The translations under genes and the position numbers were made by a program. Below the pieces are notes generated by a model that was given only the letters and a program-made list of their open reading frames with translations, was not told where the DNA came from and searched no databases. Below, one piece after another: positions 1-64,000 of a DNA stretch of 64,000 nt. Each line of letters opens with the position of its first letter. Within the stretch, counting starts at the first letter, position 1. This stretch comes from Brachyspira pilosicoli (GTDB lineage: Bacteria; Spirochaetota; Brachyspiria; Brachyspirales; Brachyspiraceae): the NCBI RefSeq assembly GCF_036997485.1, contig NZ_JAWLPU010000001.1:992001-1056000 (forward strand), given 5' to 3'.

Positions 1-587
1 AAGAGTTTAAATTTGGAGAAGATTCTGTTACTACAGGTGCTTCTAATGATATAGAAAGAGTTACAGAACTTGCAAGGAGAATGGTTTGCGAATGGGGTAT
101 GAGCAGGCTTGGTCCTATTGCTTTCGGTCAAAAAGAACAGCCTATATTCTTGGGTAAAGAAATTGCACGCCACAAAGACTATAGTGAAGAAACTGCTCAA
201 AAAATTGATGAGGAAGTGCATAAATTTGTAATCAAAGCTTATGAAAGAACTAAAAAATTAATAGCTGAAAATGCTGAGAAGTTTGAGGCATTGTCTAGAG
301 AGTTATTTGAAAAAGAATCTCTTGACATAGAAGATATTGAAAGAATATGTGAAGTTAAACTTGATAGAGTGAAAGATAAATTAGTTTATGCAGGTAAAGA
401 CCCTAAAAGAGGAACTGATGAACTTGAAGACCCTTCTGCTTATCAAGATGGAGAAGTAAAGAGTGTTAAAGATGAAGTATTTTCTACACCTATAAAACCT
501 CTTAAAGATGAAAAATCTTCTAAGAAAACTTCTTCTATTAATAAAAAAATATCTTCTCCTAACAGAAAAAAGAAAAGCGAAGAGTAA
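1..587 (+). CDS. ftsH: ATP-dependent zinc metalloprotease FtsH, C-terminal part
   Basis: This is the 3' end of a gene that begins before the window; the frame is open from base 3, giving about 194 residues. The visible part is the M41 peptidase domain: the segment [18 protein letters not shown] followed by [11 protein letters not shown] is characteristic of FtsH, and the Asp of SNDIE matches the third zinc ligand by family alignment. The AAA+ domain and HEAGH motif lie upstream, outside the window. FtsH is a membrane-anchored hexamer that degrades misfolded membrane proteins and some regulators. The last 40 or so residues are a Ser/Lys-rich tail, likely disordered. An ATG at base 81 is internal and not a start. 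Confidence 0.95.
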
Positions 588-617
588 TAAATTATAAAAT
601 AATTAAATAAAACATAT

Positions 618-655
618 AAAAACTACGGTATAATTTTTATATCGTAGTTTTTTAT
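618..655 (+). terminator. Intrinsic terminator after ftsH
   Basis: AAAACTACG pairs with CGTAGTTTT around a short AT loop and runs into a T tract, 30 bases after the ftsH stop. Confidence 0.75.
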
Positions 656-805
656 TACTATTTATAATATGTAGGAAATGTATTACATATATAATAATAT
701 AGAAGGATAAAAACCAAAAATAAAACTTTTAGTAAAATAATTAATTGATTGTATAAAAAAAATTTTCTATACTGTACTCATAACACTTACTTATGGAGTT
801 TTAAA

Positions 806-1990
806 ATGAAAAAAATTGGTTTGCTGCCTAGAATTATAATCGGTATAATTTTAGGTATTTTAGTGGGCATGTATCTTCCTAGTCCTGTAGTAAGAATATT
901 TGTAACTTTCAGTTCTATATTTAGTTTATTTTTAAACTTTATTATACCTCTTATGATAGTTGCTTTTATAGGATACGGTATTGCCAGCCTTACAGAGGGT
1001 GCTTCAAAGCTTATTGGAATTACAGTGGCTATATCTTATGGTTCTACATTATTAGCTGGAAGTATTGCTTTTTTAGTAGCTTCAAATCTTTTTCCTACCC
1101 TTTTGGGTGCTGCTGCTTTAAGCAATGTAAAAATAGAATCTGGTTTGGATAGTTATTTTTCTATACCTCTTAAACCTTTATTTGATGTTACATCTGCTGT
1201 AGTATTTGCATTTATACTTGGTATTGGTATTACAATGCTCAGACCTAAAAAGCAAGGAGAAGAGCTATTTTCTATAGTAAGAGACTCTGAAGAGGTTATA
1301 CAGGCTGTTCTTAAAAATATAATAATACCTTTATTGCCTATACACATTTTAGGTACTTTTGCTAATTTAGCTTATGCTGGCAGTATACAGCATATACTTG
1401 TGATATTTGGTAAAGTATTTGCTGTTGTTATTACTTTACATATACTTTATATTACTGCTTTGTTTATAATATCTGGTGTTATAGGGCATAAATCTCCTTT
1501 AATGCTCATTAAAAACCAAATCCCTCCTTATTTCACTGCTGTAGGTACTCAAAGCAGTGCTGCTACTATACCTGTTAGCTTAATAGCTGCTGAAAGAAAT
1601 GGGGTTAGCGAGCAGATTAGAAATTTTGTTATACCGCTTTGTGCTACTATACACTTAGCTGGTTCTATGATTACTTTGACTTGCTGTTCTACTGCTGTTA
1701 TACTCATACTTGGTCAAAACCCAACTTATAGCTCAATACTTCCTTTCATACTTATGTTAGGTGTAGCTATGGTTGCTGCTCCAGGAGCACCAGGAGGAGC
1801 TGTTATGAGTGCTTTGCCTTTCTTCTATATGATTGGTATTACTGGAGAAGAATTACAGGGTTTGATGATTGCTTTATACTTAACTCAAGACTCTTTTGGT
1901 ACTGCTGCTAATGTTTCTGGGGACAATGCTATTGCTGTATTTGTTGATTGGTTCTACAAGACAAAAATCAAAAAAGAATCTGTTGCTTAA
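806..1990 (+). CDS. Dicarboxylate/amino acid:cation symporter (SLC1/DAACS family)
   Basis: A 394-residue polytopic membrane protein of the glutamate transporter-like DAACS family, expected to import an amino acid or dicarboxylate with Na+ or H+. The serine-rich HP1 hairpin is visible (TQSSAATIPVSL), as are a Gly/Pro-rich segment (AAPGAPGGAVM) and a C-terminal DSFGTAANVSGD resembling the TM8 substrate site. The usual TM7 NMDGT signature is replaced by HLAGS (in ATIHLAGSMIT), so substrate and coupling ion cannot be assigned. The start at 806 is chosen because GGAG lies 7 bases upstream; an in-frame ATG at 749 lacks a ribosome site and would add 19 atypical residues. It is a single-gene unit between two terminators. 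Confidence 0.88.
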   Translation: MKKIGLLPRIIIGIILGILVGMYLPSPVVRIFVTFSSIFSLFLNFIIPLMIVAFIGYGIASLTEGASKLIGITVAISYGSTLLAGSIAFLVASNLFPTLLGAAALSNVKIESGLDSYFSIPLKPLFDVTSAVVFAFILGIGITMLRPKKQGEELFSIVRDSEEVIQAVLKNIIIPLLPIHILGTFANLAYAGSIQHILVIFGKVFAVVITLHILYITALFIISGVIGHKSPLMLIKNQIPPYFTAVGTQSSAATIPVSLIAAERNGVSEQIRNFVIPLCATIHLAGSMITLTCCSTAVILILGQNPTYSSILPFILMLGVAMVAAPGAPGGAVMSALPFFYMIGITGEELQGLMIALYLTQDSFGTAANVSGDNAIAVFVDWFYKTKIKKESVA

Positions 1991-2020
1991 ATAAAATTAT
2001 TCATAATCAATTAATGTAGA

Positions 2021-2056
2021 GGGTAGTTTCTAAGAGAAGCTGCCCTTTTTTATTTT
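2021..2056 (+). terminator. Intrinsic terminator after the symporter
   Basis: GGGTAGTTTC pairs with GAAGCTGCCC (two G-T wobbles) and is followed by a T-rich run. Confidence 0.8.
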
Positions 2057-2093
2057 TATACTTTTTATAGAATTTTAATTTGTAGATTTTTAA

Positions 2094-2171
2094 CGCACGG
2101 TGAATAATCACTTGTATATTGCAAAAATTAATTATTAAGTTAATTAAGGTTTTAAATTTGTTCACCGTGCG
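2094..2171. repeat. 78-bp inverted-repeat element, copy 1
   Basis: Perfect 11-bp inverted arms, CGCACGGTGAA at 2094-2104 and TTCACCGTGCG at 2161-2171, enclose about 56 AT-rich bases. A second copy in the same orientation starts 239 bp downstream. The right end ACCGTGCGG equals one arm of the A-type hairpin found in the dispersed intergenic repeats. The rest of 1991-2540 holds no recognisable gene. Confidence 0.75.
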
Positions 2172-2332
2172 GTGAATTAATCATAAATTAAAAAACAACT
2201 TGGGCGGGTGTGCTTTTTTTAGTAGACAATGAGGTTAATTAAATTAGAAACTATAAATAAAATATATGAACATAGAGGGCTGGATTTTATAAAAATTTTT
2301 AATATGTAATTTTATTTTATAGATTTTTTTAA

Positions 2333-2411
2333 CGCACGGTTAACAATTACTTGTATATTAGAAAAATTATATTATTAATTTTATTATATTTTTAATTTTG
2401 TTTACCGTGCG
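2333..2411. repeat. 79-bp inverted-repeat element, copy 2
   Basis: Second copy of the element at 2094: arms CGCACGGT and ACCGTGCG with the same internal TTACTTGTATAT-like stretch. Similarity to copy 1 begins about 10 bases before the left arm (AGATTTTT) and fades after the right arm. Confidence 0.72.
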
Positions 2412-2540
2412 GAGAGCTGATTATCAATTTAAATAAATTAAATGAATAAACAATATATTTTAAGTTTTATATTGTATCTTACTAATATATAGTATATACT
2501 AACATAATTATATTTAATTTTTATTAGCAGCAGAAAAATA

Positions 2541-3281
2541 ATGAAAAAAAAGTTAGAATTACAAACAACAACTCTTTGGGATTATCCTTCTCAGCAATAT
2601 TTAAAAAGTGAAGAGGAAAAACATAAACATTATATAGGAGCAACACCATCATATATAATATGGAATTTATTAAATAGATATACAAAAGAAAAAGATTTAG
2701 TAGTTGATCCTATGGCAGGAAGCGGTACAACTATTGATGTGGCAAGAGAGCTTAATAGACGTGCTTTAGGATATGATATCAATCCAAAGGCATTAGAGAG
2801 AAAAGATATTTTTAGAGCCGATGCAAGAAAAATACCAATAGAAGATGAAAAGGTAGATTTTGTTTTTGTTGACCCGCCATATAGTACTCATATAAATTAC
2901 TCTAATGAAAAAAATTGTATAGGTAAATTAACCGCAAAAACAGATGAGTATTATGAAGCTATGGATAAAGTGATAGCTGAAATATTTAGAATAATGAAAA
3001 AAGATAGATATATGGCTTTATATGTTTCAGATTCTTATGAGAAAGATTATCCGTTTATGCCTATAGGTTTTAAGCTTTTTGAGATTATGAGTAAATATTT
3101 TATGCCTATAGATATAGTTTCGGTTGTGAGGCATAATAAAAGTTTAAACAAGGGTAATTATCATTTATCTGCAATAGAGCATAATTATTATTTGAGAGGG
3201 TTTAATTATCTTTTTATAATGTATAAGAAGGGTAATAAAACAATAGATAAAAACGGCAAGGTGCATTTAAGGAATTTTTAA
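2541..3281 (+). CDS. Orphan DNA methyltransferase (N-4/N-6 type)
   Basis: A 246-residue SAM-dependent methyltransferase. Motif I is VDPMAGSGTT (about residues 55-64), an acidic motif II region follows (GYDINPKALE), and the catalytic motif IV is DPPYSTHINYS (about 111-121). DPPY with this order (I before IV) is typical of the N6-adenine or N4-cytosine DNA methylase superfamily; some relatives modify RNA guanine, which cannot be excluded. No restriction endonuclease or specificity gene lies nearby, so it appears to be a solitary modification enzyme. The N-terminal 40 residues (TTLWDYPSQQY) may help recognise the target. Confidence 0.8.
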   Translation: MKKKLELQTTTLWDYPSQQYLKSEEEKHKHYIGATPSYIIWNLLNRYTKEKDLVVDPMAGSGTTIDVARELNRRALGYDINPKALERKDIFRADARKIPIEDEKVDFVFVDPPYSTHINYSNEKNCIGKLTAKTDEYYEAMDKVIAEIFRIMKKDRYMALYVSDSYEKDYPFMPIGFKLFEIMSKYFMPIDIVSVVRHNKSLNKGNYHLSAIEHNYYLRGFNYLFIMYKKGNKTIDKNGKVHLRNF

Positions 3282-3291
3282 GTAAATGTAT

Positions 3292-3338
3292 TTAAGTTTT
3301 TTATAAATGATTTTATATTTTGGTTTTTAAAAACTTAA
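3292..3338. terminator. Possible bidirectional terminator between convergent genes
   Basis: TTAAGTTTTT and AAAAACTTAA form a 10-bp AT-only inverted repeat between the methyltransferase and the convergent helicase gene, touching the helicase stop codon. It is weak because it has no GC pairs in the core. Confidence 0.35.
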
Positions 3339-5335
3339 TAATCAAAAGCATCTTCATCTATTTCCATATAATAACTATTAGCTTTTTCTTTTATATATAA
3401 TAGAGATTTTGGTATCTCCATTAAAAATGATGAAGGAGCTTGTTCCATAGTGCCTGAGCTTATCCTTCTTCTTTTTGCGTATGTGAGGTATAGTTTTTGT
3501 TTAGCCCTTGTAATTGCCACATAAAAAAGTCTTCTCTCTTCTTCTACGCCGTTTTCTTCTTCGAGTGAAAAGTAATGAGGAAATACTCCATGCTCAAGAC
3601 CTGTGATAAATACAACTTCAAACTCTAATCCTTTTGCGTTGTGAACTGTCATAAGTGTAATTGCATCTTCCTTATCTTCGTTGCTGTTGTCTTTATAGAG
3701 TGTTGTTTCCTCTAAAAATCCTCTTATATTTAAACTGCTTTCAGGGTTTTCATAATTGTAATTTAAATAGCTGTAATATGCATTAAAAAGCTCTTTTATA
3801 TTATCTTCTGCTGTTGCTATTCTTATATTGCCGTCGCTTTTAAATATTGAAAAATAATCTATTTCTTTTAAAAACTCAAAGAATACTCCCTCTATATGTT
3901 TAGGGTCTTCTTCTATTTTTTTTGAATATTTCTTTAATATGTTTTTATATTCTTTAATGTTGTTAAGAGCTTTTTTTGAAATATTTGATTCTTCTATAAT
4001 GTCTATTGCATCATAGAGTGTGAGATTTTTTTTATCTGCAAATGACTCAAACTGAGCAAAAGTTTTTTCCCCTATTCCTCTTGTTGGTGTATTGATGGTT
4101 CTTCTTATACTAAAATTATCATTAAAGCCTGTAATAAGCCTCAAAAAAGAAATGCTGTCTTTAATCTCTGTTCTCTCATAAAACCCAACTCCTCCTACTA
4201 TTTTATAATTAATAGAATGAGCCATAAGTTCTTTTTCATAAGCTCTTGATTGGCTATTGGTTCTAAACAAAATAACTATATCTTTTGCTTCAAAACCTTC
4301 ATCAAACAATAACTCTATTTCATTAGCAACCGATTTTGCCTCTTCATAATCTGTATAGCATATCCAATTTTCTATTTTATAATCACTTTTTTTGTTTGAA
4401 AAAACATTTTTTGTGTGTCTATGGCTATTATTTTTTATTACATTCAAAGCTGCTTCAACTACATTTTTCGGGCATCTATAATTTTCTTCAAGGCGAATTA
4501 TTTTAGTGTCTTCAAAATCATTTTCAAAGTTTAATATATTAGATACGTTTGCTCCTCTAAAAGCATATATACTCTGGTCATCATCGCCTACAACGGTTAA
4601 TTGATTATCTTGGCTTTGGCTATTATTTTTTTGAGCAAGCATTTTTATTAATTTGTATTGCTGCAAATTAGTATCTTGAAACTCATCAACTAAAATATAT
4701 TTAAATCTCTTTTTATAATTATCAAGTACACTTTTCTCTTTTTCAAATAGTTTTATAGTGTTGAGTATTAAGTCATCAAAATCCATCACATTTTCTTTAA
4801 CTTCATATTCTGTGTATTTATCATATACTTTTTTATAATACTCCTCTTCAAAACCAATATCATATCTCATTTCATTTTTTTTGGCAGATATATATCTTGA
4901 AACATCTTTCGGCTTTATAGATTTTGGAGTGTTTTCTTCTTTCATTATTTTTTTTATAACGCTTAATCTATCGCCCTCATCCAAAATAAGAAAGTCTTCT
5001 CTATAATTTAAATATTGAGCATTATCTTTTAATATTCTCAAACATGCAGAGTGAAATGTTCTTATAAACAGCCTAAATGGTTTTATTTCTGGAAGCATAG
5101 AGCATACTCTTTCTTTCATTTCATTGGCTGCTTTGTTTGTAAAAGTTACAGCCATTATATTTTCTGGTCTTATGTGTTTTTCTGTTATAAGGTATGCTAT
5201 TTTTTTGGTAATAACTAAAGTCTTACCGCTTCCAGCACCAGCCAAAAGAAGAAGAGGACTATCTATATGAAGCACACCTTCTCTTTGATTTTCGTTTAAA
5301 CCATTAAGTAACTCATTTTGTTTATTATTATCCAT
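3335..5335 (-). CDS. pcrA: ATP-dependent DNA helicase, UvrD/PcrA family
   Basis: A 666-residue superfamily 1A 3'-5' helicase. Motifs in order: Q-motif region LNENQREGV, Walker A AGAGSGKT (about 32-39), Walker B VDEFQD, motif III VVGDDDQSIYAFRGA, motif V TVHNAKGLEFEVVFITGLE with HGVFPH, and motif VI YVAITRAKQKLYLTYA. PcrA/UvrD unwinds DNA in nucleotide-excision and mismatch repair and clears stalled replication; a mutS gene is present at 60-63 kb. It is slightly shorter than Bacillus PcrA (about 720), mainly because the C-terminal extension that contacts RNA polymerase is short or missing. Single gene on the minus strand. Confidence 0.93.
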   Translation of the reverse strand: MDNNKQNELLNGLNENQREGVLHIDSPLLLLAGAGSGKTLVITKKIAYLITEKHIRPENIMAVTFTNKAANEMKERVCSMLPEIKPFRLFIRTFHSACLRILKDNAQYLNYREDFLILDEGDRLSVIKKIMKEENTPKSIKPKDVSRYISAKKNEMRYDIGFEEEYYKKVYDKYTEYEVKENVMDFDDLILNTIKLFEKEKSVLDNYKKRFKYILVDEFQDTNLQQYKLIKMLAQKNNSQSQDNQLTVVGDDDQSIYAFRGANVSNILNFENDFEDTKIIRLEENYRCPKNVVEAALNVIKNNSHRHTKNVFSNKKSDYKIENWICYTDYEEAKSVANEIELLFDEGFEAKDIVILFRTNSQSRAYEKELMAHSINYKIVGGVGFYERTEIKDSISFLRLITGFNDNFSIRRTINTPTRGIGEKTFAQFESFADKKNLTLYDAIDIIEESNISKKALNNIKEYKNILKKYSKKIEEDPKHIEGVFFEFLKEIDYFSIFKSDGNIRIATAEDNIKELFNAYYSYLNYNYENPESSLNIRGFLEETTLYKDNSNEDKEDAITLMTVHNAKGLEFEVVFITGLEHGVFPHYFSLEEENGVEEERRLFYVAITRAKQKLYLTYAKRRRISSGTMEQAPSSFLMEIPKSLLYIKEKANSYYMEIDEDAFDY

Positions 5336-5368
5336 AAATATAAAACTCTAATTTTTTTAATATATTAA

Positions 5369-5640
5369 ATTTTTATTTGTGGTGGCTTTGCCCCCATACC
5401 CCCACTTCTTTTACGACCGTAGGAAGTGCCTTCGGTATTGGTATAAAAGAACCTTATATCCTTCGGATACGCTTCGCGAAGAACTGCATTGTTTAGCTTG
5501 AAATGTTGGTATTATAATATAGTTTATACATATTACAAATGACAAAGCTATAGTACTTGCACTTTTTGCAACTTTGACGAAGTCCACACCGTGTAAGGCG
5601 GGAAAAAGTTGAATAAAATAAATTTATAAAATATAGTCGT
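5369..5640 (+). repeat. Intergenic mosaic palindromic repeat, B type
   Basis: One complete unit of the dispersed family. Head: TTTTTATTTGTGGTGGC-TTT-GCCCCCA stem-loop, then CTTCTTTTA ... TAAAAGAAC arms enclosing small hairpins (CCTTCGG, GCTTCGCGAAG), then GAACTGCATT. Tail of B type: ATTACAAATGACAAAGCTATAG, CACTTTTTGCAACTTT, GACGAAGTC, and GGGAAAAAGTTGA. It fills the gap between pcrA and the next minus-strand gene. No coding potential is seen. Confidence 0.85.
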
Positions 5641-5660
5641 TTAGCTATATAATAAAAGCT

Positions 5661-6074
5661 TTAATCTTTTTTGTAATATCTCTGCATTATATCGTCAAAT
5701 ATTTTAGCAGCTTCAAATATAATATAATCGCATCCGTCTATAGGGTCTCTATACTCTTCTTTCAAAGGAGTACAATCTGTATGCGAAGTTAATTCTTTAA
5801 ACCTGCTGACAAACTCAAATTCTAACTCTTTTAAAAAAGTGCTTTCATGACCTCTCTCTATAATAAAAGCTTTAGAAAAAGCCATTATAGCACCAGTTAT
5901 AATACCGCAGGTAAGACCCAATCCCATACCGCCCCCAAAACCAGCAGCAAGCTTTAAATCACTTTTATCTATTCCCAAATTATAAACAGTATTAGCTCCA
6001 TAAAGCATCTTTTCTGCACAATTTAAATCTTCTTTCTTTCCAAATCCATTATATAAATATTCGTATAAAGTCAT
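5661..6074 (-). CDS. C_GCAxxG_C_C family redox-type protein
   Basis: A 137-residue protein of the C_GCAxxG_C_C family: NCAEKMLYG (Cys19) matches the first motif, FGGGMGLGLTCGIITGAIMA the second, and CTPLKEEYRDPIDGC supplies the late cysteine pair. Family members are small helical proteins thought to bind metal or act in redox chemistry, often beside electron-transfer genes; the biochemical role is not settled. It lies 16 bases downstream of fabH on the same strand, so the two are probably co-transcribed. Confidence 0.8.
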   Translation of the reverse strand: MTLYEYLYNGFGKKEDLNCAEKMLYGANTVYNLGIDKSDLKLAAGFGGGMGLGLTCGIITGAIMAFSKAFIIERGHESTFLKELEFEFVSRFKELTSHTDCTPLKEEYRDPIDGCDYIIFEAAKIFDDIMQRYYKKD

Positions 6075-6090
6075 AATTATAAATCACTTT

Positions 6091-7071
6091 TTAAAATTTT
6101 ATTAAAGTAGAACCCCAAGTAAGACCAGCACCAAAAGCTGTAAGTAACACATAATCGCCTTTTTTAATAGCATTCTTTTCAAAAGCCTCTGTAAATGCTA
6201 TACCAACACTCGCAGCAGATGTGTTACCGTATTTTTGTATATTCACATAAAATTTGCTGTCATCAAAACCCAACTTTTTAGCAACAGCATTCATTATTCT
6301 GGTATTGGCCTGATGAGTAATTATTAAAGACAAATCAGTTAATTCCAAATTAGCACTTTTTACAGTTTTTCTTATAGTTTCATCAAAAGTAGTAACTGCC
6401 TTCTTAAAAACTTCTGTTCCTTCCATAGTTATGCTATTAAGTTTTTCATCAACATTTTTTTCTGTGATAGGCTCAGCACTTCCGCCTCCTTTTACTATCA
6501 ATATCTCATCATTAGGCTCGCTTCCTATGTCTGTAGCCACTATTACTCCGCTCTCATTTTCTTCTTTAGCCTCAATCAATGCCGCACTAACACCATCACC
6601 AAAAAGTATTGCAGTAGACCTGTCTTCCCAGTTTACTATATCACTGCATTTTTCTGTTGCCACAATCAAAACCTTTTTGCATTCCCCACTCTCTATAAGT
6701 GAAGCTGCAGTATTAAGAGCATATATATATCCAGAGCAGGCAGCTGATATATCAAATGCAAGGCATGAGTTTTTTATATTAAATTCTTTTTGTATAAGTC
6801 CTGCTGTTGAAGGAAATGTATATGATTTTGTAGAAGTAGCAACTATTACAGCATCAGCATCATCTATTTTTTCGTTTTTTTCTATTAGTTTTTTTACAGC
6901 TTTTATTGCCATATTGGCAGAGCTTTCATTTTTGTCTGCTATTCTCCTTTCTTCTATGCCAGTTCTGCTTACTATCCAATCATTATTTGTATCCAATGTT
7001 TTTTCTAAATCATAATTGGTTAATATGTTTTCAGGCAAATATGAAGATAAATTTTTTATACAAGCTTTCAT
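6091..7071 (-). CDS. fabH: Beta-ketoacyl-ACP synthase III, first paralogue
   Basis: Condenses an acyl-CoA starter with malonyl-ACP to begin fatty-acid synthesis. The Cys-His-Asn triad is visible: Cys112 in DISAACSGYIYA, His in IITHQANTRIM and Asn in KYGNTSAASVG; numbering from the ATG at 7071 puts the Cys at 112, the same as in E. coli FabH. A TTG two codons upstream (7077) is better spaced from AGAGGG and could also be used. A second full-length FabH is encoded at 29141-30109, so one may prefer branched or other starters. Followed closely by the C_GCAxxG_C_C gene. Confidence 0.93.
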   Translation of the reverse strand: MKACIKNLSSYLPENILTNYDLEKTLDTNNDWIVSRTGIEERRIADKNESSANMAIKAVKKLIEKNEKIDDADAVIVATSTKSYTFPSTAGLIQKEFNIKNSCLAFDISAACSGYIYALNTAASLIESGECKKVLIVATEKCSDIVNWEDRSTAILFGDGVSAALIEAKEENESGVIVATDIGSEPNDEILIVKGGGSAEPITEKNVDEKLNSITMEGTEVFKKAVTTFDETIRKTVKSANLELTDLSLIITHQANTRIMNAVAKKLGFDDSKFYVNIQKYGNTSAASVGIAFTEAFEKNAIKKGDYVLLTAFGAGLTWGSTLIKF

Positions 7072-7319
7072 AAGCAATTTAACCCTCTCATTCTTAGTAA
7101 ATTAGAAAATAGATTAAAAGATTATATATTAAAATAAAAATTAAAGATATAGTTTTATTTAACAAATAATTTACTATAGGTTTTTATAAATATAATTTTA
7201 ATAATTTTTAACTATATATAAGTATACAAATTTACTAAAGTAATTAGTTATTATATCGATAAGTTTTACTATAATATATATTAATAGTTTTATAATTATT
7301 ATCTTGCAGAGGTGTTCTT

Positions 7320-7883
7320 GTGTATAATTCTATAGTAGGCTATGCTCTTAAAATTATTAAAGGTAATATCTTATTTTCTATTATCATCTTTATAGCTATG
7401 TCGCAATTAATGACTATTACTTCTATTTTCGCTCTTATGTGGAAATATGAAATACTCCTAAATGAAAATATTCCTTTCTTTAGGGCTTTCTCTATATACT
7501 CGCTTCTTATTGTGCTATTTATTGTAGTATTATTAATTGCTATAGTTACTATTATATATATTTTCTCAAAAAATAGCCGTATGTTTTCTACTTTGAGAAT
7601 TTTTGGGGCTACTAAATTATCTTTAAAAAGGCTTTCTTTATCTCTAAGCTTTTTATATCCTCTTATATCATACATTATTTCAAGCTTGGAAATTATTATA
7701 ATTTATATTAGATACCGCTCTTATATCTTAACTATTATAAACACAACCGAAGTGTTAAATAATGCTTTTACTATATTTTGTGCTAATGTAATATTATTTT
7801 TAATATTTATGTTTGGTGCTTTTATTACTAATACCGTACTTCTAAACAGAGACCCTTATGAAGATTTGAGAGGAACACTATGA
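7320..7883 (+). CDS. Small ABC transporter permease, FtsX-like
   Basis: A 187-residue, four-helix membrane protein starting with GTG at 7320, with AGAGG about 8 bases upstream. A central segment MFSTLRIFGATKLSLKRLSL resembles the conserved cytoplasmic loop of FtsX/MacB/LolC permeases, where a motif of the type 'LRxLGAsk' contacts the ATPase. Its stop overlaps the ATPase start by four bases (ATGA), so the two are translationally coupled. Unlike MacB or LolC it has almost no extracytoplasmic domain; FtsX normally has a large one between TM1 and TM2. The topology and the partner suggest an FtsEX-like or export transporter with unknown substrate. Confidence 0.72.
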   Translation: MYNSIVGYALKIIKGNILFSIIIFIAMSQLMTITSIFALMWKYEILLNENIPFFRAFSIYSLLIVLFIVVLLIAIVTIIYIFSKNSRMFSTLRIFGATKLSLKRLSLSLSFLYPLISYIISSLEIIIIYIRYRSYILTIINTTEVLNNAFTIFCANVILFLIFMFGAFITNTVLLNRDPYEDLRGTL

Positions 7884-8554
7884 ATATAAAAATTATTAAT
7901 ATTTCTAAAACTTTTTCTTTAGGTGTAAACAAATTAGATGCTTGCAAGGATATTAGTTTAGATATTAATCAGGGTGATTTTATAAGCTTTGTAGGGCATA
8001 CTGGAAGCGGTAAAAGCACTCTCTTAAGCATTATAGGAGGTATATTAAAGCCTACAAGCGGTTCTATATATTATGACTCATACAAAATTGATAACCCTTC
8101 AGAAGAAGTATTATCAAGCTTTAGAAGAGAATATTTTTCATATATATTTCAATACCCAGTTATTATACCGACAATTAATGTACTAGATAATATTTTAATA
8201 CCTTTAGCTTTTAAACATAAAATTACAGATGAAAAAATAAATCAAACAAAAGAAAATATAGAGCTATTCGGACTAAAAGATAAAATGCACCTAAAAGCAG
8301 CCCATTTATCAGGCGGTGAAATGAAAAAAGTAGCTATACTAAGAGCTTTAGCCTATGGCTGTAAATGCCTAATAGCAGATGAGCCTACAAGCGATTTAGA
8401 CCCAGAAACAACTACTTTACTTATGGAAATATTAACAACCCTCAACAATCAGGGAACTACAATCATTATGGTTACGCATGCTCATAACATAGCAGCACAT
8501 GCCAAAAATGTATATGAAATGTCTGAAGGTAAGATTGTTAGATGTCTTAAATAA
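7880..8554 (+). CDS. ABC transporter ATP-binding protein (FtsE/LolD/MacB type)
   Basis: A 224-residue ATPase with Walker A GHTGSGKST, Q-loop IFQYPVIIP, signature LSGGEMKKVAILRAL, Walker B CLIADEPTSDLDPET and H-loop VTHAHN. Length and sequence fit the FtsE/LolD/MacB branch that drives mechanotransmission-type permeases rather than importers. It overlaps the upstream permease by four bases and ends the operon. No third component (periplasmic adaptor or lipoprotein) is adjacent. Confidence 0.9.
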   Translation: MNIKIINISKTFSLGVNKLDACKDISLDINQGDFISFVGHTGSGKSTLLSIIGGILKPTSGSIYYDSYKIDNPSEEVLSSFRREYFSYIFQYPVIIPTINVLDNILIPLAFKHKITDEKINQTKENIELFGLKDKMHLKAAHLSGGEMKKVAILRALAYGCKCLIADEPTSDLDPETTTLLMEILTTLNNQGTTIIMVTHAHNIAAHAKNVYEMSEGKIVRCLK

Positions 8555-8659
8555 CTATGTAATTTTGCAAAAATATGCACTTTTTTTAAAAAAATATTAC
8601 TTCTTATGATAATTTTATACTATCACTATTAAATTACTATTGATAATAATATTATTTAG

Positions 8660-10057
<1,398 letters not shown>

Positions 10058-10078
10058 TTAATTAATAACTAAACAAAT

Positions 10079-10107
10079 AAGGGGCTTTTAAAGCCCCTTG
10101 TTTTTTA
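10079..10107 (+). terminator. Intrinsic terminator after gdhA
   Basis: AAGGGGCTTT/AAAGCCCCTT hairpin with a tight loop followed by G and six T residues. Confidence 0.9.
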
Positions 10108-10119
10108 CATAGTAAGTTT

Positions 10120-10425
10120 TTTTATTCAACTTTTTCCCGCGTACAAGCTGTACCACCTTGCCGCACGGTAATGCTATGCTTTAATTATAACTTCTTAGTC
10201 GTGCGGGGGAGTGCCTTTTAATGTGCAATAAAATTATAAAATTTATAATAAAAAAGCAGTCTTTTTTGTTCTTTGTGCCAATACCAAAGGTACTTCCTAC
10301 GGTCGCAAAAGAACTGGGGTGCTACCCTACGGGCACGCTTCGCAGGAGGCAAAGCCCTGCAAATAATAAAAATAAATAAAGTTAAAATTTTTCAGTATAT
10401 TCTAAAATAATCATATTTTATTATG
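10120..10425 (-). repeat. Intergenic mosaic palindromic repeat, A type, reversed
   Basis: Reverse-oriented unit. Reading the plus strand: CAACTTTTTCCCGCGTAC, the 46-bp A hairpin at 10161-10206 (CCGCACG ... CGTGCGG), AT-rich spacer with TGCAATAAAATTATAA, then GTTCTTTGTGCC ... GTCGCAAAAGAACTG arms, an ACCCTACGGGCACGCTTCGC cassette and the GGAGGCAAAGCC head. Confidence 0.87.
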
Positions 10426-10427
10426 AT

Positions 10428-10572
10428 TTTTTTATTCAACTTTTTCCCGCCGCAAAAAGTTGCAAAAAGTGCAAGTACTATGGGTTTATATATTGGGAAT
10501 ATGTATTAGATATAAAATGATATTTCTAATGCAATTCATTTCAAGCAAACCATAAAACTAAAAACTTATCAA
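10428..10572 (-). repeat. Intergenic repeat, B-type tail, reversed and partial
   Basis: Begins TTTTTTTATTCAACTTTTT, then CCCGCCGC, AAAAAGTTGCAAAAAGTGC and the spacer AAGTACTATGGGTTTATA; CAACTTTTT pairs with AAAAAGTTG. It lacks the head. Together with the previous unit it fills the gap between gdhA and the convergent selD. Confidence 0.75.
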
Positions 10573-10582
10573 TATTAATTTA

Positions 10583-11647
10583 TTATTTAGTAAGATGTAT
10601 ATATTCTCTATTCTTTTTAGTTACCCTTCCAACAATAGCCGCACAATCAATGCCCTCACGCCATAAATCAGCAAGCATATTCTCAGCATTATCCTTATCT
10701 ACACATATAAATAATCCGCCAGCCGTCTGAGGGTCAAAAGTAAGCATCTTTAAGCTATAATCCACATTCTCATCAACTAAAATATTCTCACCAACATAAC
10801 GCATATTTGTAAAAGCAGCTCCAGGTATGCATCCCATATCCAATACCTCATAGCTCTTATTAAACATAGGCAAAGCTGATGTATTTATCTCTATAGTTAC
10901 ATCACTCGCCTTAGCCATCTTATAAGCATGCCCAGCAAGCCCAAAACCTGTTATATCCGTAGCACATTTTGCTTTATATTTATTCATTATAGCACAAGCC
11001 TTTTTATTTAAAGTACTCATAGCATTAAATACATCTGTAATAGCACTTTCTTTTATTAATCCCTGCCTCATAGCAGCTAAACAAGCACCTGTGCCAAGAG
11101 GCTTTGTAAGTATTATAATATCTCCATCTTTAGCAGCAGAGTTTGTAGTAATATTATTAGGGTTAGCGAAACCAATAACAGCCATACCATATTTAATTGT
11201 AGCATCTGTGATAGTATGCCCTCCTACAACCAATACGCCTGCTTCTGTAGCTTTGTCCTGTCCGCCTTTTAATATTGTAGCAAGTGTATTGAGAGAATTT
11301 TCTTTTGGATACATTGTAATATTTAAAGCTAATTTCGGCTCTCCTCCCATAGCATATATATCGCTTATAGAATTACAAGCAGCAATCTCTCCAAACAAAT
11401 AAGGGTCTGCCACAACAGGAGGAAAAAAATCTACTGTAAATATAATAGCATTGTCATCTGAAATCTTATAAACTCCAGCATCATCTCCTATATCAACATC
11501 AGATAAAAGATTAGAATCTACTTTTGTTTTTAATATAGGCGATAATGTCTTTTCAAGCAAATCTGGCGGAATTTTTGCAGAACATCCGCCTTCTAAAGCA
11601 CAGGATAATAATTCTATTTTCTCTTCATTATTTTCTATATCTTTCAT
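10583..11647 (-). CDS. selD: Selenide, water dikinase (selenophosphate synthetase)
   Basis: Makes selenophosphate from selenide and ATP, the selenium donor for selenocysteine and 2-selenouridine tRNA. The catalytic pair is Cys22 and Lys25 in GGCSAK (the counterpart of E. coli Cys17/Lys20), so this enzyme uses Cys and not Sec. Other signatures are DIGDDAGVY, FTVDFFPPVVADPY, GGHTITD and CATDITGFGLAGHA. The ATG at 11647 is preferred; a TTG seven codons upstream (11668) contains the GAGG that could serve as ribosome site. No selA, selB, selU or tRNA-Sec lies in the window, but the gene implies selenium use elsewhere. Confidence 0.95.
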   Translation of the reverse strand: MKDIENNEEKIELLSCALEGGCSAKIPPDLLEKTLSPILKTKVDSNLLSDVDIGDDAGVYKISDDNAIIFTVDFFPPVVADPYLFGEIAACNSISDIYAMGGEPKLALNITMYPKENSLNTLATILKGGQDKATEAGVLVVGGHTITDATIKYGMAVIGFANPNNITTNSAAKDGDIIILTKPLGTGACLAAMRQGLIKESAITDVFNAMSTLNKKACAIMNKYKAKCATDITGFGLAGHAYKMAKASDVTIEINTSALPMFNKSYEVLDMGCIPGAAFTNMRYVGENILVDENVDYSLKMLTFDPQTAGGLFICVDKDNAENMLADLWREGIDCAAIVGRVTKKNREYIHLTK

Positions 11648-11830
11648 AAATAATATTGTATACCTCAAAATAGTTAATTATTTATAATTATATTTAAACA
11701 GTTAAAAATGTCAATTAAGGTTTTTTGGTGTATGTGCAAATTAATGCATAACAAATTGTAATATAAAAACTTATGCTTTTATTTTTTATAAATTAATTAT
11801 AAAACTACTTTAATGCATATTAAACAAAAC

Positions 11831-12550
11831 TTATTTTTTTCCGTCTTCTGGAAATATCATGTAAATCTCTGATAATTTTGTTACTATCTTTTGAACTTCT
11901 GTTGGATTATATACAGCGAATACAGGAACATCTCCATTTATTAAATCAGATATAGCTAAAAACGAACGGGTAAAAAATATTCTATAATCTCTTCTTGCAG
12001 AGCCTGGACCGCTTCCTATATTATGGTCGTTTAATATATAAGCCTTATATCCAACATCTGTTTTATAGTATCCTACTCTTACAGTTCTTGGTATATACTC
12101 TCCATAATTTGGAAAATAAGCTCTATATTCATTCAATAACTCTCTGTAATATTCACCGTTTTGCGGTATTAAAGAATCATATATATATAATGCATAATCT
12201 TCTTCTTTAAATGAAGTAGGAGGATTATAAGTTCCATTTGTATAATCTTTGTAATCTTTATAATCTATAGTTTCAGATATTTTGTTTGCTTCAAAAGTTT
12301 CTTTTATTATTCCATCTTGATATACATTCACAATAATTTTATCTTCGCTTATATCAAAGTTGATTGATGCATTATATATTTGTGCTTCGGTTGATGTAGT
12401 ATTTACTCCAAGTTCATAGCATAATAGATTTCCGTTTTCTAAGTATATATTTCCATACTTGCTTGAATATGTTCCTTTATAGTTTGGATTATTTGGAGAG
12501 GAACAAGATAATAATAAACAACATATTAAAGTTAAGGCTATTTTTTTCAT
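11831..12550 (-). CDS. Predicted lipoprotein, unknown function
   Basis: A 239-residue protein with a lipoprotein signal: MKKIALTLICCLLLSC, lipobox LLSC with Cys16 as the lipidation site. Residues 17-110 contain short strands (YKGTYSSKYGNIYLENGNLL), suggesting a small beta-rich domain. The rest has no motif I recognise; GSGPGSARRDYRIFFTRS is Gly/Arg-rich. Single gene on the minus strand, divergent from the TetR gene. Confidence 0.8.
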   Translation of the reverse strand: MKKIALTLICCLLLSCSSPNNPNYKGTYSSKYGNIYLENGNLLCYELGVNTTSTEAQIYNASINFDISEDKIIVNVYQDGIIKETFEANKISETIDYKDYKDYTNGTYNPPTSFKEEDYALYIYDSLIPQNGEYYRELLNEYRAYFPNYGEYIPRTVRVGYYKTDVGYKAYILNDHNIGSGPGSARRDYRIFFTRSFLAISDLINGDVPVFAVYNPTEVQKIVTKLSEIYMIFPEDGKK

Positions 12551-12683
12551 AAATTATTTTTAAACTCTGCTATTTTTATAACTTAAAGAAATTATTATAA
12601 TAAAATATTGATATTTTTCAATTTAAAAGTTTACATTATTTATATTTATAATATAATAGTATAAAATAATTTGTATTTTGGGT

Positions 12684-13286
12684 ATGTTTATGAAGGATTC
12701 TCATCATAATAACAAATCAACTTCAAAAGTTAATAAAACTAAAAAAATATTAGAGGATGCTTTAGGTACTTTACTTGAAGAGAAGCCTTTTGAAGAAATT
12801 AGAGTTATAGATATATGTTCAAAAGCTAATATGCATAGAAGCACATTTTATACTTATTTTAATGATAAATATGAACTTTTAAAATCTAAATTAGATGAGT
12901 ATGAAGCAAAATTTTTAGAGGATTTGCAAAGATACAAAATAGAAGATAAGTTAAAAGACTTTCATATAGATATAATGATAAAGATTCTTCAATATTTCTA
13001 TTTTAATAGAAAATATTTAAAGATTATTTTTCAAAACAATAAAGATAACAGCATTACAAAAATACTTCAAAAATATTTAGAATCTTATGTTATAGAAGGT
13101 GTAAAGGATATGAAGCTTGCTAAACCTGATAAGCCTTATTTCTTTAATGTGATAGCAGCTTTTTATTCTGGAGCTTTTATTACGGTAATTAGTGAATGGA
13201 TTTTAAATGATTGCACTATCAAACCTCAGGAACTTGCTGAGTGTATATCAGATATCATTATGCAAAGAATTTTTGTGTATGAATAA
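12684..13286 (+). CDS. TetR/AcrR family transcriptional regulator
   Basis: About 200 residues. The N-terminal helix-turn-helix domain is clear: TKKILEDALGTLLEEKPFEEIRVIDICSKANMHRSTFYTYFNDK follows the TetR pattern including the FYxYFxxK end of the recognition helix; here it is quoted as motif, split at ICSKANMHRSTFYTYF. The C-terminal half (FYFNRKYLKIIFQNN, AFYSGAFITVISEWIL) matches the TetR_C_8-type dimerisation domain. ATG codons at 12684 and 12690 are both possible starts; a TTG at 12678 is less likely. It has no obvious partner gene: the divergent lipoprotein or the downstream small proteins could be targets. Confidence 0.88.
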   Translation: MFMKDSHHNNKSTSKVNKTKKILEDALGTLLEEKPFEEIRVIDICSKANMHRSTFYTYFNDKYELLKSKLDEYEAKFLEDLQRYKIEDKLKDFHIDIMIKILQYFYFNRKYLKIIFQNNKDNSITKILQKYLESYVIEGVKDMKLAKPDKPYFFNVIAAFYSGAFITVISEWILNDCTIKPQELAECISDIIMQRIFVYE

Positions 13287-13400
13287 ATCTCATATTTTTT
13301 AATAAATAAGCAAATAATTTACGATAATATTTACATAATGTTTTTACTTTTACTAATTTTATTTATTTTTATTAGTATGAGTATATTATGGAGTATAATT

Positions 13401-13931
13401 ATGAAAAGAGTATTATTTTGTTTGTTGTTATCTATTAGTTTTTTTAGTTTATTGAATGCTCAAAATATTACAAAGGATAGTGAATATTCACAAAATTGGG
13501 TTAGTTTCATTAACAGAAAAACTATAGATATGCAAGGGGCTCTATATGAAGGAATACCTGGAGGCAATTTAGTATTAATTTCAGGAAGGTCTCCTTTTTT
13601 ATTGGTCAAAGAGTATCATTTTTTGGGTGCAAGATCTGATAGTCAAGTTTATTATACGCATCAAGTACCTTTAAGTTATTTTTATGAATCTGCACCTACT
13701 CTTGGAGTAGTGTTGGTTGAAGGATATGCCTTGAACGGTTCTAAACTAACTAGGTATATAAATTATATAGATAGCTATAAAGCAAAGCTAAAAAAATGGG
13801 AAGATAATAATATTATATCAAGTAATAATACAAAGGTTGCAAAACCAGATGCTAAATGGACAGAATATCCTATACCGCAGCCTGAAGATGTTAACTGGGC
13901 TGAAGGTTCTTATGCTGGAGAATTGTATTAA
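13401..13931 (+). CDS. Exported protein, paralogue of the next gene
   Basis: A 176-residue secreted protein. The start at 13401 gives a classical signal peptide (MKRVLFCLLLSISFFSLLNA, cut before Q) and has GGAG 9 bases upstream; upstream in-frame ATGs at 13338 would only add a hydrophobic leader. The C-terminal half shares a pattern with the downstream gene: VEGYALNGSKLTRY, then YKAKLKKWEDNNII, then AKWTEYPIPQPEDVNW. No known domain is recognised. Confidence 0.75.
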   Translation: MKRVLFCLLLSISFFSLLNAQNITKDSEYSQNWVSFINRKTIDMQGALYEGIPGGNLVLISGRSPFLLVKEYHFLGARSDSQVYYTHQVPLSYFYESAPTLGVVLVEGYALNGSKLTRYINYIDSYKAKLKKWEDNNIISSNNTKVAKPDAKWTEYPIPQPEDVNWAEGSYAGELY

Positions 13932-13943
13932 GGTTTTAGCAGA

Positions 13944-14465
13944 GTGCAATATATATTTATTATAGCTGTAATAGTTATTGTAATTTCTGTTTTATTTTTT
14001 ATCACTAACAATAGAGTTATATCTTATGACAAAGATTGGATTAAAGTAATTAAAAGAAAAGCTGTAAATGGTGATAAGAAATATGTATTTGAAGAGAATG
14101 GCGATATTGTTATAGATAATAAAAAAAAACTTACTTTAATAAAGGCTAAAAATAATAAGATGGCTGTTTATAGCAATACAGATTTCATTAATAAGTTTAT
14201 GCTTGTATTTTCAGCCTATAGTTCTATCAAAGTTACTTTTATGGAAGGATATATTGTAGAGAACGATAAACTTTATTATACTTATGCTTATAAATCATCG
14301 TATTATAAAAAGCTTAATGATTGGATGAAGAATAATGGGGTTTTTGAATCTAAGGAAGTATGGGTGGCAAACAAAAAAGTTAATTGGAAAACTTTTCCTG
14401 CTCCAAGAGAAAATGATATAAATTGGGAGAAGAAAGTTTTAATAGGAGATATAGTTAAAATATAA
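13944..14465 (+). CDS. Membrane-anchored paralogue of the upstream exported protein
   Basis: A 173-residue protein starting at GTG 13944, 12 bases after the upstream gene. Residues 3-22 form a hydrophobic anchor (YIFIIAVIVIVISVLFFI) with no cleavage site. The soluble part repeats the pattern of its neighbour: MEGYIVENDKLYYTY, YYKKLNDWMKNNGVF, VNWKTFPAPRENDINW. Tandem duplication is the simplest origin, one copy secreted, one anchored. Function unknown. Confidence 0.7.
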   Translation: MQYIFIIAVIVIVISVLFFITNNRVISYDKDWIKVIKRKAVNGDKKYVFEENGDIVIDNKKKLTLIKAKNNKMAVYSNTDFINKFMLVFSAYSSIKVTFMEGYIVENDKLYYTYAYKSSYYKKLNDWMKNNGVFESKEVWVANKKVNWKTFPAPRENDINWEKKVLIGDIVKI

Positions 14466-14550
14466 AAAAAGAAAGTTTTTTTATTGTATTGCTATAGCAT
14501 TATTGTTAATAGTATTGTATAATAATAAAAATTTATTTATGGATTTATAT

Positions 14551-15744
14551 ATGAAATTAAGATTATCTAAAAGAGCATTGCAAGAAGATTTTCAAGGCGA
14601 CTTTGTTAAGATGATGTTAGAGGTTGCTGCAAAGGGTAATTTAATATCATTTGCAGGAGGGCTTCCTAATCCTTCATCATTTCCTGTGGAAGCTGTAAAA
14701 GAGGCTTGTATTAAAGTATTATCAAATAATGGGGCTGCTGCATTACAGTATAATAGTGTTGATGGTTATTTGCCTTTAAGAGAGTTTATAGCTAACAGGT
14801 ACAAAAAAAGCGGTATTAATTTAGAGGCTAAAGATATTATTATTACAAATGGTTCTCAGCAGGCATTGGATATTATAGCTTCTGTGTTAGTTGATGCTGG
14901 GGATAATATTATGCTTGAAGACCCTTCATATTTGGCTGCTTTACAAACTTTTCACTTATATAATGCTAATATTCAAACAGTAAATCTTAAAGAAGATGGT
15001 GCTGATGTTGAAGAAGTTAAAAATGTGATAGAAAAATATAATCCTAAATTCTTTTATTCTATTCCTACTTTTCAAAACCCAACTGGTATAACATATACTA
15101 ATGAAGTTAGAGAAAAGATAGCTAATATAGTAAAGAAGAGCGATACTTTCTTTGTAGAAGATAACCCTTATGGAGAATTAAGATTTAAAGGCGAGCATCA
15201 AAATTCTTTTGGTAAATTGTTAGGAGAACAGGCTATACTTCTTGGTACTTTCTCAAAGACAGTAGCACCTGGTTTAAGATTAGGCTGGATTGCTTCACCT
15301 GTAAAAGAGCTTGTTACAAAAATGAAAGAGTATAAACAGCTTGTAGATATGCATACTAATATATTTTCTCAGATGGTTGTTGCTGAATATTTAAAAGATA
15401 ATGATTATGATGAGCATATAAAAACAATTATAGATTTATACGGCAAACAATGTAACTGTATGCTTGAATGTTTAGATAAATATATGCCTAAAGATATGCA
15501 TTGGACACACCCTGAAGGCGGTATGTTTATATGGGCTACATTGCCTAAAGGTTTAGATGCAATAGAATTAGGTAAGAGAGCGGCAGAGGCAGGAGTTGCA
15601 GTTACAGCTGGGGAGCCTTTCTATGAGAGAAAAAGAGGAGAGGGTACTTTTAGATTGAATTATACTAATTCTTCTTTTGAGAATATAGATAAAGGTATAT
15701 CAATACTTGGTAAAGTAATAGAAGACATGAAAAAATCTCAATAA
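14551..15744 (+). CDS. PLP-dependent aminotransferase (class I/II, LysN/2-aminoadipate type)
   Basis: A 397-residue fold-type I aminotransferase. Visible are FAGGLPNPSSFPVEAV near the N-terminus, TNGSQQALDIIASVL (phosphate/cofactor region), FYSIPTFQNPTGI, VEDNPYGELRF (Asp and Tyr around the pyridine ring), and the PLP lysine in GTFSKTVAPGLRLGW. This set is typical of the branch including 2-aminoadipate and aromatic/branched-chain aminotransferases and the C-terminal domains of MocR regulators; there is no DNA-binding domain here. The ATG at 14551 is chosen because homologues begin close to KLRLSKRA and GGA lies upstream; ATG at 14539 and 14503 are alternatives. Confidence 0.88.
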   Translation: MKLRLSKRALQEDFQGDFVKMMLEVAAKGNLISFAGGLPNPSSFPVEAVKEACIKVLSNNGAAALQYNSVDGYLPLREFIANRYKKSGINLEAKDIIITNGSQQALDIIASVLVDAGDNIMLEDPSYLAALQTFHLYNANIQTVNLKEDGADVEEVKNVIEKYNPKFFYSIPTFQNPTGITYTNEVREKIANIVKKSDTFFVEDNPYGELRFKGEHQNSFGKLLGEQAILLGTFSKTVAPGLRLGWIASPVKELVTKMKEYKQLVDMHTNIFSQMVVAEYLKDNDYDEHIKTIIDLYGKQCNCMLECLDKYMPKDMHWTHPEGGMFIWATLPKGLDAIELGKRAAEAGVAVTAGEPFYERKRGEGTFRLNYTNSSFENIDKGISILGKVIEDMKKSQ

Positions 15745-15772
15745 TTTTCCTTATTATTATAATATATTTAAA

Positions 15773-15801
15773 GGGCGGCAATGAAGCCGCCTGTTTTGTT
15801 T
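15773..15801 (+). terminator. Intrinsic terminator after the aminotransferase
   Basis: GGCGGC/GCCGCC hairpin with loop AATGAA followed by TGTTTTGTTTT. Confidence 0.88.
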
Positions 15802-15824
15802 TAAAGTAAATGTAATATATATAT

Positions 15825-16690
15825 TAAAAAATTTTTAAGTTTTTATTTGTGGTGACTATTATTTCTTTTATAAATATTCATAAGATATAAAGATAAAGTA
15901 CTTACACTTTTTAATTCTTTTTGCTGTGGGAAAAATAACAATAAAATTTTTATTTTTTATACTTGCGGTGGCTTTGCCCCCACACCCCCAGTTCTTTTAC
16001 CAAGTAGGTACCTTTCGGTATTGGTATAAAAGAACCAAAAGAACTGCATTTAATGAAGTATAGCTTTTTATATATAACAAAATATAAATATTATTTTAGA
16101 TTTATATATTCCAAACATACAAAGTTAAAGTGCTTGCGTTTTTTGCAACTTTTTTGAGCGACAAAAAAGTTGAATAAAAAACTTATTATATATTTTAAAA
16201 CTTTTAAGTTTATTATTTTTTATTTTCATATTTTGGGGACTAGTCCCCAATCCACTACTTCTTTTGCGACCGAAGGAAGTGCCCTTGTGGCGTGGCCAAA
16301 AGAAGCAAAAGGACTGCATTTTTTAGTCTAATATACAAGCATTATTTTATACCTAATATATATTCCAATATATAAAGCTAAAACACTTGTACTTTCGCGA
16401 AGCGTGCCAGAAGGGCGAAAACTTTGACGAAGTCCGCACCGCGTAAGCTACGGGAAAAAGTTGATATAAAATAATTGTTTTAATATGTTCTGAAAATTTT
16501 TAACTTTATTTATTTTGGTTATTTGCAGGGCTTTGCCACCTGCTAAGCGTGCCATTAGGGTACACACTCACAGTTCTTTTGCTGCCAAAAGAAGACTACT
16601 TCATGGCAACAGAAGAAAGTGTTTTAGGTAACCAAGGGAAGAGCTTACGTGTATGTAGCTATATGGTAAGTTGAAAAGCAGTGAAAAGTT
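15825..16690 (+). repeat. Tandem array of intergenic mosaic repeats (about four units)
   Basis: Four partial or complete B-type units head to tail. Landmarks: a degenerate unit at 15830-15950; GTGGC-TTT-GCCCCCAC head and GTTCTTTTA/TAAAAGAAC arms at 15965-16045; CAACTTTTTTG/CAAAAAAGTTG stem at 16146-16172; TTGGGGACTAGTCCCCAA palindrome at 16233-16250 with CTTCTTTTG/CAAAAGAAG arms; GCGAAGC mini-hairpin at 16397-16403; a final degenerate head ending near 16690. Nothing coding is seen in 15801-16764. Confidence 0.85.
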
Positions 16691-16764
16691 ATATATAATT
16701 TATTAATAAAATGCTTTTTTAAATATAGAAACTTTTATTATAATTTAAATAGGGAATTAATAAA

Positions 16765-17358
16765 ATGAATGAATTTGAAAAAATGATTAATGGATTTGAA
16801 TATAAAAGTACTGGAAAAGATTTAGAGGAGATGAGAAATAAGGCTAAAGATTTATGTTTGGATTATAATTTATTAAAGTCTAATCAATTAGAAGAAAAAG
16901 AAAATATTATTAAGGAATTATTTGGCAAAATAGGTAAAAATTTTGGAATTACTGCCCCATTTTATTGTGATTATGGATTTAATATAGAGGCTGGAGATAA
17001 TCTTTATATTAATCATAACTGTGTAATATTAGATTGTGCTAAAGTTAAATTTGGAAATAATGTATTAGTAGCTCCAAACTGTGGTTTTTATACTGCTGGA
17101 CACCCTATAGATATAGAGAGAAGGAATAATTATATAGAATATGCTTACCCTATATCAATAGGCAATGATGTATGGATTGGTGCTAATACAATAATTTTAG
17201 GCGGAGTAAAAATAGGCAATGGTTGTGTTATTGGGGCTGGAAGCGTTGTTGTAAAAGATATACCTGATAATGTTATTGCTTTTGGAAATCCTTGCAAGGT
17301 CATTAGAGATATAACCGATGAAGATAAAAAGAAATGTTTAGATTGGAATAGAAAATAG
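16765..17358 (+). CDS. Sugar O-acetyltransferase (LacA/Maa, hexapeptide-repeat family)
   Basis: A 197-residue left-handed beta-helix acetyltransferase. The N-terminal Mac domain is present (TGKDLEEMRNKAKDL ... LGKIG-like), followed by hexapeptide turns, the catalytic His in YTAGHPIDIERR, and ISIGNDVWIGANTIILGGVKIGNGCVIGAGSVV before the usual PCKVIR end. Such enzymes transfer acetyl from acetyl-CoA to galactosides, maltose or glucose. AGGGA precedes the ATG. The gene is flanked on both sides by long tandem arrays of the intergenic repeat and has no operon partner. Confidence 0.93.
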   Translation: MNEFEKMINGFEYKSTGKDLEEMRNKAKDLCLDYNLLKSNQLEEKENIIKELFGKIGKNFGITAPFYCDYGFNIEAGDNLYINHNCVILDCAKVKFGNNVLVAPNCGFYTAGHPIDIERRNNYIEYAYPISIGNDVWIGANTIILGGVKIGNGCVIGAGSVVVKDIPDNVIAFGNPCKVIRDITDEDKKKCLDWNRK

Positions 17359-17367
17359 ATTTTAGTA

Positions 17368-18062
17368 TTTAGTGAAAATTTTTAAGTTTTGTTTGTGGCG
17401 GTTTTACTTCGGCACTCATAGTTTCTATTGATATAAAAGAATCTTATATCCTTCGGATACGCTTCGCGAAGAACTGCATTTTTATTATAAATTTTATAAT
17501 TTAATTGTACATTAAAAGGCACTTCCCCGCACGACTAAGAAGTTATAATTAAAGCATAACATTATCGTGCGGCAAGGTGGTACAGCTCGTACGCGGGAAA
17601 AAGAACAATAAAAAATTTGTATAAAATAGTAGTTATAATATATACTAAAAGTTTTTAAGTCTGTCAAAAATATTTTTATGTTTTTTTATTCTCGGGGACT
17701 AGCCCCCGCACCCCCACTTCTTTTATTGATATAAAAGAAGCAAAAGAACTGCATTGTTTAGTTTAAAATATTGGTATTATTTTATACTAATAAATACTCC
17801 AAACATACAAAGCTATAGCACTTGTACTTTCGTGAAATGTATACGAATAAGCAAAATAATTTGCACTTTTTGCAACTTTGACGAAGTCCGCACCGCGTAA
17901 GCTGCGGGAAAAAGTTGATAGAAACTATTTTAATATATACTGAAAAATTTTAACTTTTTTATTTTGGTGTTTGCATGGCTTTGCCACCTGCGAAGCGTGC
18001 CCGTAGGGTAGCACCACAGTTCTTTTGTTGCACAAAGAAGCAAAAAGGCTGTATTTTTAGTT
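17368..18062 (+). repeat. Tandem array of intergenic mosaic repeats (A unit, B unit, partial unit)
   Basis: First unit is A type: degenerate head at 17390-17440, CCTTCGG and GCTTCGC cassettes at 17449-17470, A hairpin at 17527-17572. Second is B type: CGGGGACTAGCCCCCG at 17693-17708, CTTCTTTTAT/ATAAAAGAAG arms, CAACTTT ... AAAGTTG tail at 17871-17918. A third head at 17940-18060 includes GCGAAGC at 17990-17996 and GTTCTTTTG/CAAAGAAG arms. No gene is seen. Confidence 0.86.
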
Positions 18063-18159
18063 AAAATATTTTTAATTAAAAAAGTCATAAAAAATTACTA
18101 AAGCCTTTTTTCATTAAACCGAAACTTAACATAAGTATTATTTTATTAGGATTATAATT

Positions 18160-18588
18160 ATGAGCATGTTTGCAGATACAACTTATGCCAAAACTATGAC
18201 TATTGCTAAAAAGCTATTAAATGTTTATGGGCTTAGAGCAGAAGTGATAGCAGACAATATAGCTAATGTTTCTACACCAAATTTCAAAAGAAGCGATGTT
18301 ACTTTTGAATATCAATTAGCAAGAGCTTTAGACAGCGAGAAATATGACGGCATTGAGGCAAAAAGAACAGACCCAAGACATTTTCCTTTTAATATGCCTA
18401 TGAATTATAGCGAAGTATCTCCTACAATTACAGTAGATTATGATACCAACTACAGAAACGATAAAAACAATGTTGATATAGATAAAGAGATGGCTGAAGA
18501 AGCTAAAAACACTTTACGCTATCAAATGTTTTCACAAATAGTGAATGCTCAATATAGAGATATTAGAAGAATGATAGGCAATGCTTAA
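18160..18588 (+). CDS. flgB: Flagellar basal-body rod protein FlgB
   Basis: A 142-residue proximal rod component. It has the N-terminal motif shared by rod/hook proteins, LRAEVIADNIANVSTPNFKR, and the C-terminal helix TLRYQMFSQIVNAQYRDIRRMIG. First gene of flgB-flgC-fliE; in spirochaetes these build the rod of the periplasmic flagellum. TAGGA lies upstream of the ATG. Confidence 0.95.
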   Translation: MSMFADTTYAKTMTIAKKLLNVYGLRAEVIADNIANVSTPNFKRSDVTFEYQLARALDSEKYDGIEAKRTDPRHFPFNMPMNYSEVSPTITVDYDTNYRNDKNNVDIDKEMAEEAKNTLRYQMFSQIVNAQYRDIRRMIGNA

Positions 18589-18639
18589 AAATATTGTTAA
18601 TTATTTTGATAATTAATCATTTTGAAGGAGAGAATTAAA

Positions 18640-19101
18640 ATGGGAATATTTTCAATAATTAATACATCTGGAAGCGGTTTAACTGCCCAAAGAACAAGAC
18701 TTGATGTTATAGCAGACAACATAGCTAATGTTAATACAACACGCACCACAGAGGGCGGAGCTTTTAGAAGAAGCAGAGTAGTGTTTAAGCCAAGAGATGA
18801 CGGCAATAAATATAGAAGTCCTTTTTTACCAGAAGCTTTGCAGCCTAATGTTGGTACTGGGGTGAGAGTATTCAGCATAGAAAAAGATATGGAAACTGCA
18901 ACAAGATTTGTTTATGACCCTTCACACCCTGATGCTATAAAATATGGTGAGAAGGCTGGATATGTAGAGATGCCAAATGTTAATCCTGTTACAGAGATGG
19001 TTGATATGATGGAAGCTTCAAGGGCTTATGAGGCTAACTCTACTATGATTCAATCGGCTAAAACTATGTTTGGAAGTGCTTTGAATATTATTAGATATTA
19101 A
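18640..19101 (+). CDS. flgC: Flagellar basal-body rod protein FlgC
   Basis: A 153-residue rod protein with SGLTAQRTRLDVIADNIANV near the N-terminus and the C-terminal VEMPNVNPVTEMVDMMEASRAYEAN signature region (read as VNPVTEMVDMMEASRAYEA). The start at 18640 is decided by AAGGAG nine bases upstream; a TTG at 18622 would place that ribosome site inside the gene. It follows flgB after 51 bases. Confidence 0.95.
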   Translation: MGIFSIINTSGSGLTAQRTRLDVIADNIANVNTTRTTEGGAFRRSRVVFKPRDDGNKYRSPFLPEALQPNVGTGVRVFSIEKDMETATRFVYDPSHPDAIKYGEKAGYVEMPNVNPVTEMVDMMEASRAYEANSTMIQSAKTMFGSALNIIRY

Positions 19102-19121
19102 TTATATATAAGGATATTTTT

Positions 19122-19481
19122 ATGGATATTAACAGCGTAATGAGTGCTTATTCTAAAACAGGTAATGTTGGTGATAATTATGGATTTGTATTAAAGACTA
19201 CGGACCCTCGTCATTATGGACCAGCTCAGATGTTGAGAAGAAGTTCTAACAATGATTTGATAAGTAATTTTGGTACTATGCTTAGCGATGCAATAGAATC
19301 TGTTAATCAGAAGCAAGTTGATAAAGATAATATTATAGTTCAAGCAGGAATTAGACCTGATCAGGTTGATGTTTCTGATGTAATGAACGCTATTGCTGAG
19401 GCTGAATTATCACTCAGTTTTACTAAAGCTGTAGTTGATAGAGCTGTAAGAGCTTATCAGGAAGTAACTTCATATAGATAA
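19122..19481 (+). CDS. fliE: Flagellar hook-basal body complex protein FliE
   Basis: A 119-residue protein linking the MS ring to the rod. The C-terminal FliE signature is clear: PDQVDVSDVMNAIAEAELSL, FTKAVVDRAVRAYQEV. Preceded by AAGGA and 20 bases after flgC. In many bacteria fliF follows; here two uncharacterised genes follow instead. Confidence 0.94.
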   Translation: MDINSVMSAYSKTGNVGDNYGFVLKTTDPRHYGPAQMLRRSSNNDLISNFGTMLSDAIESVNQKQVDKDNIIVQAGIRPDQVDVSDVMNAIAEAELSLSFTKAVVDRAVRAYQEVTSYR

Positions 19482-19500
19482 TTTTTTTAATAAGTAAATA

Positions 19501-20271
19501 ATGGAAAAAAAGTTCTCCTTCAAAAAAGAGTTATTAAGGGCAAGCGTTTATGGTTTAATCGCCATAGCGTTTGCCAACTTAATATTCTTATCTATCTATA
19601 ACAATAATAAAATATATATCACTATAATTTTAATTGTATTAGAAATAATAACAATAATTTTTGCTTATCTATATATATCAAATATTAATAAAAGATATTT
19701 AAACTTTATTAGATACAACTCAGTATTAGAACATAATATAAAAACAACAGTTACAAAAGAGCATATTATAGAAAGGCTTAAATATTTTGGATATAGTATG
19801 TATTCTATAAACTCTTCAAGGGTTTTTATTAATATAGACGTTGTAAAAAATAAAAAATCTATAACAATATATGCCTACTATTTTCTGCTTTTGGATATAG
19901 ATAAAGACACAGAAGCAGCGCTTACAACCGTAAAAAATGAATTAAATGAAATATTAGATTTATATATAGATGATAACCAAAAATTATTTAAAACAGAAAA
20001 TGAAAAACAAAAAATATTAAAAGCAAAACTATATAATCATGCTGTATTTATTTTCTTTGGAGATAATGCTTCTGAGAGAATAATTAATATATCTAAAGAA
20101 GGCTACACTAAAGAAAAGCTTCTTAATTCTAATGCACAAATATTTTCAGTTTCGTATATACCTTCAGAAAATAAATTGTATTATGCAGAAAAAGTAGAAG
20201 ATGTCATAACAATTCAAAAGTTTCCAAAGCAGGATTTTGTTTATATAATAAAAGATATATTTTCTTTATAA
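19501..20271 (+). CDS. Uncharacterised membrane protein downstream of fliE
   Basis: A 256-residue protein with two N-terminal transmembrane helices (about 15-33 and 38-60) followed by a soluble domain of about 190 residues with mixed helix and strand. It begins 19 bases after fliE and ends 3 bases before the next gene region, so it is probably part of the flagellar operon transcript. No domain is recognised; lysine-rich and AT-rich like its neighbours. Confidence 0.65.
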   Translation: MEKKFSFKKELLRASVYGLIAIAFANLIFLSIYNNNKIYITIILIVLEIITIIFAYLYISNINKRYLNFIRYNSVLEHNIKTTVTKEHIIERLKYFGYSMYSINSSRVFINIDVVKNKKSITIYAYYFLLLDIDKDTEAALTTVKNELNEILDLYIDDNQKLFKTENEKQKILKAKLYNHAVFIFFGDNASERIINISKEGYTKEKLLNSNAQIFSVSYIPSENKLYYAEKVEDVITIQKFPKQDFVYIIKDIFSL

Positions 20272-20286
20272 TACTTGGATAATATA

Positions 20287-20832
20287 ATGAAAAAAACGAA
20301 AAACAAAAAGAAAGTTAAACAAAATAAAAAGACATATTATAATATAGGCTTTATAATTTTAATAGCAGTGTTATGTTATTTATTGTTTATGTTTTATAAC
20401 TTAAAAAATTCTTCTTTTGATATAAACAAAAAAGATAATGAAGGTCTTACAGTTTTGATGCATCTTTTATCTGATAATAATTCAAACAAAAACGAAATAA
20501 AAAAACTAATATTAGATAACAGAAAAAAAATTGATTATACATTGAAAGACAGTAACGGCAGAAATATTTTGATGTATGCTGTTTTTTATGGGGATAGTGA
20601 TATTATAAAAGATATTGCAAAGCAAATTGATAATATTAACGAAAAAGACAATGACGGAAGGACCGCTTTGCATTTAGCAGCACAATACGGCAAATATGAA
20701 GCCGTTGTATCGCTTGTAGAATTAGGAGCTGACATTAACATCAAAGACAATCTTTCATTAAAACCAATAGACATAGCAGAGTTTGAGGGCTTTGAGGATA
20801 TATATAATTATTTAGAAAGCAAAGCTGATTAG
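20287..20832 (+). CDS. Membrane-anchored ankyrin-repeat protein
   Basis: About 181 residues. A Lys-rich N-terminus is followed by one transmembrane helix (about 20-38) and then ankyrin repeats: DNEGLTVLMHLLSD, DSNGRNILMYAVFYGDSDII, DNDGRTALHLAAQYGKYEAV, and NLSLKPIDIAEFEGFEDIYN. Ankyrin repeats mediate protein binding; orientation suggests a periplasmic repeat domain. The ATG at 20287 is preferred to TTG at 20275. Last gene before a reversed A-type repeat. Confidence 0.83.
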   Translation: MKKTKNKKKVKQNKKTYYNIGFIILIAVLCYLLFMFYNLKNSSFDINKKDNEGLTVLMHLLSDNNSNKNEIKKLILDNRKKIDYTLKDSNGRNILMYAVFYGDSDIIKDIAKQIDNINEKDNDGRTALHLAAQYGKYEAVVSLVELGADINIKDNLSLKPIDIAEFEGFEDIYNYLESKAD

Positions 20833-20850
20833 AGTTATTTATTATTATAA

Positions 20851-21100
20851 GTTTTTGTTGTTCTTTTTCCCGCGTACGAGCTGTACCACCTTTCCGCACG
20901 GTAATGCTATGCTTTAATTATAACTTCTTAGTCGTGCGGGGGAGTGCATTTTAATGTACAATTAAATTATAAAATAAAAATGCAGCCTTTTTGCTTCTTT
21001 GCGGCCATACCTAAAGGTACTTCCTTCGGTCGCAAAAGAAGTAGGGGTTGTGTGGACTAGTCCCCACAAATAATAAAAAACTTAAAAATTTTAAACTATA
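20851..21100 (-). repeat. Intergenic mosaic palindromic repeat, A type, reversed
   Basis: Reversed unit with the A hairpin at 20894-20939, CTTCTTTGCGGCC ... GTCGCAAAAGAAG arms (both arms of the CTTC type) and a GTGGACTAGTCCCCAC palindrome at 21052-21067. It occupies most of the gap between the ankyrin gene and the VWA gene. Confidence 0.87.
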
Positions 21101-21188
21101 TATAAAACCAAATATCAAACAAGTTTTTATATAGATTTATTATATATTCTATTATATAATAAACTAAATATTAAAATGGAAGTGCGGA

Positions 21189-22175
21189 ATGTTGTTTGTT
21201 AATCCTCAATTTTTACTATTACTATTAATTGTACCTATTATCACTTTTATATATATAAAAACAAGAAAAAATCATCTCTATTCTGTAAAGCACCCGCGTG
21301 TAAGTATGGCACATACTTTAAAATCAAAATATTATGCCAAAGATATACCGTTTATACTTTTAATGATAGGTTTAACTTTTTCAATAATAGGCTTAGCCCG
21401 TCCTGCTACGGTAGACAGCAGTGCTAATATTAATGGAGAGGGCATATATATATCTATGGTAGTTGATATATCTCCTTCTATGATGGCTGAAGACATGCTT
21501 CCTACAAGGCTTGAGGCTTCAAAAAAAACTATGGCTGATTTTATAAAAAAAAGAAATTTCGATAAAATTAGTTTGGTTGCTTTTGCTTTAAGGGCTTCTG
21601 TACTTTCTCCTTCCACTTTTGATTATACTTCATTGGAGAAAGAAATCGGCAATATAAAAATTGATGAAGAGGGTTCTACTTCTATTGGTCTTGGTATTGC
21701 TACGGCGGTTGATATGCTTAGGAGCGTAAAAGATGATGCTGAAAAAATTATAATACTTCTTACAGACGGAGAAAACAATTCTGGAGAGATAGACCCTAAA
21801 CTTGCTTCAGAAATAGCTTCAAATTTTAATATTAAAATTTATACAATAGGGATTGGTGATGCTGCTGGAAGTCATGCTTGGGTAACATATACAGATCCAA
21901 ATTACGGCAAGAGAAGAATTAGAGCAGATTTTACACTCAATGAAAAAGCATTAATTGAAATAGCAAGCATAACAGGCGGAAAATATTTTAATGCAAAAAC
22001 AAGCTCTGCATTAGATAATGTTTATAATACAATAGATAGATTAGAAAAAAAGCCAATTACAGATGATAACCTTATTCAATACAAAGAGTTATATAAACCT
22101 TTTATTATAATAGCTTTAATATGTATTGCATTAAGTATTATATTATCTTCTACAAGATTTTTGATTATACCATAA
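21189..22175 (+). CDS. BatA-like von Willebrand factor A domain membrane protein
   Basis: A 328-residue protein: two N-terminal transmembrane helices (about 5-22 and 54-72), a VWA domain (about 85-270) and a C-terminal helix (about 302-322). The metal-ion (MIDAS) site is VVDISPSMMAEDM with later TDGENNSG; SLVAFALRAS and GSTSIGLGIATAVDML are typical of BatA/BatB (aerotolerance) proteins. The usual MoxR ATPase and DUF58 genes are not adjacent. The VWA domain probably faces the periplasm. The next gene starts at its last base (TAATG). Confidence 0.85.
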   Translation: MLFVNPQFLLLLLIVPIITFIYIKTRKNHLYSVKHPRVSMAHTLKSKYYAKDIPFILLMIGLTFSIIGLARPATVDSSANINGEGIYISMVVDISPSMMAEDMLPTRLEASKKTMADFIKKRNFDKISLVAFALRASVLSPSTFDYTSLEKEIGNIKIDEEGSTSIGLGIATAVDMLRSVKDDAEKIIILLTDGENNSGEIDPKLASEIASNFNIKIYTIGIGDAAGSHAWVTYTDPNYGKRRIRADFTLNEKALIEIASITGGKYFNAKTSSALDNVYNTIDRLEKKPITDDNLIQYKELYKPFIIIALICIALSIILSSTRFLIIP

Positions 22176-22597
22176 TGGATAAGTTTTTTAAATTTTGTGT
22201 ATTATTAGTTTTAATATTCTGTGTTAATTTTAATAAAAAATTACCTGTAGAAAATTTATGCTTGTTTAGAGCAACTACCGGTTTTCCCTGTCCAAGCTGC
22301 GGCATGACAAGAGCTTATATACATGCACTCAATTTAGATTTAAAAAATGCTTTTAAATATCACCCATTATTTCCTTTGCCAGCGTTTTTATTTGTTATAA
22401 TAGCTTTTAGAAAAAATATAAAAATATTTGATAGTATATACAACAACAATTTTTTAATAATTTGTTTAATAATTATTTTTATAGGTGTGTATGTGTTTAG
22501 ATTTATCAATAGTTTTCCATATAGAGAGCCTTTTACATACAACTATAATAGTCATTTTTACACTATATTAGAAATTTTGAATTTAGTAAAAAAATAA
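22175..22597 (+). CDS. DUF2752 family membrane protein
   Basis: A 140-residue, three-helix protein with the family hallmark TGFPCPSCGMTRAYIHAL followed by AFKYHPLFPLP. ATG at 22175 overlaps the stop of the VWA gene by one base, indicating translational coupling. The family is common in anaerobes and the function is unknown; the CxxC pair may bind metal or undergo redox change. Upstream in-frame ATG at 22121 lies inside the VWA gene and is unlikely. Confidence 0.85.
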   Translation: MDKFFKFCVLLVLIFCVNFNKKLPVENLCLFRATTGFPCPSCGMTRAYIHALNLDLKNAFKYHPLFPLPAFLFVIIAFRKNIKIFDSIYNNNFLIICLIIIFIGVYVFRFINSFPYREPFTYNYNSHFYTILEILNLVKK

Positions 22598-22602
22598 TTT
22601 TT

Positions 22603-22850
22603 AAGCTTATTAAAATTTAGTTTTTATGTTTTGTTAATTTCGGGGACTAGCCCCCGCACCCCCACTTCTTTTATTGATATAAAAGAAGCAAAAGAACTGC
22701 ATTTTTATTTTATAATTTAATTGTACATTAAAATGCACTCCCCCCGCACGCCTGAAAGGTTATAATTAAAACAAAGCATTGTTGTGCGGCAAGGTGGTAC
22801 AGCTCGTACGCGGGAAAAAGAACAATAAAAAATAATAAAATATAGCCGTT
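22603..22850 (+). repeat. Intergenic mosaic palindromic repeat, A type
   Basis: Head with CGGGGACTAGCCCCCG at about 22642, CTTCTTTTAT/ATAAAAGAAG arms separated by only TG, then the AT spacer and an A hairpin at 22744-22789. This hairpin differs in sequence (loop CCTGAAAGG..., arm TGTGCGG) yet keeps the 46-base length and pairing through a G-T wobble. Confidence 0.87.
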
Positions 22851-22883
22851 TATAAATATATTAAAAATACTTAATATAAGCTA

Positions 22884-23882
22884 CTAACTGTTTTGTATTA
22901 TTCGCTCTATCACTATGCCTATTAAAATCGTTATCACGCCAAGTATGATAAAAAATATCCAACTGTTCATAGATAAATAAAAATATTCAAAATATCTTAT
23001 ATACATATTAGCTAATATAAAAAATATAGAATATTTTATTATAGACATCTTTTTTATTTTTATACCCAAACTAAGCATTATAATATTTGTTATTAAAAAT
23101 ATAATGCTGTATGTTATAGTTTCTGCTTTGTTGTCTTTAAATAATATTACTGTGTCATAAGTGCCGAATATGCTCATAATTGCTAATACAATGTTTAAAT
23201 ACAATATTCCAATACTATAAAATATTTTTGAAAATATATAATATTTGTTTCCAAGTATTTTTACATTAGTATCTGTAATGCCTAATAAAAATATTGCCGC
23301 ACTCATTAAAATAAGTCTTATATAATTATTAATATTAAAAATATAAGAATCAATATAAGGAAAATCAAAGCCTTCAAAACCATACCATGTAATTGCTGAT
23401 ATTAATGCTATTGAAAGCACTATATAATTTTTTTTAATATAGGCTATTATAAAAAATATTATTATAGTGATTAAAAATATTATTGTATAATTATTTTTGT
23501 TTTCAAAGATTATATAATAAATAGTAAATATATCGCAGGCCAAAAATATAGAAGATAATGCCACTATTACGGCAGAAGTTTTTGGAAGATTTATTTCTTT
23601 TTTTATCATCACTTCATTAATTATAAATCCTGATACGAAAAAAAGTGTAAATAAAAATGCTATAAAATAAAGAGAAAATATATAAAAACTAATAAAAGCT
23701 ATAAAACCAATCATAACTAATACTATTCCCGTTATCATTATTGATTTTATTATAGGCTGCCAGTTTAGATATATGTTGTTACTATATTTTGAAGATAATG
23801 TTTTTAATTGTTCTTCAGATATGAGGCTATCTTTATACCATTTTTTTATTTCTTTTAATATAAATCTTTCTTTGCTGCTCAT
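22884..23882 (-). CDS. DUF2157-like polytopic membrane protein
   Basis: A 332-residue protein with an N-terminal cytoplasmic segment (KEIKKWYKDSLISEEQLKTL, the DUF2157 lead-in) followed by about nine transmembrane helices. The family is widespread and uncharacterised. Single minus-strand gene, convergent with the DUF2752 gene and divergent from the large membrane protein. Confidence 0.75.
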   Translation of the reverse strand: MSSKERFILKEIKKWYKDSLISEEQLKTLSSKYSNNIYLNWQPIIKSIMITGIVLVMIGFIAFISFYIFSLYFIAFLFTLFFVSGFIINEVMIKKEINLPKTSAVIVALSSIFLACDIFTIYYIIFENKNNYTIIFLITIIIFFIIAYIKKNYIVLSIALISAITWYGFEGFDFPYIDSYIFNINNYIRLILMSAAIFLLGITDTNVKILGNKYYIFSKIFYSIGILYLNIVLAIMSIFGTYDTVILFKDNKAETITYSIIFLITNIIMLSLGIKIKKMSIIKYSIFFILANMYIRYFEYFYLSMNSWIFFIILGVITILIGIVIERIIQNS

Positions 23883-24267
23883 AGTTAATATTAAAAATTA
23901 TTTTTTATAATATTAACATATTTATTAATTTTTTAAATAAATAATTATTGTCATTAGAATAGTTGTTAATATTATATTAATAATGTAGAATTGAGTTTAT
24001 AAAGATTTTAATCAAAATAATTTAAAAAATTAAATATTTATTAGGTTTATGAACCTTTAGTATTGTTGATCAAATATTTTATTGATTATTTTTTATATTG
24101 CTATATAATATATTAATGTATAGATAGTTGTATTTTATAAACAAATGAATAATATTTACTTCCAAATTTTATATTACTAATACGATATATTGTTGTTTCT
24201 AAGAATGTTATCGCAAAATTAGTGATTTTATATATAGTAAACTTTTTGCTTTTTTAAGGACTAATGT
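23883..24267. other. 385-bp AT-rich intergenic region, nothing recognised
   Basis: Lies between divergent genes and so should hold both promoters. Only AT-rich runs and short TTATT stretches are seen; there is no repeat unit of the dispersed family and no convincing hairpin. Confidence 0.6.
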
Positions 24268-26730
24268 ATGATAAATAAAAATATCTTTCTTAGAATATAT
24301 ATAGTATTTGTTGTTATATTACTTATTTCAATAGCAGTATTATCTTTTTTAGGCAAAAAAGAAAGAATAGGATATTTATCTGATTTTAAAATAAATATTG
24401 ATAAAACTTTTAAATTAAATAATTTTTCTAATATAGAAGAAATAAAAGAATCATTTACAATAAATAATAAGTTAGATTCTGATGCTGTTATCAATTACAT
24501 ATTAACAAATGAATCCATTATTCAATATAGTTATGATTTTAGAATAAGCTATTATAGTAAAGTATTTAGAAATAGCGATATATATAATGTTTATATAGAT
24601 ACAAATGAAATTATAACAAATAATAATATTATTAAAAAAATGAAAATTGATTATAGTGGGAGTCCGTTTGGTAATTTAGTTTCAGATAAAATTATAGATT
24701 TTGAAAAAATTGATAATGTTAATTATGTTTTAAAAATTAAGAAAAATATAATAGAAGTATTTATATTAATAAATGTTTTAATTATCATTATTTTCTTTTT
24801 TAGATATAAGAATAAAGAATTTTTATATGTTGTTAATTATATTAATAAATATAGGTTTATTGTAGCAGGTATAGTTTTTATATTATGCATAATATTTGAA
24901 ATAAGCGGCTCTTCTGTAGGTATATATTCTAATTTTTTAAATACGGAATCTGGCGTACTTTTTGGTGAGTCAAGAGGCATAAGATCTGATGAATGGATGG
25001 TGTTAACTCCTTTTATGCTTTCTCAATATGAGAATCATACGGGTAAATTCCCATATTTTAGTGATACTATAAGAGGCGATAAAACAGATGTGTTTATGGT
25101 TTATGGTCTTCCTGTGATGGATATATCTATTTTATTTAGATTATTTCAGATTGGTTTTTTATTTTTGCCTCCTGCTAAAGGCTTATCGTTTTTCTGGATT
25201 GGGCGTTTGATAGCTTTGTTTTTAGTATCATTTGAAATAATGAAATTAATTACAAATAAAAATAATAAACTTTCTTTATTTGGTGCTATATTAATAACAT
25301 TTGCTCCAACAATACATTGGTGGTTGGCAGTTAATTGGATTGCAGAATTAATAATATTTCCATTTTTATCAGTAATATTGCTGAATCTATATATGAAAGA
25401 AAATAATTTTATATATAGGAGTTTTTATGTAGTAGCTATATTTATATGTTGGGGTAATTTATTATTTTCTTTATATCCTGCTTGGCTAATACCATTTGGT
25501 TATTTATTGCTTCCATTGTATATTTGGGTCATAATAGAAAATTGGAAAATTTTTGATATAAAAACAAAGAAAAAAGATTTTATAATATGGGCTGTATTTT
25601 TTGTAATATTCATTTTCTTAGTAGGAAGAATATTCTTAAAATCTAAAGAAACTATAGAATTTGTAAGAAATACAGTGTATCCTGGCAGCAGATTTGAAAC
25701 AGGCGGTGGAATATTTTTAGAATTATTTAGATGGGGTATTAATTTATTTCTTTCATATAAAGAACCTAATACAATAATGAGCGTTTGCGATCATTCAGTA
25801 TTTATAGATTTTTTCCCTATACCATACATATATGCAATATACTTAATATTTAATAAAAAAATTAGGGATAAACTTTTAATATTATTATCTATTTTCAGTT
25901 TATTTTTCCTAATATATATGACTATTGGTTTTCCAGCATTTTTATCTAAAATTTCTTTACTATCATATTCCCCATCATATAGGGTTATTGAAATGTTTGG
26001 AATAATTAATATATTTATTTTAATTAGAGCTTTATATCTATATAGTCCTAATGTTAAATTTAAAACATCTATAATATTATCTATCTTATTTTCTTTGTTT
26101 ATAATATTTGCTTCATATAAATATAGAGAAAATTATTTAGATATATTTATGGCTGCAATATTATTTATTATATTGTTCATTATTTGTTTATCATTCTTGA
26201 AATACAGAAATGATATATTTAAAAAAATATTTTTATCTGTTTCTTCATTATTTTTAATAATAAGCAGTATATATATCAATCCTATTCGAAAAGGTCTTGA
26301 TGTAATATATGATTCTAATTTATATAAATCAATTAAAGAAATATCTTCTAAAGATAATGGTTTGTGGGTTTCTACAGTTGGCATAGGAGTAAATAATATT
26401 CCAATTATAGCAGGTGCGCCTACAATTAATAGTGTTAATACATATCCAAATCTTAAAAGATGGAAAATATTAGACCCTGAGTTAAAATATAAAGATATTT
26501 ATAATAGATATGCTCATATATCATTAAATATTGTTGATGATAATAGCGAACCCCAATTTAATTTAATACAAGCTGATTTATTTGAATTAAACATTACTTT
26601 AAATGATTTAAAAAAAATTAATACTAAATATATTTTAAGCGATATTAGTTTAGAAAAATATAATATAGAAAATATAAAACTAAATTTACTTAAACAAGTA
26701 GATAATTATTATATATATGAATTACAATAA
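24268..26730 (+). CDS. Large polytopic membrane protein, GT-C-like architecture, unknown function
   Basis: An 820-residue protein: an N-terminal helix (about 9-28), a loop of about 120 residues, then about 12-14 transmembrane helices from residue 160 to 680, and a C-terminal soluble domain (about 690-820, GLWVSTVGIGVNNIPIIAGA onwards). Features such as RSDEWMVLTPFMLSQ in the first large loop, and NWIAELIIFPFLSVILL, resemble bacterial GT-C glycosyltransferases or O-antigen/exopolysaccharide membrane proteins. The next gene is a polyprenyl-phosphate-type glycosyltransferase, which supports a role in envelope glycan modification using a lipid-linked sugar. This is inference; no catalytic Asp pair was confidently placed. 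Confidence 0.65.
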   Translation: MINKNIFLRIYIVFVVILLISIAVLSFLGKKERIGYLSDFKINIDKTFKLNNFSNIEEIKESFTINNKLDSDAVINYILTNESIIQYSYDFRISYYSKVFRNSDIYNVYIDTNEIITNNNIIKKMKIDYSGSPFGNLVSDKIIDFEKIDNVNYVLKIKKNIIEVFILINVLIIIIFFFRYKNKEFLYVVNYINKYRFIVAGIVFILCIIFEISGSSVGIYSNFLNTESGVLFGESRGIRSDEWMVLTPFMLSQYENHTGKFPYFSDTIRGDKTDVFMVYGLPVMDISILFRLFQIGFLFLPPAKGLSFFWIGRLIALFLVSFEIMKLITNKNNKLSLFGAILITFAPTIHWWLAVNWIAELIIFPFLSVILLNLYMKENNFIYRSFYVVAIFICWGNLLFSLYPAWLIPFGYLLLPLYIWVIIENWKIFDIKTKKKDFIIWAVFFVIFIFLVGRIFLKSKETIEFVRNTVYPGSRFETGGGIFLELFRWGINLFLSYKEPNTIMSVCDHSVFIDFFPIPYIYAIYLIFNKKIRDKLLILLSIFSLFFLIYMTIGFPAFLSKISLLSYSPSYRVIEMFGIINIFILIRALYLYSPNVKFKTSIILSILFSLFIIFASYKYRENYLDIFMAAILFIILFIICLSFLKYRNDIFKKIFLSVSSLFLIISSIYINPIRKGLDVIYDSNLYKSIKEISSKDNGLWVSTVGIGVNNIPIIAGAPTINSVNTYPNLKRWKILDPELKYKDIYNRYAHISLNIVDDNSEPQFNLIQADLFELNITLNDLKKINTKYILSDISLEKYNIENIKLNLLKQVDNYYIYELQ

Positions 26731-26746
26731 AGGAAGATTTAGTAAA

Positions 26747-27655
26747 ATGATAAAAACATCTATTATAATACCTTGTTATAATGAAGAGCTTACCATAAAA
26801 CAAGTAATAGAAGAATTTAAAAAATATTTACCGGAAGCAGAGATTAATGTTTTTGACAATAATAGTAAAGATAAATCTGTTCTATTAGCTAAAGAAGCTG
26901 GTGCAATAGTAACAGAAGTTAATTATCAAGGTAAGGGCGAAGTTGTAAGAAGGGCTTTTGCTGATATTGATGCTGACATATATATTATGGTTGATGCTGA
27001 TATGCAGTATGATATTTCTGAAATAAAAAAGCATATAGCATATTTTTTGGATAATAGACTTGATATGTTGAATATTTCTCGTGAAGTTGTAGATGAAGAT
27101 GTTCATAGAAAGGGTCATACTTTTGGTAATATAATGCTTACAGGTTTTGCAAATGCATTATTTGGAAAAAGATTTAACGATATGCTTAGCGGTTATAGAA
27201 TATTCTCTAAAAGATTTGTAAAGAGTTTTCCAGCTCATTCTAAAGGTTTTGAAATAGAAACTGAACTTACGATATATGCTTTACAAATGCGTTTGCCTGT
27301 TGGAGAAGTATCTGCTAAATATTTTAAAAGACCTGAGGGTTCTTTTTCTAAACTTAACACTTTTAGAGATGGGTTTAGAATACTATTTACTATAATTTAT
27401 TTGATGATGACAGAAAAACCTTTGATATTTTTTAATATTATTAGTATTATTTTCTTTATTATAGGTATGTCATTAGGGATTAGTATTACTATAGAATATT
27501 TTGAAACATTAAAAGTAGATAGGTTTCCAACAGCAATACTGACTATATGTCTTATAATATTATCAGCATTATCATTTTCTATAGGTTTGATAATGAATGC
27601 TGTAGGCAGAGTTATATCAGAAAATAGAAGATTTAAATATAATTCCATTAAATAA
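26747..27655 (+). CDS. GT2 family glycosyltransferase with C-terminal membrane helices
   Basis: A 302-residue GT-A fold enzyme: TSIIIPCYNEELTIKQVIE at the N-terminus, FDNNSKDKS, QGKGEVVRRAF, MVDADMQYD (the DXD metal site) and FNDMLSGYRIFSKRF, all typical of dolichol/polyprenyl-phosphate hexose synthases. Two hydrophobic helices follow (about 225-250 and 260-290), as in GtrB-like proteins. It probably loads a sugar onto undecaprenyl phosphate for the upstream GT-C-like protein. The start at 26747 is decided by AAAGGAAG at 26729-26736; the ATG at 26717 lies inside the previous gene. Confidence 0.9.
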   Translation: MIKTSIIIPCYNEELTIKQVIEEFKKYLPEAEINVFDNNSKDKSVLLAKEAGAIVTEVNYQGKGEVVRRAFADIDADIYIMVDADMQYDISEIKKHIAYFLDNRLDMLNISREVVDEDVHRKGHTFGNIMLTGFANALFGKRFNDMLSGYRIFSKRFVKSFPAHSKGFEIETELTIYALQMRLPVGEVSAKYFKRPEGSFSKLNTFRDGFRILFTIIYLMMTEKPLIFFNIISIIFFIIGMSLGISITIEYFETLKVDRFPTAILTICLIILSALSFSIGLIMNAVGRVISENRRFKYNSIK

Positions 27656-27656
27656 A

Positions 27657-27698
27657 AAAGAGATAAAATCTATATCTTAAATTTTATCTCTTATATTA
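27657..27698. terminator. Bidirectional intrinsic terminator
   Basis: AAGAGATAAAAT (27659-27670) pairs perfectly with ATTTTATCTCTT (27681-27692) between convergent genes; A tract on the left and T-rich right serve both directions. Confidence 0.8.
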
Positions 27699-27699
27699 T

Positions 27700-28875
27700 T
27701 TACATCTGTACAACTAAAGCAGTGCCCATACCTCCGCCTATACAAAGCGTAGCAAGCCCTCTTTTAGAACCGCGTTTTTTCATTTCGTATAGAAGTGTGG
27801 TAAGTATTCTTGCACCTGATGCCCCTATTGGGTGTCCTAAAGCAATAGCCCCGCCATTAACATTAACTATATCCATATTAAACTTTAACTCACGAGCAAC
27901 AGCAATAGACTGAGCAGCAAAAGCTTCGTTGCTTTCTATTAAGTCCATATCTTCAACAGTGAGATTAGCCATTTTCAAAGCCTTTCTGCTTGCCTCTATT
28001 GGCCCAATACCCATTATTCTTGGCTCAACCCCATGTGTAGCATAACCCAAAACTTTAGCCATAGGTTTAATTCCAAGCTCATCAGCTTTCTCTTTAGACA
28101 TAAGCACTAAAGCAGAAGCAGCATCATTAATACCAGAAGCATTTCCAGCTGTAACAGTGCCGTCTTTTTTGAATGCAGGTTTTAACTTGGATAAAGTTTC
28201 CATAGTAGTACCAAATGTAGGGTGTTCATCAGTATCAACGACTATTTCACCTTTTTTAGTTTTAATTGTAACAGGTACTATCTCATCTTTAAATCTTCCA
28301 CTTTTTATAGCAGCCTCAGCTCTATTTTGACTTCTGCATGCAAACTCATCTTGTTCTTCTCTTGTGATTCCCCATTCATCAGCAATATTTTCAGCAGTAA
28401 CTCCCATGTGGTAATGTTCAAAAGCACAAATAAGAGCATCATTAAGCAAAGTGTCTTGCATTTTTGTTTCTCCCATTCTTGCCCCCATTCTCATAGCCGC
28501 AGCAGTATATGGAGCCATACTCATATTTTCTGTGCCTCCTGCTACTACTATTTCAGCATCTCCTGCCTTAATCATCTGTGCTGCCATTGATACAGCTCTA
28601 AGTCCTGAACCGCATAGTATGTTTATAGTCAATGCTGGTTTTTCTACAGGTATTCCAGCATTAACAGAAATCTGTCTTGCAACATTCGGAAGAAGTGCTG
28701 ATTGTATAACACAGCCAAAATAAGTTTCATCAACTTGCTCTGGTTTGATATTTGCTCTTTTTATAGCCTCCTTTACTACAATAGTTCCAAGCTCTACTGC
28801 TGAAATGTTTGCAAATGAACCTAAAAACTTTCCTACAGGCGTTCTAACAGCACTTGCTATTACTATTTCTCTCAT
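27700..28875 (-). CDS. Acetyl-CoA C-acetyltransferase (thiolase)
   Basis: A 391-residue biosynthetic-type thiolase that condenses two acetyl-CoA to acetoacetyl-CoA (or the reverse). Catalytic residues: Cys88 in [12 protein letters not shown], His in [12 protein letters not shown], Cys in [10 protein letters not shown]. In butyrate-forming anaerobes this is the first step of the pathway; hbd, crt and bcd are not adjacent. AGGAG precedes the ATG. Confidence 0.95.
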
Positions 28876-29091
28876 AAATATAATCTCCTAATAAAAACAT
28901 TATTATGCATAGTATAGTCAATAAAAATATGTTTTACAATAGTTTTTATTTTTTATATAAGTTTGTGGTTTATAATGAAAAAAATTAAATAGTTGTATTA
29001 TATAAATTTTTTAATTTGTAATAAATAAAAATATCAATGTTTATTTAATAATTTTGTTAAATTAATATTTTAGCAATGTTTTATTTAAAAA

Positions 29092-29120
29092 AGAAAAAGG
29101 ACAGCATAAAAGCTATCCTT
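29092..29120 (-). terminator. Intrinsic terminator after the second fabH
   Basis: On the minus strand AAGGATAGC pairs with GCTGTCCTT (one G-T wobble) and is followed by TTTCTTTTTT. Confidence 0.8.
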
Positions 29121-29140
29121 ATATATTTAAAAAGGTTTTA

Positions 29141-30109
29141 TTACCAAATCATTAAAGTAGAACCCCAAGTAAATCCTCCGCCGAAACCTGTAAGAAGAAC
29201 TAAATCTCCATCATCGATTTTGTTTTCTTCCAAGGCATCAGTTAAAGCTAAGCCTATACTTGCAGAAGAACAGTTTCCAAATTTATTTAATACAACGCTT
29301 ACCTTTTCCATAGGAAGTCCTATTCTTTTTGCAACAGCCTGCATTATTCTTAAATTAGCTTGATGCGGTACAAAATATTTAACATCGCTTAATTGTTTCC
29401 CCGTAGATTCTAAAACTTTATCTATACTATTAGAAAACTCAGTAACAGCCCTCTTAAAAGTTTCAGAACCATCCATGTGTATTTTAAACTCAGGAGCTTC
29501 TAAATCATCAGGTCTTATAGGACAAACACTTCCGCCATTAAGTACTATACTCATATCAGGCTCGCTTTGCATATGCATACCTATTATTCCCTTTCCGTCA
29601 TCTCTTGTTGTAATTAATGAAGCAGTAGCAGCATCTCCAAAAAGAATTGCAGTTCCTCTGTCTTTCCAGTTAACATCTTTAGTGAGTTTTTCACTTGAAA
29701 CTATAAGTACATTTTTACATTGTCCGCTTTCTATTAAAGAAGCAGCTGTGTTTAGAGAATATATATATCCAGAGCAAGCAGCAGATAAATCTAAAGCAAA
29801 ACAATGATTAAGTCCTAATGCCTTTTGTAATTGTCCTGCCATAGACGGAAATATATAATCTTTTGTTACAGTAGGAACTAATATAGCATCAATTTCTTTT
29901 AAATCTACACCTTTTTTCTCTAAATTTTTAACGGCATTAATTCCCATTTCAAAAATAGTTTCATCGGCTCTTGCCATATGTCTTGTTTCTATACCTGTAC
30001 GAGTTACTATCCATTCGTTGTTTGTGTCTAATATGCTTTCAAAATATTTATTGTCTAATATTCTTTCTGGTACATAATAGGCTATGTTTTTAATATATGC
30101 TCTTTTCAT
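29141..30109 (-). CDS. fabH: Beta-ketoacyl-ACP synthase III, second paralogue
   Basis: A 322-residue FabH. Triad residues: Cys112 in DLSAACSGYIYS, His in FVPHQANLRIM, Asn in KFGNCSSASIG. The ATG at 30109 is decided by GGAG 8 bases upstream; a TTG at 30121 overlaps that site. Clearly homologous to the gene at 6091-7071 (shared WIVTRTGIE, AACSGYIYSLNTAASLIESG) but not recent: the two differ throughout. Monocistronic with its own terminator. Confidence 0.93.
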   Translation of the reverse strand: MKRAYIKNIAYYVPERILDNKYFESILDTNNEWIVTRTGIETRHMARADETIFEMGINAVKNLEKKGVDLKEIDAILVPTVTKDYIFPSMAGQLQKALGLNHCFALDLSAACSGYIYSLNTAASLIESGQCKNVLIVSSEKLTKDVNWKDRGTAILFGDAATASLITTRDDGKGIIGMHMQSEPDMSIVLNGGSVCPIRPDDLEAPEFKIHMDGSETFKRAVTEFSNSIDKVLESTGKQLSDVKYFVPHQANLRIMQAVAKRIGLPMEKVSVVLNKFGNCSSASIGLALTDALEENKIDDGDLVLLTGFGGGFTWGSTLMIW

Positions 30110-30227
30110 TGTAGGCTCCAATTTAAATATACTTTCCTAAGTATAAAATATATTTGTTTTTTAAAAAAATGATATAGTTATTAGTAACTATTTTTACTTA
30201 TATTATTGTTATTTTAGGTATTGATAT

Positions 30228-30272
30228 AAAAAAAGCAAAAATAAGCTCTATTGCCTACTTTTGCTTTTTTAT
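30228..30272 (-). terminator. Terminator of the encapsulin operon
   Basis: AAAAGCAAAA (about 30230-30240) and TTTTGCTTTT (about 30259-30269) flank an 18-base loop; on the minus strand the right arm runs into a T tract. Confidence 0.75.
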
Positions 30273-30289
30273 AAAAAACTATTGGGGGG

Positions 30290-31099
30290 TTATTCTAATA
30301 CAACAATAGCCTCTGGTTCTTTTATCCTAGGTAAAACAGTTTCCATAATTCTGAAAGTATGATTAAGGTCTTTTTGTTCTAAGTATGCAGTAGACATATC
30401 AACACCAATAGCTAAATCTATATATTGAGGCTCTACACATATAATAGCAGCCTTTTTACCTTTTATTGTAGGGATATTATATAGATTATGAATCATATTA
30501 GTTATTCTTTGAGCTTCAGTCATACCAGTACCTTGCTGTATTCTCTGTAAATCAAAAAATAATCCCTGACTCAAAGCTAATATTATTCTTCCAACTATTC
30601 CTTTTTCTCTAATCATATTAATAGCTTTTACAATATCAATGTATGGATTTTCACCAGCAGACCAATCACTAATTTTTAGCTTTTGTACGCCTTTAGTGTT
30701 TAGTATTCCAGTAACTCCGACAAACTCATTACCATAAAAAATTAATTCATCTTCTTTATTTGATAAAGTTTGTGCTGCAAATGATGTTACAGACAAATCT
30801 AAAGGCATTTTATTTTTTTCATTATTTTCTATATCTCTCCAAAGAAGAGTAAAATCTTGATATAGCTGCGGAAGTTCCACAGAATGTCTTCCCGAAGTTT
30901 TTACTATACCATCTTGAAAAACTTCTTCTCTATCATTTCTATCATATTGCACGCTTATAGTTCCAGAACCTAAAGGTCCGTATATATTTAGAAACCTTCT
31001 TCCTATTAAAGTTCTGCTTGCAGTTTCTATTACTGTCCTATCTATTTTACTCCAAAAGTCGCTGTCAAAAGGCGAACCATCTCTTGCTAAAAAGTCCAT
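30290..31099 (-). CDS. Encapsulin shell protein (family 1, HK97 fold)
   Basis: A 269-residue family 1 encapsulin (formerly linocin M18 family): the N-terminal GSPFDSDFWSKID, then ASRTLIGRRFLNIYGPLGSG, LYQDFTLLWRDIE (E-loop side), GNEFVGVTGILN, YNIPTIKGKKAAIICVEPQY and a C-terminal IVVLE. Length matches the 260-270 residues of T=1 shells such as that of Thermotoga maritima. Subunits self-assemble into a cytoplasmic protein nanocompartment. The gene directly upstream encodes its ferritin-like cargo with a targeting peptide, so this compartment very likely stores iron. AGGAG precedes the ATG. Confidence 0.95.
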   Translation of the reverse strand: MDFLARDGSPFDSDFWSKIDRTVIETASRTLIGRRFLNIYGPLGSGTISVQYDRNDREEVFQDGIVKTSGRHSVELPQLYQDFTLLWRDIENNEKNKMPLDLSVTSFAAQTLSNKEDELIFYGNEFVGVTGILNTKGVQKLKISDWSAGENPYIDIVKAINMIREKGIVGRIILALSQGLFFDLQRIQQGTGMTEAQRITNMIHNLYNIPTIKGKKAAIICVEPQYIDLAIGVDMSTAYLEQKDLNHTFRIMETVLPRIKEPEAIVVLE

Positions 31100-31147
31100 A
31101 TATTCTCCTTTTTTAAATTTATTTTATAATATTTATTATAATAATAA

Positions 31148-31498
31148 TTATTCTTTTTTCAAACTTCCAACTGTAAGACCTGATAAATCTGGTTCTTTTA
31201 TTCCTAATTCTTCCATCATCTCTTTTACTTCCATCTCTCCAGAAGCGAAATGTTCAGCCTCTTTGGGGTCTAAGTGTCTTAAAAGAGCCATAAGTTCACC
31301 AACATGGGCCTTTTCTTCATCTCTAATATCAGCAAGAACTGCTTTAGCAACAGGATCATCAGTAGCCATACAATGAGCATCATATAAATATATAGCCTCT
31401 AATTCTCCAGCTATATCCAATCTCACAGCCTGTATCAATTCTTCTTTACTAATCTTTCTTTCAACATTTGCATTGAACGGGTTTGCAAAACTAGGCAT
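31148..31498 (-). CDS. Encapsulated ferritin-like cargo protein (EncFtn)
   Basis: A 116-residue encapsulated ferritin: residues Glu32, Glu62 and His65 (in AGELEAIYLYD and DEEKAHVGEL) coincide with the ferroxidase ligands known for Rhodospirillum rubrum EncFtn. The last ten residues, GLTVGSLKKE, match the cargo-loading peptide consensus that docks inside encapsulin shells. The protein forms an open decameric ferroxidase that needs the shell to store mineral. Strong AAAGGAGGA ribosome site; it precedes the shell gene by 48 bases, the order seen in other Fe-storing encapsulin operons. Confidence 0.95.
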   Translation of the reverse strand: MPSFANPFNANVERKISKEELIQAVRLDIAGELEAIYLYDAHCMATDDPVAKAVLADIRDEEKAHVGELMALLRHLDPKEAEHFASGEMEVKEMMEELGIKEPDLSGLTVGSLKKE

Positions 31499-31569
31499 AT
31501 TTTCCTCCTTTGAAATACCTAATTATATTAATACAATAAATTACTTATTGATATTAATTCCTAATAATG

Positions 31570-31598
31570 AGTATAGTATAAAAAATTATAAAAGTCAA
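31570..31598 (-). promoter_or_regulatory. Predicted sigma-70 promoter of the encapsulin operon
   Basis: Minus-strand TTGACT (31598-31593) and TATACT (31575-31570) separated by 17 bases, about 70 bases before the EncFtn start. No Fur- or PerR-like box was convincingly seen. Confidence 0.6.
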
Positions 31599-31635
31599 CA
31601 TATAAAACAAATATAAAAAGAAAAAATGATATATA

Positions 31636-31664
31636 TTTACAAATATTTTTATATTAAGTATAAT
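31636..31664 (+). promoter_or_regulatory. Predicted promoter of the LUD gene
   Basis: TTTACA (31636-31641) and TATAAT (31659-31664) with a 17-base spacer, 36 bases before the start codon. Confidence 0.55.
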
Positions 31665-31699
31665 TTAATATAATATTTAAATTATATATGGAGTTTTTT

Positions 31700-32329
31700 A
31701 TGACTATTCAAGAAGAATATTTTAAGAATTTATCTAATATATTAAAAATAAATTTCAATAAAAAGGGTTTTGCTTTTGATAGTTTTTCTAATAAGGAAGA
31801 GGCTAAGAAGTTTTTATTATCTCAAATAAAAAATGATGACATCATTACATTTGGCGGAAGCACGAGTGTTAATCAGATGGGTATATTAGAAGATTTAAAA
31901 GGCTATAAAAACTTTGTAGACAGAAACAACAAAGAATTAAAAGCAGAGGCAGAGATTAAAGCTTTTACTTCTGATGTATATTTATGCTCTGCAAATGCTT
32001 TGAGTAAGAATGGAGATGTTATTGCTATAGACGGAGGCGGAAATAGAGTTGCTGCCATGATTTATGGACCAAAAAAAGTTTATTTAGTTGTAGGAAGAAA
32101 TAAAATTGCTAACTCTCAAGAAGATGCATTAAAGAGAGCTAAAGATTTTGCTGCTTCACAAAACTCTATAAGATTTAAAGTAAATAATCCTTGCTGTGTG
32201 GGTGATATGGTTTGTAATGAAAATTGCAATATAGAAGAAAGGTTATGTGCTTATACTGTCATTATAAATAAGTGCCATATAAAAAATAGAATACATATAT
32301 TATTTATAGATGAAGAATTAGGTTTTTAG
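31700..32329 (+). CDS. LUD-domain protein (lactate utilisation type, DUF162)
   Basis: A 209-residue single-domain LUD protein: DDIITFGGSTSVNQMGI, DVYLCSANALSKNGDVIAIDG, GNRVAAMIYGPKKVYLVVG and the Cys-rich end NPCCVGDMVCNENCNIEERL. Related to LutC/YkgG-like subunits of lactate oxidation, but no LutA/LutB partners are adjacent, so the substrate is uncertain. The ATG at 31700 is chosen because GGAG lies 6 bases upstream; ATG at 31688 contains that site. Confidence 0.88.
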   Translation: MTIQEEYFKNLSNILKINFNKKGFAFDSFSNKEEAKKFLLSQIKNDDIITFGGSTSVNQMGILEDLKGYKNFVDRNNKELKAEAEIKAFTSDVYLCSANALSKNGDVIAIDGGGNRVAAMIYGPKKVYLVVGRNKIANSQEDALKRAKDFAASQNSIRFKVNNPCCVGDMVCNENCNIEERLCAYTVIINKCHIKNRIHILFIDEELGF

Positions 32330-32344
32330 TGCATATTGAAACAA

Positions 32345-32605
32345 TGATTTTATATCAACTTTTTTCCGTTGCAAAAAAGTGCATTCTATATGTTGAAATA
32401 TATAATAGAATAATGCTAATATTTTTAGCTAAATAATGCAGTTCTTTGCGAAGCGTATCCGAAGGATATAAGGTTCTTTTATACCAATACCGAAGGCACT
32501 TCCTTCGGTCGTAAAAGAATTAGAGTGCGGTGCAAAGCCATAAAAACAATTAAAAAAACTTAAAAATTTTCTCCATATTCTAAAGTGATTATGTGCTAAA
32601 AATTT
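32345..32605 (-). repeat. Intergenic mosaic palindromic repeat, B type, reversed
   Basis: CAACTTTTTTCCGTTGCAAAAAAGTG tail (arms CAACTTTTTT/AAAAAAGTG) at 32347-32371, spacer, GCGAAGC mini-hairpin at 32448-32454 with a TATCCGAAGGATA hairpin, GTTCTTTTATACC ... GTCGTAAAAGAATTAG arms, then a worn head. It fills the gap between the LUD gene and trmD. Confidence 0.83.
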
Positions 32606-32687
32606 TTACTTTTTTCCTGAATTAGTATATTATTTTTTATAATATAAATAATATACTAATCAAAATACATCTTTTGGATTTTGTTGG

Positions 32688-33428
32688 ATGATAATTGATA
32701 TACTTACACTCTTTCCAAACTTCTATGAAAGCCCTCTAAATAGCGGCGTTATATCTATGGCAAAAGAAAATAAAGCTGTAAATATTAATATTGTTAATAT
32801 GCGTGAGTTTGGTGAGGGTAATTATAAAAAATGTGATGATTATACTTATGGCGGAGGTCCTGGTATGATTATGACTTACACTATTTTTAAAAAATATTTT
32901 GAAAGCAACAACAAAGGGCACACTATAATATTTTCTCCTTCTGGAAAAACTTTAACACAGCAAAAGATAAAAGAACTTTCACAAAAAGAACATATCACAT
33001 TAATACTTGGGCACTATGAAGGCATAGATTATAGAGTTGAAAAAAAATATGCTGATGAATCTATAAGCATAGGCGATTATGTTTTAAGCGGAGGAGAGAT
33101 ACCTGCACTTTTGCTTGTAGATGCAGTATGCAGATATAAGGGAGTACTTAACAATAGCGAATCTGTGGTAAATGATACTTTTGAAGAGAATGCTAACGGA
33201 CTTTTGGAATACGAACAATATACAAGACCCTTTGAAATAGATAATATGAAAGTACCTGATGTTTTAATTTCCGGCAATCATAAACTTATAGAAGAATATA
33301 GAAGAGAGAGAAGCATTATAAAAACTTTTATTAATCGCTCTGATATGTTTAAAAATATTGATTTGTCAAAAAAAGACATAAAGACTATATTTAATTATTT
33401 AATAGATAAAACTAACAAAACATTATAA
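32688..33428 (+). CDS. trmD: tRNA (guanine-N1-)-methyltransferase TrmD
   Basis: A 246-residue SPOUT methyltransferase that methylates G37 of tRNAs with a G at 36, preventing frameshifts. Visible: MIIDILTLFPNFYESPLNSGV, YTYGGGPGMIM, LILGHYEGIDYRV and ISIGDYVLSGGEIPALLLVDA around the trefoil knot. In many bacteria trmD sits in rpsP-rimM-trmD-rplS; here it stands alone after a repeat element. Confidence 0.96.
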   Translation: MIIDILTLFPNFYESPLNSGVISMAKENKAVNINIVNMREFGEGNYKKCDDYTYGGGPGMIMTYTIFKKYFESNNKGHTIIFSPSGKTLTQQKIKELSQKEHITLILGHYEGIDYRVEKKYADESISIGDYVLSGGEIPALLLVDAVCRYKGVLNNSESVVNDTFEENANGLLEYEQYTRPFEIDNMKVPDVLISGNHKLIEEYRRERSIIKTFINRSDMFKNIDLSKKDIKTIFNYLIDKTNKTL

Positions 33429-33526
33429 TTTTTCTTTTTGACATTTACATTGTTTTTTATATATTATTACTAAGAAAATTTACTAAAAAAGAATTCAAAT
33501 AAAACTATAGAGAGAATATAATAAAA

Positions 33527-34264
33527 ATGGTAAGTGAAATATTTGCTAATAGATTATCAATAGGAATAATATCCTATGTTGTTTTTATAATATCAGCTAG
33601 TATGCATGAATATTCTCATGCGAGGGTTGCATATTTTTTTGGGGATAATACTGCTAAAAGCTTGGGAAGATTAACTTTGAACCCTTTTGCTCATATAGAT
33701 ATACTTGGAAGTGTTGTATTACCTTTGCTTGCTGCTGTTACGGGTATACCTGTTATTGGATGGATGAAAGCTGTTCCTGTGGATTCAAGGAATTTTTCTA
33801 ATTTTGAGAGGGATCAAGCTTTAGTCTCTTTTGCCGGACCTTTTGCTAACTTAATGCTTGCTAGTGTTTCTTTTATTATAATAAAGATTTTAGCTTTTCC
33901 TATAGACGGTACTTTTGTAATATATAAATTAATAATGGCATTACAAGCTAATTCAAATATGCTTACTAATATATTTTCAAATGCATTGCCAATCGTAATT
34001 ACAATGCTTATAATGTTTTATATGATTAATATAATGCTAATGTTTTTTAATTTGCTTCCTTTCCCTCCATTAGACGGCGGTTGGATATTAAGATTTTTTT
34101 TATCAAATAAAGGCAAAAATACTTATGACAGAATATACCCTTATGGTTTTTTAATATTATATGCTTTGCTTTTCTTTGGAATACTAAGAACTATATTATC
34201 ATTCATACAAACTATAGCAACATATATATTAGGCAATTCTATTAATGCATTATTTTCTATATAA
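33527..34264 (+). CDS. Site-2-type membrane metalloprotease (M50 family)
   Basis: A 245-residue intramembrane protease. The zinc motif is HEYSH (27-31) in TM1, followed by GRLTLNPFAHIDILGS, and the third ligand Asp in NLLPFPPLDGGWIL; about six transmembrane helices. It belongs to the short S2P group lacking PDZ and CBS domains. Substrate unknown. Single gene. Confidence 0.92.
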   Translation: MVSEIFANRLSIGIISYVVFIISASMHEYSHARVAYFFGDNTAKSLGRLTLNPFAHIDILGSVVLPLLAAVTGIPVIGWMKAVPVDSRNFSNFERDQALVSFAGPFANLMLASVSFIIIKILAFPIDGTFVIYKLIMALQANSNMLTNIFSNALPIVITMLIMFYMINIMLMFFNLLPFPPLDGGWILRFFLSNKGKNTYDRIYPYGFLILYALLFFGILRTILSFIQTIATYILGNSINALFSI

Positions 34265-34336
34265 TTAATATCTTTATTTAAGAATATATTTGATTTTTAA
34301 TTAATGCATTATTAAAACGATTATTTTATATAATCT

Positions 34337-34632
34337 TTTTATTGTTCTTTTTCCCGCGTACGAGCTGTACCACCTTGCCGCACGGTAATGCTATGCTTTA
34401 ATTATAACTTTTTAGTCGTGCGGGGGAGTGCATTTTAATGTACAATTAAATTATAAAATTTATAATAAAAATGCAGCCTTTTTGGTTCTTTGTGGCCACG
34501 CCGCAAGGGCACTTCCTACGGTCGCCCTGAAGGACTCCCTTCAGTCGCAAAAGAACTGGGGGTGTGTACCCTAGTGGCACGTTTCGCAGGGGGCAAAGCC
34601 ACCACAAATAAAAACTTAAAAACATTATAAAC
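34337..34632 (-). repeat. Intergenic mosaic palindromic repeat, A type, reversed
   Basis: A hairpin at 34378-34423, spacer, GTTCTTTGTGGCC ... GTCGCAAAAGAAC arms with extra cassettes inside (CGCCCTGAAGGACTCCCTTCAG), GTTTCGC variant of the mini-hairpin, and the GGGGGCAAAGCCACCAC head. It ends at the stop of the convergent OMP gene. Confidence 0.87.
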
Positions 34633-34633
34633 T

Positions 34634-35542
34634 TTAGTAGTCGTATTGTCTTCTTTTATCCTCTGGTCTTCCCAAATACCACCAATCGCCCGGACCATAA
34701 AACATATACTCTATAGAAAAATCAACAGTTGATGTGTTTGGAACATTTCCGCTGCCAAGTACAATTTTTCTGTATGTGATAGTCATATATAAAAAATCTG
34801 ATATTGTAGCTTTAAACTTTACAAAGGGCTCTAAATAACTATAATCTCTTTTTTTAGGCTGGTATGGAAAAACATAACTCACTCCCGTATATAATGTCAT
34901 AAAAGGTGATGTTATAATCTCAACTCCTCCTATTATTTCGCCTAATTCTAATATATCTCTTTGTAAATTATCTCTTGTATCAAATACATAAGCAAATAAT
35001 ATATTAATAGGTATCACTTTAGGAACTATTCCAAGCAAAAAAGCTCCGTTAAAATTAAAAGGGTCTCTATTTTCGCCAAGAATACTTTTAGAAAAATTGT
35101 AGCTCATACCAATTTTAGCGCCTAATGATAAATACCAATCTAAAAATGTTACTTTAGCTGTTGCATTTATGGCATCAAAATTAAAAGAATCTGTCATATT
35201 TGTAAGACCTGTTAAATCTTGTCTTGTATCTTGTCTTTGATATATAAAGCTTGCAGATACGCCTAATTCTAAAAAATTAATAGGTCTTACCATAAAATAC
35301 GGCATAAATGTAAATGATAAATTTCTTTTACTAATATTTTGGTCATATAAATCGTTTATATATAATTTATAATTCTGAAACCAAGAGTTATATTCATAAT
35401 ATATACCTCCTATACCAACAGAAAACATTTTATTTTTTTCTATTAACGGAGATATATCAAAATAAAAATCATTTCTTATAGCATAAGATAATTGGCTTAC
35501 TGTGATTAATATTATTAAAATAAAGAAAACTCTTATTTTCAT
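34634..35542 (-). CDS. Predicted outer-membrane beta-barrel protein
   Basis: A 302-residue protein with a signal peptide (MKIRVFFILIILITVSQLSYA) and alternating aromatic/polar strands throughout (MFSVGIGGIYYEYNSWFQNY, YLSLGAKIGMSYNFSKS, FMTLYTGVSYVFPYQPKK, FLYMTITYRKIVLGSG). The composition suggests an outer-membrane or surface barrel. Last gene of a four-gene minus-strand operon beginning with ytxH; it follows the SurA-like chaperone gene by 16 bases, which may assist its folding. Confidence 0.72.
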   Translation of the reverse strand: MKIRVFFILIILITVSQLSYAIRNDFYFDISPLIEKNKMFSVGIGGIYYEYNSWFQNYKLYINDLYDQNISKRNLSFTFMPYFMVRPINFLELGVSASFIYQRQDTRQDLTGLTNMTDSFNFDAINATAKVTFLDWYLSLGAKIGMSYNFSKSILGENRDPFNFNGAFLLGIVPKVIPINILFAYVFDTRDNLQRDILELGEIIGGVEIITSPFMTLYTGVSYVFPYQPKKRDYSYLEPFVKFKATISDFLYMTITYRKIVLGSGNVPNTSTVDFSIEYMFYGPGDWWYLGRPEDKRRQYDY

Positions 35543-35558
35543 GCTTCAAGTATGTTTA

Positions 35559-36608
35559 TTATAAAGATAAGTCCTTTTCTATACTGTAACCATATCTTAG
35601 TTGCGCAATTAGTACTTGATATATTTGCTGAGTTTTAGCTTCTATTACTAAAGTTTCTAAAGCTTTTTGAGCTTCTTGATATGGAAGAGAATCTATTTTA
35701 TATATAGCCCCATATTGTTTATAGGCCTGATTGATTTCTTCTTCAGTAGGTTTTGGTATCTTAGCTCTTATAGTTTTATCTATATAATTAGCAGTAACAG
35801 CATTTCTTGTTATTAGATTATCTAAAGATTTAGCTTCTGGCGTATCATAAAAACCTGTTTTTTTAGCATCATAAAGCATAACTTCCATAGCCGCAAAAGC
35901 ATTGAACATACTGTCTCTTGCTTGTGCTTTTAATGCAGGCGGAATATTGTCTCCCGCTTGTTTTAAATTCTCGTTAAACATGTCATTAAATTTAGACAAC
36001 GGTATAGTTTTTTCTTCTATCGTAATACAAGGGTCTTTAGTAGAAGAATATTCAAATTTTGTATAATTAGTTTTAGCATTTTGTAATATTTTATTATATT
36101 CATTACGCATACGCTCTTGAATGATGGCATATTCTATTTGAAGAGACAGCTGATCAAAAGTAACATTTGGCGGTAAACGATTTTTATTAGTATTATAAAA
36201 ACTTCTTTTCTCAGCCTCTGTCACAACGCTAAAGTCTTTAGGCACTCTTTTTTGCATATATAATTGTACTATTTGATTATCTCTTTCTTTTTCTATTCTA
36301 TCCATCAAATCGCTATCTTTGTCATAGCCTTCTTCTACAGCTTTAATATATAAAACTTCTTGCTCTATTATTTGATTAGCAATTTGCCATAACTGTAATT
36401 CATTTGTGATAATTATATTAATAGCCTCTTCATTGCCGCCTCTCAATGTTATTAAATTGGTTACATCATTAAGAAATTCGTTTTTAGTAATAAGCTTTTT
36501 TAAGTTGCCATTAGCATCTGTGATTTTTATAGCAAAATCTTCATTAGGATATAGAGAGCATACAAAAATAAATAGTATAGAGCTTATTAATAATAATTTT
36601 TTTTTCAT
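35559..36608 (-). CDS. SurA-N-like periplasmic chaperone/foldase
   Basis: About 349 residues with a signal peptide (MKKKLLLISSILFIFVCSLYP). The mature protein is largely helical, with a SurA-N-like lead-in (VVTEAEKRSFYNTNKNRLPP, repeated at IPKPTEEEINQAYKQYGAIY) and long amphipathic helices (YAIIQERMRNEYNKILQ, YQEAQKALETLVIEAKTQQIY). The parvulin isomerase domain itself is not recognised, so it is probably a chaperone without catalysis. ATG at 36608 is chosen over GTG at 36620. Fifteen bases after the DUF948 gene and upstream of an OMP gene. Confidence 0.7.
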   Translation of the reverse strand: MKKKLLLISSILFIFVCSLYPNEDFAIKITDANGNLKKLITKNEFLNDVTNLITLRGGNEEAINIIITNELQLWQIANQIIEQEVLYIKAVEEGYDKDSDLMDRIEKERDNQIVQLYMQKRVPKDFSVVTEAEKRSFYNTNKNRLPPNVTFDQLSLQIEYAIIQERMRNEYNKILQNAKTNYTKFEYSSTKDPCITIEEKTIPLSKFNDMFNENLKQAGDNIPPALKAQARDSMFNAFAAMEVMLYDAKKTGFYDTPEAKSLDNLITRNAVTANYIDKTIRAKIPKPTEEEINQAYKQYGAIYKIDSLPYQEAQKALETLVIEAKTQQIYQVLIAQLRYGYSIEKDLSL

Positions 36609-36623
36609 ACATTTTTCCACAAA

Positions 36624-37016
36624 TTAAAAATTAAATTCATCATCATCAGTTTTATTTTTTCTTTTAAACAAACCAATAATAGAGTTTATTATATTCATAA
36701 AATTGAAATTGTCGGTAAAATCTCTAAGAGAGTTTGTAATACCATAAAAACTGCTGGTAACATTATCTAAAGCATCATGCATATCTGACAAACTTTTTTT
36801 TGTTTTGTCAGCTTCAGATTCTACAAATACTGCTATATTATTAACTTTTTCGCTAATAGATTCTATATTGTCTATTATTTTATCAAACCTGCTGCTAAAT
36901 CTAAAATGTGTAGCAAGCAATACAAAAAACATAGCCAAGGTCAATATCAATATTGCTATAGCTATAAAAGCCAATGATATAGCAATAACATTTAATTGAA
37001 AAGTAATATCACTCAT
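36624..37016 (-). CDS. DUF948-like membrane-anchored coiled-coil protein
   Basis: A 130-residue protein: one N-terminal transmembrane helix (about 10-35), then a heptad-rich region (FDKIIDNIESISEKVNNIAVF) and a short acidic tail. Matches the layout of YtxG (DUF948) proteins. It lies 20 bases after a YtxH gene, the same pairing as in the Bacillus stress operon ytxGHJ. Confidence 0.75.
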   Translation of the reverse strand: MSDITFQLNVIAISLAFIAIAILILTLAMFFVLLATHFRFSSRFDKIIDNIESISEKVNNIAVFVESEADKTKKSLSDMHDALDNVTSSFYGITNSLRDFTDNFNFMNIINSIIGLFKRKNKTDDDEFNF

Positions 37017-37036
37017 ATTTAAATAACTATCAAAAA

Positions 37037-37321
37037 TTAAGCATCAGCTTCATCAGATTTCTTTTTTCTTTTGTCTAAGAAATCTGCAGTTTTCTCTTTA
37101 CCTTTTTCATATAATTCAGAAGTTTTTTCTTTACCTTTTTCATATAACTCAGAAGTTTTAATAACTCCTCTATGATATAAATCATCTACTTTATATTTAA
37201 TATTATCCATAGTTTCTTTAATATCTTCTCTAGTCTCTTCGCCAGCTTTTGGAGCAAACAATAAACCTAATGCAACGCCAGCACTTACACCAAGTATAAA
37301 AGAAAATATTCCTTTAGTCAT
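37037..37321 (-). CDS. YtxH family protein
   Basis: A 94-residue YtxH-domain protein: the N-terminal glycine-zipper helix FSFILGVSAGVALGLLFAPKAGEETREDI is the family hallmark (core GVALGLLFAPKAGEETRE). The C-terminal half contains an exact 11-residue tandem duplication, KTSELYEKGKE twice, and a third diverged copy, KTADFLDKRKK. Homologues are general-stress, envelope-associated proteins of unknown biochemistry. First gene of a four-gene operon; AGGAGGA precedes the ATG. Confidence 0.88.
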   Translation of the reverse strand: MTKGIFSFILGVSAGVALGLLFAPKAGEETREDIKETMDNIKYKVDDLYHRGVIKTSELYEKGKEKTSELYEKGKEKTADFLDKRKKKSDEADA

Positions 37322-37356
37322 AAAAATATCCTCCTAATATATAATTATCTTCTAAG

Positions 37357-37385
37357 ATATTAAATGTAATTACTCTTTTTGTCAA
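37357..37385 (-). promoter_or_regulatory. Predicted promoter of the ytxH operon
   Basis: Minus-strand TTGACA (37385-37380) and TAATAT (37362-37357) with a 17-base spacer, about 36 bases before the start. Confidence 0.65.
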
Positions 37386-37404
37386 CATACTAACAAATAT
37401 AAAT

Positions 37405-37836
37405 TTAGCTTATAATATTTTCAATATCATTTACTATTTTATCTATCTCTTCATTATACGACTTGAACCAGCCTGTTTTGGTTAATTTACTTATTGTGCT
37501 AAATTCTAAATCTTTTATTTCATTTTTTTCTTTGTCAAATATTTTAGGGTTAGAGAAATCTACTATAAACTTGTCATGCTGCAAATTAAAAGTAATATCA
37601 AAACATAGAAACTTATTTTTATCATCTATATTTGATACATAAAAAAAATATATAAAGCCATTATCTAATATTTTATAGTTTTCTTCATTTATTGAATTCT
37701 TTTTCACCCAATTTATAATTTCTTTTCTCAAATCATCACCTATTAAATTTGATGATAAAAATATTCTCTGTTCTGAAAACAAATTATTTACAAATAAAAG
37801 TAATAATATAATTAGATATTTTAATTTATTTCTCAT
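37405..37836 (-). CDS. Exported protein of unknown function
   Basis: A 143-residue protein with an N-terminal signal (KYLIILLLLFVNNLFS) and a small mature domain (EQRIFLSSNLIGDDLRKEII ... SNIDDKNKFLCFDITFN). No family is recognised. It starts 12 bases after the previous minus-strand gene, suggesting a two-gene operon. Confidence 0.65.
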   Translation of the reverse strand: MRNKLKYLIILLLLFVNNLFSEQRIFLSSNLIGDDLRKEIINWVKKNSINEENYKILDNGFIYFFYVSNIDDKNKFLCFDITFNLQHDKFIVDFSNPKIFDKEKNEIKDLEFSTISKLTKTGWFKSYNEEIDKIVNDIENIIS

Positions 37837-37848
37837 ATATACTATAAA

Positions 37849-38373
37849 TTATATTTCTTTCAAAGTAGATAATATACTTTTTATTTTATTATAATAATTT
37901 TTGCCGCTCATAGAAGCTACCATAAACTGATGATAATAATTATTTGTTTCAAGTACATATATAGAATAGTGTACATCAACTTCTTTATAATTAGAATGGA
38001 ACTCTGTAATATAAACATTCTTTTTATGTATAGTGCTTTTATTAGAGCTTAATATTATATTATTTTCTCTAATGCCATTTACTGTATTTTGATTGTACTC
38101 ATCTAAAGTTATATTATTAATTTCGCTTTTCTTTTTAGAGAACATTATAAGGCAAAGAGAGTCTTTATTATTAATTAATTCAAGATTTGAATTTTCATTA
38201 AGCTCGTTTTTTTCTTTTGATATATGCCATTTATTAGAAAATTTCATTTCAAATTTTTTGTCATAGCTTTTAATATAAAAATAAGATTTTTGTATATGTT
38301 TAAAAATAAAATAAGAAGCACTAGCACCGGCAATTGCTGAGCTAAGAATTATTATTGGAATATTTTTTTTCAT
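37849..38373 (-). CDS. Membrane-anchored protein, possible PsbP/DcrB-like fold
   Basis: A 174-residue protein with an N-terminal anchor (IPIIILSSAIAGASASYFIF) and a soluble domain that runs FEMKFSNKWHISK, ... LCLIMFSKKKSEINNITLDEY, ... VYITEFHSNYKEVDVHYSIYVLE, ... YYHQFMVASMSGKNYYNKIKSILSTL. The order of a 'W' strand, 'ITLDEY' helix and final 'FxxILSTL' helix recalls the PsbP/DcrB-type domain, but this is by eye only. AAGGAA lies upstream. Pairs with the next exported protein. Confidence 0.6.
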   Translation of the reverse strand: MKKNIPIIILSSAIAGASASYFIFKHIQKSYFYIKSYDKKFEMKFSNKWHISKEKNELNENSNLELINNKDSLCLIMFSKKKSEINNITLDEYNQNTVNGIRENNIILSSNKSTIHKKNVYITEFHSNYKEVDVHYSIYVLETNNYYHQFMVASMSGKNYYNKIKSILSTLKEI

Positions 38374-38556
38374 AGGTATATTCCTTATTTAAAAATATAA
38401 TATTAATATTACGGTATAGTATTTTAACTAAAAAATCAAGAATATTTTATAATTAATTGTACAAAAGTATTGTATTTTTAATTGTTTGCTTTTTATAAAT
38501 CAATATTGAAAAAATATAATAACATGGTTTCAAAATTATTACTTATAAATTTGTCC

Positions 38557-38585
38557 TTGACAATTTTTATATTTGTGATTATTAT
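38557..38585 (+). promoter_or_regulatory. Predicted promoter of the NSS transporter operon
   Basis: TTGACA (38557-38562), 17-base spacer, TATTAT (38580-38585); the start codon is at 38624. Confidence 0.7.
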
Positions 38586-38623
38586 AAATAGAAATATAAA
38601 AAATAGTGTATAGGTGATTATTT

Positions 38624-40012
38624 ATGAATGAGAAGAGAGAAAAGCTTTCAAGCAGATTAGGATTCTTATTAGTATCAGCAGGCTGTGCCATAGGTTTAGG
38701 TAATGTATGGAGATTTCCATATATTACAGGTCAATACGGCGGAGCTGCTTTTGTTGTTTTGTATTTAATATCATTAGTAATATTAGGGCTTCCAATACTT
38801 ATAATGGAGTTTACTGTTGGACGTGCAGGCGGAAGGGATTTAGCTGGTTCTTACAGAAACTTGGAGAAAAAAGGTCATAAATGGCATATTATTGGTTATG
38901 TACAGATTTTTGGCTGTGTTTTACTTTTAATGTTTTATACTACTATAGCTGGCTGGTGTTTATATTTCTGTTATTCTATGGCTATGGGTTATATGGACGG
39001 ATTAAGCCCTGAGCAAGTTCAGGCATTTTTTGGCAATATGCTTGCTTCACCTAAAACATTAATATTTTGGATGTTTATTGCTGTTGTTGTTGCTACAGTG
39101 GTTTGTTTTAAAGGACTTGAAAATGGTGTTGAGAGAGTAAGTAAGATTATGATGACTTTACTTTTCTTTGTACTTCTTATTCTTATAGTGAGAGCTGTTA
39201 CTTTGCCTAATGCTAAAGAAGGTCTTAAATTTTATTTGCTTCCAAATTTCAAAAATATGTTTGGCGATGGAATTGCTGGTTTTTCTAAAGTAGCTTATGC
39301 TGCTATAGGTCAGGCTTTCTTTACTTTGAGTTTGGGTATTGGTGCTATGACTATATTTGGAAGCTATATAGATAAAAATTATTCATTAACTGGCGAATCT
39401 ATAATGGTTGTTATATTAGATACTTTGATAGCATTATTATCTGGTCTTGTAATATTCCCTACAACTTTCTCTTTTGGAGTAAATCCTGGTCAGGGTGCTG
39501 GTTTAGTATTTCTTACTTTGCCTAATATATTTAATTCTATGGTTTTAGGCAGATTATGGGGAGCATTATTCTTCTTATTCTTATCTATTGCGGCATTAAC
39601 TACTATTATTGCTGTATTTGAAAATATTATAGCTTTCACTATGTCTGAAACTAAATGGAACCGTAAAAAAACTACAATAGTTGTTTCTATATCTATATTT
39701 ATATTAAGCTTGCCTGCTGCTTTAGGTTCTAATGTATTATCATTTATTAAACCTTTGGGTGAAGGAACTAGCATAATAGACGGTTTAGACTTCTTAGTTT
39801 CTAACAACTTCCTTCCTTTGGGCGGTATAATAATATTAATATTCTGTACTAGAGAGCTTGGCTGGGGTTGGAATAACTTCCTTAAAGAAGCTGATACTGG
39901 TAAGGGTTTGAAATTCCCTAAATGGTCTAGATTCTATGTTAGTTATATACTTCCTCTTATAGTGCTTACAATTTTTGTTGTTGACTATATTAATAAGTTT
40001 TTTCTAAAATAA
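38624..40012 (+). CDS. Sodium-dependent transporter, neurotransmitter:sodium symporter (NSS) family
   Basis: A 462-residue LeuT-fold transporter with about eleven helices. TM1 has the family motif GCAIGLGNVWRFPYITGQYGG (core GLGNVWRFPY) with unwound Na+/substrate site; TM6 region AFFTLSLGIGAMTIFGSYI also matches. Bacterial members import amino acids such as tryptophan, tyrosine or leucine with Na+. A MarR-type regulator begins 12 bases downstream and probably controls or is co-expressed with it. Confidence 0.93.
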   Translation: MNEKREKLSSRLGFLLVSAGCAIGLGNVWRFPYITGQYGGAAFVVLYLISLVILGLPILIMEFTVGRAGGRDLAGSYRNLEKKGHKWHIIGYVQIFGCVLLLMFYTTIAGWCLYFCYSMAMGYMDGLSPEQVQAFFGNMLASPKTLIFWMFIAVVVATVVCFKGLENGVERVSKIMMTLLFFVLLILIVRAVTLPNAKEGLKFYLLPNFKNMFGDGIAGFSKVAYAAIGQAFFTLSLGIGAMTIFGSYIDKNYSLTGESIMVVILDTLIALLSGLVIFPTTFSFGVNPGQGAGLVFLTLPNIFNSMVLGRLWGALFFLFLSIAALTTIIAVFENIIAFTMSETKWNRKKTTIVVSISIFILSLPAALGSNVLSFIKPLGEGTSIIDGLDFLVSNNFLPLGGIIILIFCTRELGWGWNNFLKEADTGKGLKFPKWSRFYVSYILPLIVLTIFVVDYINKFFLK

Positions 40013-40023
40013 TAGGCTATTAA

Positions 40024-40464
40024 ATGAAAGAAGAAGAGTTAAAGAAGCATATAGACATTATATACGACCATTGGTATGAAACTAATAGGTTTTATCATAT
40101 ATGGGCAAAACAGTATGGCATAACAGATTTAACTTTGTTTACACTAGGGTTAATTTATTATAATAAAGAATGCCCGCAGAATATGGTTACAGAGAAATTG
40201 TGCATACCAAAGCAAACAAGCTGTTCTCTTCTTAATGGTCTTGAGAAAAAGGGCTACATTACAAGAAAAATTAATTCCAAAGACAAAAGAAACAAAATTA
40301 TTACTCTCACCAAAAAGGGTATTAAGTTTGCCGAGCCTATATTAGAAAAACTTGAAAAACTTGATACAGATATGCTTGCTTCATTAAAAGATGAGGATAT
40401 AGTGAAGTATACAAATTGTCTAAAAGAGCTGATTAAGTTTATGGAGAATTATTCTAAAGATTGA
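40024..40464 (+). CDS. MarR family transcriptional regulator
   Basis: A 146-residue winged-helix regulator: YNKECPQNMVTEKLCIPKQT and SCSLLNGLEKKGYITRKIN form the helix-turn-helix, and SKDKRNKIITLTKKG is the wing. The N-terminal helix (HWYETNRFYHIWAKQYGIT) is the dimerisation segment. Its position directly after the NSS transporter suggests autoregulation and a link to the transported amino acid. Confidence 0.9.
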   Translation: MKEEELKKHIDIIYDHWYETNRFYHIWAKQYGITDLTLFTLGLIYYNKECPQNMVTEKLCIPKQTSCSLLNGLEKKGYITRKINSKDKRNKIITLTKKGIKFAEPILEKLEKLDTDMLASLKDEDIVKYTNCLKELIKFMENYSKD

Positions 40465-40795
40465 TTTTTAATATAAGCAAGTACTATAGCTTTATATGTT
40501 TGGAATATGTATAAATTATAAGATAGTATCCTTATTTTAAGCATAAAAAATGCAGTTTTTTTGGTTCTTTTATACCAATAAAATAACTGGGGGTGTGGGG
40601 GCAAAGCCACCACAAATAAAAAACTTAAAAAATAAATTTTTAGTATATATTGAAACAATTATTTTTTATAAATTTTTTATTGTTCTTTTTCACGCAGCTT
40701 ACGCGGTACGGACTTCGTCAAAGAACCAAAAAGTGCAATTTATATATTGGAATATTATAAACTATAGAATAATACCTATATTTTAGGCTAAATTA
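40465..40795 (-). repeat. Two reversed B-type intergenic repeat units
   Basis: First unit (about 40478-40660): partial B spacer, GTTCTTTTATACC arm, then GGGGGCAAAGCCACCAC head. Second unit (about 40670-40790): GTTCTTTTTC ... GAAAGAAC-type tail enclosing ACGCAGCTTACGCGGTACGG and GACTTCGTC; here the outer arms are the GTTCTTT/AAAGAAC variant where most B tails have CAACTTT/AAAGTTG. Lies between marR and the convergent OMP gene. Confidence 0.8.
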
Positions 40796-40799
40796 TATA

Positions 40800-40835
40800 A
40801 GGCTTATGATAAATATATTCATTCATCATAAGCCT
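40800..40835 (-). terminator. Terminator of the OMP gene
   Basis: AGGCTTATGAT (40800-40810) pairs with ATCATAAGCCT (40825-40835); on the minus strand it follows the OMP stop and leads into an AT-rich stretch. Confidence 0.65.
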
Positions 40836-40862
40836 AATATTTCATGCTAATAATTATAAGCT

Positions 40863-41498
40863 TTAACGTTTTCCAAAATGAATACCTAAAGAAAGCATAG
40901 CTCCTATTGAATGATGCTGATTTATATTGTAGCCTCCAAATAAGTTGTTTATATCACTTTTATCAAATATCATATATTCATAAAAAATATTAAGACCATA
41001 TACGATAGCTAAAGTTTCATTAACATTATAAATTCTATTTTCTAAAAATAAATTAACGTATGGAGATATTGGAACTTTATTTGGTTTTATATTTAAATCA
41101 TCTATTATGGGTATAAATTTAACACCTGAAGATAAGCCGAAAACTGAATCTATTTTTGAATTTAAAACAGGAGTAAATATAAATTTTAATGCCAAACCTG
41201 TTGTTATTGCACCTGCACCTAATTGATTTATTTTATAATTATCATTTTTTAAAGATATCATTCTGGCATCTATTCCTGTATCAAATAATAAACTCATACT
41301 CCTAAAAGAAGATTTATTTATAGGAAAGTTATAACCTAATTGTAAATTTAAATCTATTCTTGGCTCAAAAACTCCGCCTGTTAAATCAGTAAAACTGTCG
41401 GCAAATCCAAATTTTCCAGCAAAACCTAATTCAAAAGCAGGAAAAAGTATGCTTGAAAAAATAAATATAAAAGAAATTATAAATATTTTTAATTTCAT
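40863..41498 (-). CDS. Predicted outer-membrane beta-barrel protein
   Basis: A 211-residue protein with a signal peptide (KIFIISFIFIFSSILFPA) and amphipathic strands: FELGFAGKFGFADSF, RIDLNLQLGYNFPIN, GAITTGLALKFIFTP and the closing SIGAMLSLGIHFGKR. The size fits an eight- to ten-stranded barrel. Brachyspira-type genomes hold many such small surface proteins; no specific function is implied. Single gene. Confidence 0.72.
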   Translation of the reverse strand: MKLKIFIISFIFIFSSILFPAFELGFAGKFGFADSFTDLTGGVFEPRIDLNLQLGYNFPINKSSFRSMSLLFDTGIDARMISLKNDNYKINQLGAGAITTGLALKFIFTPVLNSKIDSVFGLSSGVKFIPIIDDLNIKPNKVPISPYVNLFLENRIYNVNETLAIVYGLNIFYEYMIFDKSDINNLFGGYNINQHHSIGAMLSLGIHFGKR

Positions 41499-41539
41499 TT
41501 TAGTTCTCCTAATATATTTAGTATAAAATATATTATATA

Positions 41540-42050
41540 TTTTTCATATAGAAATATCAACAAAAAGTTGCAGAAATAGCAAGTGTTTTGGCTTTGTATG
41601 TTTGGAATATGTATAAAGTATGAAATAATACCAACATTTTAAACTAAACAATGTAGCCTTTTTGCTTCTTTGCGGCTGCAAAAGAAGTGAGGTGTGTACC
41701 CTAAGGGCACGCTTCGCAGGGGGCAACGCCATCACAAACAAAAAACTTAAAAAATAAATTTTTAGTATATATTGAAATAATTATTTTTTTATCAACTTTT
41801 TCCCGCGTACGAGCTGTACCACCTTGCCGCACGGTAATGCTATGCTTTAATTATAACTTCTTAGTCGTGCGGGGAAGTGCCTTTTAATGTACAATTAAAT
41901 TATAAAATTTATAATAAAAATGCAGTCCTTTTGCTTCTTTGGGCCACCAAAAGAAGTAGGGGTTTGGGGACTAGTCCCCAAAATATAAAAACAAAAATTT
42001 ATAAATTTAAAAGTTTTTATCATATGGATACGCTTTGTAGAGCTGAGTCC
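41540..42050 (-). repeat. Reversed B unit followed by reversed A unit
   Basis: B part at 41560-41790 (spacer TTTGTATGTTTGGAATATGT, CTTCTTTGCGGC/GCAAAAGAAG arms, GCTTCGC at 41711-41717, GGGGGCAACGCCATCAC head). A part at 41791-42020 with the A hairpin at 41827-41872, CTTCTTTGGG ... CAAAAGAAG arms and TTTGGGGACTAGTCCCCAAA, a perfect 20-bp palindrome at 41963-41982. A worn GGATACGCTTTG remnant reaches about 42050. Confidence 0.87.
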
Positions 42051-42071
42051 ACGAGAACAAAAAATATCAAA

Positions 42072-42100
42072 TTGACAAAACCGAATCACTTTAGTATAAT
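42072..42100 (+). promoter_or_regulatory. Consensus sigma-70 promoter
   Basis: TTGACA (42072-42077), exactly 17 bases, TATAAT (42095-42100): a perfect consensus. It drives the CxxCxxxCC / radical-SAM-like / Nudix operon and excludes the TTG at 42100 as a start. Confidence 0.85.
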
Positions 42101-42135
42101 TGAACGAGTATTTTTTTATAGGGCGATATATCAAA

Positions 42136-42576
42136 ATGAAAGTAATACCTTCTGATAAAATTTTTAAAGATAGAAAAGAGAAAGTTACAGATAAATTATG
42201 TGCAGATTGTAATTCTTTATGCTGTCATGATTTGGTGATGGAAATATCTAAGCCTAAAAATGAAGAAGAATTAAAAACTTTGAAATGGTATCTTTATTTT
42301 AAGCATTCATTTATATTTATATATCAGGATACTTGGTACCATATGATAAGAAGTGAGTGCAGGTATTTAGATAAAAAAACTTATTTATGTACAAATTATG
42401 AGAATAGGCATGATATATGTACTAAGCACAGTCCGCCTAAATGTGAGAGATATGAAGAGTGGTATGATGTAATATTTGATGACCAGTATGAATTAGAAAA
42501 ATATGTTTATGAGAAGAAAATAATTAAAAAGAAATCTTCTAAGTCGCCTAAAAAAATAGCTAAAAAAGTAAAATAA
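42136..42576 (+). CDS. CxxCxxxCC (YkgJ-type) putative metal-chelating protein
   Basis: A 146-residue protein of the zinc/iron-chelating CxxCxxxCC family: LCADCNSLCCHDLVM near the N-terminus, then SECRYLDKKTYLCTNYENR and DICTKHSPPKCERYEEW supply the remaining cysteines. Members are thought to bind a metal cluster; biochemistry is open. The last 20 residues are Lys/Ser-rich. The ATG at 42136 lies 36 bases after the -10 box. First gene of a three-gene operon. Confidence 0.83.
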   Translation: MKVIPSDKIFKDRKEKVTDKLCADCNSLCCHDLVMEISKPKNEEELKTLKWYLYFKHSFIFIYQDTWYHMIRSECRYLDKKTYLCTNYENRHDICTKHSPPKCERYEEWYDVIFDDQYELEKYVYEKKIIKKKSSKSPKKIAKKVK

Positions 42577-42591
42577 AAAAATGTATAAGCA

Positions 42592-44052
42592 ATGAAAAAA
42601 GAAAAAATTGATAGAGTATGTATAACATATCCTCCTTTTGAATATAATAAAGGTTTTCCATTAATGTCTTTAAATAGGCAATTTCAATGGGTGAGGAATT
42701 TTACTGCTAATTACCCAATACTTTCTGCCTATGCTGCTACTTTATTAAAAAATAACGGTTATGATGTTTTTTTTATAGATACTGTTGCAAAAAAGATGGA
42801 TATAATAGATTGGCTTATACAAATGGACAATATAAACCCGCAATTAATATTTTTTGAAGCTACTACTGCTACTATAAATTATACTTGGGATACTATTGAC
42901 GCTATTAAAGATAAATATAAAAATTCTTATATAGTTTTGGCAGGCGACCATGTTACAGCATTGCCTGAAGAAAGTTTTTTAAAATCTAAAGTAGATTTTG
43001 TTATTACAGGCGGAGATTATGATGTTCTTCTTTTAAGTATTGTGAATCATATTAATAATGGAGAAAAATTAAAAGAAGGTATATATTATAGAACATCTCA
43101 AGGGAATATCAGAAATACCGGCAAATGTAAACTTGATTATCCTTTAGACCGACTTCCATTTATAGATAGAAACCTCACTAATTGGAAATTATATTCTAAA
43201 GAAAATGAATATTATAAAAAAACTCCAGCTACATTTATTATGTCAGGCCGTGGAGCTGTTTTTAACAATTATAATTGTGCTTCTTCTAATATATTATTTA
43301 ATAATGTTAGATTAAGAAACCCTATTAATGTTGTTGATGAAATAGAATATTTGCATAAAAGATATGGTATAAAAGAGTTTGTTGATGTTACTGTATCTTT
43401 TCCTATGGGAGAGTGGCTTTCATTATTTTGTCAAACTATGATAGAGAGAAAATTAAATAAAAAAGTTTATATTGATTGTTATATGTATTTTACTGATTTA
43501 GACTATCATTATTATAAAATGATGAAAAGAGCTGGATTTAAAACATTAATTGTTACTTTCCCTTCTGCCAATACCAAGACCTTAGAAAAGCTATCTCCTT
43601 CATATATAAATATAGAGTCTATGATTGAATCTATTAAAATGGCGAGAAAGGCAGGACTCTTTATAGATATGATGGTAAAGATTGGTTATCCTTGGGAGAA
43701 TGAAGATGATATTATATCTACTTTTGATGTGATAAAATATTTAATGACTAATGGTTATGTTAATACAATGAATACTTCAATTTTTGTTCCTTATCCTGGC
43801 ACTAGTATATTTAATTATTGCAGGGAGAATAATTATATTAATACTGATAATTGGTTTGAATATGATATGCGCAGCAGTGTGATGAAATTGGAAGTTGATG
43901 ATATTTTTCAGTATGTGGAATATTTTTATAATTTATCTTTTAATCCTATGTATATTTTTCATAAAATATTAAGTATTAGGGATATATATGATATTAGGCA
44001 TCATATAAACTCTTTTAGAAATGTAGTATCATCGTATATCAATAGGGAGTAA
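42592..44052 (+). CDS. Radical-SAM/B12-binding-like protein with degenerate cluster motif
   Basis: A 486-residue protein with the layout of B12-binding radical SAM enzymes: an N-terminal cobalamin-binding-like domain (about 5-165; YPPFEYNKG, YPILSAYAATLLKNNGYDV, VLAGDHVTALPEE) and a radical SAM-like TIM barrel (about 205-430; PINVVDEIEYLHKRYGIKEF, MMKRAGFKTLIVTF, GLFIDMMVKIGYPWENEDDI). Where the [4Fe-4S] motif CxxxCxxC belongs, the sequence is SGRGAVFNNYNCAS: the first two cysteines are Ala and Asn and only the third remains. No other CxxxCxxC exists. The frame is intact, so this looks like a conserved non-catalytic relative rather than a pseudogene. Between the CxxCxxxCC gene and the Nudix gene, 15 and 17 bases away. 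Confidence 0.8.
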   Translation: MKKEKIDRVCITYPPFEYNKGFPLMSLNRQFQWVRNFTANYPILSAYAATLLKNNGYDVFFIDTVAKKMDIIDWLIQMDNINPQLIFFEATTATINYTWDTIDAIKDKYKNSYIVLAGDHVTALPEESFLKSKVDFVITGGDYDVLLLSIVNHINNGEKLKEGIYYRTSQGNIRNTGKCKLDYPLDRLPFIDRNLTNWKLYSKENEYYKKTPATFIMSGRGAVFNNYNCASSNILFNNVRLRNPINVVDEIEYLHKRYGIKEFVDVTVSFPMGEWLSLFCQTMIERKLNKKVYIDCYMYFTDLDYHYYKMMKRAGFKTLIVTFPSANTKTLEKLSPSYINIESMIESIKMARKAGLFIDMMVKIGYPWENEDDIISTFDVIKYLMTNGYVNTMNTSIFVPYPGTSIFNYCRENNYINTDNWFEYDMRSSVMKLEVDDIFQYVEYFYNLSFNPMYIFHKILSIRDIYDIRHHINSFRNVVSSYINRE

Positions 44053-44069
44053 TAAAATTAAAAAATATT

Positions 44070-44564
44070 ATGACTGAGCTTTGGGACATCTATGATATAA
44101 ACAAAAATAAAAAAAACAAGCTGCATAAAAGGGGTTTGCCTTTAGATAAAAATGATTATCATATAGTTATACATGCTTGGGTGATTAATAGTAATGATGA
44201 GGTGATATTAACTAAAAGACACAGCAGCAAAAAGATATGTCCTAATATGTGGGAATGCACTGAAGGTTCTATAGTTGCGGGTGAGAGCAGTGTTGAGGGA
44301 GCTGTTAGGGAGTTAAAAGAAGAGATAGGGCTCTCTTTTAAAGTTGATGAGGCTACATTTCTTACATCGTTTATTCTTGATTTTTCTAATACTATAATTG
44401 ATTCTTATTTGTTTAAAAGAGATGTTGATATAAATGATTTAGTCTTGCAAGAAAATGAAGTTAGTGAGGTAAAAATTGTTAATGAGAGAGTTTATAGAGA
44501 GATGTGTAAAAATGGTGATATTGTTGAGTCTTTGATGTATTTTTACGATTTATACAAAAAATAG
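44070..44564 (+). CDS. Nudix hydrolase (isopentenyl-diphosphate isomerase-like)
   Basis: A 164-residue Nudix protein. The Nudix box runs GSIVAGESSVEGAVRELKEE followed by IGL, fitting Gx5Ex7REUxEExGU. The N-terminal ELWDIYDINKNKK and HKRGLPLDKNDYHIVIHAW are typical of the YfcD/IDI-like subgroup. Substrate unknown; it hydrolyses or isomerises nucleoside or prenyl diphosphates. Last gene of the operon starting at 42136. Confidence 0.9.
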   Translation: MTELWDIYDINKNKKNKLHKRGLPLDKNDYHIVIHAWVINSNDEVILTKRHSSKKICPNMWECTEGSIVAGESSVEGAVRELKEEIGLSFKVDEATFLTSFILDFSNTIIDSYLFKRDVDINDLVLQENEVSEVKIVNERVYREMCKNGDIVESLMYFYDLYKK

Positions 44565-44594
44565 CATAAAAAATTCTACTAAATTTTTTTTAGA

Positions 44595-44622
44595 TTGAAA
44601 AAAAGAATTTATATGTTATAAT
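44595..44622 (+). promoter_or_regulatory. Predicted promoter of scpB
   Basis: TTGAAA (44595-44600), 16-base spacer, TATAAT (44617-44622); the start codon is at 44657, with AAAGGA between. Confidence 0.65.
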
Positions 44623-44656
44623 ACTACTAAACTAAAATGAAAAAGGATTTTCTTAA

Positions 44657-45289
44657 ATGAGTTTAGAAGAATTATCTAATCAAGATACTGTTGAAACTAA
44701 TAATAATGAAGTAAAAGCAGAAGGCAATTTTACAATAGATGAAAATGTATTAGAGAATCAGGAAGAACTTGAGAGGGTATTAGAAGCTGTTATATATGTA
44801 GAGGGTACAGTTTCTATATCTCGATTAAGAAATCTTTTTAAATGTGAGAATACTGATATAAGAAATTATATAGAAAATATTAACAATAGATATAAAAGTG
44901 TAGGAAGTGCTATAGAGATATTGGAAGTAGGTGATAGTGTAATGATGACTATAATACCTTCTACATTTGGCACTTTATCTGCAATATATGACAGAAAACG
45001 TAAAAAGAAAATATCAAAAGCTATGCTTCAAACGCTTTCTATTATAGCCTATAAGCAGCCTCTAACAAAAGCAGAGATTGATGATATAAGACAAAGCGAC
45101 AGTTCTTATCATCTTAGAATGCTTATGGAAGATGGTTTTATAGCTTGGAAAGGCAGAAAAGATTATCTTGATAAAAGACAAACTTATGGAACAACAGATA
45201 AATTCTTAATGCATTTTGGTATAAACAGTTTAGATGATTTACCAAAATTAAGAGAATTAAAAGATTTAGAGTTCAACAGAAACGACTAA
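44657..45289 (+). CDS. scpB: Segregation and condensation protein B
   Basis: A 210-residue winged-helix kleisin partner of SMC-ScpA. The first 35 residues are an acidic, low-complexity extension. Core motifs: LERVLEAVIYVEGTVSIS, KISKAMLQTLSIIAYKQPLT, KAEIDDIRQSDSSYHLRMLM and TYGTTDKFLMHFGINSLDDL. ScpA is not adjacent, although the two are often neighbours. Own promoter. Confidence 0.93.
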   Translation: MSLEELSNQDTVETNNNEVKAEGNFTIDENVLENQEELERVLEAVIYVEGTVSISRLRNLFKCENTDIRNYIENINNRYKSVGSAIEILEVGDSVMMTIIPSTFGTLSAIYDRKRKKKISKAMLQTLSIIAYKQPLTKAEIDDIRQSDSSYHLRMLMEDGFIAWKGRKDYLDKRQTYGTTDKFLMHFGINSLDDLPKLRELKDLEFNRND

Positions 45290-45354
45290 AAATAATCCGT
45301 ATTTTTGTATGTGTTTTGCAAAGAAATATAATTTTAATCTAAAATGAGAATATT

Positions 45355-45745
45355 ATTTAATACATATTCTAACATATAAATTGCACTTTTTGCTGCTGGA
45401 AAAATTTGATAGAAATAATATACATTGAAAACTTTTAAATCTGTCAAAATTTGTTTTCTATGTTTTTATTTCCCTCAGGGACTATCCCAAGAACCACCAG
45501 TTCTTTTGCCGATAGGCACCTACTCGGTATTGGTATAAAAGAACCTTATATTCTACGGATACGCTTCGCGAAGAACTGCATTTTTATTGTAAATTTTATA
45601 ATTTAATTGTACATTAAAATGCCCTCCCCCACACGACTAAGAAGTTATAATTAAAGCATAGCATTACCGTGCGGAAAGCCCTTACGACGAGTAATGCGGC
45701 AAGGTGGTACAGCTCGTACGTGGGAAAAAGAACAACAAAAAACTG
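45355..45745 (+). repeat. Partial B unit followed by A unit
   Basis: Worn B tail at 45360-45425, then a head at 45470-45560 with GTTCTTTTGCC ... TAAAAGAAC arms, a TTCTACGGATACGCTTCGCG cassette, spacer, and a disrupted A hairpin at 45628-45674 (left arm CCCACACG) with a short insertion, AAAGCCCTTACGACGAGTAA, after the right arm. It sits between scpB and xylB. Confidence 0.83.
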
Positions 45746-45806
45746 ATAAAAAATTATTATTTTATGATATACTAAAAACATACATAATATTTTGTAGGAT
45801 AAAATT

Positions 45807-47315
45807 ATGGATTGTTTTATAGGAATAGATTTAGGAACTTCATCTGTAAAAACTTTGATAATATCTCAAAATGCAGAAATACTTTCTATTTCTCAAAAAG
45901 ATTATAATTTTGACACCCCATATTTAAATTGGGCAGAACAAGATGTTGATGTGTGGTGGGATGCAGTAGTTATTACAATAAAAGATGCACTAAATCAATT
46001 AAAATCAAAGTATAATAATGTTGTAATTAAGGCTATAAGTTTTTCAGGTCAGATGCATGGTCTTGTAGCTTTAGATAAGAATGGGAATGCTATTAGAAAA
46101 TCAATAATATGGTGTGATAGCAGAACATCAAATGAAGTAAATTATATAAATGAAAAAATAGGCAAAGATAATATAATAAAAATTACTCATAGTCCATTAG
46201 CAACAGGTTTTCAAATAGTATCACTTTTGTGGATAAAAAATAATGAAAAACACAATTATGATAAAATATATAAAGTGATATTGCCTAAGGATTATATAAG
46301 ATATAAGCTTACTGGTATAATTGCTACAGATATAACAGATGCAGCTTCCACTTGTGCTTTTGATTCAAATGAAAATAAATGGTCTTATGAGATAATAAAA
46401 AAGCTTGATATGAGAAGTGATATATTTCCAGATGTATATTATCCTCATGAGGTAGCGGGAAAAGTTAGTAAAAAAGCATCGGAAGAAACTGGTTTAAATG
46501 AAGGCATTAATGTAATGTATGGTGGGGCAGACCAAGCGATGCAGGCCATAGGAAATGGAATTATAGAAACAAAAACTGCATCAATAACTATAGGCACAGG
46601 TGGTCAAATTTTTATGCCTATAGATAAAGCCGTGTATAACAACAATTCTCATACATTTAATTTTGTGATGCAAAATACTTGGTATTATTTAGGGGCGGCA
46701 TTATCATCTGGCTTAGCTTTGAAGTGGGCTAAAAATAATTTTTGTAGTAATGGAGAATCATTTTTAGATATAGATTTAAATGCCCAAAAAATAGCAGCAG
46801 GGTGTGAAGGTTTAATATTTCTTCCATATTTAGCTGGTGAAAGAACTCCTCATATGAATAGTGATGCCTCTGCTATGTTTTTGGGATTAACATTAAAGCA
46901 TACAAAATATCATATTTTAAAATCTATAATGGAAGGTGTTGTATATTCGTTAAAAGATTGTTTTTCAATATTAACAGACGATATGCATTTTAAGTGTGAT
47001 AAGCTAATAGCATCTGGTGGAGGCTCTCACAGTAAATTATGGCTTCAAATACAGGCTGATATATTAGACAAAGAAATATATGTTTCTAAAACTAAAGAAC
47101 AAGCTGCTTTAGGTGCTGCTATAACTGCTATTGTTGGAAGTGGGGTATATAGTGGATATAAAGAAGCTATAAAAGAATTAATAAAGCATGATGATAAACC
47201 AATAATACCTATAAAAGAAAATGTAAAAATATATTCAGAGTATTATCAAATATTTAAAGAGGCTTATAGGGTAAATAAGCATTTAATGTCATCGATTAGA
47301 AATATAGAACAGTAA
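45807..47315 (+). CDS. xylB: Xylulokinase (FGGY family)
   Basis: A 502-residue carbohydrate kinase: the N-terminal phosphate loop GIDLGTSSVKTLI, ISFSGQMHGLVALDKNG, IWCDSRTSNEV, PKDYIRYKLTG, GGADQAMQAIGNG, TIGTGGQIFMP and LIASGGGSHSKLWLQIQADI. This matches D-xylulokinase, which phosphorylates xylulose for the pentose phosphate pathway. No xylose isomerase or transporter is adjacent; a related pentulose is possible. Confidence 0.9.
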   Translation: MDCFIGIDLGTSSVKTLIISQNAEILSISQKDYNFDTPYLNWAEQDVDVWWDAVVITIKDALNQLKSKYNNVVIKAISFSGQMHGLVALDKNGNAIRKSIIWCDSRTSNEVNYINEKIGKDNIIKITHSPLATGFQIVSLLWIKNNEKHNYDKIYKVILPKDYIRYKLTGIIATDITDAASTCAFDSNENKWSYEIIKKLDMRSDIFPDVYYPHEVAGKVSKKASEETGLNEGINVMYGGADQAMQAIGNGIIETKTASITIGTGGQIFMPIDKAVYNNNSHTFNFVMQNTWYYLGAALSSGLALKWAKNNFCSNGESFLDIDLNAQKIAAGCEGLIFLPYLAGERTPHMNSDASAMFLGLTLKHTKYHILKSIMEGVVYSLKDCFSILTDDMHFKCDKLIASGGGSHSKLWLQIQADILDKEIYVSKTKEQAALGAAITAIVGSGVYSGYKEAIKELIKHDDKPIIPIKENVKIYSEYYQIFKEAYRVNKHLMSSIRNIEQ

Positions 47316-47390
47316 ATTATGATATTTATAATCTAACAATATTAAAAAATACAAACTAATTATAAAAGCTATAGTGTAATTTTTGTATAC

Positions 47391-47418
47391 TTGACAATAA
47401 AAAAAAATTGTGTATACT
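47391..47418 (+). promoter_or_regulatory. Promoter of the riboflavin operon
   Basis: TTGACA (47391-47396), 16-base spacer, TATACT (47413-47418), about 14 bases before the riboswitch aptamer. Confidence 0.8.
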
Positions 47419-47431
47419 AATTAATATATAA

Positions 47432-47562
47432 ATCTTCGGGGCTAGGTGAAATTCCATACCGGCGGTAAAGTCCGCGAGCCTTTTTGATGTCTCTTTTATT
47501 CAAAAATGGCAGATTTGGTGCGATTCCAAAACCGACAGTTAAAGTCTGGATGGTAGAAGATG
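47432..47562 (+). ncRNA. FMN riboswitch (RFN element)
   Basis: Conserved RFN blocks are readable in order: ATCTTCGGGGCTAGGTGAAA, CATACCGGCGGTAAAGTCCG, CGAGCC, GGCAGATTTGGTGCGATTCC, AAAACCGACAGTTAAAGTCT, GGATGG and the closing GAAGAT that pairs with ATCTTC. It senses FMN and controls the ribD operon, probably by transcription attenuation with the terminator just downstream. Confidence 0.97.
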
Positions 47563-47594
47563 TTTTTAATGTAAACTACATGTCAAAAAATTAT

Positions 47595-47628
47595 GCTCTA
47601 AGTGTGTAAACATTTAGAGTTTTTTTGT
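47595..47628 (+). terminator. Riboswitch-controlled attenuator
   Basis: CTCTAAGTGT pairs with ACATTTAGAG (one G-T wobble), followed by seven T residues, 33 bases after the FMN aptamer and 70 before ribD: the expression platform expected for FMN-induced termination. Confidence 0.88.
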
Positions 47629-47697
47629 TTATAGTTCATACTATCCTACCAAAATATACCAAAGATTAATATAAATATTTTTTTAGAGTATTAATAT

Positions 47698-48795
47698 ATG
47701 CATGAAAAATATATGAGAATGGCTATAGAGGAGGCAAAAAAAGGAGAGGGTTTTACTAGTCCTAATCCTTTAGTTGGTGCTGTTATAGTGAAAGAGAATA
47801 AAGTTATAGGAATTGGGTATCATAAAAAATATGGTGAGAATCATGCTGAGATTAATGCTTTTTTGGATGCAAAAGAAAGAGGAGAAGATGTCGAGGGTTC
47901 TTCAATATATGTAACTTTAGAGCCTTGTTCGCATTATGGAAAAACACCTCCTTGTGCTGATGCTATTATAAAAAACAAATTAAAAAAAGTTATTATAGGC
48001 TGTGTGGATTCTAATCCTAAGGTTGCGGGTGGCGGCATAAAAAAATTAAAAGATGCTGGAATTGAGGTTGTAGTGAATGTACTTGAAGAAGAGTGCAGAA
48101 AGTTAAATGAAGTTTTTTTCTATTATATAGCTAATAAAAGACCTTTTGTTGTGATGAAATATGCTATGACCATGGACGGAAAAATTGCTACAGTGAGCGG
48201 CAAATCAAAATGGATAACTAGTGAAAAGACAAGAGAACATTCTCATAGGTTTAGAAATAAATATTCTGCTATAATGGTTGGAATAAACACTGTAATAGAA
48301 GATAACCCTATGCTTAATTGCAGGCTTCCAAACACTAAAAACCCTATAAGAATAATTTTGGATAGTTCTCTAAAAATAGATTTGGGCTCTAATATTTGTA
48401 AAACAGCAAAAGATATAAAAACTTTTATAGTAACTGTGAGTGACGATGATAAAAAAATAAAAGAGCTTGAGAGTTTAGGGTTAGAGATAATAAAAACAGA
48501 AAGTGATAATGGAAGAGTGAACTTAAAAGATTTGATGAGAATACTCGGAGAAGAGAAAGATATAGACAGTGTGTATGTTGAGGGTGGTGCGAGTTTGCAT
48601 GCAAGTTTATTAAAAGAAAAGTTAGTAAATAAGGCTTTAATTTATATAGCACCAAAGATATTTGGCGGTTTTGAGGCAAAAAGCCCTATAGGAGGCGAAG
48701 GAATAGAAGAGCCTGATAACGCTATTAGGCTTGTTGGAAATAGTATAACAAAGATAGAGGACGACTTATTTTTGGAGTATTATTTAAAATATTAA
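47698..48795 (+). CDS. ribD: Bifunctional diaminohydroxyphosphoribosylaminopyrimidine deaminase / reductase RibD
   Basis: A 365-residue enzyme for the second and third steps of riboflavin synthesis. Deaminase domain (1-145): zinc ligands His49 in HAEINAF (with Glu51), Cys77 and Cys86 in PCSHYGKTPPC. Reductase domain (about 147-365): PFVVMKYAMTMDGKIATVSG and YVEGGASLHASLL. First gene after the FMN riboswitch; ribE and ribBA follow. Confidence 0.96.
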   Translation: MHEKYMRMAIEEAKKGEGFTSPNPLVGAVIVKENKVIGIGYHKKYGENHAEINAFLDAKERGEDVEGSSIYVTLEPCSHYGKTPPCADAIIKNKLKKVIIGCVDSNPKVAGGGIKKLKDAGIEVVVNVLEEECRKLNEVFFYYIANKRPFVVMKYAMTMDGKIATVSGKSKWITSEKTREHSHRFRNKYSAIMVGINTVIEDNPMLNCRLPNTKNPIRIILDSSLKIDLGSNICKTAKDIKTFIVTVSDDDKKIKELESLGLEIIKTESDNGRVNLKDLMRILGEEKDIDSVYVEGGASLHASLLKEKLVNKALIYIAPKIFGGFEAKSPIGGEGIEEPDNAIRLVGNSITKIEDDLFLEYYLKY

Positions 48796-48807
48796 ATAAT
48801 ACTTGAT

Positions 48808-48885
48808 TACTGGGGACTAGTCCCCAGACCCCTACTTCTTTTGGTGACCCAAAGAAGCAAAAGGACTGCATTTGTATTATTTTGC
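48808..48885 (+). repeat. Head-only fragment of the intergenic repeat
   Basis: CTGGGGACTAGTCCCCAG (48810-48827, perfect palindrome), then CTTCTTTTGG/CCCAAAGAAG arms with only TGA between, and AAAGGACTGCATTT. No A or B tail is present. It sits inside the riboflavin operon between ribD and ribE. Confidence 0.8.
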
Positions 48886-48940
48886 ATTCAATGTCATCAA
48901 AGAAATTATAATTTATAAATTTTTATAGGATTACTTAATA

Positions 48941-49579
48941 ATGTTTACTGGTATAGTTGAAGAGATAGGAACTGTTAAATCGGTACAAAGCAAAGTGATT
49001 ACAATAGAAGCAAACAAAATATTTGATGATTTGCATTTGGGTGATAGTGTTGCTGTTAATGGTACTTGTTTAACTGTGTCTAGTTTTGATAATAAAATAT
49101 TTAATGCAGATGTTACTCAAGAGACTTTAAACCGCACTAATTTGGGAAGTTTAAAAAATGGAAGCAAAGTTAATCTTGAAAGGGCTATGACTTTAAGCGG
49201 AAGATTTGGAGGGCATATAGTAAGCGGACATATTGACGGAGTGGGAAGCATTAAGTCTATGAAGAAAGATGACAATGCTATAATACTTACTATTGAAGTG
49301 CCTAAACATTTAATGAAGTACATTGTAGAAAAAGGTTCTGTTGCTGTTGATGGTATAAGTTTAACAGTGGCAAGTTTAACTGATAATACTTTTTCTATCT
49401 CCATTATTCCGCATACATTAAAAGAGACTGTATTATATTATAAAAAAGAAGGTGATAAAGTTAATATTGAAAATGATGTTATAGGCAAATATGTTGAAAG
49501 GCTTTTAACATTTAAAGAAGACAATGATAGCAAAAAATCTAATATCACAATGGAGTTTTTGCTAAAAAATGGTTTTTAA
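48941..49579 (+). CDS. ribE: Riboflavin synthase alpha subunit
   Basis: A 212-residue trimeric enzyme that dismutates two lumazines to riboflavin. Two internally repeated lumazine-binding barrels: MFTGIVEEIGTV with AVNGTCLTV and LGGHIVSGH-type motif GGHIVSGHIDGVG, then the second half starting near YIVEKGSVAVDGISLTVASL. Third functional unit of the pathway in this operon. Confidence 0.95.
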   Translation: MFTGIVEEIGTVKSVQSKVITIEANKIFDDLHLGDSVAVNGTCLTVSSFDNKIFNADVTQETLNRTNLGSLKNGSKVNLERAMTLSGRFGGHIVSGHIDGVGSIKSMKKDDNAIILTIEVPKHLMKYIVEKGSVAVDGISLTVASLTDNTFSISIIPHTLKETVLYYKKEGDKVNIENDVIGKYVERLLTFKEDNDSKKSNITMEFLLKNGF

Positions 49580-49634
49580 AAAATTTATTTAAGAAATATA
49601 TTTGATTTATATAATAACAAAAAGGAGAGTTAAA

Positions 49635-50834
49635 ATGAAAAATGTTTACAGCACTATTGATGAGGCTTTAGAAGATTTAAGAAACGGTAAGATTATAATT
49701 GTTTCTGATGATGAAGATAGAGAAAACGAAGGCGATTTAATCTGTGCGGCAGAGTTTGCTACTACAGAAAATATTAACTTTATGGCTACTTATGCTAAGG
49801 GATTAATATGCATGCCTATGAGCAAAGAGATTACAAACAAGTTAAACTTAAATCAAATGGTTACAAAAAATACTGATAATCATGAAACAGCTTTCACAGT
49901 ATCTATTGACCATATTGATACTACTACAGGAATATCTGCAGTTGAGAGGTCTATCACAGCTTTAAAAGTAGTTGATGAGAATTCTAAACCAGAAGATTTT
50001 AGACGCCCTGGTCACATGTTTCCTTTACTTGCAAAAGAAGGCGGAGTGTTGGTGAGAATGGGGCACACTGAAGCTACTGTTGATTTGATGAGATTAGCAG
50101 GTTTAAAAGAATGCGGTTTATGCTGCGAGATTATGAAAGATGACGGCGATATGATGAGAAAAAATGATTTAATAGAATTCTCTAAAAAACATAATCTTAA
50201 AATGATAACAGTATCTGCTTTAATAGACTATAGAAAGAAAAATGAAGATTTGATGGAGCTTTATGCTAAGGCTAAAATGCCTACAAAATACGGCGAGTTT
50301 GAAATATTAACTTTCGTAAACAAAATAACAAAACAGCATCATGTTGTGCTTACTATGGGAGATATCAGCGACGGTGAAGATGTTTTATGTAGGGTGCATT
50401 CAGAATGTTTAACAGGCGATGCATTAGGCTCAAGAAGATGCGATTGCGGAGAGCAGTATAATTATGCTATGCGTGCTATTGCTGAAGAAGGCAGAGGTAT
50501 AATGGTTTATATGCGTCAAGAGGGCAGAGGAATAGGACTTGTTAATAAATTAAAAGCTTATGAGCTTCAAGATAAAGGGCTTGATACAGTTGATGCTAAT
50601 AGGGCTTTGGGTTTTAGAGACGATATGCGTGAATATTATGAGGCTTATCAGATGCTAAAAAAATTAGGTATTAAGAGTGTGAGAATAATGACTAATAACC
50701 CAGAGAAAATAAAACATTTAGAAAATTACGGACTTGAAATAGAAGAGAGAATACCTATACAGATAGAAGCAACAGAGTACGATTTATTTTATTTGCAAAC
50801 TAAGAAAGAAAGGATGGGACACATTCTTGATTAA
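49635..50834 (+). CDS. ribBA: Bifunctional 3,4-dihydroxy-2-butanone-4-phosphate synthase / GTP cyclohydrolase II
   Basis: About 399 residues. DHBP synthase domain (1-200): [19 protein letters not shown] and [23 protein letters not shown] cyclohydrolase II domain (about 205-399): [20 protein letters not shown] with the zinc cysteines and [20 protein letters not shown]. It supplies both early precursors of riboflavin. The start at 49635 is decided by AAAGGAGAG just upstream; a TTG at 49602 would place that site inside the gene. Confidence 0.96.
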
Positions 50835-50983
50835 TTTTAGATAGAAAACTTGTGAGTAATTTGTATTTGCAAAAATGTCAGTAGCTCATTATTAAACAAG
50901 TTTTTTATATATTTTAGGAGGTTTATTAATTATTAGGAGGTTTATGAAACGAGATAAAAATTATAATTAGATTTTATAATTTT
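50835..50983 (+). other. Tandem ribosome-binding motif and 8-residue reading frame
   Basis: TTAGGAGGTTTATTAATTA is followed by TTAGGAGGTTTATG, so a strong Shine-Dalgarno motif occurs twice 18 bases apart. The second leads into a tiny frame, 50944-50970, encoding MKRDKNYN. It may be the 5' remnant of a gene cut off by the repeat fragment beginning at 50984, or a leader. Nothing else is seen in 50835-51127. Confidence 0.4.
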
Positions 50984-51050
50984 TAATATGCACTTTTTGC
51001 AACTTTGGCGAAGTCCACCTGCGGTGTGCGGAGGGAAAAAGTTGAAAGAA
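50984..51050 (+). repeat. B-tail fragment of the intergenic repeat
   Basis: GCACTTTTTGCAACTTT, GGCGAAGTCC, ACCTGCGGTGTGCGGAGG and GAAAAAGTTGA; arms CAACTTT/AAAGTTG are kept. Head and spacer are missing. Confidence 0.75.
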
Positions 51051-51127
51051 TATAAAATTTATTGATTCTTATAATTTTAATCAGTAGTAAGAATTGAATA
51101 ATTGTTATTTATAAGCAAGGAGTTATT

Positions 51128-51997
51128 ATGAAAAAAATTATTTTGTTTCTTTTAAGCATTAATTTTTTATGGGCATTTCCGCCTAGTGAAGCGTATTTTT
51201 CTGAACTTTTAAGCGATGATGGTAAAGTGACAAAAAATACACTTAAAGCCTATAATGTAGAAAGTTATGGTATGGTTTATTTTGATGGAGAGATTACATT
51301 AACAGGAGTTCTTGAAAGATCTGATAATTATGATATGGGAAATAATTATACTGCTTTAAGATTTTATCCTGATAATAATGTAGATCTTCCTTTTTTATAT
51401 GTTTCATCTGAAATGGATTTGAAAAATCAAGGTGCTTCTAAATATGGTGATTCTTGGGATTTTAGCGGCGTTGAATTTGACAGATTGGAATTCGGTGTTT
51501 TATTAAAAAATATTGAAGTAAAATTACCAGAACCTTTGAATAAAAGATTTTTAGGTGCTGCTGCTGTAAGAGCTGAAGTTACAATTAGAAATTATCGTTT
51601 TTATGGAGAAGGTGAAGCATCTAGAGAGGCTTACGGTGATATTGTAGGTTTTAAGGCTTTAGGTGATGTAGAAACAAAGTATTTTAGTAAAAATAATTAT
51701 AATTCAGGAAATGTTTCTTACAACGAACTTCAATATAATTCTAAAGACAATTATGTGAATATAAGAGATAAAGCAAATGGAAAAATAATAGGAAAGATTT
51801 TGAAAAGAGATATGATTTATAATGGTGGAGTTTTATTATCTATCAATGGAGAAGGTATTGATTATGTGAATTATGAAGATATCGAAACAAAGTGGCTTGA
51901 AGTATTTTATCTTCCTCCAGAGGCTGAAGACGGAAAAGATGCAATTCATGGCTTTGTGCATGGTTCACAGATAAAATTTGAAAACGGAGGCTATTAA
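51128..51997 (+). CDS. Exported protein with C-terminal SH3-like domain
   Basis: A 289-residue protein with a signal peptide (MKKIILFLLSINFLWA). The C-terminal 90 residues resemble a bacterial SH3 (SH3b) domain: DNYVNIRDKANGKIIGKILK, LEVFYLPPEA and HGFVHGSQIKF. The N-terminal two thirds are beta-rich and unrecognised. SH3b domains often bind peptidoglycan or peptides. It separates ribBA from ribH and probably has its own transcription; AAGGAG precedes the ATG. Confidence 0.72.
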   Translation: MKKIILFLLSINFLWAFPPSEAYFSELLSDDGKVTKNTLKAYNVESYGMVYFDGEITLTGVLERSDNYDMGNNYTALRFYPDNNVDLPFLYVSSEMDLKNQGASKYGDSWDFSGVEFDRLEFGVLLKNIEVKLPEPLNKRFLGAAAVRAEVTIRNYRFYGEGEASREAYGDIVGFKALGDVETKYFSKNNYNSGNVSYNELQYNSKDNYVNIRDKANGKIIGKILKRDMIYNGGVLLSINGEGIDYVNYEDIETKWLEVFYLPPEAEDGKDAIHGFVHGSQIKFENGGY

Positions 51998-52028
51998 AAG
52001 AGCATAGCAATAATAATAAAATTTTATA

Positions 52029-52122
52029 GCAAATTTAAATATATAAAGCTAGATAAATTGAACTGACGAAGGAAGTTAGAAGAGCCTAGATATCGGGAAA
52101 TTTTCTAGCAAGCAAATTTAAA
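52029..52122 (+). promoter_or_regulatory. Structured leader upstream of ribH
   Basis: GCTAGA (52048-52053) pairs with TCTAGC (52104-52109), extended by AAATT/AATTT; inside lie AACT...AAGTT and a second CTAGATA at 52086 that could pair with the same TCTAGC, giving two exclusive folds. The segment is flanked by direct repeats GCAAATTTAAA at 52029-52039 and 52112-52122. It is not an FMN riboswitch and matches no class I know. Confidence 0.4.
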
Positions 52123-52135
52123 AAAGGATATAAAC

Positions 52136-52606
52136 ATGAAAACTTTTGAAGGAAAACTCGTTAGCGAGAAAAAAATTAAAATTGGTATAGTATGTGCAAG
52201 ATTCAATGAATTTATTGTCTCTAAACTTTTGGGGGGAGCTTTGGACGCTTTATCCCGTCATGATATTAAAGACGATGATATTACAGTAGCTTGGGTGCCA
52301 GGTGCCTTTGAAATACCTCTAATAGCTTCTAAAATGGCTAAATCAAAAAAATATGATGCTGTTATATGTTTAGGTGCTGTTATAAGAGGTTCTACTACTC
52401 ATTATGATTATGTTTGTGCCGAAGTATCTAAAGGTATTGCTAATGTTTCGCTTAATTCTGATATACCTGTAATGTTTGGTGTGCTTACTACTGAAAACAT
52501 AGAGCAGGCTATTGAAAGAGCTGGCACTAAGGCAGGAAACAAGGGATTTGATTCTGCTATGGGTGCTATTGAGATGGTTAATTTAATAAGAGAAATAGAG
52601 AAATAA
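52136..52606 (+). CDS. ribH: 6,7-dimethyl-8-ribityllumazine synthase
   Basis: A 156-residue lumazine synthase that joins the ribBA and ribD products; it forms 60-mer shells or pentamers. Motifs: [54 protein letters not shown] and [19 protein letters not shown]. It completes riboflavin synthesis but is separated from ribD-ribE-ribBA by a repeat fragment and the SH3 gene. Confidence 0.96.
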
Positions 52607-52671
52607 TAAAAATATATTGGCTTAGTATTATTTTGGTTATTATATGTTGGTACTAAGCCGATATTAATTTG

Positions 52672-53095
52672 CTTGTTGGTATTATAGTTTATACATATTC
52701 CAAACATACAACGCTATAGTACTTGCGTTTTCGCGAAGCGTGCCCGAAGGGCGAAAACTTTTTGACGAAGTCCGCACCGCGAGAGCGACAAAAAAGTTGA
52801 TAAAAAAATAATTATTTCAATATATACTAAAAATTTATTTTTTAAGTTTTTGTTTTGTGGTGGCGTTGCCCCCACGCCCCTACTTCTTTTGCCGAATAGG
52901 CACCTACTCGGTGGTGTCCCAAAGAAGCAAAAGGACTGCATTTTTATTATAAATTTATAATTTAATTATACATTAAAATGCATTCCCCCGCACGACTAAG
53001 AAGTTATAATTAAAGCATAGCATTACCGTGCGGCAAGGTGGTACAGCTCGTACGCGGGAAAAGAACAACAAAAAGTTGATAGAAAATTATTGTTA
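52672..53095 (+). repeat. B unit followed by A unit
   Basis: B part: spacer from 52685, GCGAAGC at 52733-52739 with GCCCGAAGGGC directly after, GACGAAGTC, CAAAAAAGTTG end. A part: GTGGTGGC-GTT-GCCCCCAC head at about 52858, CTTCTTTTGCC ... CCCAAAGAAG arms, spacer, A hairpin at 52988-53033. Between ribH and the convergent dehydrogenase gene. Confidence 0.87.
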
Positions 53096-53134
53096 AAAAA
53101 AGCTGACATATATCAAAAAATATATGCCAGCCAT
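53093..53134 (-). terminator. Terminator of the alcohol dehydrogenase gene
   Basis: On the minus strand GGCTGGCATATAT pairs with ATATATGTCAGC and runs into TTTTTTT. Confidence 0.8.
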
Positions 53135-53151
53135 AATTATTAAACTATTAT

Positions 53152-54213
53152 TTATTTTTCGATTCTTACTACAGGTTTAATTAAATCAGCAGGTTTATCT
53201 CTCATCATAAATAAAGCTTTTTCAAGATTATCCCAACCATCAAATACATGAGAAACAAGATGATGTACATTTAATTTTCCAGAAGAAACTAAAGAACCAA
53301 GTTTTTCCATTCTAAGTCTTCCGCCAGGCATAAGTCCGCCAAGTATAGCTTTATGACCCATACCAACACCCCATTCAACTCTAGGTATTTGTATATAATC
53401 GCCTTTACCTAAATAGTTAACGTTACCGATTTTACCGCCAGCTTTTAGTGAACGAACAGCCTCAGCAAAAGTTTCAACACCACCGCCAGCAATAATAACT
53501 TTATCAACGCCTTTTCCATTAGTCATTTTAAGAACTTGTTCATCTATAGGACCATTTTTATAGCTAATGAACTCTTCAGCACCATATTTCTTAGCAGCCT
53601 CAACACAATTAGGTCTAGTACCCACAGCAATAATCCTTGAAGCTCCTCTTAAAGCAGCACCAGCTACCCCCATAAGTCCAACAGGTCCAATACCTATAAC
53701 AAGTACACTATCCCCATATTGTACATCAGCAAGCTCAGCACCATGAAAACCAGTAGGCACCATGTCAGAAAGCATACAAGCATCTACAGGGTCAATATTT
53801 TTAGGTAAAAGAGCTAAGTTACCATCAGCATCATTAACATGGAATACTTCGCCAAATACACCGTCTTTAAAGTTAGAGAATTTCCAGCCAGCAAGCATAC
53901 CGCCTGAATGCATAGAATAACCAGCTTGAGCTTCTACACTATTCCAATCAGGAGTAATAGCAGGAATTAATACTTTATCGCCAGGTTTAAAGTCTTTTAC
54001 TAAGCTTCCAACTTCTACAACTTCACCGCAAGCTTCATGACCTAATATCATGTTATGTCTTTCGCCTATAGCTCCTTCCCATAATGTGTGAACATCAGAA
54101 GTACATATAGCTACAGCTAAAGGTTTTACAAGTGCGTCTGTAGGTCCGCAAGCAGGTCTTTCTTTTTCAATCCAGCCTGATTGACCTATTTTTAACATAG
54201 CGTAACCTTTCAT
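53152..54213 (-). CDS. NADP-dependent secondary alcohol dehydrogenase (zinc type)
   Basis: A 353-residue medium-chain dehydrogenase, collinear with the Thermoanaerobacter/Clostridium isopropanol dehydrogenases: MKGYAMLKIG start, Zn ligands Cys37 (AICTSDVH) and His59 (ILGHEACGEVVEVG), GGMLAGWKFSNFKDGVFGE, SDMVPTGFHGAELADV with the Asp ligand, Rossmann GIGPVGLMGVAG, and VGTRP, the site that favours NADP. The structural zinc lobe is absent, as in that subgroup. It interconverts ketones/aldehydes and alcohols in fermentation. Monocistronic. Confidence 0.93.
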   Translation of the reverse strand: MKGYAMLKIGQSGWIEKERPACGPTDALVKPLAVAICTSDVHTLWEGAIGERHNMILGHEACGEVVEVGSLVKDFKPGDKVLIPAITPDWNSVEAQAGYSMHSGGMLAGWKFSNFKDGVFGEVFHVNDADGNLALLPKNIDPVDACMLSDMVPTGFHGAELADVQYGDSVLVIGIGPVGLMGVAGAALRGASRIIAVGTRPNCVEAAKKYGAEEFISYKNGPIDEQVLKMTNGKGVDKVIIAGGGVETFAEAVRSLKAGGKIGNVNYLGKGDYIQIPRVEWGVGMGHKAILGGLMPGGRLRMEKLGSLVSSGKLNVHHLVSHVFDGWDNLEKALFMMRDKPADLIKPVVRIEK

Positions 54214-54251
54214 ATTTCTCTCCTTTTATATTTAAATTATACCTTATTAAT

Positions 54252-54279
54252 AGTATATAAATATAATAGCAAATGTCAA
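54252..54279 (-). promoter_or_regulatory. Predicted promoter of the alcohol dehydrogenase gene
   Basis: Minus-strand TTGACA (54279-54274), 16-base spacer, TATACT (54257-54252), about 40 bases before the ATG. Confidence 0.7.
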
Positions 54280-54319
54280 AGTTAGAATATGAAAACTTAA
54301 TGCTTTTACTAAATTTATA

Positions 54320-54706
54320 TCAATTAGCTTGAGAAGTTATATTATCAGTTCCCATTTTTGAGTATATACTATTCAATTTATCTTGTATTATAGCAGCTGA
54401 AACTATACCTAAACCGAAAAATGAAAGTACAAGAAGTAAAACGGAAGCATCTTCTGTATTATCCATGCCTACTTTTGAAGTCATATCTTTATATATTATT
54501 TTAGAATATTTATAGAACCAGTATAATTGATAGAATGGTATAAATAAGCATAATATTAATTCTAATGTTGGATTTATTTCTGCATTATCCATAAAGTTTT
54601 TTATAGAATCTGTGGTTTTATATAACCAATACAAATAATATATTCCGCATGTTACAACACTTAATATTACTAACATTGGAACTGATTTAATATTTTCGTT
54701 TTTCAT
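54320..54706 (-). CDS. DUF4234 family membrane protein
   Basis: A 128-residue protein with three to four helices. The family lead-in is VILSVVTCGIYYLYWLYKTT, followed by a second FYQLYWFYKYSKIIY block and a C-terminal LSFFGLGIVSAAIIQDKLN. Function unknown. AGGAG lies about nine bases before the ATG. Single gene. Confidence 0.82.
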   Translation of the reverse strand: MKNENIKSVPMLVILSVVTCGIYYLYWLYKTTDSIKNFMDNAEINPTLELILCLFIPFYQLYWFYKYSKIIYKDMTSKVGMDNTEDASVLLLVLSFFGLGIVSAAIIQDKLNSIYSKMGTDNITSQAN

Positions 54707-54868
54707 AAAACATCTCCTAATAAATTTATTTTGTATAGAATAATTTATTTTTAAAAAAAGTCAATTATAATACTATTTTTTTATATATTAGTGATAAAAT
54801 AAATAATATTGAAATTATAATTAAAAATTTATATAATTGCTTTATTATTATTTTTATAGGATATAAAT

Positions 54869-56161
54869 ATGATTAAAAGATACACTAGAAAAGAGATGGG
54901 TGAACTTTGGAGCTTACAAAATGAGTTTCAGGTTATGCTTGACGTAGAGATTGCAGCTTGCGAGGCTATGGCTGAAATTGGAGAGATTCCTAATGAAGCT
55001 GTAAAAAGAATTAAAGAAAAAGCTACTTTCACAGTTGAAAGAATTGCTGAAATAGAAAAAGAAACTAATCATGATATTATATCATTTGTAACAGCTGTTC
55101 AAGAAAATGTTGGAGAAGGCGGACAGTATATACATAAAGGCTTAACTTCAAGCGATGTAAAAGACACTGCATTGGCTGTAATGATGAAAAAATCAGCTGA
55201 AATTATATTAGAAGATTTAAAAAGATTATCTGAAGTATTATTAAGAAGAGCTAAAGAGCATAAATACACTCCTTGTATAGGACGTACTCACGGTATACAT
55301 GCTGAGCCTATGACATTAGGTTTAAAATTCATTTTATGGTATGATGAAAACGAAAGAAATATTAAACGTGTAGAAGAAGCAAAAAAACAAGTATCAGTTG
55401 GTAAGCTTTCTGGTGCGGTTGGAACATACAGCAACATTGACCCACGCATAGAAGAAATTGTATGTAAAAAATTAGGAATAGAAGCTGACAGAGTTTCTAC
55501 TCAAATAATACAAAGAGACAGACATGCACAATATCTTACTACTTTAGCAATAGTTGCTAGTTCATTAGAGAAATTTGCTACAGAGATTAGAAACCTTCAA
55601 AGAACAGATATTAGAGAAGCAGAAGAGTATTTCAGCGAAAAGCAAAAAGGCTCATCTGCTATGCCTCATAAAAGAAACCCTATCACTTGCGAGAGAATAT
55701 CTGGTTTAGCTAGACTTGTAAGAGGAAATGCATTAGCTTCTTTGGAAGACATTACTCTTTGGCATGAGAGAGATATAAGCCATTCATCAGTAGAACGTGT
55801 TATACTTCCAGATTCTACAATAGCAGTAGACTATGCTCTTAATAAGTTTATTGATATAGTAGACAAACTTTTAATTTATCCTGATGCTATGAAAGCTAAT
55901 ATTGAAAAAACAGGCGGTTTGATTTTCAGCCAAAGAATATTGATAAGCTTAGTTAATAAAGGCATAGACAGAGATAATGCATACAGATGGGTACAGAGAA
56001 ATGCAATGAAAAAATGGCTAAACAATGAAGACTTTAGAGAGAATGTTCACAAAGATGAAGATATAACAAAATATTTAAGCTCTAAAGAGATTGATGACTG
56101 TTTTGACTATGCATATTATTTAAGAAATATAGATGTGATAATGAAGAGATTTGGAATATAA
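54869..56161 (+). CDS. purB: Adenylosuccinate lyase
   Basis: A 430-residue fumarase/aspartase-superfamily lyase acting twice in purine synthesis (SAICAR to AICAR, adenylosuccinate to AMP). Motifs: RYTRKEMGELWSLQNEFQVM start, TSSDVKDTALAVMM, CIGRTHGIHAEPMTLGLKF (His base) and the signature GSSAMPHKRNPITCERISGL. Length matches the bacterial short form. The TAA stop directly abuts a repeat unit. Confidence 0.96.
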   Translation: MIKRYTRKEMGELWSLQNEFQVMLDVEIAACEAMAEIGEIPNEAVKRIKEKATFTVERIAEIEKETNHDIISFVTAVQENVGEGGQYIHKGLTSSDVKDTALAVMMKKSAEIILEDLKRLSEVLLRRAKEHKYTPCIGRTHGIHAEPMTLGLKFILWYDENERNIKRVEEAKKQVSVGKLSGAVGTYSNIDPRIEEIVCKKLGIEADRVSTQIIQRDRHAQYLTTLAIVASSLEKFATEIRNLQRTDIREAEEYFSEKQKGSSAMPHKRNPITCERISGLARLVRGNALASLEDITLWHERDISHSSVERVILPDSTIAVDYALNKFIDIVDKLLIYPDAMKANIEKTGGLIFSQRILISLVNKGIDRDNAYRWVQRNAMKKWLNNEDFRENVHKDEDITKYLSSKEIDDCFDYAYYLRNIDVIMKRFGI

Positions 56162-56455
56162 TTTTTAAGTTTTTTTGTTTGTGGTGGCGTTGCCCCCTGC
56201 GAAGCGTGCCCGTAGGGTGCCGCCCCTAGTTCTTTTGCGACCGTAGGGAGTCCTTCAGGGCGACCGAAGGAAGTGCCTGTGGTATTGCCACAAAGAACCA
56301 AAAAGGCTGCATTTTTATTATAAATTTCATAATTTCATTGTACATTAAAATGCACTCCCCCGCACGACTAAGAAGTTATAATTGAAGCATAGCATTACCG
56401 TGCGGCAAGGTGGTACAGCTCGTACGCAAGAAAAAGAACAACAAAAAAGAATAAA
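56162..56455 (+). repeat. Intergenic mosaic palindromic repeat, A type
   Basis: Begins on the base after the purB stop. GTGGTGGC-GTT-GCCCCCTGC head, GCGAAGC at 56199-56205 followed by GCCCGTAGGGTGCC, GTTCTTTTGCGACC ... GCCACAAAGAAC arms with nested CCTTCAGGG, spacer, A hairpin at 56360-56405, end GTACGCAAGAAAAAGAAC. Confidence 0.88.
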
Positions 56456-56613
56456 TAAAAAAATTACCACATAAAAAAGAAGGGTTTTTTAATCCCATAT
56501 TTATTTTTTGAATAATTTGATAAAATCTATTTTTGATTTATAAAAAGCTATAATAATTTACAAAATTTAATTATAAATGTTTATTAATTTTATACAAATC
56601 AAAAGGAATAATA

Positions 56614-58056
56614 ATGAGTATAATTGAAGAAATTAATGAATTACATAAAAATGATGAACATGAAAAAATTATTGATATTATAATGGCAATTCCAAAAGAG
56701 CAAAGAGATACAGAACTTTTTAGTTTGCTTGCCAGAGCTTATAATAATGTAGGAAGATACGATGAAGCGTTGGATAATTTAATGTATATAAGAGAAGAAT
56801 GCATTAATGATGCTTTATGGAATCATAGAATTGGTTATTCTTATTTTTATAAAGGAGATAAAGAAAATGCATCTATGCATTTTAAAAAGGCTTATGATTT
56901 AAATAATGATGATATACACTCATATAATTTTTATATGCTATGTTGTTCTGAAGATAAAGATGATGGAATAAATTTTGAAGAGAGAGTTAATAGGTTTTGG
57001 ACATGGTTTGAAGAAAATGAAAAAGTTATATCTGATTTTATAGATAAAAAATCTAATATGTCGTCAGAGGAAATAATAGAATTTGTTTCTAATGGTGTAA
57101 GTTTAATATCCAATAATCTGCAGTTTAATTTCGGGGGTAATTATGAGTTTACATTTACTGTAGAAGGCAAAGAATATTTATTTTATCTTACTCCTAGAAT
57201 AGTAGCTGCTATGCCTGAGAAATTAAAAAATAAATGGAAATTCTTTCCTTATATGCAAAAACAAGATATAGCTGATTCTAATTTTAGAATGTATAATAAA
57301 GATTTAAAATTTAATGAAATTTTAGTATTAGCTGAATATAATGAATATACTAATTTTTTTAATTTGAAATTCTATAATAAAAAGTTAAATGAATTAGAAG
57401 AAGATTATGCATATAATGCTTTTTACATAATGCTTGAACATGCTGTAGGTGAAAATATATCGAAACTATATTTATTAGGAGATGTTGAAAAATTAGATAA
57501 AAAACTTGATGGTATGATAGAGCTTACAAAACTTTATGACTTTATAATGGACATTCTAAAAAATAAAAATAATGATATTATTACAGACCCTATGAATAGA
57601 TATACAGCTTATGAGTTTAACCCTACAAATAGTTCCTTTAGAGGAGATATATTTATGGGTAGTACATGCTATATGGAATTTATTAGTGATTATGTTAATA
57701 ATAATGTAAAGACTATTATTAATATTTCCAAAATGGGAGCAAGGGCTGTATATTTAGCTTATGAATTTTCAGATAATAAAGACGATGACGATGAAAATAT
57801 AATAAAATTGATTGATGAAAGAGATAAGATTGCAAATGAGCTTGAGAGTATGATGGGTGAGAAGGGAAGCGGTAAAGAAATAGGTATACTATTAGGCGGT
57901 GCTTTTGGAATACTATGCGGATATATAGACTTGCTTTTATATAATCAAGATGAGTTTATAAAAAGAGCTGAAGAAGTATTAAAAAAATATAATTATAAAT
58001 TTAACTTATTGAGATTAAGACAATATTCAGAAATTATAAAGACATTTAATGATTAA
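56614..58056 (+). CDS. TPR-repeat protein of unknown function
   Basis: A 480-residue cytoplasmic protein. Residues about 1-110 hold TPR-like helices (LFSLLARAYNNVGRYDEALD, NHRIGYSYFYKGDKENASMH, FKKAYDLNNDDIHSY). A long C-terminal domain follows (FEERVNRFWTWFEENEKVIS, YEFTFTVEGKEYLFYLTPRI, GKEIGILLGGAFGILCGYID). I do not recognise this domain. Own ribosome site (AAAGGAA). Flanked on both sides by intergenic repeats. Confidence 0.75.
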   Translation: MSIIEEINELHKNDEHEKIIDIIMAIPKEQRDTELFSLLARAYNNVGRYDEALDNLMYIREECINDALWNHRIGYSYFYKGDKENASMHFKKAYDLNNDDIHSYNFYMLCCSEDKDDGINFEERVNRFWTWFEENEKVISDFIDKKSNMSSEEIIEFVSNGVSLISNNLQFNFGGNYEFTFTVEGKEYLFYLTPRIVAAMPEKLKNKWKFFPYMQKQDIADSNFRMYNKDLKFNEILVLAEYNEYTNFFNLKFYNKKLNELEEDYAYNAFYIMLEHAVGENISKLYLLGDVEKLDKKLDGMIELTKLYDFIMDILKNKNNDIITDPMNRYTAYEFNPTNSSFRGDIFMGSTCYMEFISDYVNNNVKTIINISKMGARAVYLAYEFSDNKDDDDENIIKLIDERDKIANELESMMGEKGSGKEIGILLGGAFGILCGYIDLLLYNQDEFIKRAEEVLKKYNYKFNLLRLRQYSEIIKTFND

Positions 58057-58074
58057 TTAAATACAATAATATTA

Positions 58075-58615
58075 ATGTGCTTTTTTAGTGCATTACTGCA
58101 TGTATTATAATAGTTTATACATATTCCAAATGATAAAGCTAAAGCATTTGCACTTTTTGGTTCTTTGACGAAGTCCGCAGAGCGTAAGCTGCGGAAAAAA
58201 GAACAACAAAAAAATTGATAAAAAATAATTATTTCAATATATACTAAAAATTTTTAAGTTTACCAAAACATATTTTTTATGTTTTTGTTAGTCTCGGGGG
58301 CTAGCCCCCGCACCCCACTTCTTTTGCGACCGTAGGGAGTCCTTCAGGGCGACTGAAGGAAGTGCCTGTGGTATTGCCACAAAGAACCAAAAAGGCTGCA
58401 TTTTTATTATAAATTTTATAATTCAATTGTACATTAAAATGCACTCCCCCGCACGACTAAGAAGTTATAATTAAAGCATAGCATTACCGTGCGGCAAGGT
58501 AGTACAGCTCGTACGCGAGAAAAAGAACAACAAAAAGTTGATAAAAAATAATTATTTTAATATATTCTAGAAATTTTTAGCTTTTTATTTTAATTATTTA
58601 CAAGGCTTTTTAATA
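58075..58615 (+). repeat. B unit followed by A unit and a trailing head
   Basis: B tail at 58120-58212 in the GTTCTTT/AAAGAAC variant (GGTTCTTTGACGAAGTCC ... GCGGAAAAAAGAAC). Head: CGGGGGCTAGCCCCCG at 58295-58310 (perfect palindrome), CTTCTTTTGCGACC ... CCACAAAGAAC. Spacer, A hairpin at 58449-58494, then a worn TTTTTAGCTTTTTA head remnant. Confidence 0.87.
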
Positions 58616-58680
58616 TTTTTAAGAAGCTTTTTTATTTTTGCATTTATTTATTAAACTTCATAATTTATTAATTTATGAAT

Positions 58681-58708
58681 TTGCTAATTTTAAAAAATAG
58701 TATATAAT
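58681..58708 (+). promoter_or_regulatory. Predicted promoter of the GNAT gene
   Basis: TTGCTA (58681-58686), 16-base spacer, TATAAT (58703-58708), 29 bases before the ATG. Confidence 0.55.
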
Positions 58709-58737
58709 CGTACTAATTCTATATAAGGATTAAGCCT

Positions 58738-59304
58738 ATGATTATCAAATTAATAGAAATGAAAAATGATTTAAACAATAAAAACACATATCATCAAATT
58801 TTTAATGATGCATTTCCTATCGAAGAGAGATGGAACTTTGATATGATACTTGAAAATAAAAATGAATCCAGCTATAAATTTTATTCTATTTTAGATGATG
58901 ATAAACCAATAGGCTTGACTATGATTTGGAGCTTTGAAGAGTTTTATTATGGAGAATATCTTGCTATAGATAAAAACTTAAGAGGAAAAAATTACGGCTC
59001 AGAAGTATTAACTAAAATATTTGATATGCATAATGACAAATTAATCGTTATAGAGGTAGAGCCTTATGATTTGAATGATATAGCTAAAAGAAGAATTGAT
59101 TGGTATAAAAGATTTGGTCTTATATTATCAGATTATGATTATGATATGCCTTGTATAAAAGACGGCAAAAAAGATACAATGAAAATGAAAATTATGACAA
59201 ACAGAGAAATAAAATCAAAAGAAGAATATAATAATATTATTACAACATTATACAATAAAGTATACAGCCCAAGATTAGAAAGTATAGATAAATGGCGAGA
59301 TTAA
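58738..59304 (+). CDS. GNAT family N-acetyltransferase
   Basis: A 188-residue GNAT protein. Acetyl-CoA site: LAIDKNLRGKNYGSEVLTKI (motif A, R-x-x-G-x-G/A-like). Upstream strand IGLTMIWSFEEFYYGEYL and downstream VIEVEPYDLNDIAKRRIDWY with WYKRFGL complete the fold. Substrate unknown. The last 30 residues are a charged tail. Confidence 0.88.
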   Translation: MIIKLIEMKNDLNNKNTYHQIFNDAFPIEERWNFDMILENKNESSYKFYSILDDDKPIGLTMIWSFEEFYYGEYLAIDKNLRGKNYGSEVLTKIFDMHNDKLIVIEVEPYDLNDIAKRRIDWYKRFGLILSDYDYDMPCIKDGKKDTMKMKIMTNREIKSKEEYNNIITTLYNKVYSPRLESIDKWRD

Positions 59305-59328
59305 ATTACTATTAAAATTTCATCTTGC

Positions 59329-59356
59329 TTGACAAATAGAAAAATGTTTATATAAT
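59329..59356 (+). promoter_or_regulatory. Consensus promoter of the EIIB gene
   Basis: TTGACA (59329-59334), 16-base spacer, TATAAT (59351-59356); ATG at 59393. Confidence 0.8.
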
Positions 59357-59392
59357 ATACTCAAATATAAATAATTTTATAGGATTTTTATT

Positions 59393-59653
59393 ATGGATAT
59401 TAAAAAAATAGCATCAGATATAGTTCAAGTTGCTGGAAAAGAAAATATTATTTCAGTTTCATCTTGTGCGACTAGATTAAGATTAATAGTAAAAGACAGA
59501 AGCCTTATTGATGATGCAAAGATGCAGGCAATTGATGGCGTTAATGGTGTATTTTTTAATTCTAATCAGTATCAAATAGTATTGGGTACAGAAATAGTTA
59601 AAAATGTTTATGATGCAGTAGTAGCTTTGGGTGTTTCTGGAATTAATAAATAA
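59393..59653 (+). CDS. Stand-alone PTS EIIB domain (glucose/sucrose class)
   Basis: An 86-residue protein equal to one EIIB domain of the glucose superfamily: IVQVAGKENIISVSSCATRL, with the phospho-accepting Cys in SCATRLRL, and the closing YQIVLGTEIVKNVYDAV. EIIB receives phosphate from EIIA and passes it to sugar on EIIC. Here no EIIA or EIIC is attached or adjacent, so it either works with a distant permease or has a regulatory role. Strong promoter. Confidence 0.9.
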   Translation: MDIKKIASDIVQVAGKENIISVSSCATRLRLIVKDRSLIDDAKMQAIDGVNGVFFNSNQYQIVLGTEIVKNVYDAVVALGVSGINK

Positions 59654-59676
59654 CATAAAAATATTTTTAATATTTA

Positions 59677-60171
59677 TTAAAAAATTTTAAACCTTCTTTT
59701 GGGACTAAATATTAATATAATATGTCCTATTATGTCTTTTTTGTTTATGAGACCAAAATCTCTGCTGTCTCTGCTTAGGGCTATATTATCTCCTAAAACA
59801 AAATATTGGTCTTTTCCAATATTATATACTGCATTATCTTTTTTGCTGAAAATATAATATTTATGCCTTATAAGCTCATCATTTAAATATAATCCGCCGT
59901 CAAAAATTTCTACTTTATCTCCCTCTTTTCCTATAACACGCTTTACTAAATTGTTAGTACCCATTCTAAAAACTATAACATCAAAGTTTTTAATATTATT
60001 AAAAATAAAATTATTTTTTAAAAGCAATATCTCATCACCCTCGTAAAAAGTAGGCTCCATTGATTTGTTGCTTACTATATAGGTATCAAAGAAAAATACC
60101 CTAATAAAGCCTGCCAAAAATAAAGCAAGCAAAGATGCTAATATTATTTCTAAAATCTGTCTTTTATTCAT
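59677..60171 (-). CDS. lepB: Signal peptidase I
   Basis: A 164-residue type I signal peptidase: one N-terminal helix (about 8-27), catalytic Ser37 in VSNKSMEPT and Lys77 in NLVKRVIGKEGD, and the C-terminal box GDNIALSRDSRDFG. It cleaves signal peptides on the outer face of the inner membrane. It begins 5 bases after mutS on the same strand. Confidence 0.95.
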   Translation of the reverse strand: MNKRQILEIILASLLALFLAGFIRVFFFDTYIVSNKSMEPTFYEGDEILLLKNNFIFNNIKNFDVIVFRMGTNNLVKRVIGKEGDKVEIFDGGLYLNDELIRHKYYIFSKKDNAVYNIGKDQYFVLGDNIALSRDSRDFGLINKKDIIGHIILIFSPKRRFKIF

Positions 60172-60176
60172 AAAAA

Positions 60177-62867
60177 TTAATTATTTAAATCTTTCTTCCA
60201 TTTGTTAATTAAATTAAGCGCCTCTATTGGAGTGATATCATTAATATTTAAGTCTTTAATTTCTTTTTCTATTTCGCTTTCTTTTGTTTTTTTGTTATCT
60301 ACTATATTAATATCAGAATCTGCTTTAGAATTAAAAGGAAGAATATCTGGAGATTTTTTATTATTTATCTCTATATTCTCAACTTGTATGCCAGCCTCAT
60401 TCTCAAGCTTTTTTAATATTTCTGAAGCTCTCTGTATGATTTTATTTGGAGCACCCGCAATTTTTGCTGCATATATACCATAACTTGACTCAGCAGCTCC
60501 CTCAATAACTTTTTTCATAAATATTATTTCATCTTTATACTCTTCAACTAATACCTTATAATTTTTTACACCTTCCAAATCTTCAAGCATAGTAAGCTCA
60601 TGATAATGTGTAGCAAATAATGTTTTTGATTTTTTATTCTCTTCGTTTACTAAATATTCAACTATAGCCCAAGCAATAGAAAGCCCGTCATAAGTAGAAG
60701 TGCCTCTCCCTATTTCGTCCATTATAACAAGGCTCTTATCAGTACAATGATTAAGTATATAAGCGGTTTCATTCATCTCTACCAAAAATGTACTCTCGCC
60801 CTTTGCTATATTATCACTCGCACCAACCCTTGTAAATATTCTATCAACTATAGATATTTTAGCACTCTTCGCAGGTACAAATGAACCAATCTGTGCAAGA
60901 AGAACTATCAAAGCAGTTTGTCTCAAATATGTACTTTTACCGCTCATATTTGGTCCTGTAATTATTAGCAAATGCTCATTTTTGTTGTCTAAATATGTGT
61001 CATTCGCTATAAAGCTTTCGTTTTTTAAATTGGCTTCAACTACAGGGTGTCTTCCTTCTTTTATGTCTATTATACCGTCGTCTGTTATAATAGGCTTTGT
61101 GTAATTTTCTTCTGCAGCAAGGCAAGCCAAAGAAACATAAACATCTATTATAGATATTACTTTTGCCATTTTTAATATAGATGTTAAATATTCATTGACT
61201 TTACTGCGTACGTCTATGAATATATCATATTCTAAAGCATAACTTTTTTCATTGGCTTCGTTTATAGTCTTCTCATATTCCATTAGTTTGCTTGTGGTAT
61301 ATCTCTCACTTCCTACCAATGTTTGCCTTTTTATAAAATCTTTAGGCACTAACGATATATTAGATTTTGTTATTTCTATATAATAGCCTATAACATTATT
61401 ATATCTTATTTTAAGATTGTTAATTGAAGTGGTTGATTTATATTCATTTTCTAATTCGCTTATCCAACTTCTTCCTTCTCTTCTTGCCTCATTATATTTT
61501 TTTAATTTTTCATCATAATCATCTTTTATAATATCACCTTCGTTTATTACAATTTTAGGGTCTTCCAATATTGCTCTTTCTATTAAATCAGTAACAATTT
61601 TTATATCGCTTATCTCTTCAAAGTTTACATCATTAAAATTATTAAGCACAAGCTCTGTAATTATTTGCAAAGATGAAAATAAAAACCTTTTTAAAGCAAC
61701 CAACTCTTTAGGGTTAATCCTGCCAAGCGCCAATTTTGAAGCAAGTCTCTCTATATCTCCCACATCAGAAAGCATATCCATTATTCTATACATAAACTTC
61801 TGATTCTTATAAAAATATTCAACATTATTAAGTCTTTTATTTATCTCATCAATATTAAGCAAAGGTTCGACTATTATTCGCTTTAAATATCTTGCTCCCA
61901 TAGATGTTTTTGTTTTGTCTATGGTATCAAATAATGTCATTTTGTTGTTGTCATTTCTTATAGTTTCCAAAATCTCTAAACTTGATATTGTGGCATAGTC
62001 TAATGTCATGGAGTCTTTTCTGTTGTAGAGTTTAATATTTGATATATGCTCTAATGATGTTTTGGATAATTCTTGCAAATAATATATCAAAGAACCAAGA
62101 AGTGAAACTATTAAATGTTTATCTTCTATACCGAAACTCTTTAATGATATTGTCTTAAAATGATTTATTAATAATTTATATGCATAAGAATATTCTGCTG
62201 TATAATTTGGGGTAGTGCTGAAAAATATATTTGAAAACCTATTTTGTATTTCTTTTATTATATTACTCTCTTTTACAGATTCTACAGTCATTATCTCTTT
62301 TGGAGAAAACCTTATAATCTCTTCACATATCTCATTTAAAAAGTCTTTTGTATTATTATTATCAAGCTCTGTAACATACAATTCCCCAGTAGATATATCA
62401 CATATAGCAATAGCAACATTATTCTCACTTTTTGAAACTATTATAGAAGCTAAATAATTATTGCTCTTTGATTCTAAATATTTATTTTCTGCAATAGTCC
62501 CAGGTGTTATCACTTGAGTAACTTCTCTTTTTACTATACCTTTTGCTGTTTTAGGGTCTTCCATTTGGTCGCATATTGCTATTTTCTTTCCGCTTTTTAC
62601 TAACTTTGATAAGTAATTATCTATAGCATGATAAGGTACTCCTGCCATTGGAACATTTGCCCTTTTTGTAAGTGTAAGACCTAAAAGTTCTGAAACTGTC
62701 TTGGCATCTTCAAAAAATACCTCGTAAAAATCTCCCATTCTAAACAAAAGTATACTATCGCTATATTTATCTTTAATCTCTTTGTATTGCCTCATCATTG
62801 GTGTGAGTTTTTCTTCTTTGTTTAAATTTTCTGATGATTCTTCTAACGAAAAAAAAGTTTCTTGCAT
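60177..62867 (-). CDS. mutS: DNA mismatch repair protein MutS
   Basis: An 896-residue MutS. The mismatch-reading Phe-x-Glu is in RMGDFYEVFFEDA near residue 45, connector and lever domains follow, and the ABC-type ATPase carries Walker A TGPNMSGKST, FVPAKSAKISIVDRIFTRVG, signature STFLVEMNETAYIL, Walker B LVIMDEIGRGTSTYDGLS and ATHYHELT. The C-terminal tail (about 820-896) is charged and variable. Upstream partner of lepB; MutL is not in the window. Confidence 0.97.
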   Translation of the reverse strand: MQETFFSLEESSENLNKEEKLTPMMRQYKEIKDKYSDSILLFRMGDFYEVFFEDAKTVSELLGLTLTKRANVPMAGVPYHAIDNYLSKLVKSGKKIAICDQMEDPKTAKGIVKREVTQVITPGTIAENKYLESKSNNYLASIIVSKSENNVAIAICDISTGELYVTELDNNNTKDFLNEICEEIIRFSPKEIMTVESVKESNIIKEIQNRFSNIFFSTTPNYTAEYSYAYKLLINHFKTISLKSFGIEDKHLIVSLLGSLIYYLQELSKTSLEHISNIKLYNRKDSMTLDYATISSLEILETIRNDNNKMTLFDTIDKTKTSMGARYLKRIIVEPLLNIDEINKRLNNVEYFYKNQKFMYRIMDMLSDVGDIERLASKLALGRINPKELVALKRFLFSSLQIITELVLNNFNDVNFEEISDIKIVTDLIERAILEDPKIVINEGDIIKDDYDEKLKKYNEARREGRSWISELENEYKSTTSINNLKIRYNNVIGYYIEITKSNISLVPKDFIKRQTLVGSERYTTSKLMEYEKTINEANEKSYALEYDIFIDVRSKVNEYLTSILKMAKVISIIDVYVSLACLAAEENYTKPIITDDGIIDIKEGRHPVVEANLKNESFIANDTYLDNKNEHLLIITGPNMSGKSTYLRQTALIVLLAQIGSFVPAKSAKISIVDRIFTRVGASDNIAKGESTFLVEMNETAYILNHCTDKSLVIMDEIGRGTSTYDGLSIAWAIVEYLVNEENKKSKTLFATHYHELTMLEDLEGVKNYKVLVEEYKDEIIFMKKVIEGAAESSYGIYAAKIAGAPNKIIQRASEILKKLENEAGIQVENIEINNKKSPDILPFNSKADSDINIVDNKKTKESEIEKEIKDLNINDITPIEALNLINKWKKDLNN

Positions 62868-63199
62868 ATATCAATAAAATCCATTATCTAATATTATTGA
62901 AAAATAGTATATTATATTTATTTACTTTTATCAAACGAAATATTGTAAACTATATAATGATACAGTATTTTGCTATAATTTTTTTTTATTTTCCATAAAA
63001 TTATTATGTAAAGACCTCTTTTATATTGCTTTTTTATATTAAATATTGTATATTATTAATATTACTTCATACAATATTGTTAATTAATTATTTTTTGTTA
63101 TATTTAAGCATATATATAAAAACACAATATATATAAAAAATACCATTATGGAGAGGATTGAGTAATACTCAGTCCTTTCACTTTTTTAAATTGGACTTA
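62868..63199. other. 332-bp intergenic region with one hairpin
   Basis: AT-rich. A hairpin at 63155-63175 (GGATTGAGT ... ACTCAGTCC, one wobble) may terminate the minus-strand gene at 63200, although its T tract is about 14 bases further on. The mutS promoter must lie at the left side. No repeat unit of the dispersed family is present. Confidence 0.5.
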
Positions 63200-64000
63200 T
63201 TAAAAATAATCAGAGAAATAAACTTGTTCTTTAGGTATTATACTTTCTAATAATTTAATAGCATTAGCTGTTGATTCTATTCTTCCAATTCTATAAAGAT
63301 ACGAAGGGCTTTTATAACTCATAAGCATAGTAGTTAGAGTTTTTATATCCATTTTTATAATATATCTGTCTTTAGAGTTTCTCTTATATTCTTTAGTTAT
63401 TCTTTTGCATACCGTGTCTTTATCTTCATTCCAATAAATCATAAAACTTGCATTATTCCACTTAGCCATATCGTCTTTAATTATTAAATTAATTTTTTTA
63501 TTTTTTGGTTTTCTTAAGAAAGGATAATTATTAATAAAACCTTTAACATCTGTAATTCTCGCCATAATATATGGTCTTATAGTCTCTTTTATTTCACTGT
63601 CTTCAAGAAGGAAAGCTATAGGTTCATTTGTGTAATTATATCCTTTAACCTCATCAACCATAGAAAAATGTGCTGATATATAATTCCAAAGCCCAAGTCT
63701 TGCTTCAAAATTAAGATAAATCATCTCTTTTATATGAAATACATCATTTTCAATAACATAAACTAAATACCCTTCAGCTTCATTTTTATCATTATAATAT
63801 AAAGCAACAATTGTATCATCAACTTCCCATCTCCAATACTCTTCCCATTCCAAATCGCCTCTAATTAAAGCACCATGTCTAGTATAAGAAAATTTATTAT
63901 AAAGCTCTTTTAAATCATCACTGTCTATAGAAACCCTCTCCACTCTTCCTTTACTAGTCATAGTTTTAGGAAGCTGAGTGTCTTTTATAGTGAAGCTCAT
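63200..64000 (-). CDS. Eis-like GNAT acetyltransferase, C-terminal part
   Basis: At least 266 residues, running off the window edge. A second GNAT-like domain (LKELYNKFSYTRHGALIRGD, WEEYWRWEVDD, YYNDKNEAEGYLVYVI, IKEMIYLNFEARLGLWNYIS) is followed by a segment around PYIMARITDVKGFINNYPFL and a C-terminal SCP2-like domain (MDIKTLTTMLMSYKSPSYLY). This order fits the last two thirds of Eis-family acetyltransferases of about 390-400 residues, so the Met at the edge is probably internal and the N-terminal GNAT domain lies outside. Confidence 0.8.
   Translation of the reverse strand: MSFTIKDTQLPKTMTSKGRVERVSIDSDDLKELYNKFSYTRHGALIRGDLEWEEYWRWEVDDTIVALYYNDKNEAEGYLVYVIENDVFHIKEMIYLNFEARLGLWNYISAHFSMVDEVKGYNYTNEPIAFLLEDSEIKETIRPYIMARITDVKGFINNYPFLRKPKNKKINLIIKDDMAKWNNASFMIYWNEDKDTVCKRITKEYKRNSKDRYIIKMDIKTLTTMLMSYKSPSYLYRIGRIESTANAIKLLESIIPKEQVYFSDYF

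Follow-up and report, generated by a model that had tools for sequence, protein, structure and literature searches.

Background

The nearest functional relatives of the intact enzyme family to which the protein described here belongs are AprD4, HpnJ, and GenD1. AprD4 (6fd2) is a catalytically active radical-SAM 1,2-diol dehydratase with an aminoglycoside sugar substrate. HpnJ converts a glucosamine-bearing hopanoid to a cyclitol ether (PMC12583986), and the cobalamin-dependent sugar C-methyltransferase GenD1 carries the cysteine motif Cx4Cx2C, a known variant (PMC4340712). In TokK and TsrM, one residue (W215 and E236, respectively, at equivalent places) touches both SAM and cobalamin (PMC9692996).

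Our search of the literature on cysteine-less radical-SAM proteins gave nothing useful, and in the papers searched we found no description of a cluster-free B12-domain member with a paralogue, an intermediate, and a probable second loss. Papers that pair the terms pseudoenzyme and radical-SAM are few, and to go by their titles and counts, none appears to treat such a protein. Pseudoenzymes are well studied in kinases and proteases and, to our knowledge, hardly among radical-SAM proteins. In other families, catalytically dead paralogues control or scaffold their partners.

In the present study, we examined a window of 64,000 nucleotides from Brachyspira pilosicoli (the whole stretch of DNA that was analysed, from a genome of 2.7 Mb), in which an initial annotation had pointed to a radical-SAM-like protein with a B12 domain and without its cluster cysteines. 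Comparison with orthologues, an intact paralogue, and syntenic homologues suggests that it is probably a pseudoenzyme under purifying selection, derived from a duplicated B12-domain radical-SAM enzyme and now serving as a non-radical binding or partner protein.

Results and discussion

The gene product and its predicted structure

The reading frame of 486 codons, described earlier as intact, was confirmed (Table 1). The protein has the N-terminal B12 domain of class B cobalamin-dependent radical-SAM enzymes, and its PF02310 match (33.2 bits) exceeds the Pfam cut-off; the radical-SAM match (27.9 bits against a cut-off of 29.5) falls below it and begins at profile position 21, past the cysteine loop. 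The nearest NCBIfam equivalogs are HpnJ (TIGR03471) and then BchE (TIGR02026), all far below cut-off; for HpnJ, the window protein reaches 103 bits and the intact B. pilosicoli paralogue 158, where 577.6 are required. Among the GTDB matches listed, the nearest relatives are B. pilosicoli-labelled strains (92-94% identity), and full-length identity to the Brachyspira paralogue and to the homologue in genome G073 is 44-48%.

The AlphaFold2 model of the protein is well folded, nearly as well as that of the intact paralogue (pLDDT 87 and pTM 0.89 against 91 and 0.91), and contains the (beta/alpha) barrel of PF04055 radical-SAM enzymes. AprD4 is the best structural match of both models, with Z 32.5 in each case (for the window protein, over 418 residues with an rmsd of 2.7), and OxsB and TsrM match the model of the window protein with Z 26.

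Table 1. Features of the cysteine-less gene and its surroundings, in window coordinates
Feature	Position	Strand	Remarks
Promoter, consensus sigma-70 type, TTGACA-N17-TATAAT	42072..42100	+	12/12 match; before a two-gene (here three-gene) unit
CxxCxxxCC protein, likely start ATG 42136	42136..42576	+	PF03692, E 5e-7; metal-site cysteines all kept
Putative pseudoenzyme, cluster-free B12-domain/radical-SAM, 486 aa	42592..44052	+	ORF, Pfam, alignment, AlphaFold2 model
B12-binding domain (Rossmann-like), N-terminal, residues 1-165	42592..43086	+	PF02310 at residues 45-140; mostly conserved
Radical-SAM core, residues 205-400	43204..43791	+	Alignment, AlphaFold2 pLDDT 87; fold retained but active site replaced
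Former CX4CX2C loop, residues 222-230, A-VFNN-Y-NC-A	43255..43281	+	Register from 72 intact members
Nudix hydrolase, 17 bases downstream	44070..44564	+	PF00293, E 4e-13; co-located in the five-species window clade only

Loss of the cluster cysteines and of the SAM site

The initial annotation had read the site in the register CX3CX2C and counted two of three cysteines as lost. Alignment to 72 intact family members shows that the family motif is CX4CX2C (GRDCWxxxCTFCSW); we therefore rejected the former register, in which the loss itself was rightly seen but not its extent. The cysteine positions are occupied by Ala222, Tyr227, and Ala230, and thus all three cysteines are gone. Cys229, in the context SGRG-AVFNNYNCASSN, stands at the Phe position of CTFC. 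It is confined to the clade of five species to which the window belongs (the window clade); the 20 other species have Ser. The three-cysteine motif of PF04055 enzymes is absent from 25/25 orthologues. In the paralogue, it reads GRDCWHH[RK]CTFCSW in all 18 Brachyspira sequences read. In a GTDB-wide scan that gave 546 family loci, CX4CX2C is present in every non-orthologue among the 80 best, in two of them with a longer first spacer, and these sequences span Omnitrophota, Nitrospirota, Chloroflexota, Deltaproteobacteria, archaea, and others. As had been argued, the codons GCT (222) and AAT (226) are more than one base from a Cys codon, each by two changes. The deviation is common to 25 species, and the orthologues and the dN/dS values given below rule out both sequencing error and decay in a single strain.

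We then compared the residues that are at least 95% conserved in the 72 intact members. In the B12 domain, the cysteine-less Brachyspira clade keeps 32 of 43 such residues and has lost 3; the linker keeps 10/10 and the C-terminus 10/14. In the radical-SAM core, only 27 of 56 are kept and 23 are lost, so that the losses are concentrated there (23/56 in the core and 6/67 outside it; Fisher p 3.5e-5). Around the loop, D221, W223, F229, and W232 have gone together with C222, C227, and C230, and further core losses are D266/G268, N297/R299, G322/E324 (GLES), and K336. Alternating residues are lost on two strands (H359/T361/M363 on one and Q394/T396 on the other, with strand limits taken from the AlphaFold2 model), the pattern expected if these side chains faced the barrel lumen. 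E324 of GLES and R299 of NMR, SAM-binding residues in the superfamily, are replaced by Pro/His and Tyr/Asn, respectively, in 25/25 orthologues. W232, two residues past the last cysteine, is Ser in all 25.

Some of the replacements are uniform (Y299, D359, M361, K363, N394, and S396 in 24/25 orthologues; G221 and S232 in 25/25). However, the replaced lumen positions are not significantly better conserved than the remaining variable columns of the core (11/23 versus 76/139), and a specific new ligand site is thus hypothetical.

The retention of the B12 domain, with its PF02310 match above cut-off, raises the tentative alternative, somewhat less than an even prospect, that the protein is a cobalamin-binding non-radical protein, such as a B12 sensor, a carrier, or a cluster-free cobalamin-dependent methyl carrier. 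The genome has three B12-domain Pfam matches (a MetH-type protein with the sequence DVHDVG, the intact paralogue, and the cysteine-less protein), and since the MetH-type protein is among them the cell probably uses cobalamin. Cobalamin binding by the window protein is plausible from the residues retained; against it, all 25 orthologues have Ser in place of the Trp that in TokK contacts both SAM and cobalamin (PMC9692996), and a fold of the B12 type does not by itself imply that the cofactor is bound. No cobalamin riboswitch was found in the window.

Selection and rate of evolution

The frame is open in 25/25 orthologues, and dN/dS between near species is 0.03-0.12, compared with 0.013-0.037 for the intact paralogue. 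The radical-SAM core and the B12 domain are equally constrained (0.090 versus 0.092). Purifying selection has maintained the gene throughout the divergence of the genus. With its catalytic residues lost and the gene under such selection, the protein has the sequence pattern of a pseudoenzyme, and the suggestion to this effect in the initial annotation is supported by the loss in all 25 orthologues and by the strong selection.

The protein evolves about three times faster than the paralogue, and the acceleration is strong in the window clade: between G000 and G007, dN is 0.200 against 0.022 in the paralogue, about nine times higher, and dS is similar (1.02 and 0.83). This rate would suit a gene decaying on its way to loss, a reading that we consider very improbable in view of the open frames, the low dN/dS, and the kept promoter. 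Identity between window-clade proteins and those of near relatives is only 69%. Horizontal transfer is not favoured as the cause, since dS is similar to that of the paralogue and dN nine times higher. The window-clade sequences group with G001 and G019, a position that conflicts with the paralogue tree.

Distribution and origin of the loss

Of the 26 Brachyspira genomes, 25 have the cysteine-less orthologue. The remaining one is a draft in 990 contigs, 88% complete, in which the match to the neighbouring gene is missing too. The intact paralogue, 44-46% identical, is present in 26/26 genomes, in one of them as an incomplete copy where a contig ends. In the tree, the cysteine-less sequences of Brachyspira are monophyletic (support 100/100) and nested inside Brachyspiraceae; just outside them lie the intact protein of G073 and the motif-bearing one of G146, from two sister genera. 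In both of these genomes the syntenic homologue retains CX4CX2C and lies directly downstream of the same CxxCxxxCC gene, which indicates that the operon is ancestral and that the cysteines were lost within it. It had been proposed that motif-bearing orthologues in close relatives would mark this as a decaying gene; inside the genus there are none, and intact syntenic homologues occur only in the sister genera. The G146 protein has the cysteines and the SAM residues, but D221G and W232S as in Brachyspira, and thus looks like an intermediate. The best explanation of these sequences is that a duplicated enzyme became a pseudoenzyme on the Brachyspira stem. No phage copies of the gene were found, and the plasmid copies of the family were only distant (<60%) relatives, none of them, among the matches listed, from Brachyspira.

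A further cysteine-less protein (RYYKCNKSTNSSL) is encoded in G065, which has the same genus code as G073. The gene lies in the same row of neighbours, with eight shared genes including FlaA and MazG types, and the protein is 55% identical to that of G073; the CxxCxxxCC gene is missing. The tree joins G065 to the Brachyspira clade with support 80/34, and a tree constrained to place it with G073 is not rejected (p-AU 0.25). At 18 core active-site positions lost in both G065 and Brachyspira, they have no new residue in common, which favours an independent loss. The loss in G065 is probably a second event, a conclusion that draws on synteny, the genus code, the identity to G073, and the lack of a shared derived active-site residue, the tree alone being undecided. 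A stronger version, in which the cluster was shed twice independently in Brachyspiraceae and the barrel became a new non-radical ligand or catalytic site (with conserved Y299, D359, K363, N394, and S396) working with the CxxCxxxCC metal protein, seems to us rather unlikely.

The same genomes bear on whether the pseudoenzyme could form a heteromer with the intact paralogue, as a regulatory subunit that controls it or serves as its scaffold. We regard this as doubtful: both copies occur in all well-assembled Brachyspira genomes and the overall fold is retained, but the two genes are unlinked, neither G073 nor G146 carries an orthologue of the intact Brachyspira copy as a separate gene, and in G065 the cysteine-less copy is the only one, so that the cysteine-less type does not in general require the paralogue.

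Promoter, partner gene, and neighbours

The promoter had been called a perfect consensus, and so it proved; both hexamers are unchanged across the five species of the window clade, though the flanking sequence varies. Several other species have a TTGAAT/TATAAT-like site at the same place. The CxxCxxxCC gene lies directly upstream of the cysteine-less gene in 25/25 Brachyspira orthologue-bearing genomes, and its cysteine columns are invariant in the alignment, including genera with the intact enzyme. To judge from gene order, it is an ancestral partner.

It had been suggested that the protein may borrow a cluster from this neighbour; it might also share one with it, and in either case radical chemistry would continue. 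The strict adjacency and the conserved partner cysteines would fit such an arrangement. However, in G073 and G146 the partner gene has an intact enzyme next to it and so predates the loss, the cysteine-less gene of G065 has no partner gene, and with Glu324, Arg299, and W232 lost no SAM site remains; we consider borrowing extremely unlikely.

The Nudix gene was likewise described as part of the unit. This holds for the window clade, where it is adjacent; in 18 other genomes it lies at a different place in the chromosome, and in three more of the genus it has no match. Outside the window clade we rejected it as a member of the unit, and a role as functional partner is not supported there.

Outside Brachyspira, the neighbours of the intact family at 51 loci are GT2 glycosyltransferases (46), a second GT2 group (33), Wzx-type polysaccharide proteins (28), and sugar epimerase/dehydratases (22). 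With HpnJ, AprD4, and GenD1 as the nearest functional relatives, our best guess is that the substrate of the intact enzyme is a glycan or glycolipid. Within Brachyspira itself the link is weak: the intact paralogue adjoins a GT2 gene in G019 and not in the other two genomes inspected.

In G007 and G019, the gene immediately before the CxxCxxxCC gene encodes a MarR-like regulator (L075, 11077-11559; L077, 11211-11804), so labelled from a reading of the sequence and not from a Pfam scan. In the window such a gene is at 40024-40464, about 1.7 kb upstream of the CxxCxxxCC gene.

Proposed history and role

In the reading that we prefer, a CX4CX2C B12-domain radical-SAM enzyme of HpnJ/BchE-like type, encoded in other phyla mostly in polysaccharide gene clusters, would have been duplicated. 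The copy described here keeps its B12 domain, its linker, and the fold of both domains, but has lost its three cluster cysteines and most of the barrel-lining catalytic residues, leaving a pseudoenzyme predicted to have no [4Fe-4S] cluster, no SAM cleavage, and no radical chemistry. It may have taken on binding, scaffolding, regulatory, or partner functions. The B12 domain or the remodelled barrel might hold an ancestral glycan-type substrate, cobalamin, or another small molecule, and the protein would have as its partner the CxxCxxxCC metal protein whose gene lies just upstream, perhaps together with the intact paralogue.

Other features of the window

An interspersed repeat core, CCTTTTGCTTCTTTG, has 7 matches in the window with at most one mismatch, where 0.02 would be expected, and occurs 26 times without a mismatch in the genome, against 0 for the reversed control. 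Copies are at 41658-41672, 41927-41941, 48850-48864, 52920-52934, and other places. The sequence CAAAAGAAG follows both the copy near 41.66 kb and the one near 41.93 kb, and for this reason these copies look like a small palindromic element. An FMN riboswitch (115 bits, 47428-47565) precedes the ribD-ribE-ribBA genes, and a xylulokinase-like gene (45807-47315) between the ScpB-like and ribD genes is absent at that place in G011.

Comparison with known systems

This system offers the ancestral state, the intact paralogue, an intact homologue in synteny, an intermediate in G146, and what is probably a second loss, so that what a radical-SAM barrel does without its cluster becomes directly testable. 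Cluster-free genes of this kind are likely to be named radical-SAM enzymes in annotation.

Families derived from radical-SAM proteins have already been named; a cluster-free member of a B12-domain family was not described in the papers searched. Spiro-SPASM (TIGR04321) and pseudo-SAM/SPASM (TIGR04347) in NCBIfam are also radical-SAM-derived; unlike the present protein they have SPASM architecture and no B12 domain, and their origin is separate. The genome of the window also encodes such a protein: a TIGR04321 member (512 bits; L190 of genome C3, about 20037-20381) that is radical-SAM-like and likewise lacks a CxxxCxxC-type motif.

TokK, TsrM, and OxsB have the same domain order and fold as the pseudoenzyme, and GenD1 shares Cx4Cx2C with the intact family and acts on a sugar (PMC4340712), but all four retain the cluster. 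Where TokK and TsrM have the residue that bridges SAM and cobalamin, two past the last cysteine (PMC9692996), the pseudoenzyme has Ser. AprD4 is alike in fold at 16% identity and, in contrast, is active. The closest likeness is to the CX4CX2C B12-domain radical-SAM family itself, with which the pseudoenzyme shares full-length homology, the two-domain fold, the B12 domain, and the linker, and from which it differs in having neither the three cluster cysteines nor most of the residues of the barrel lumen.
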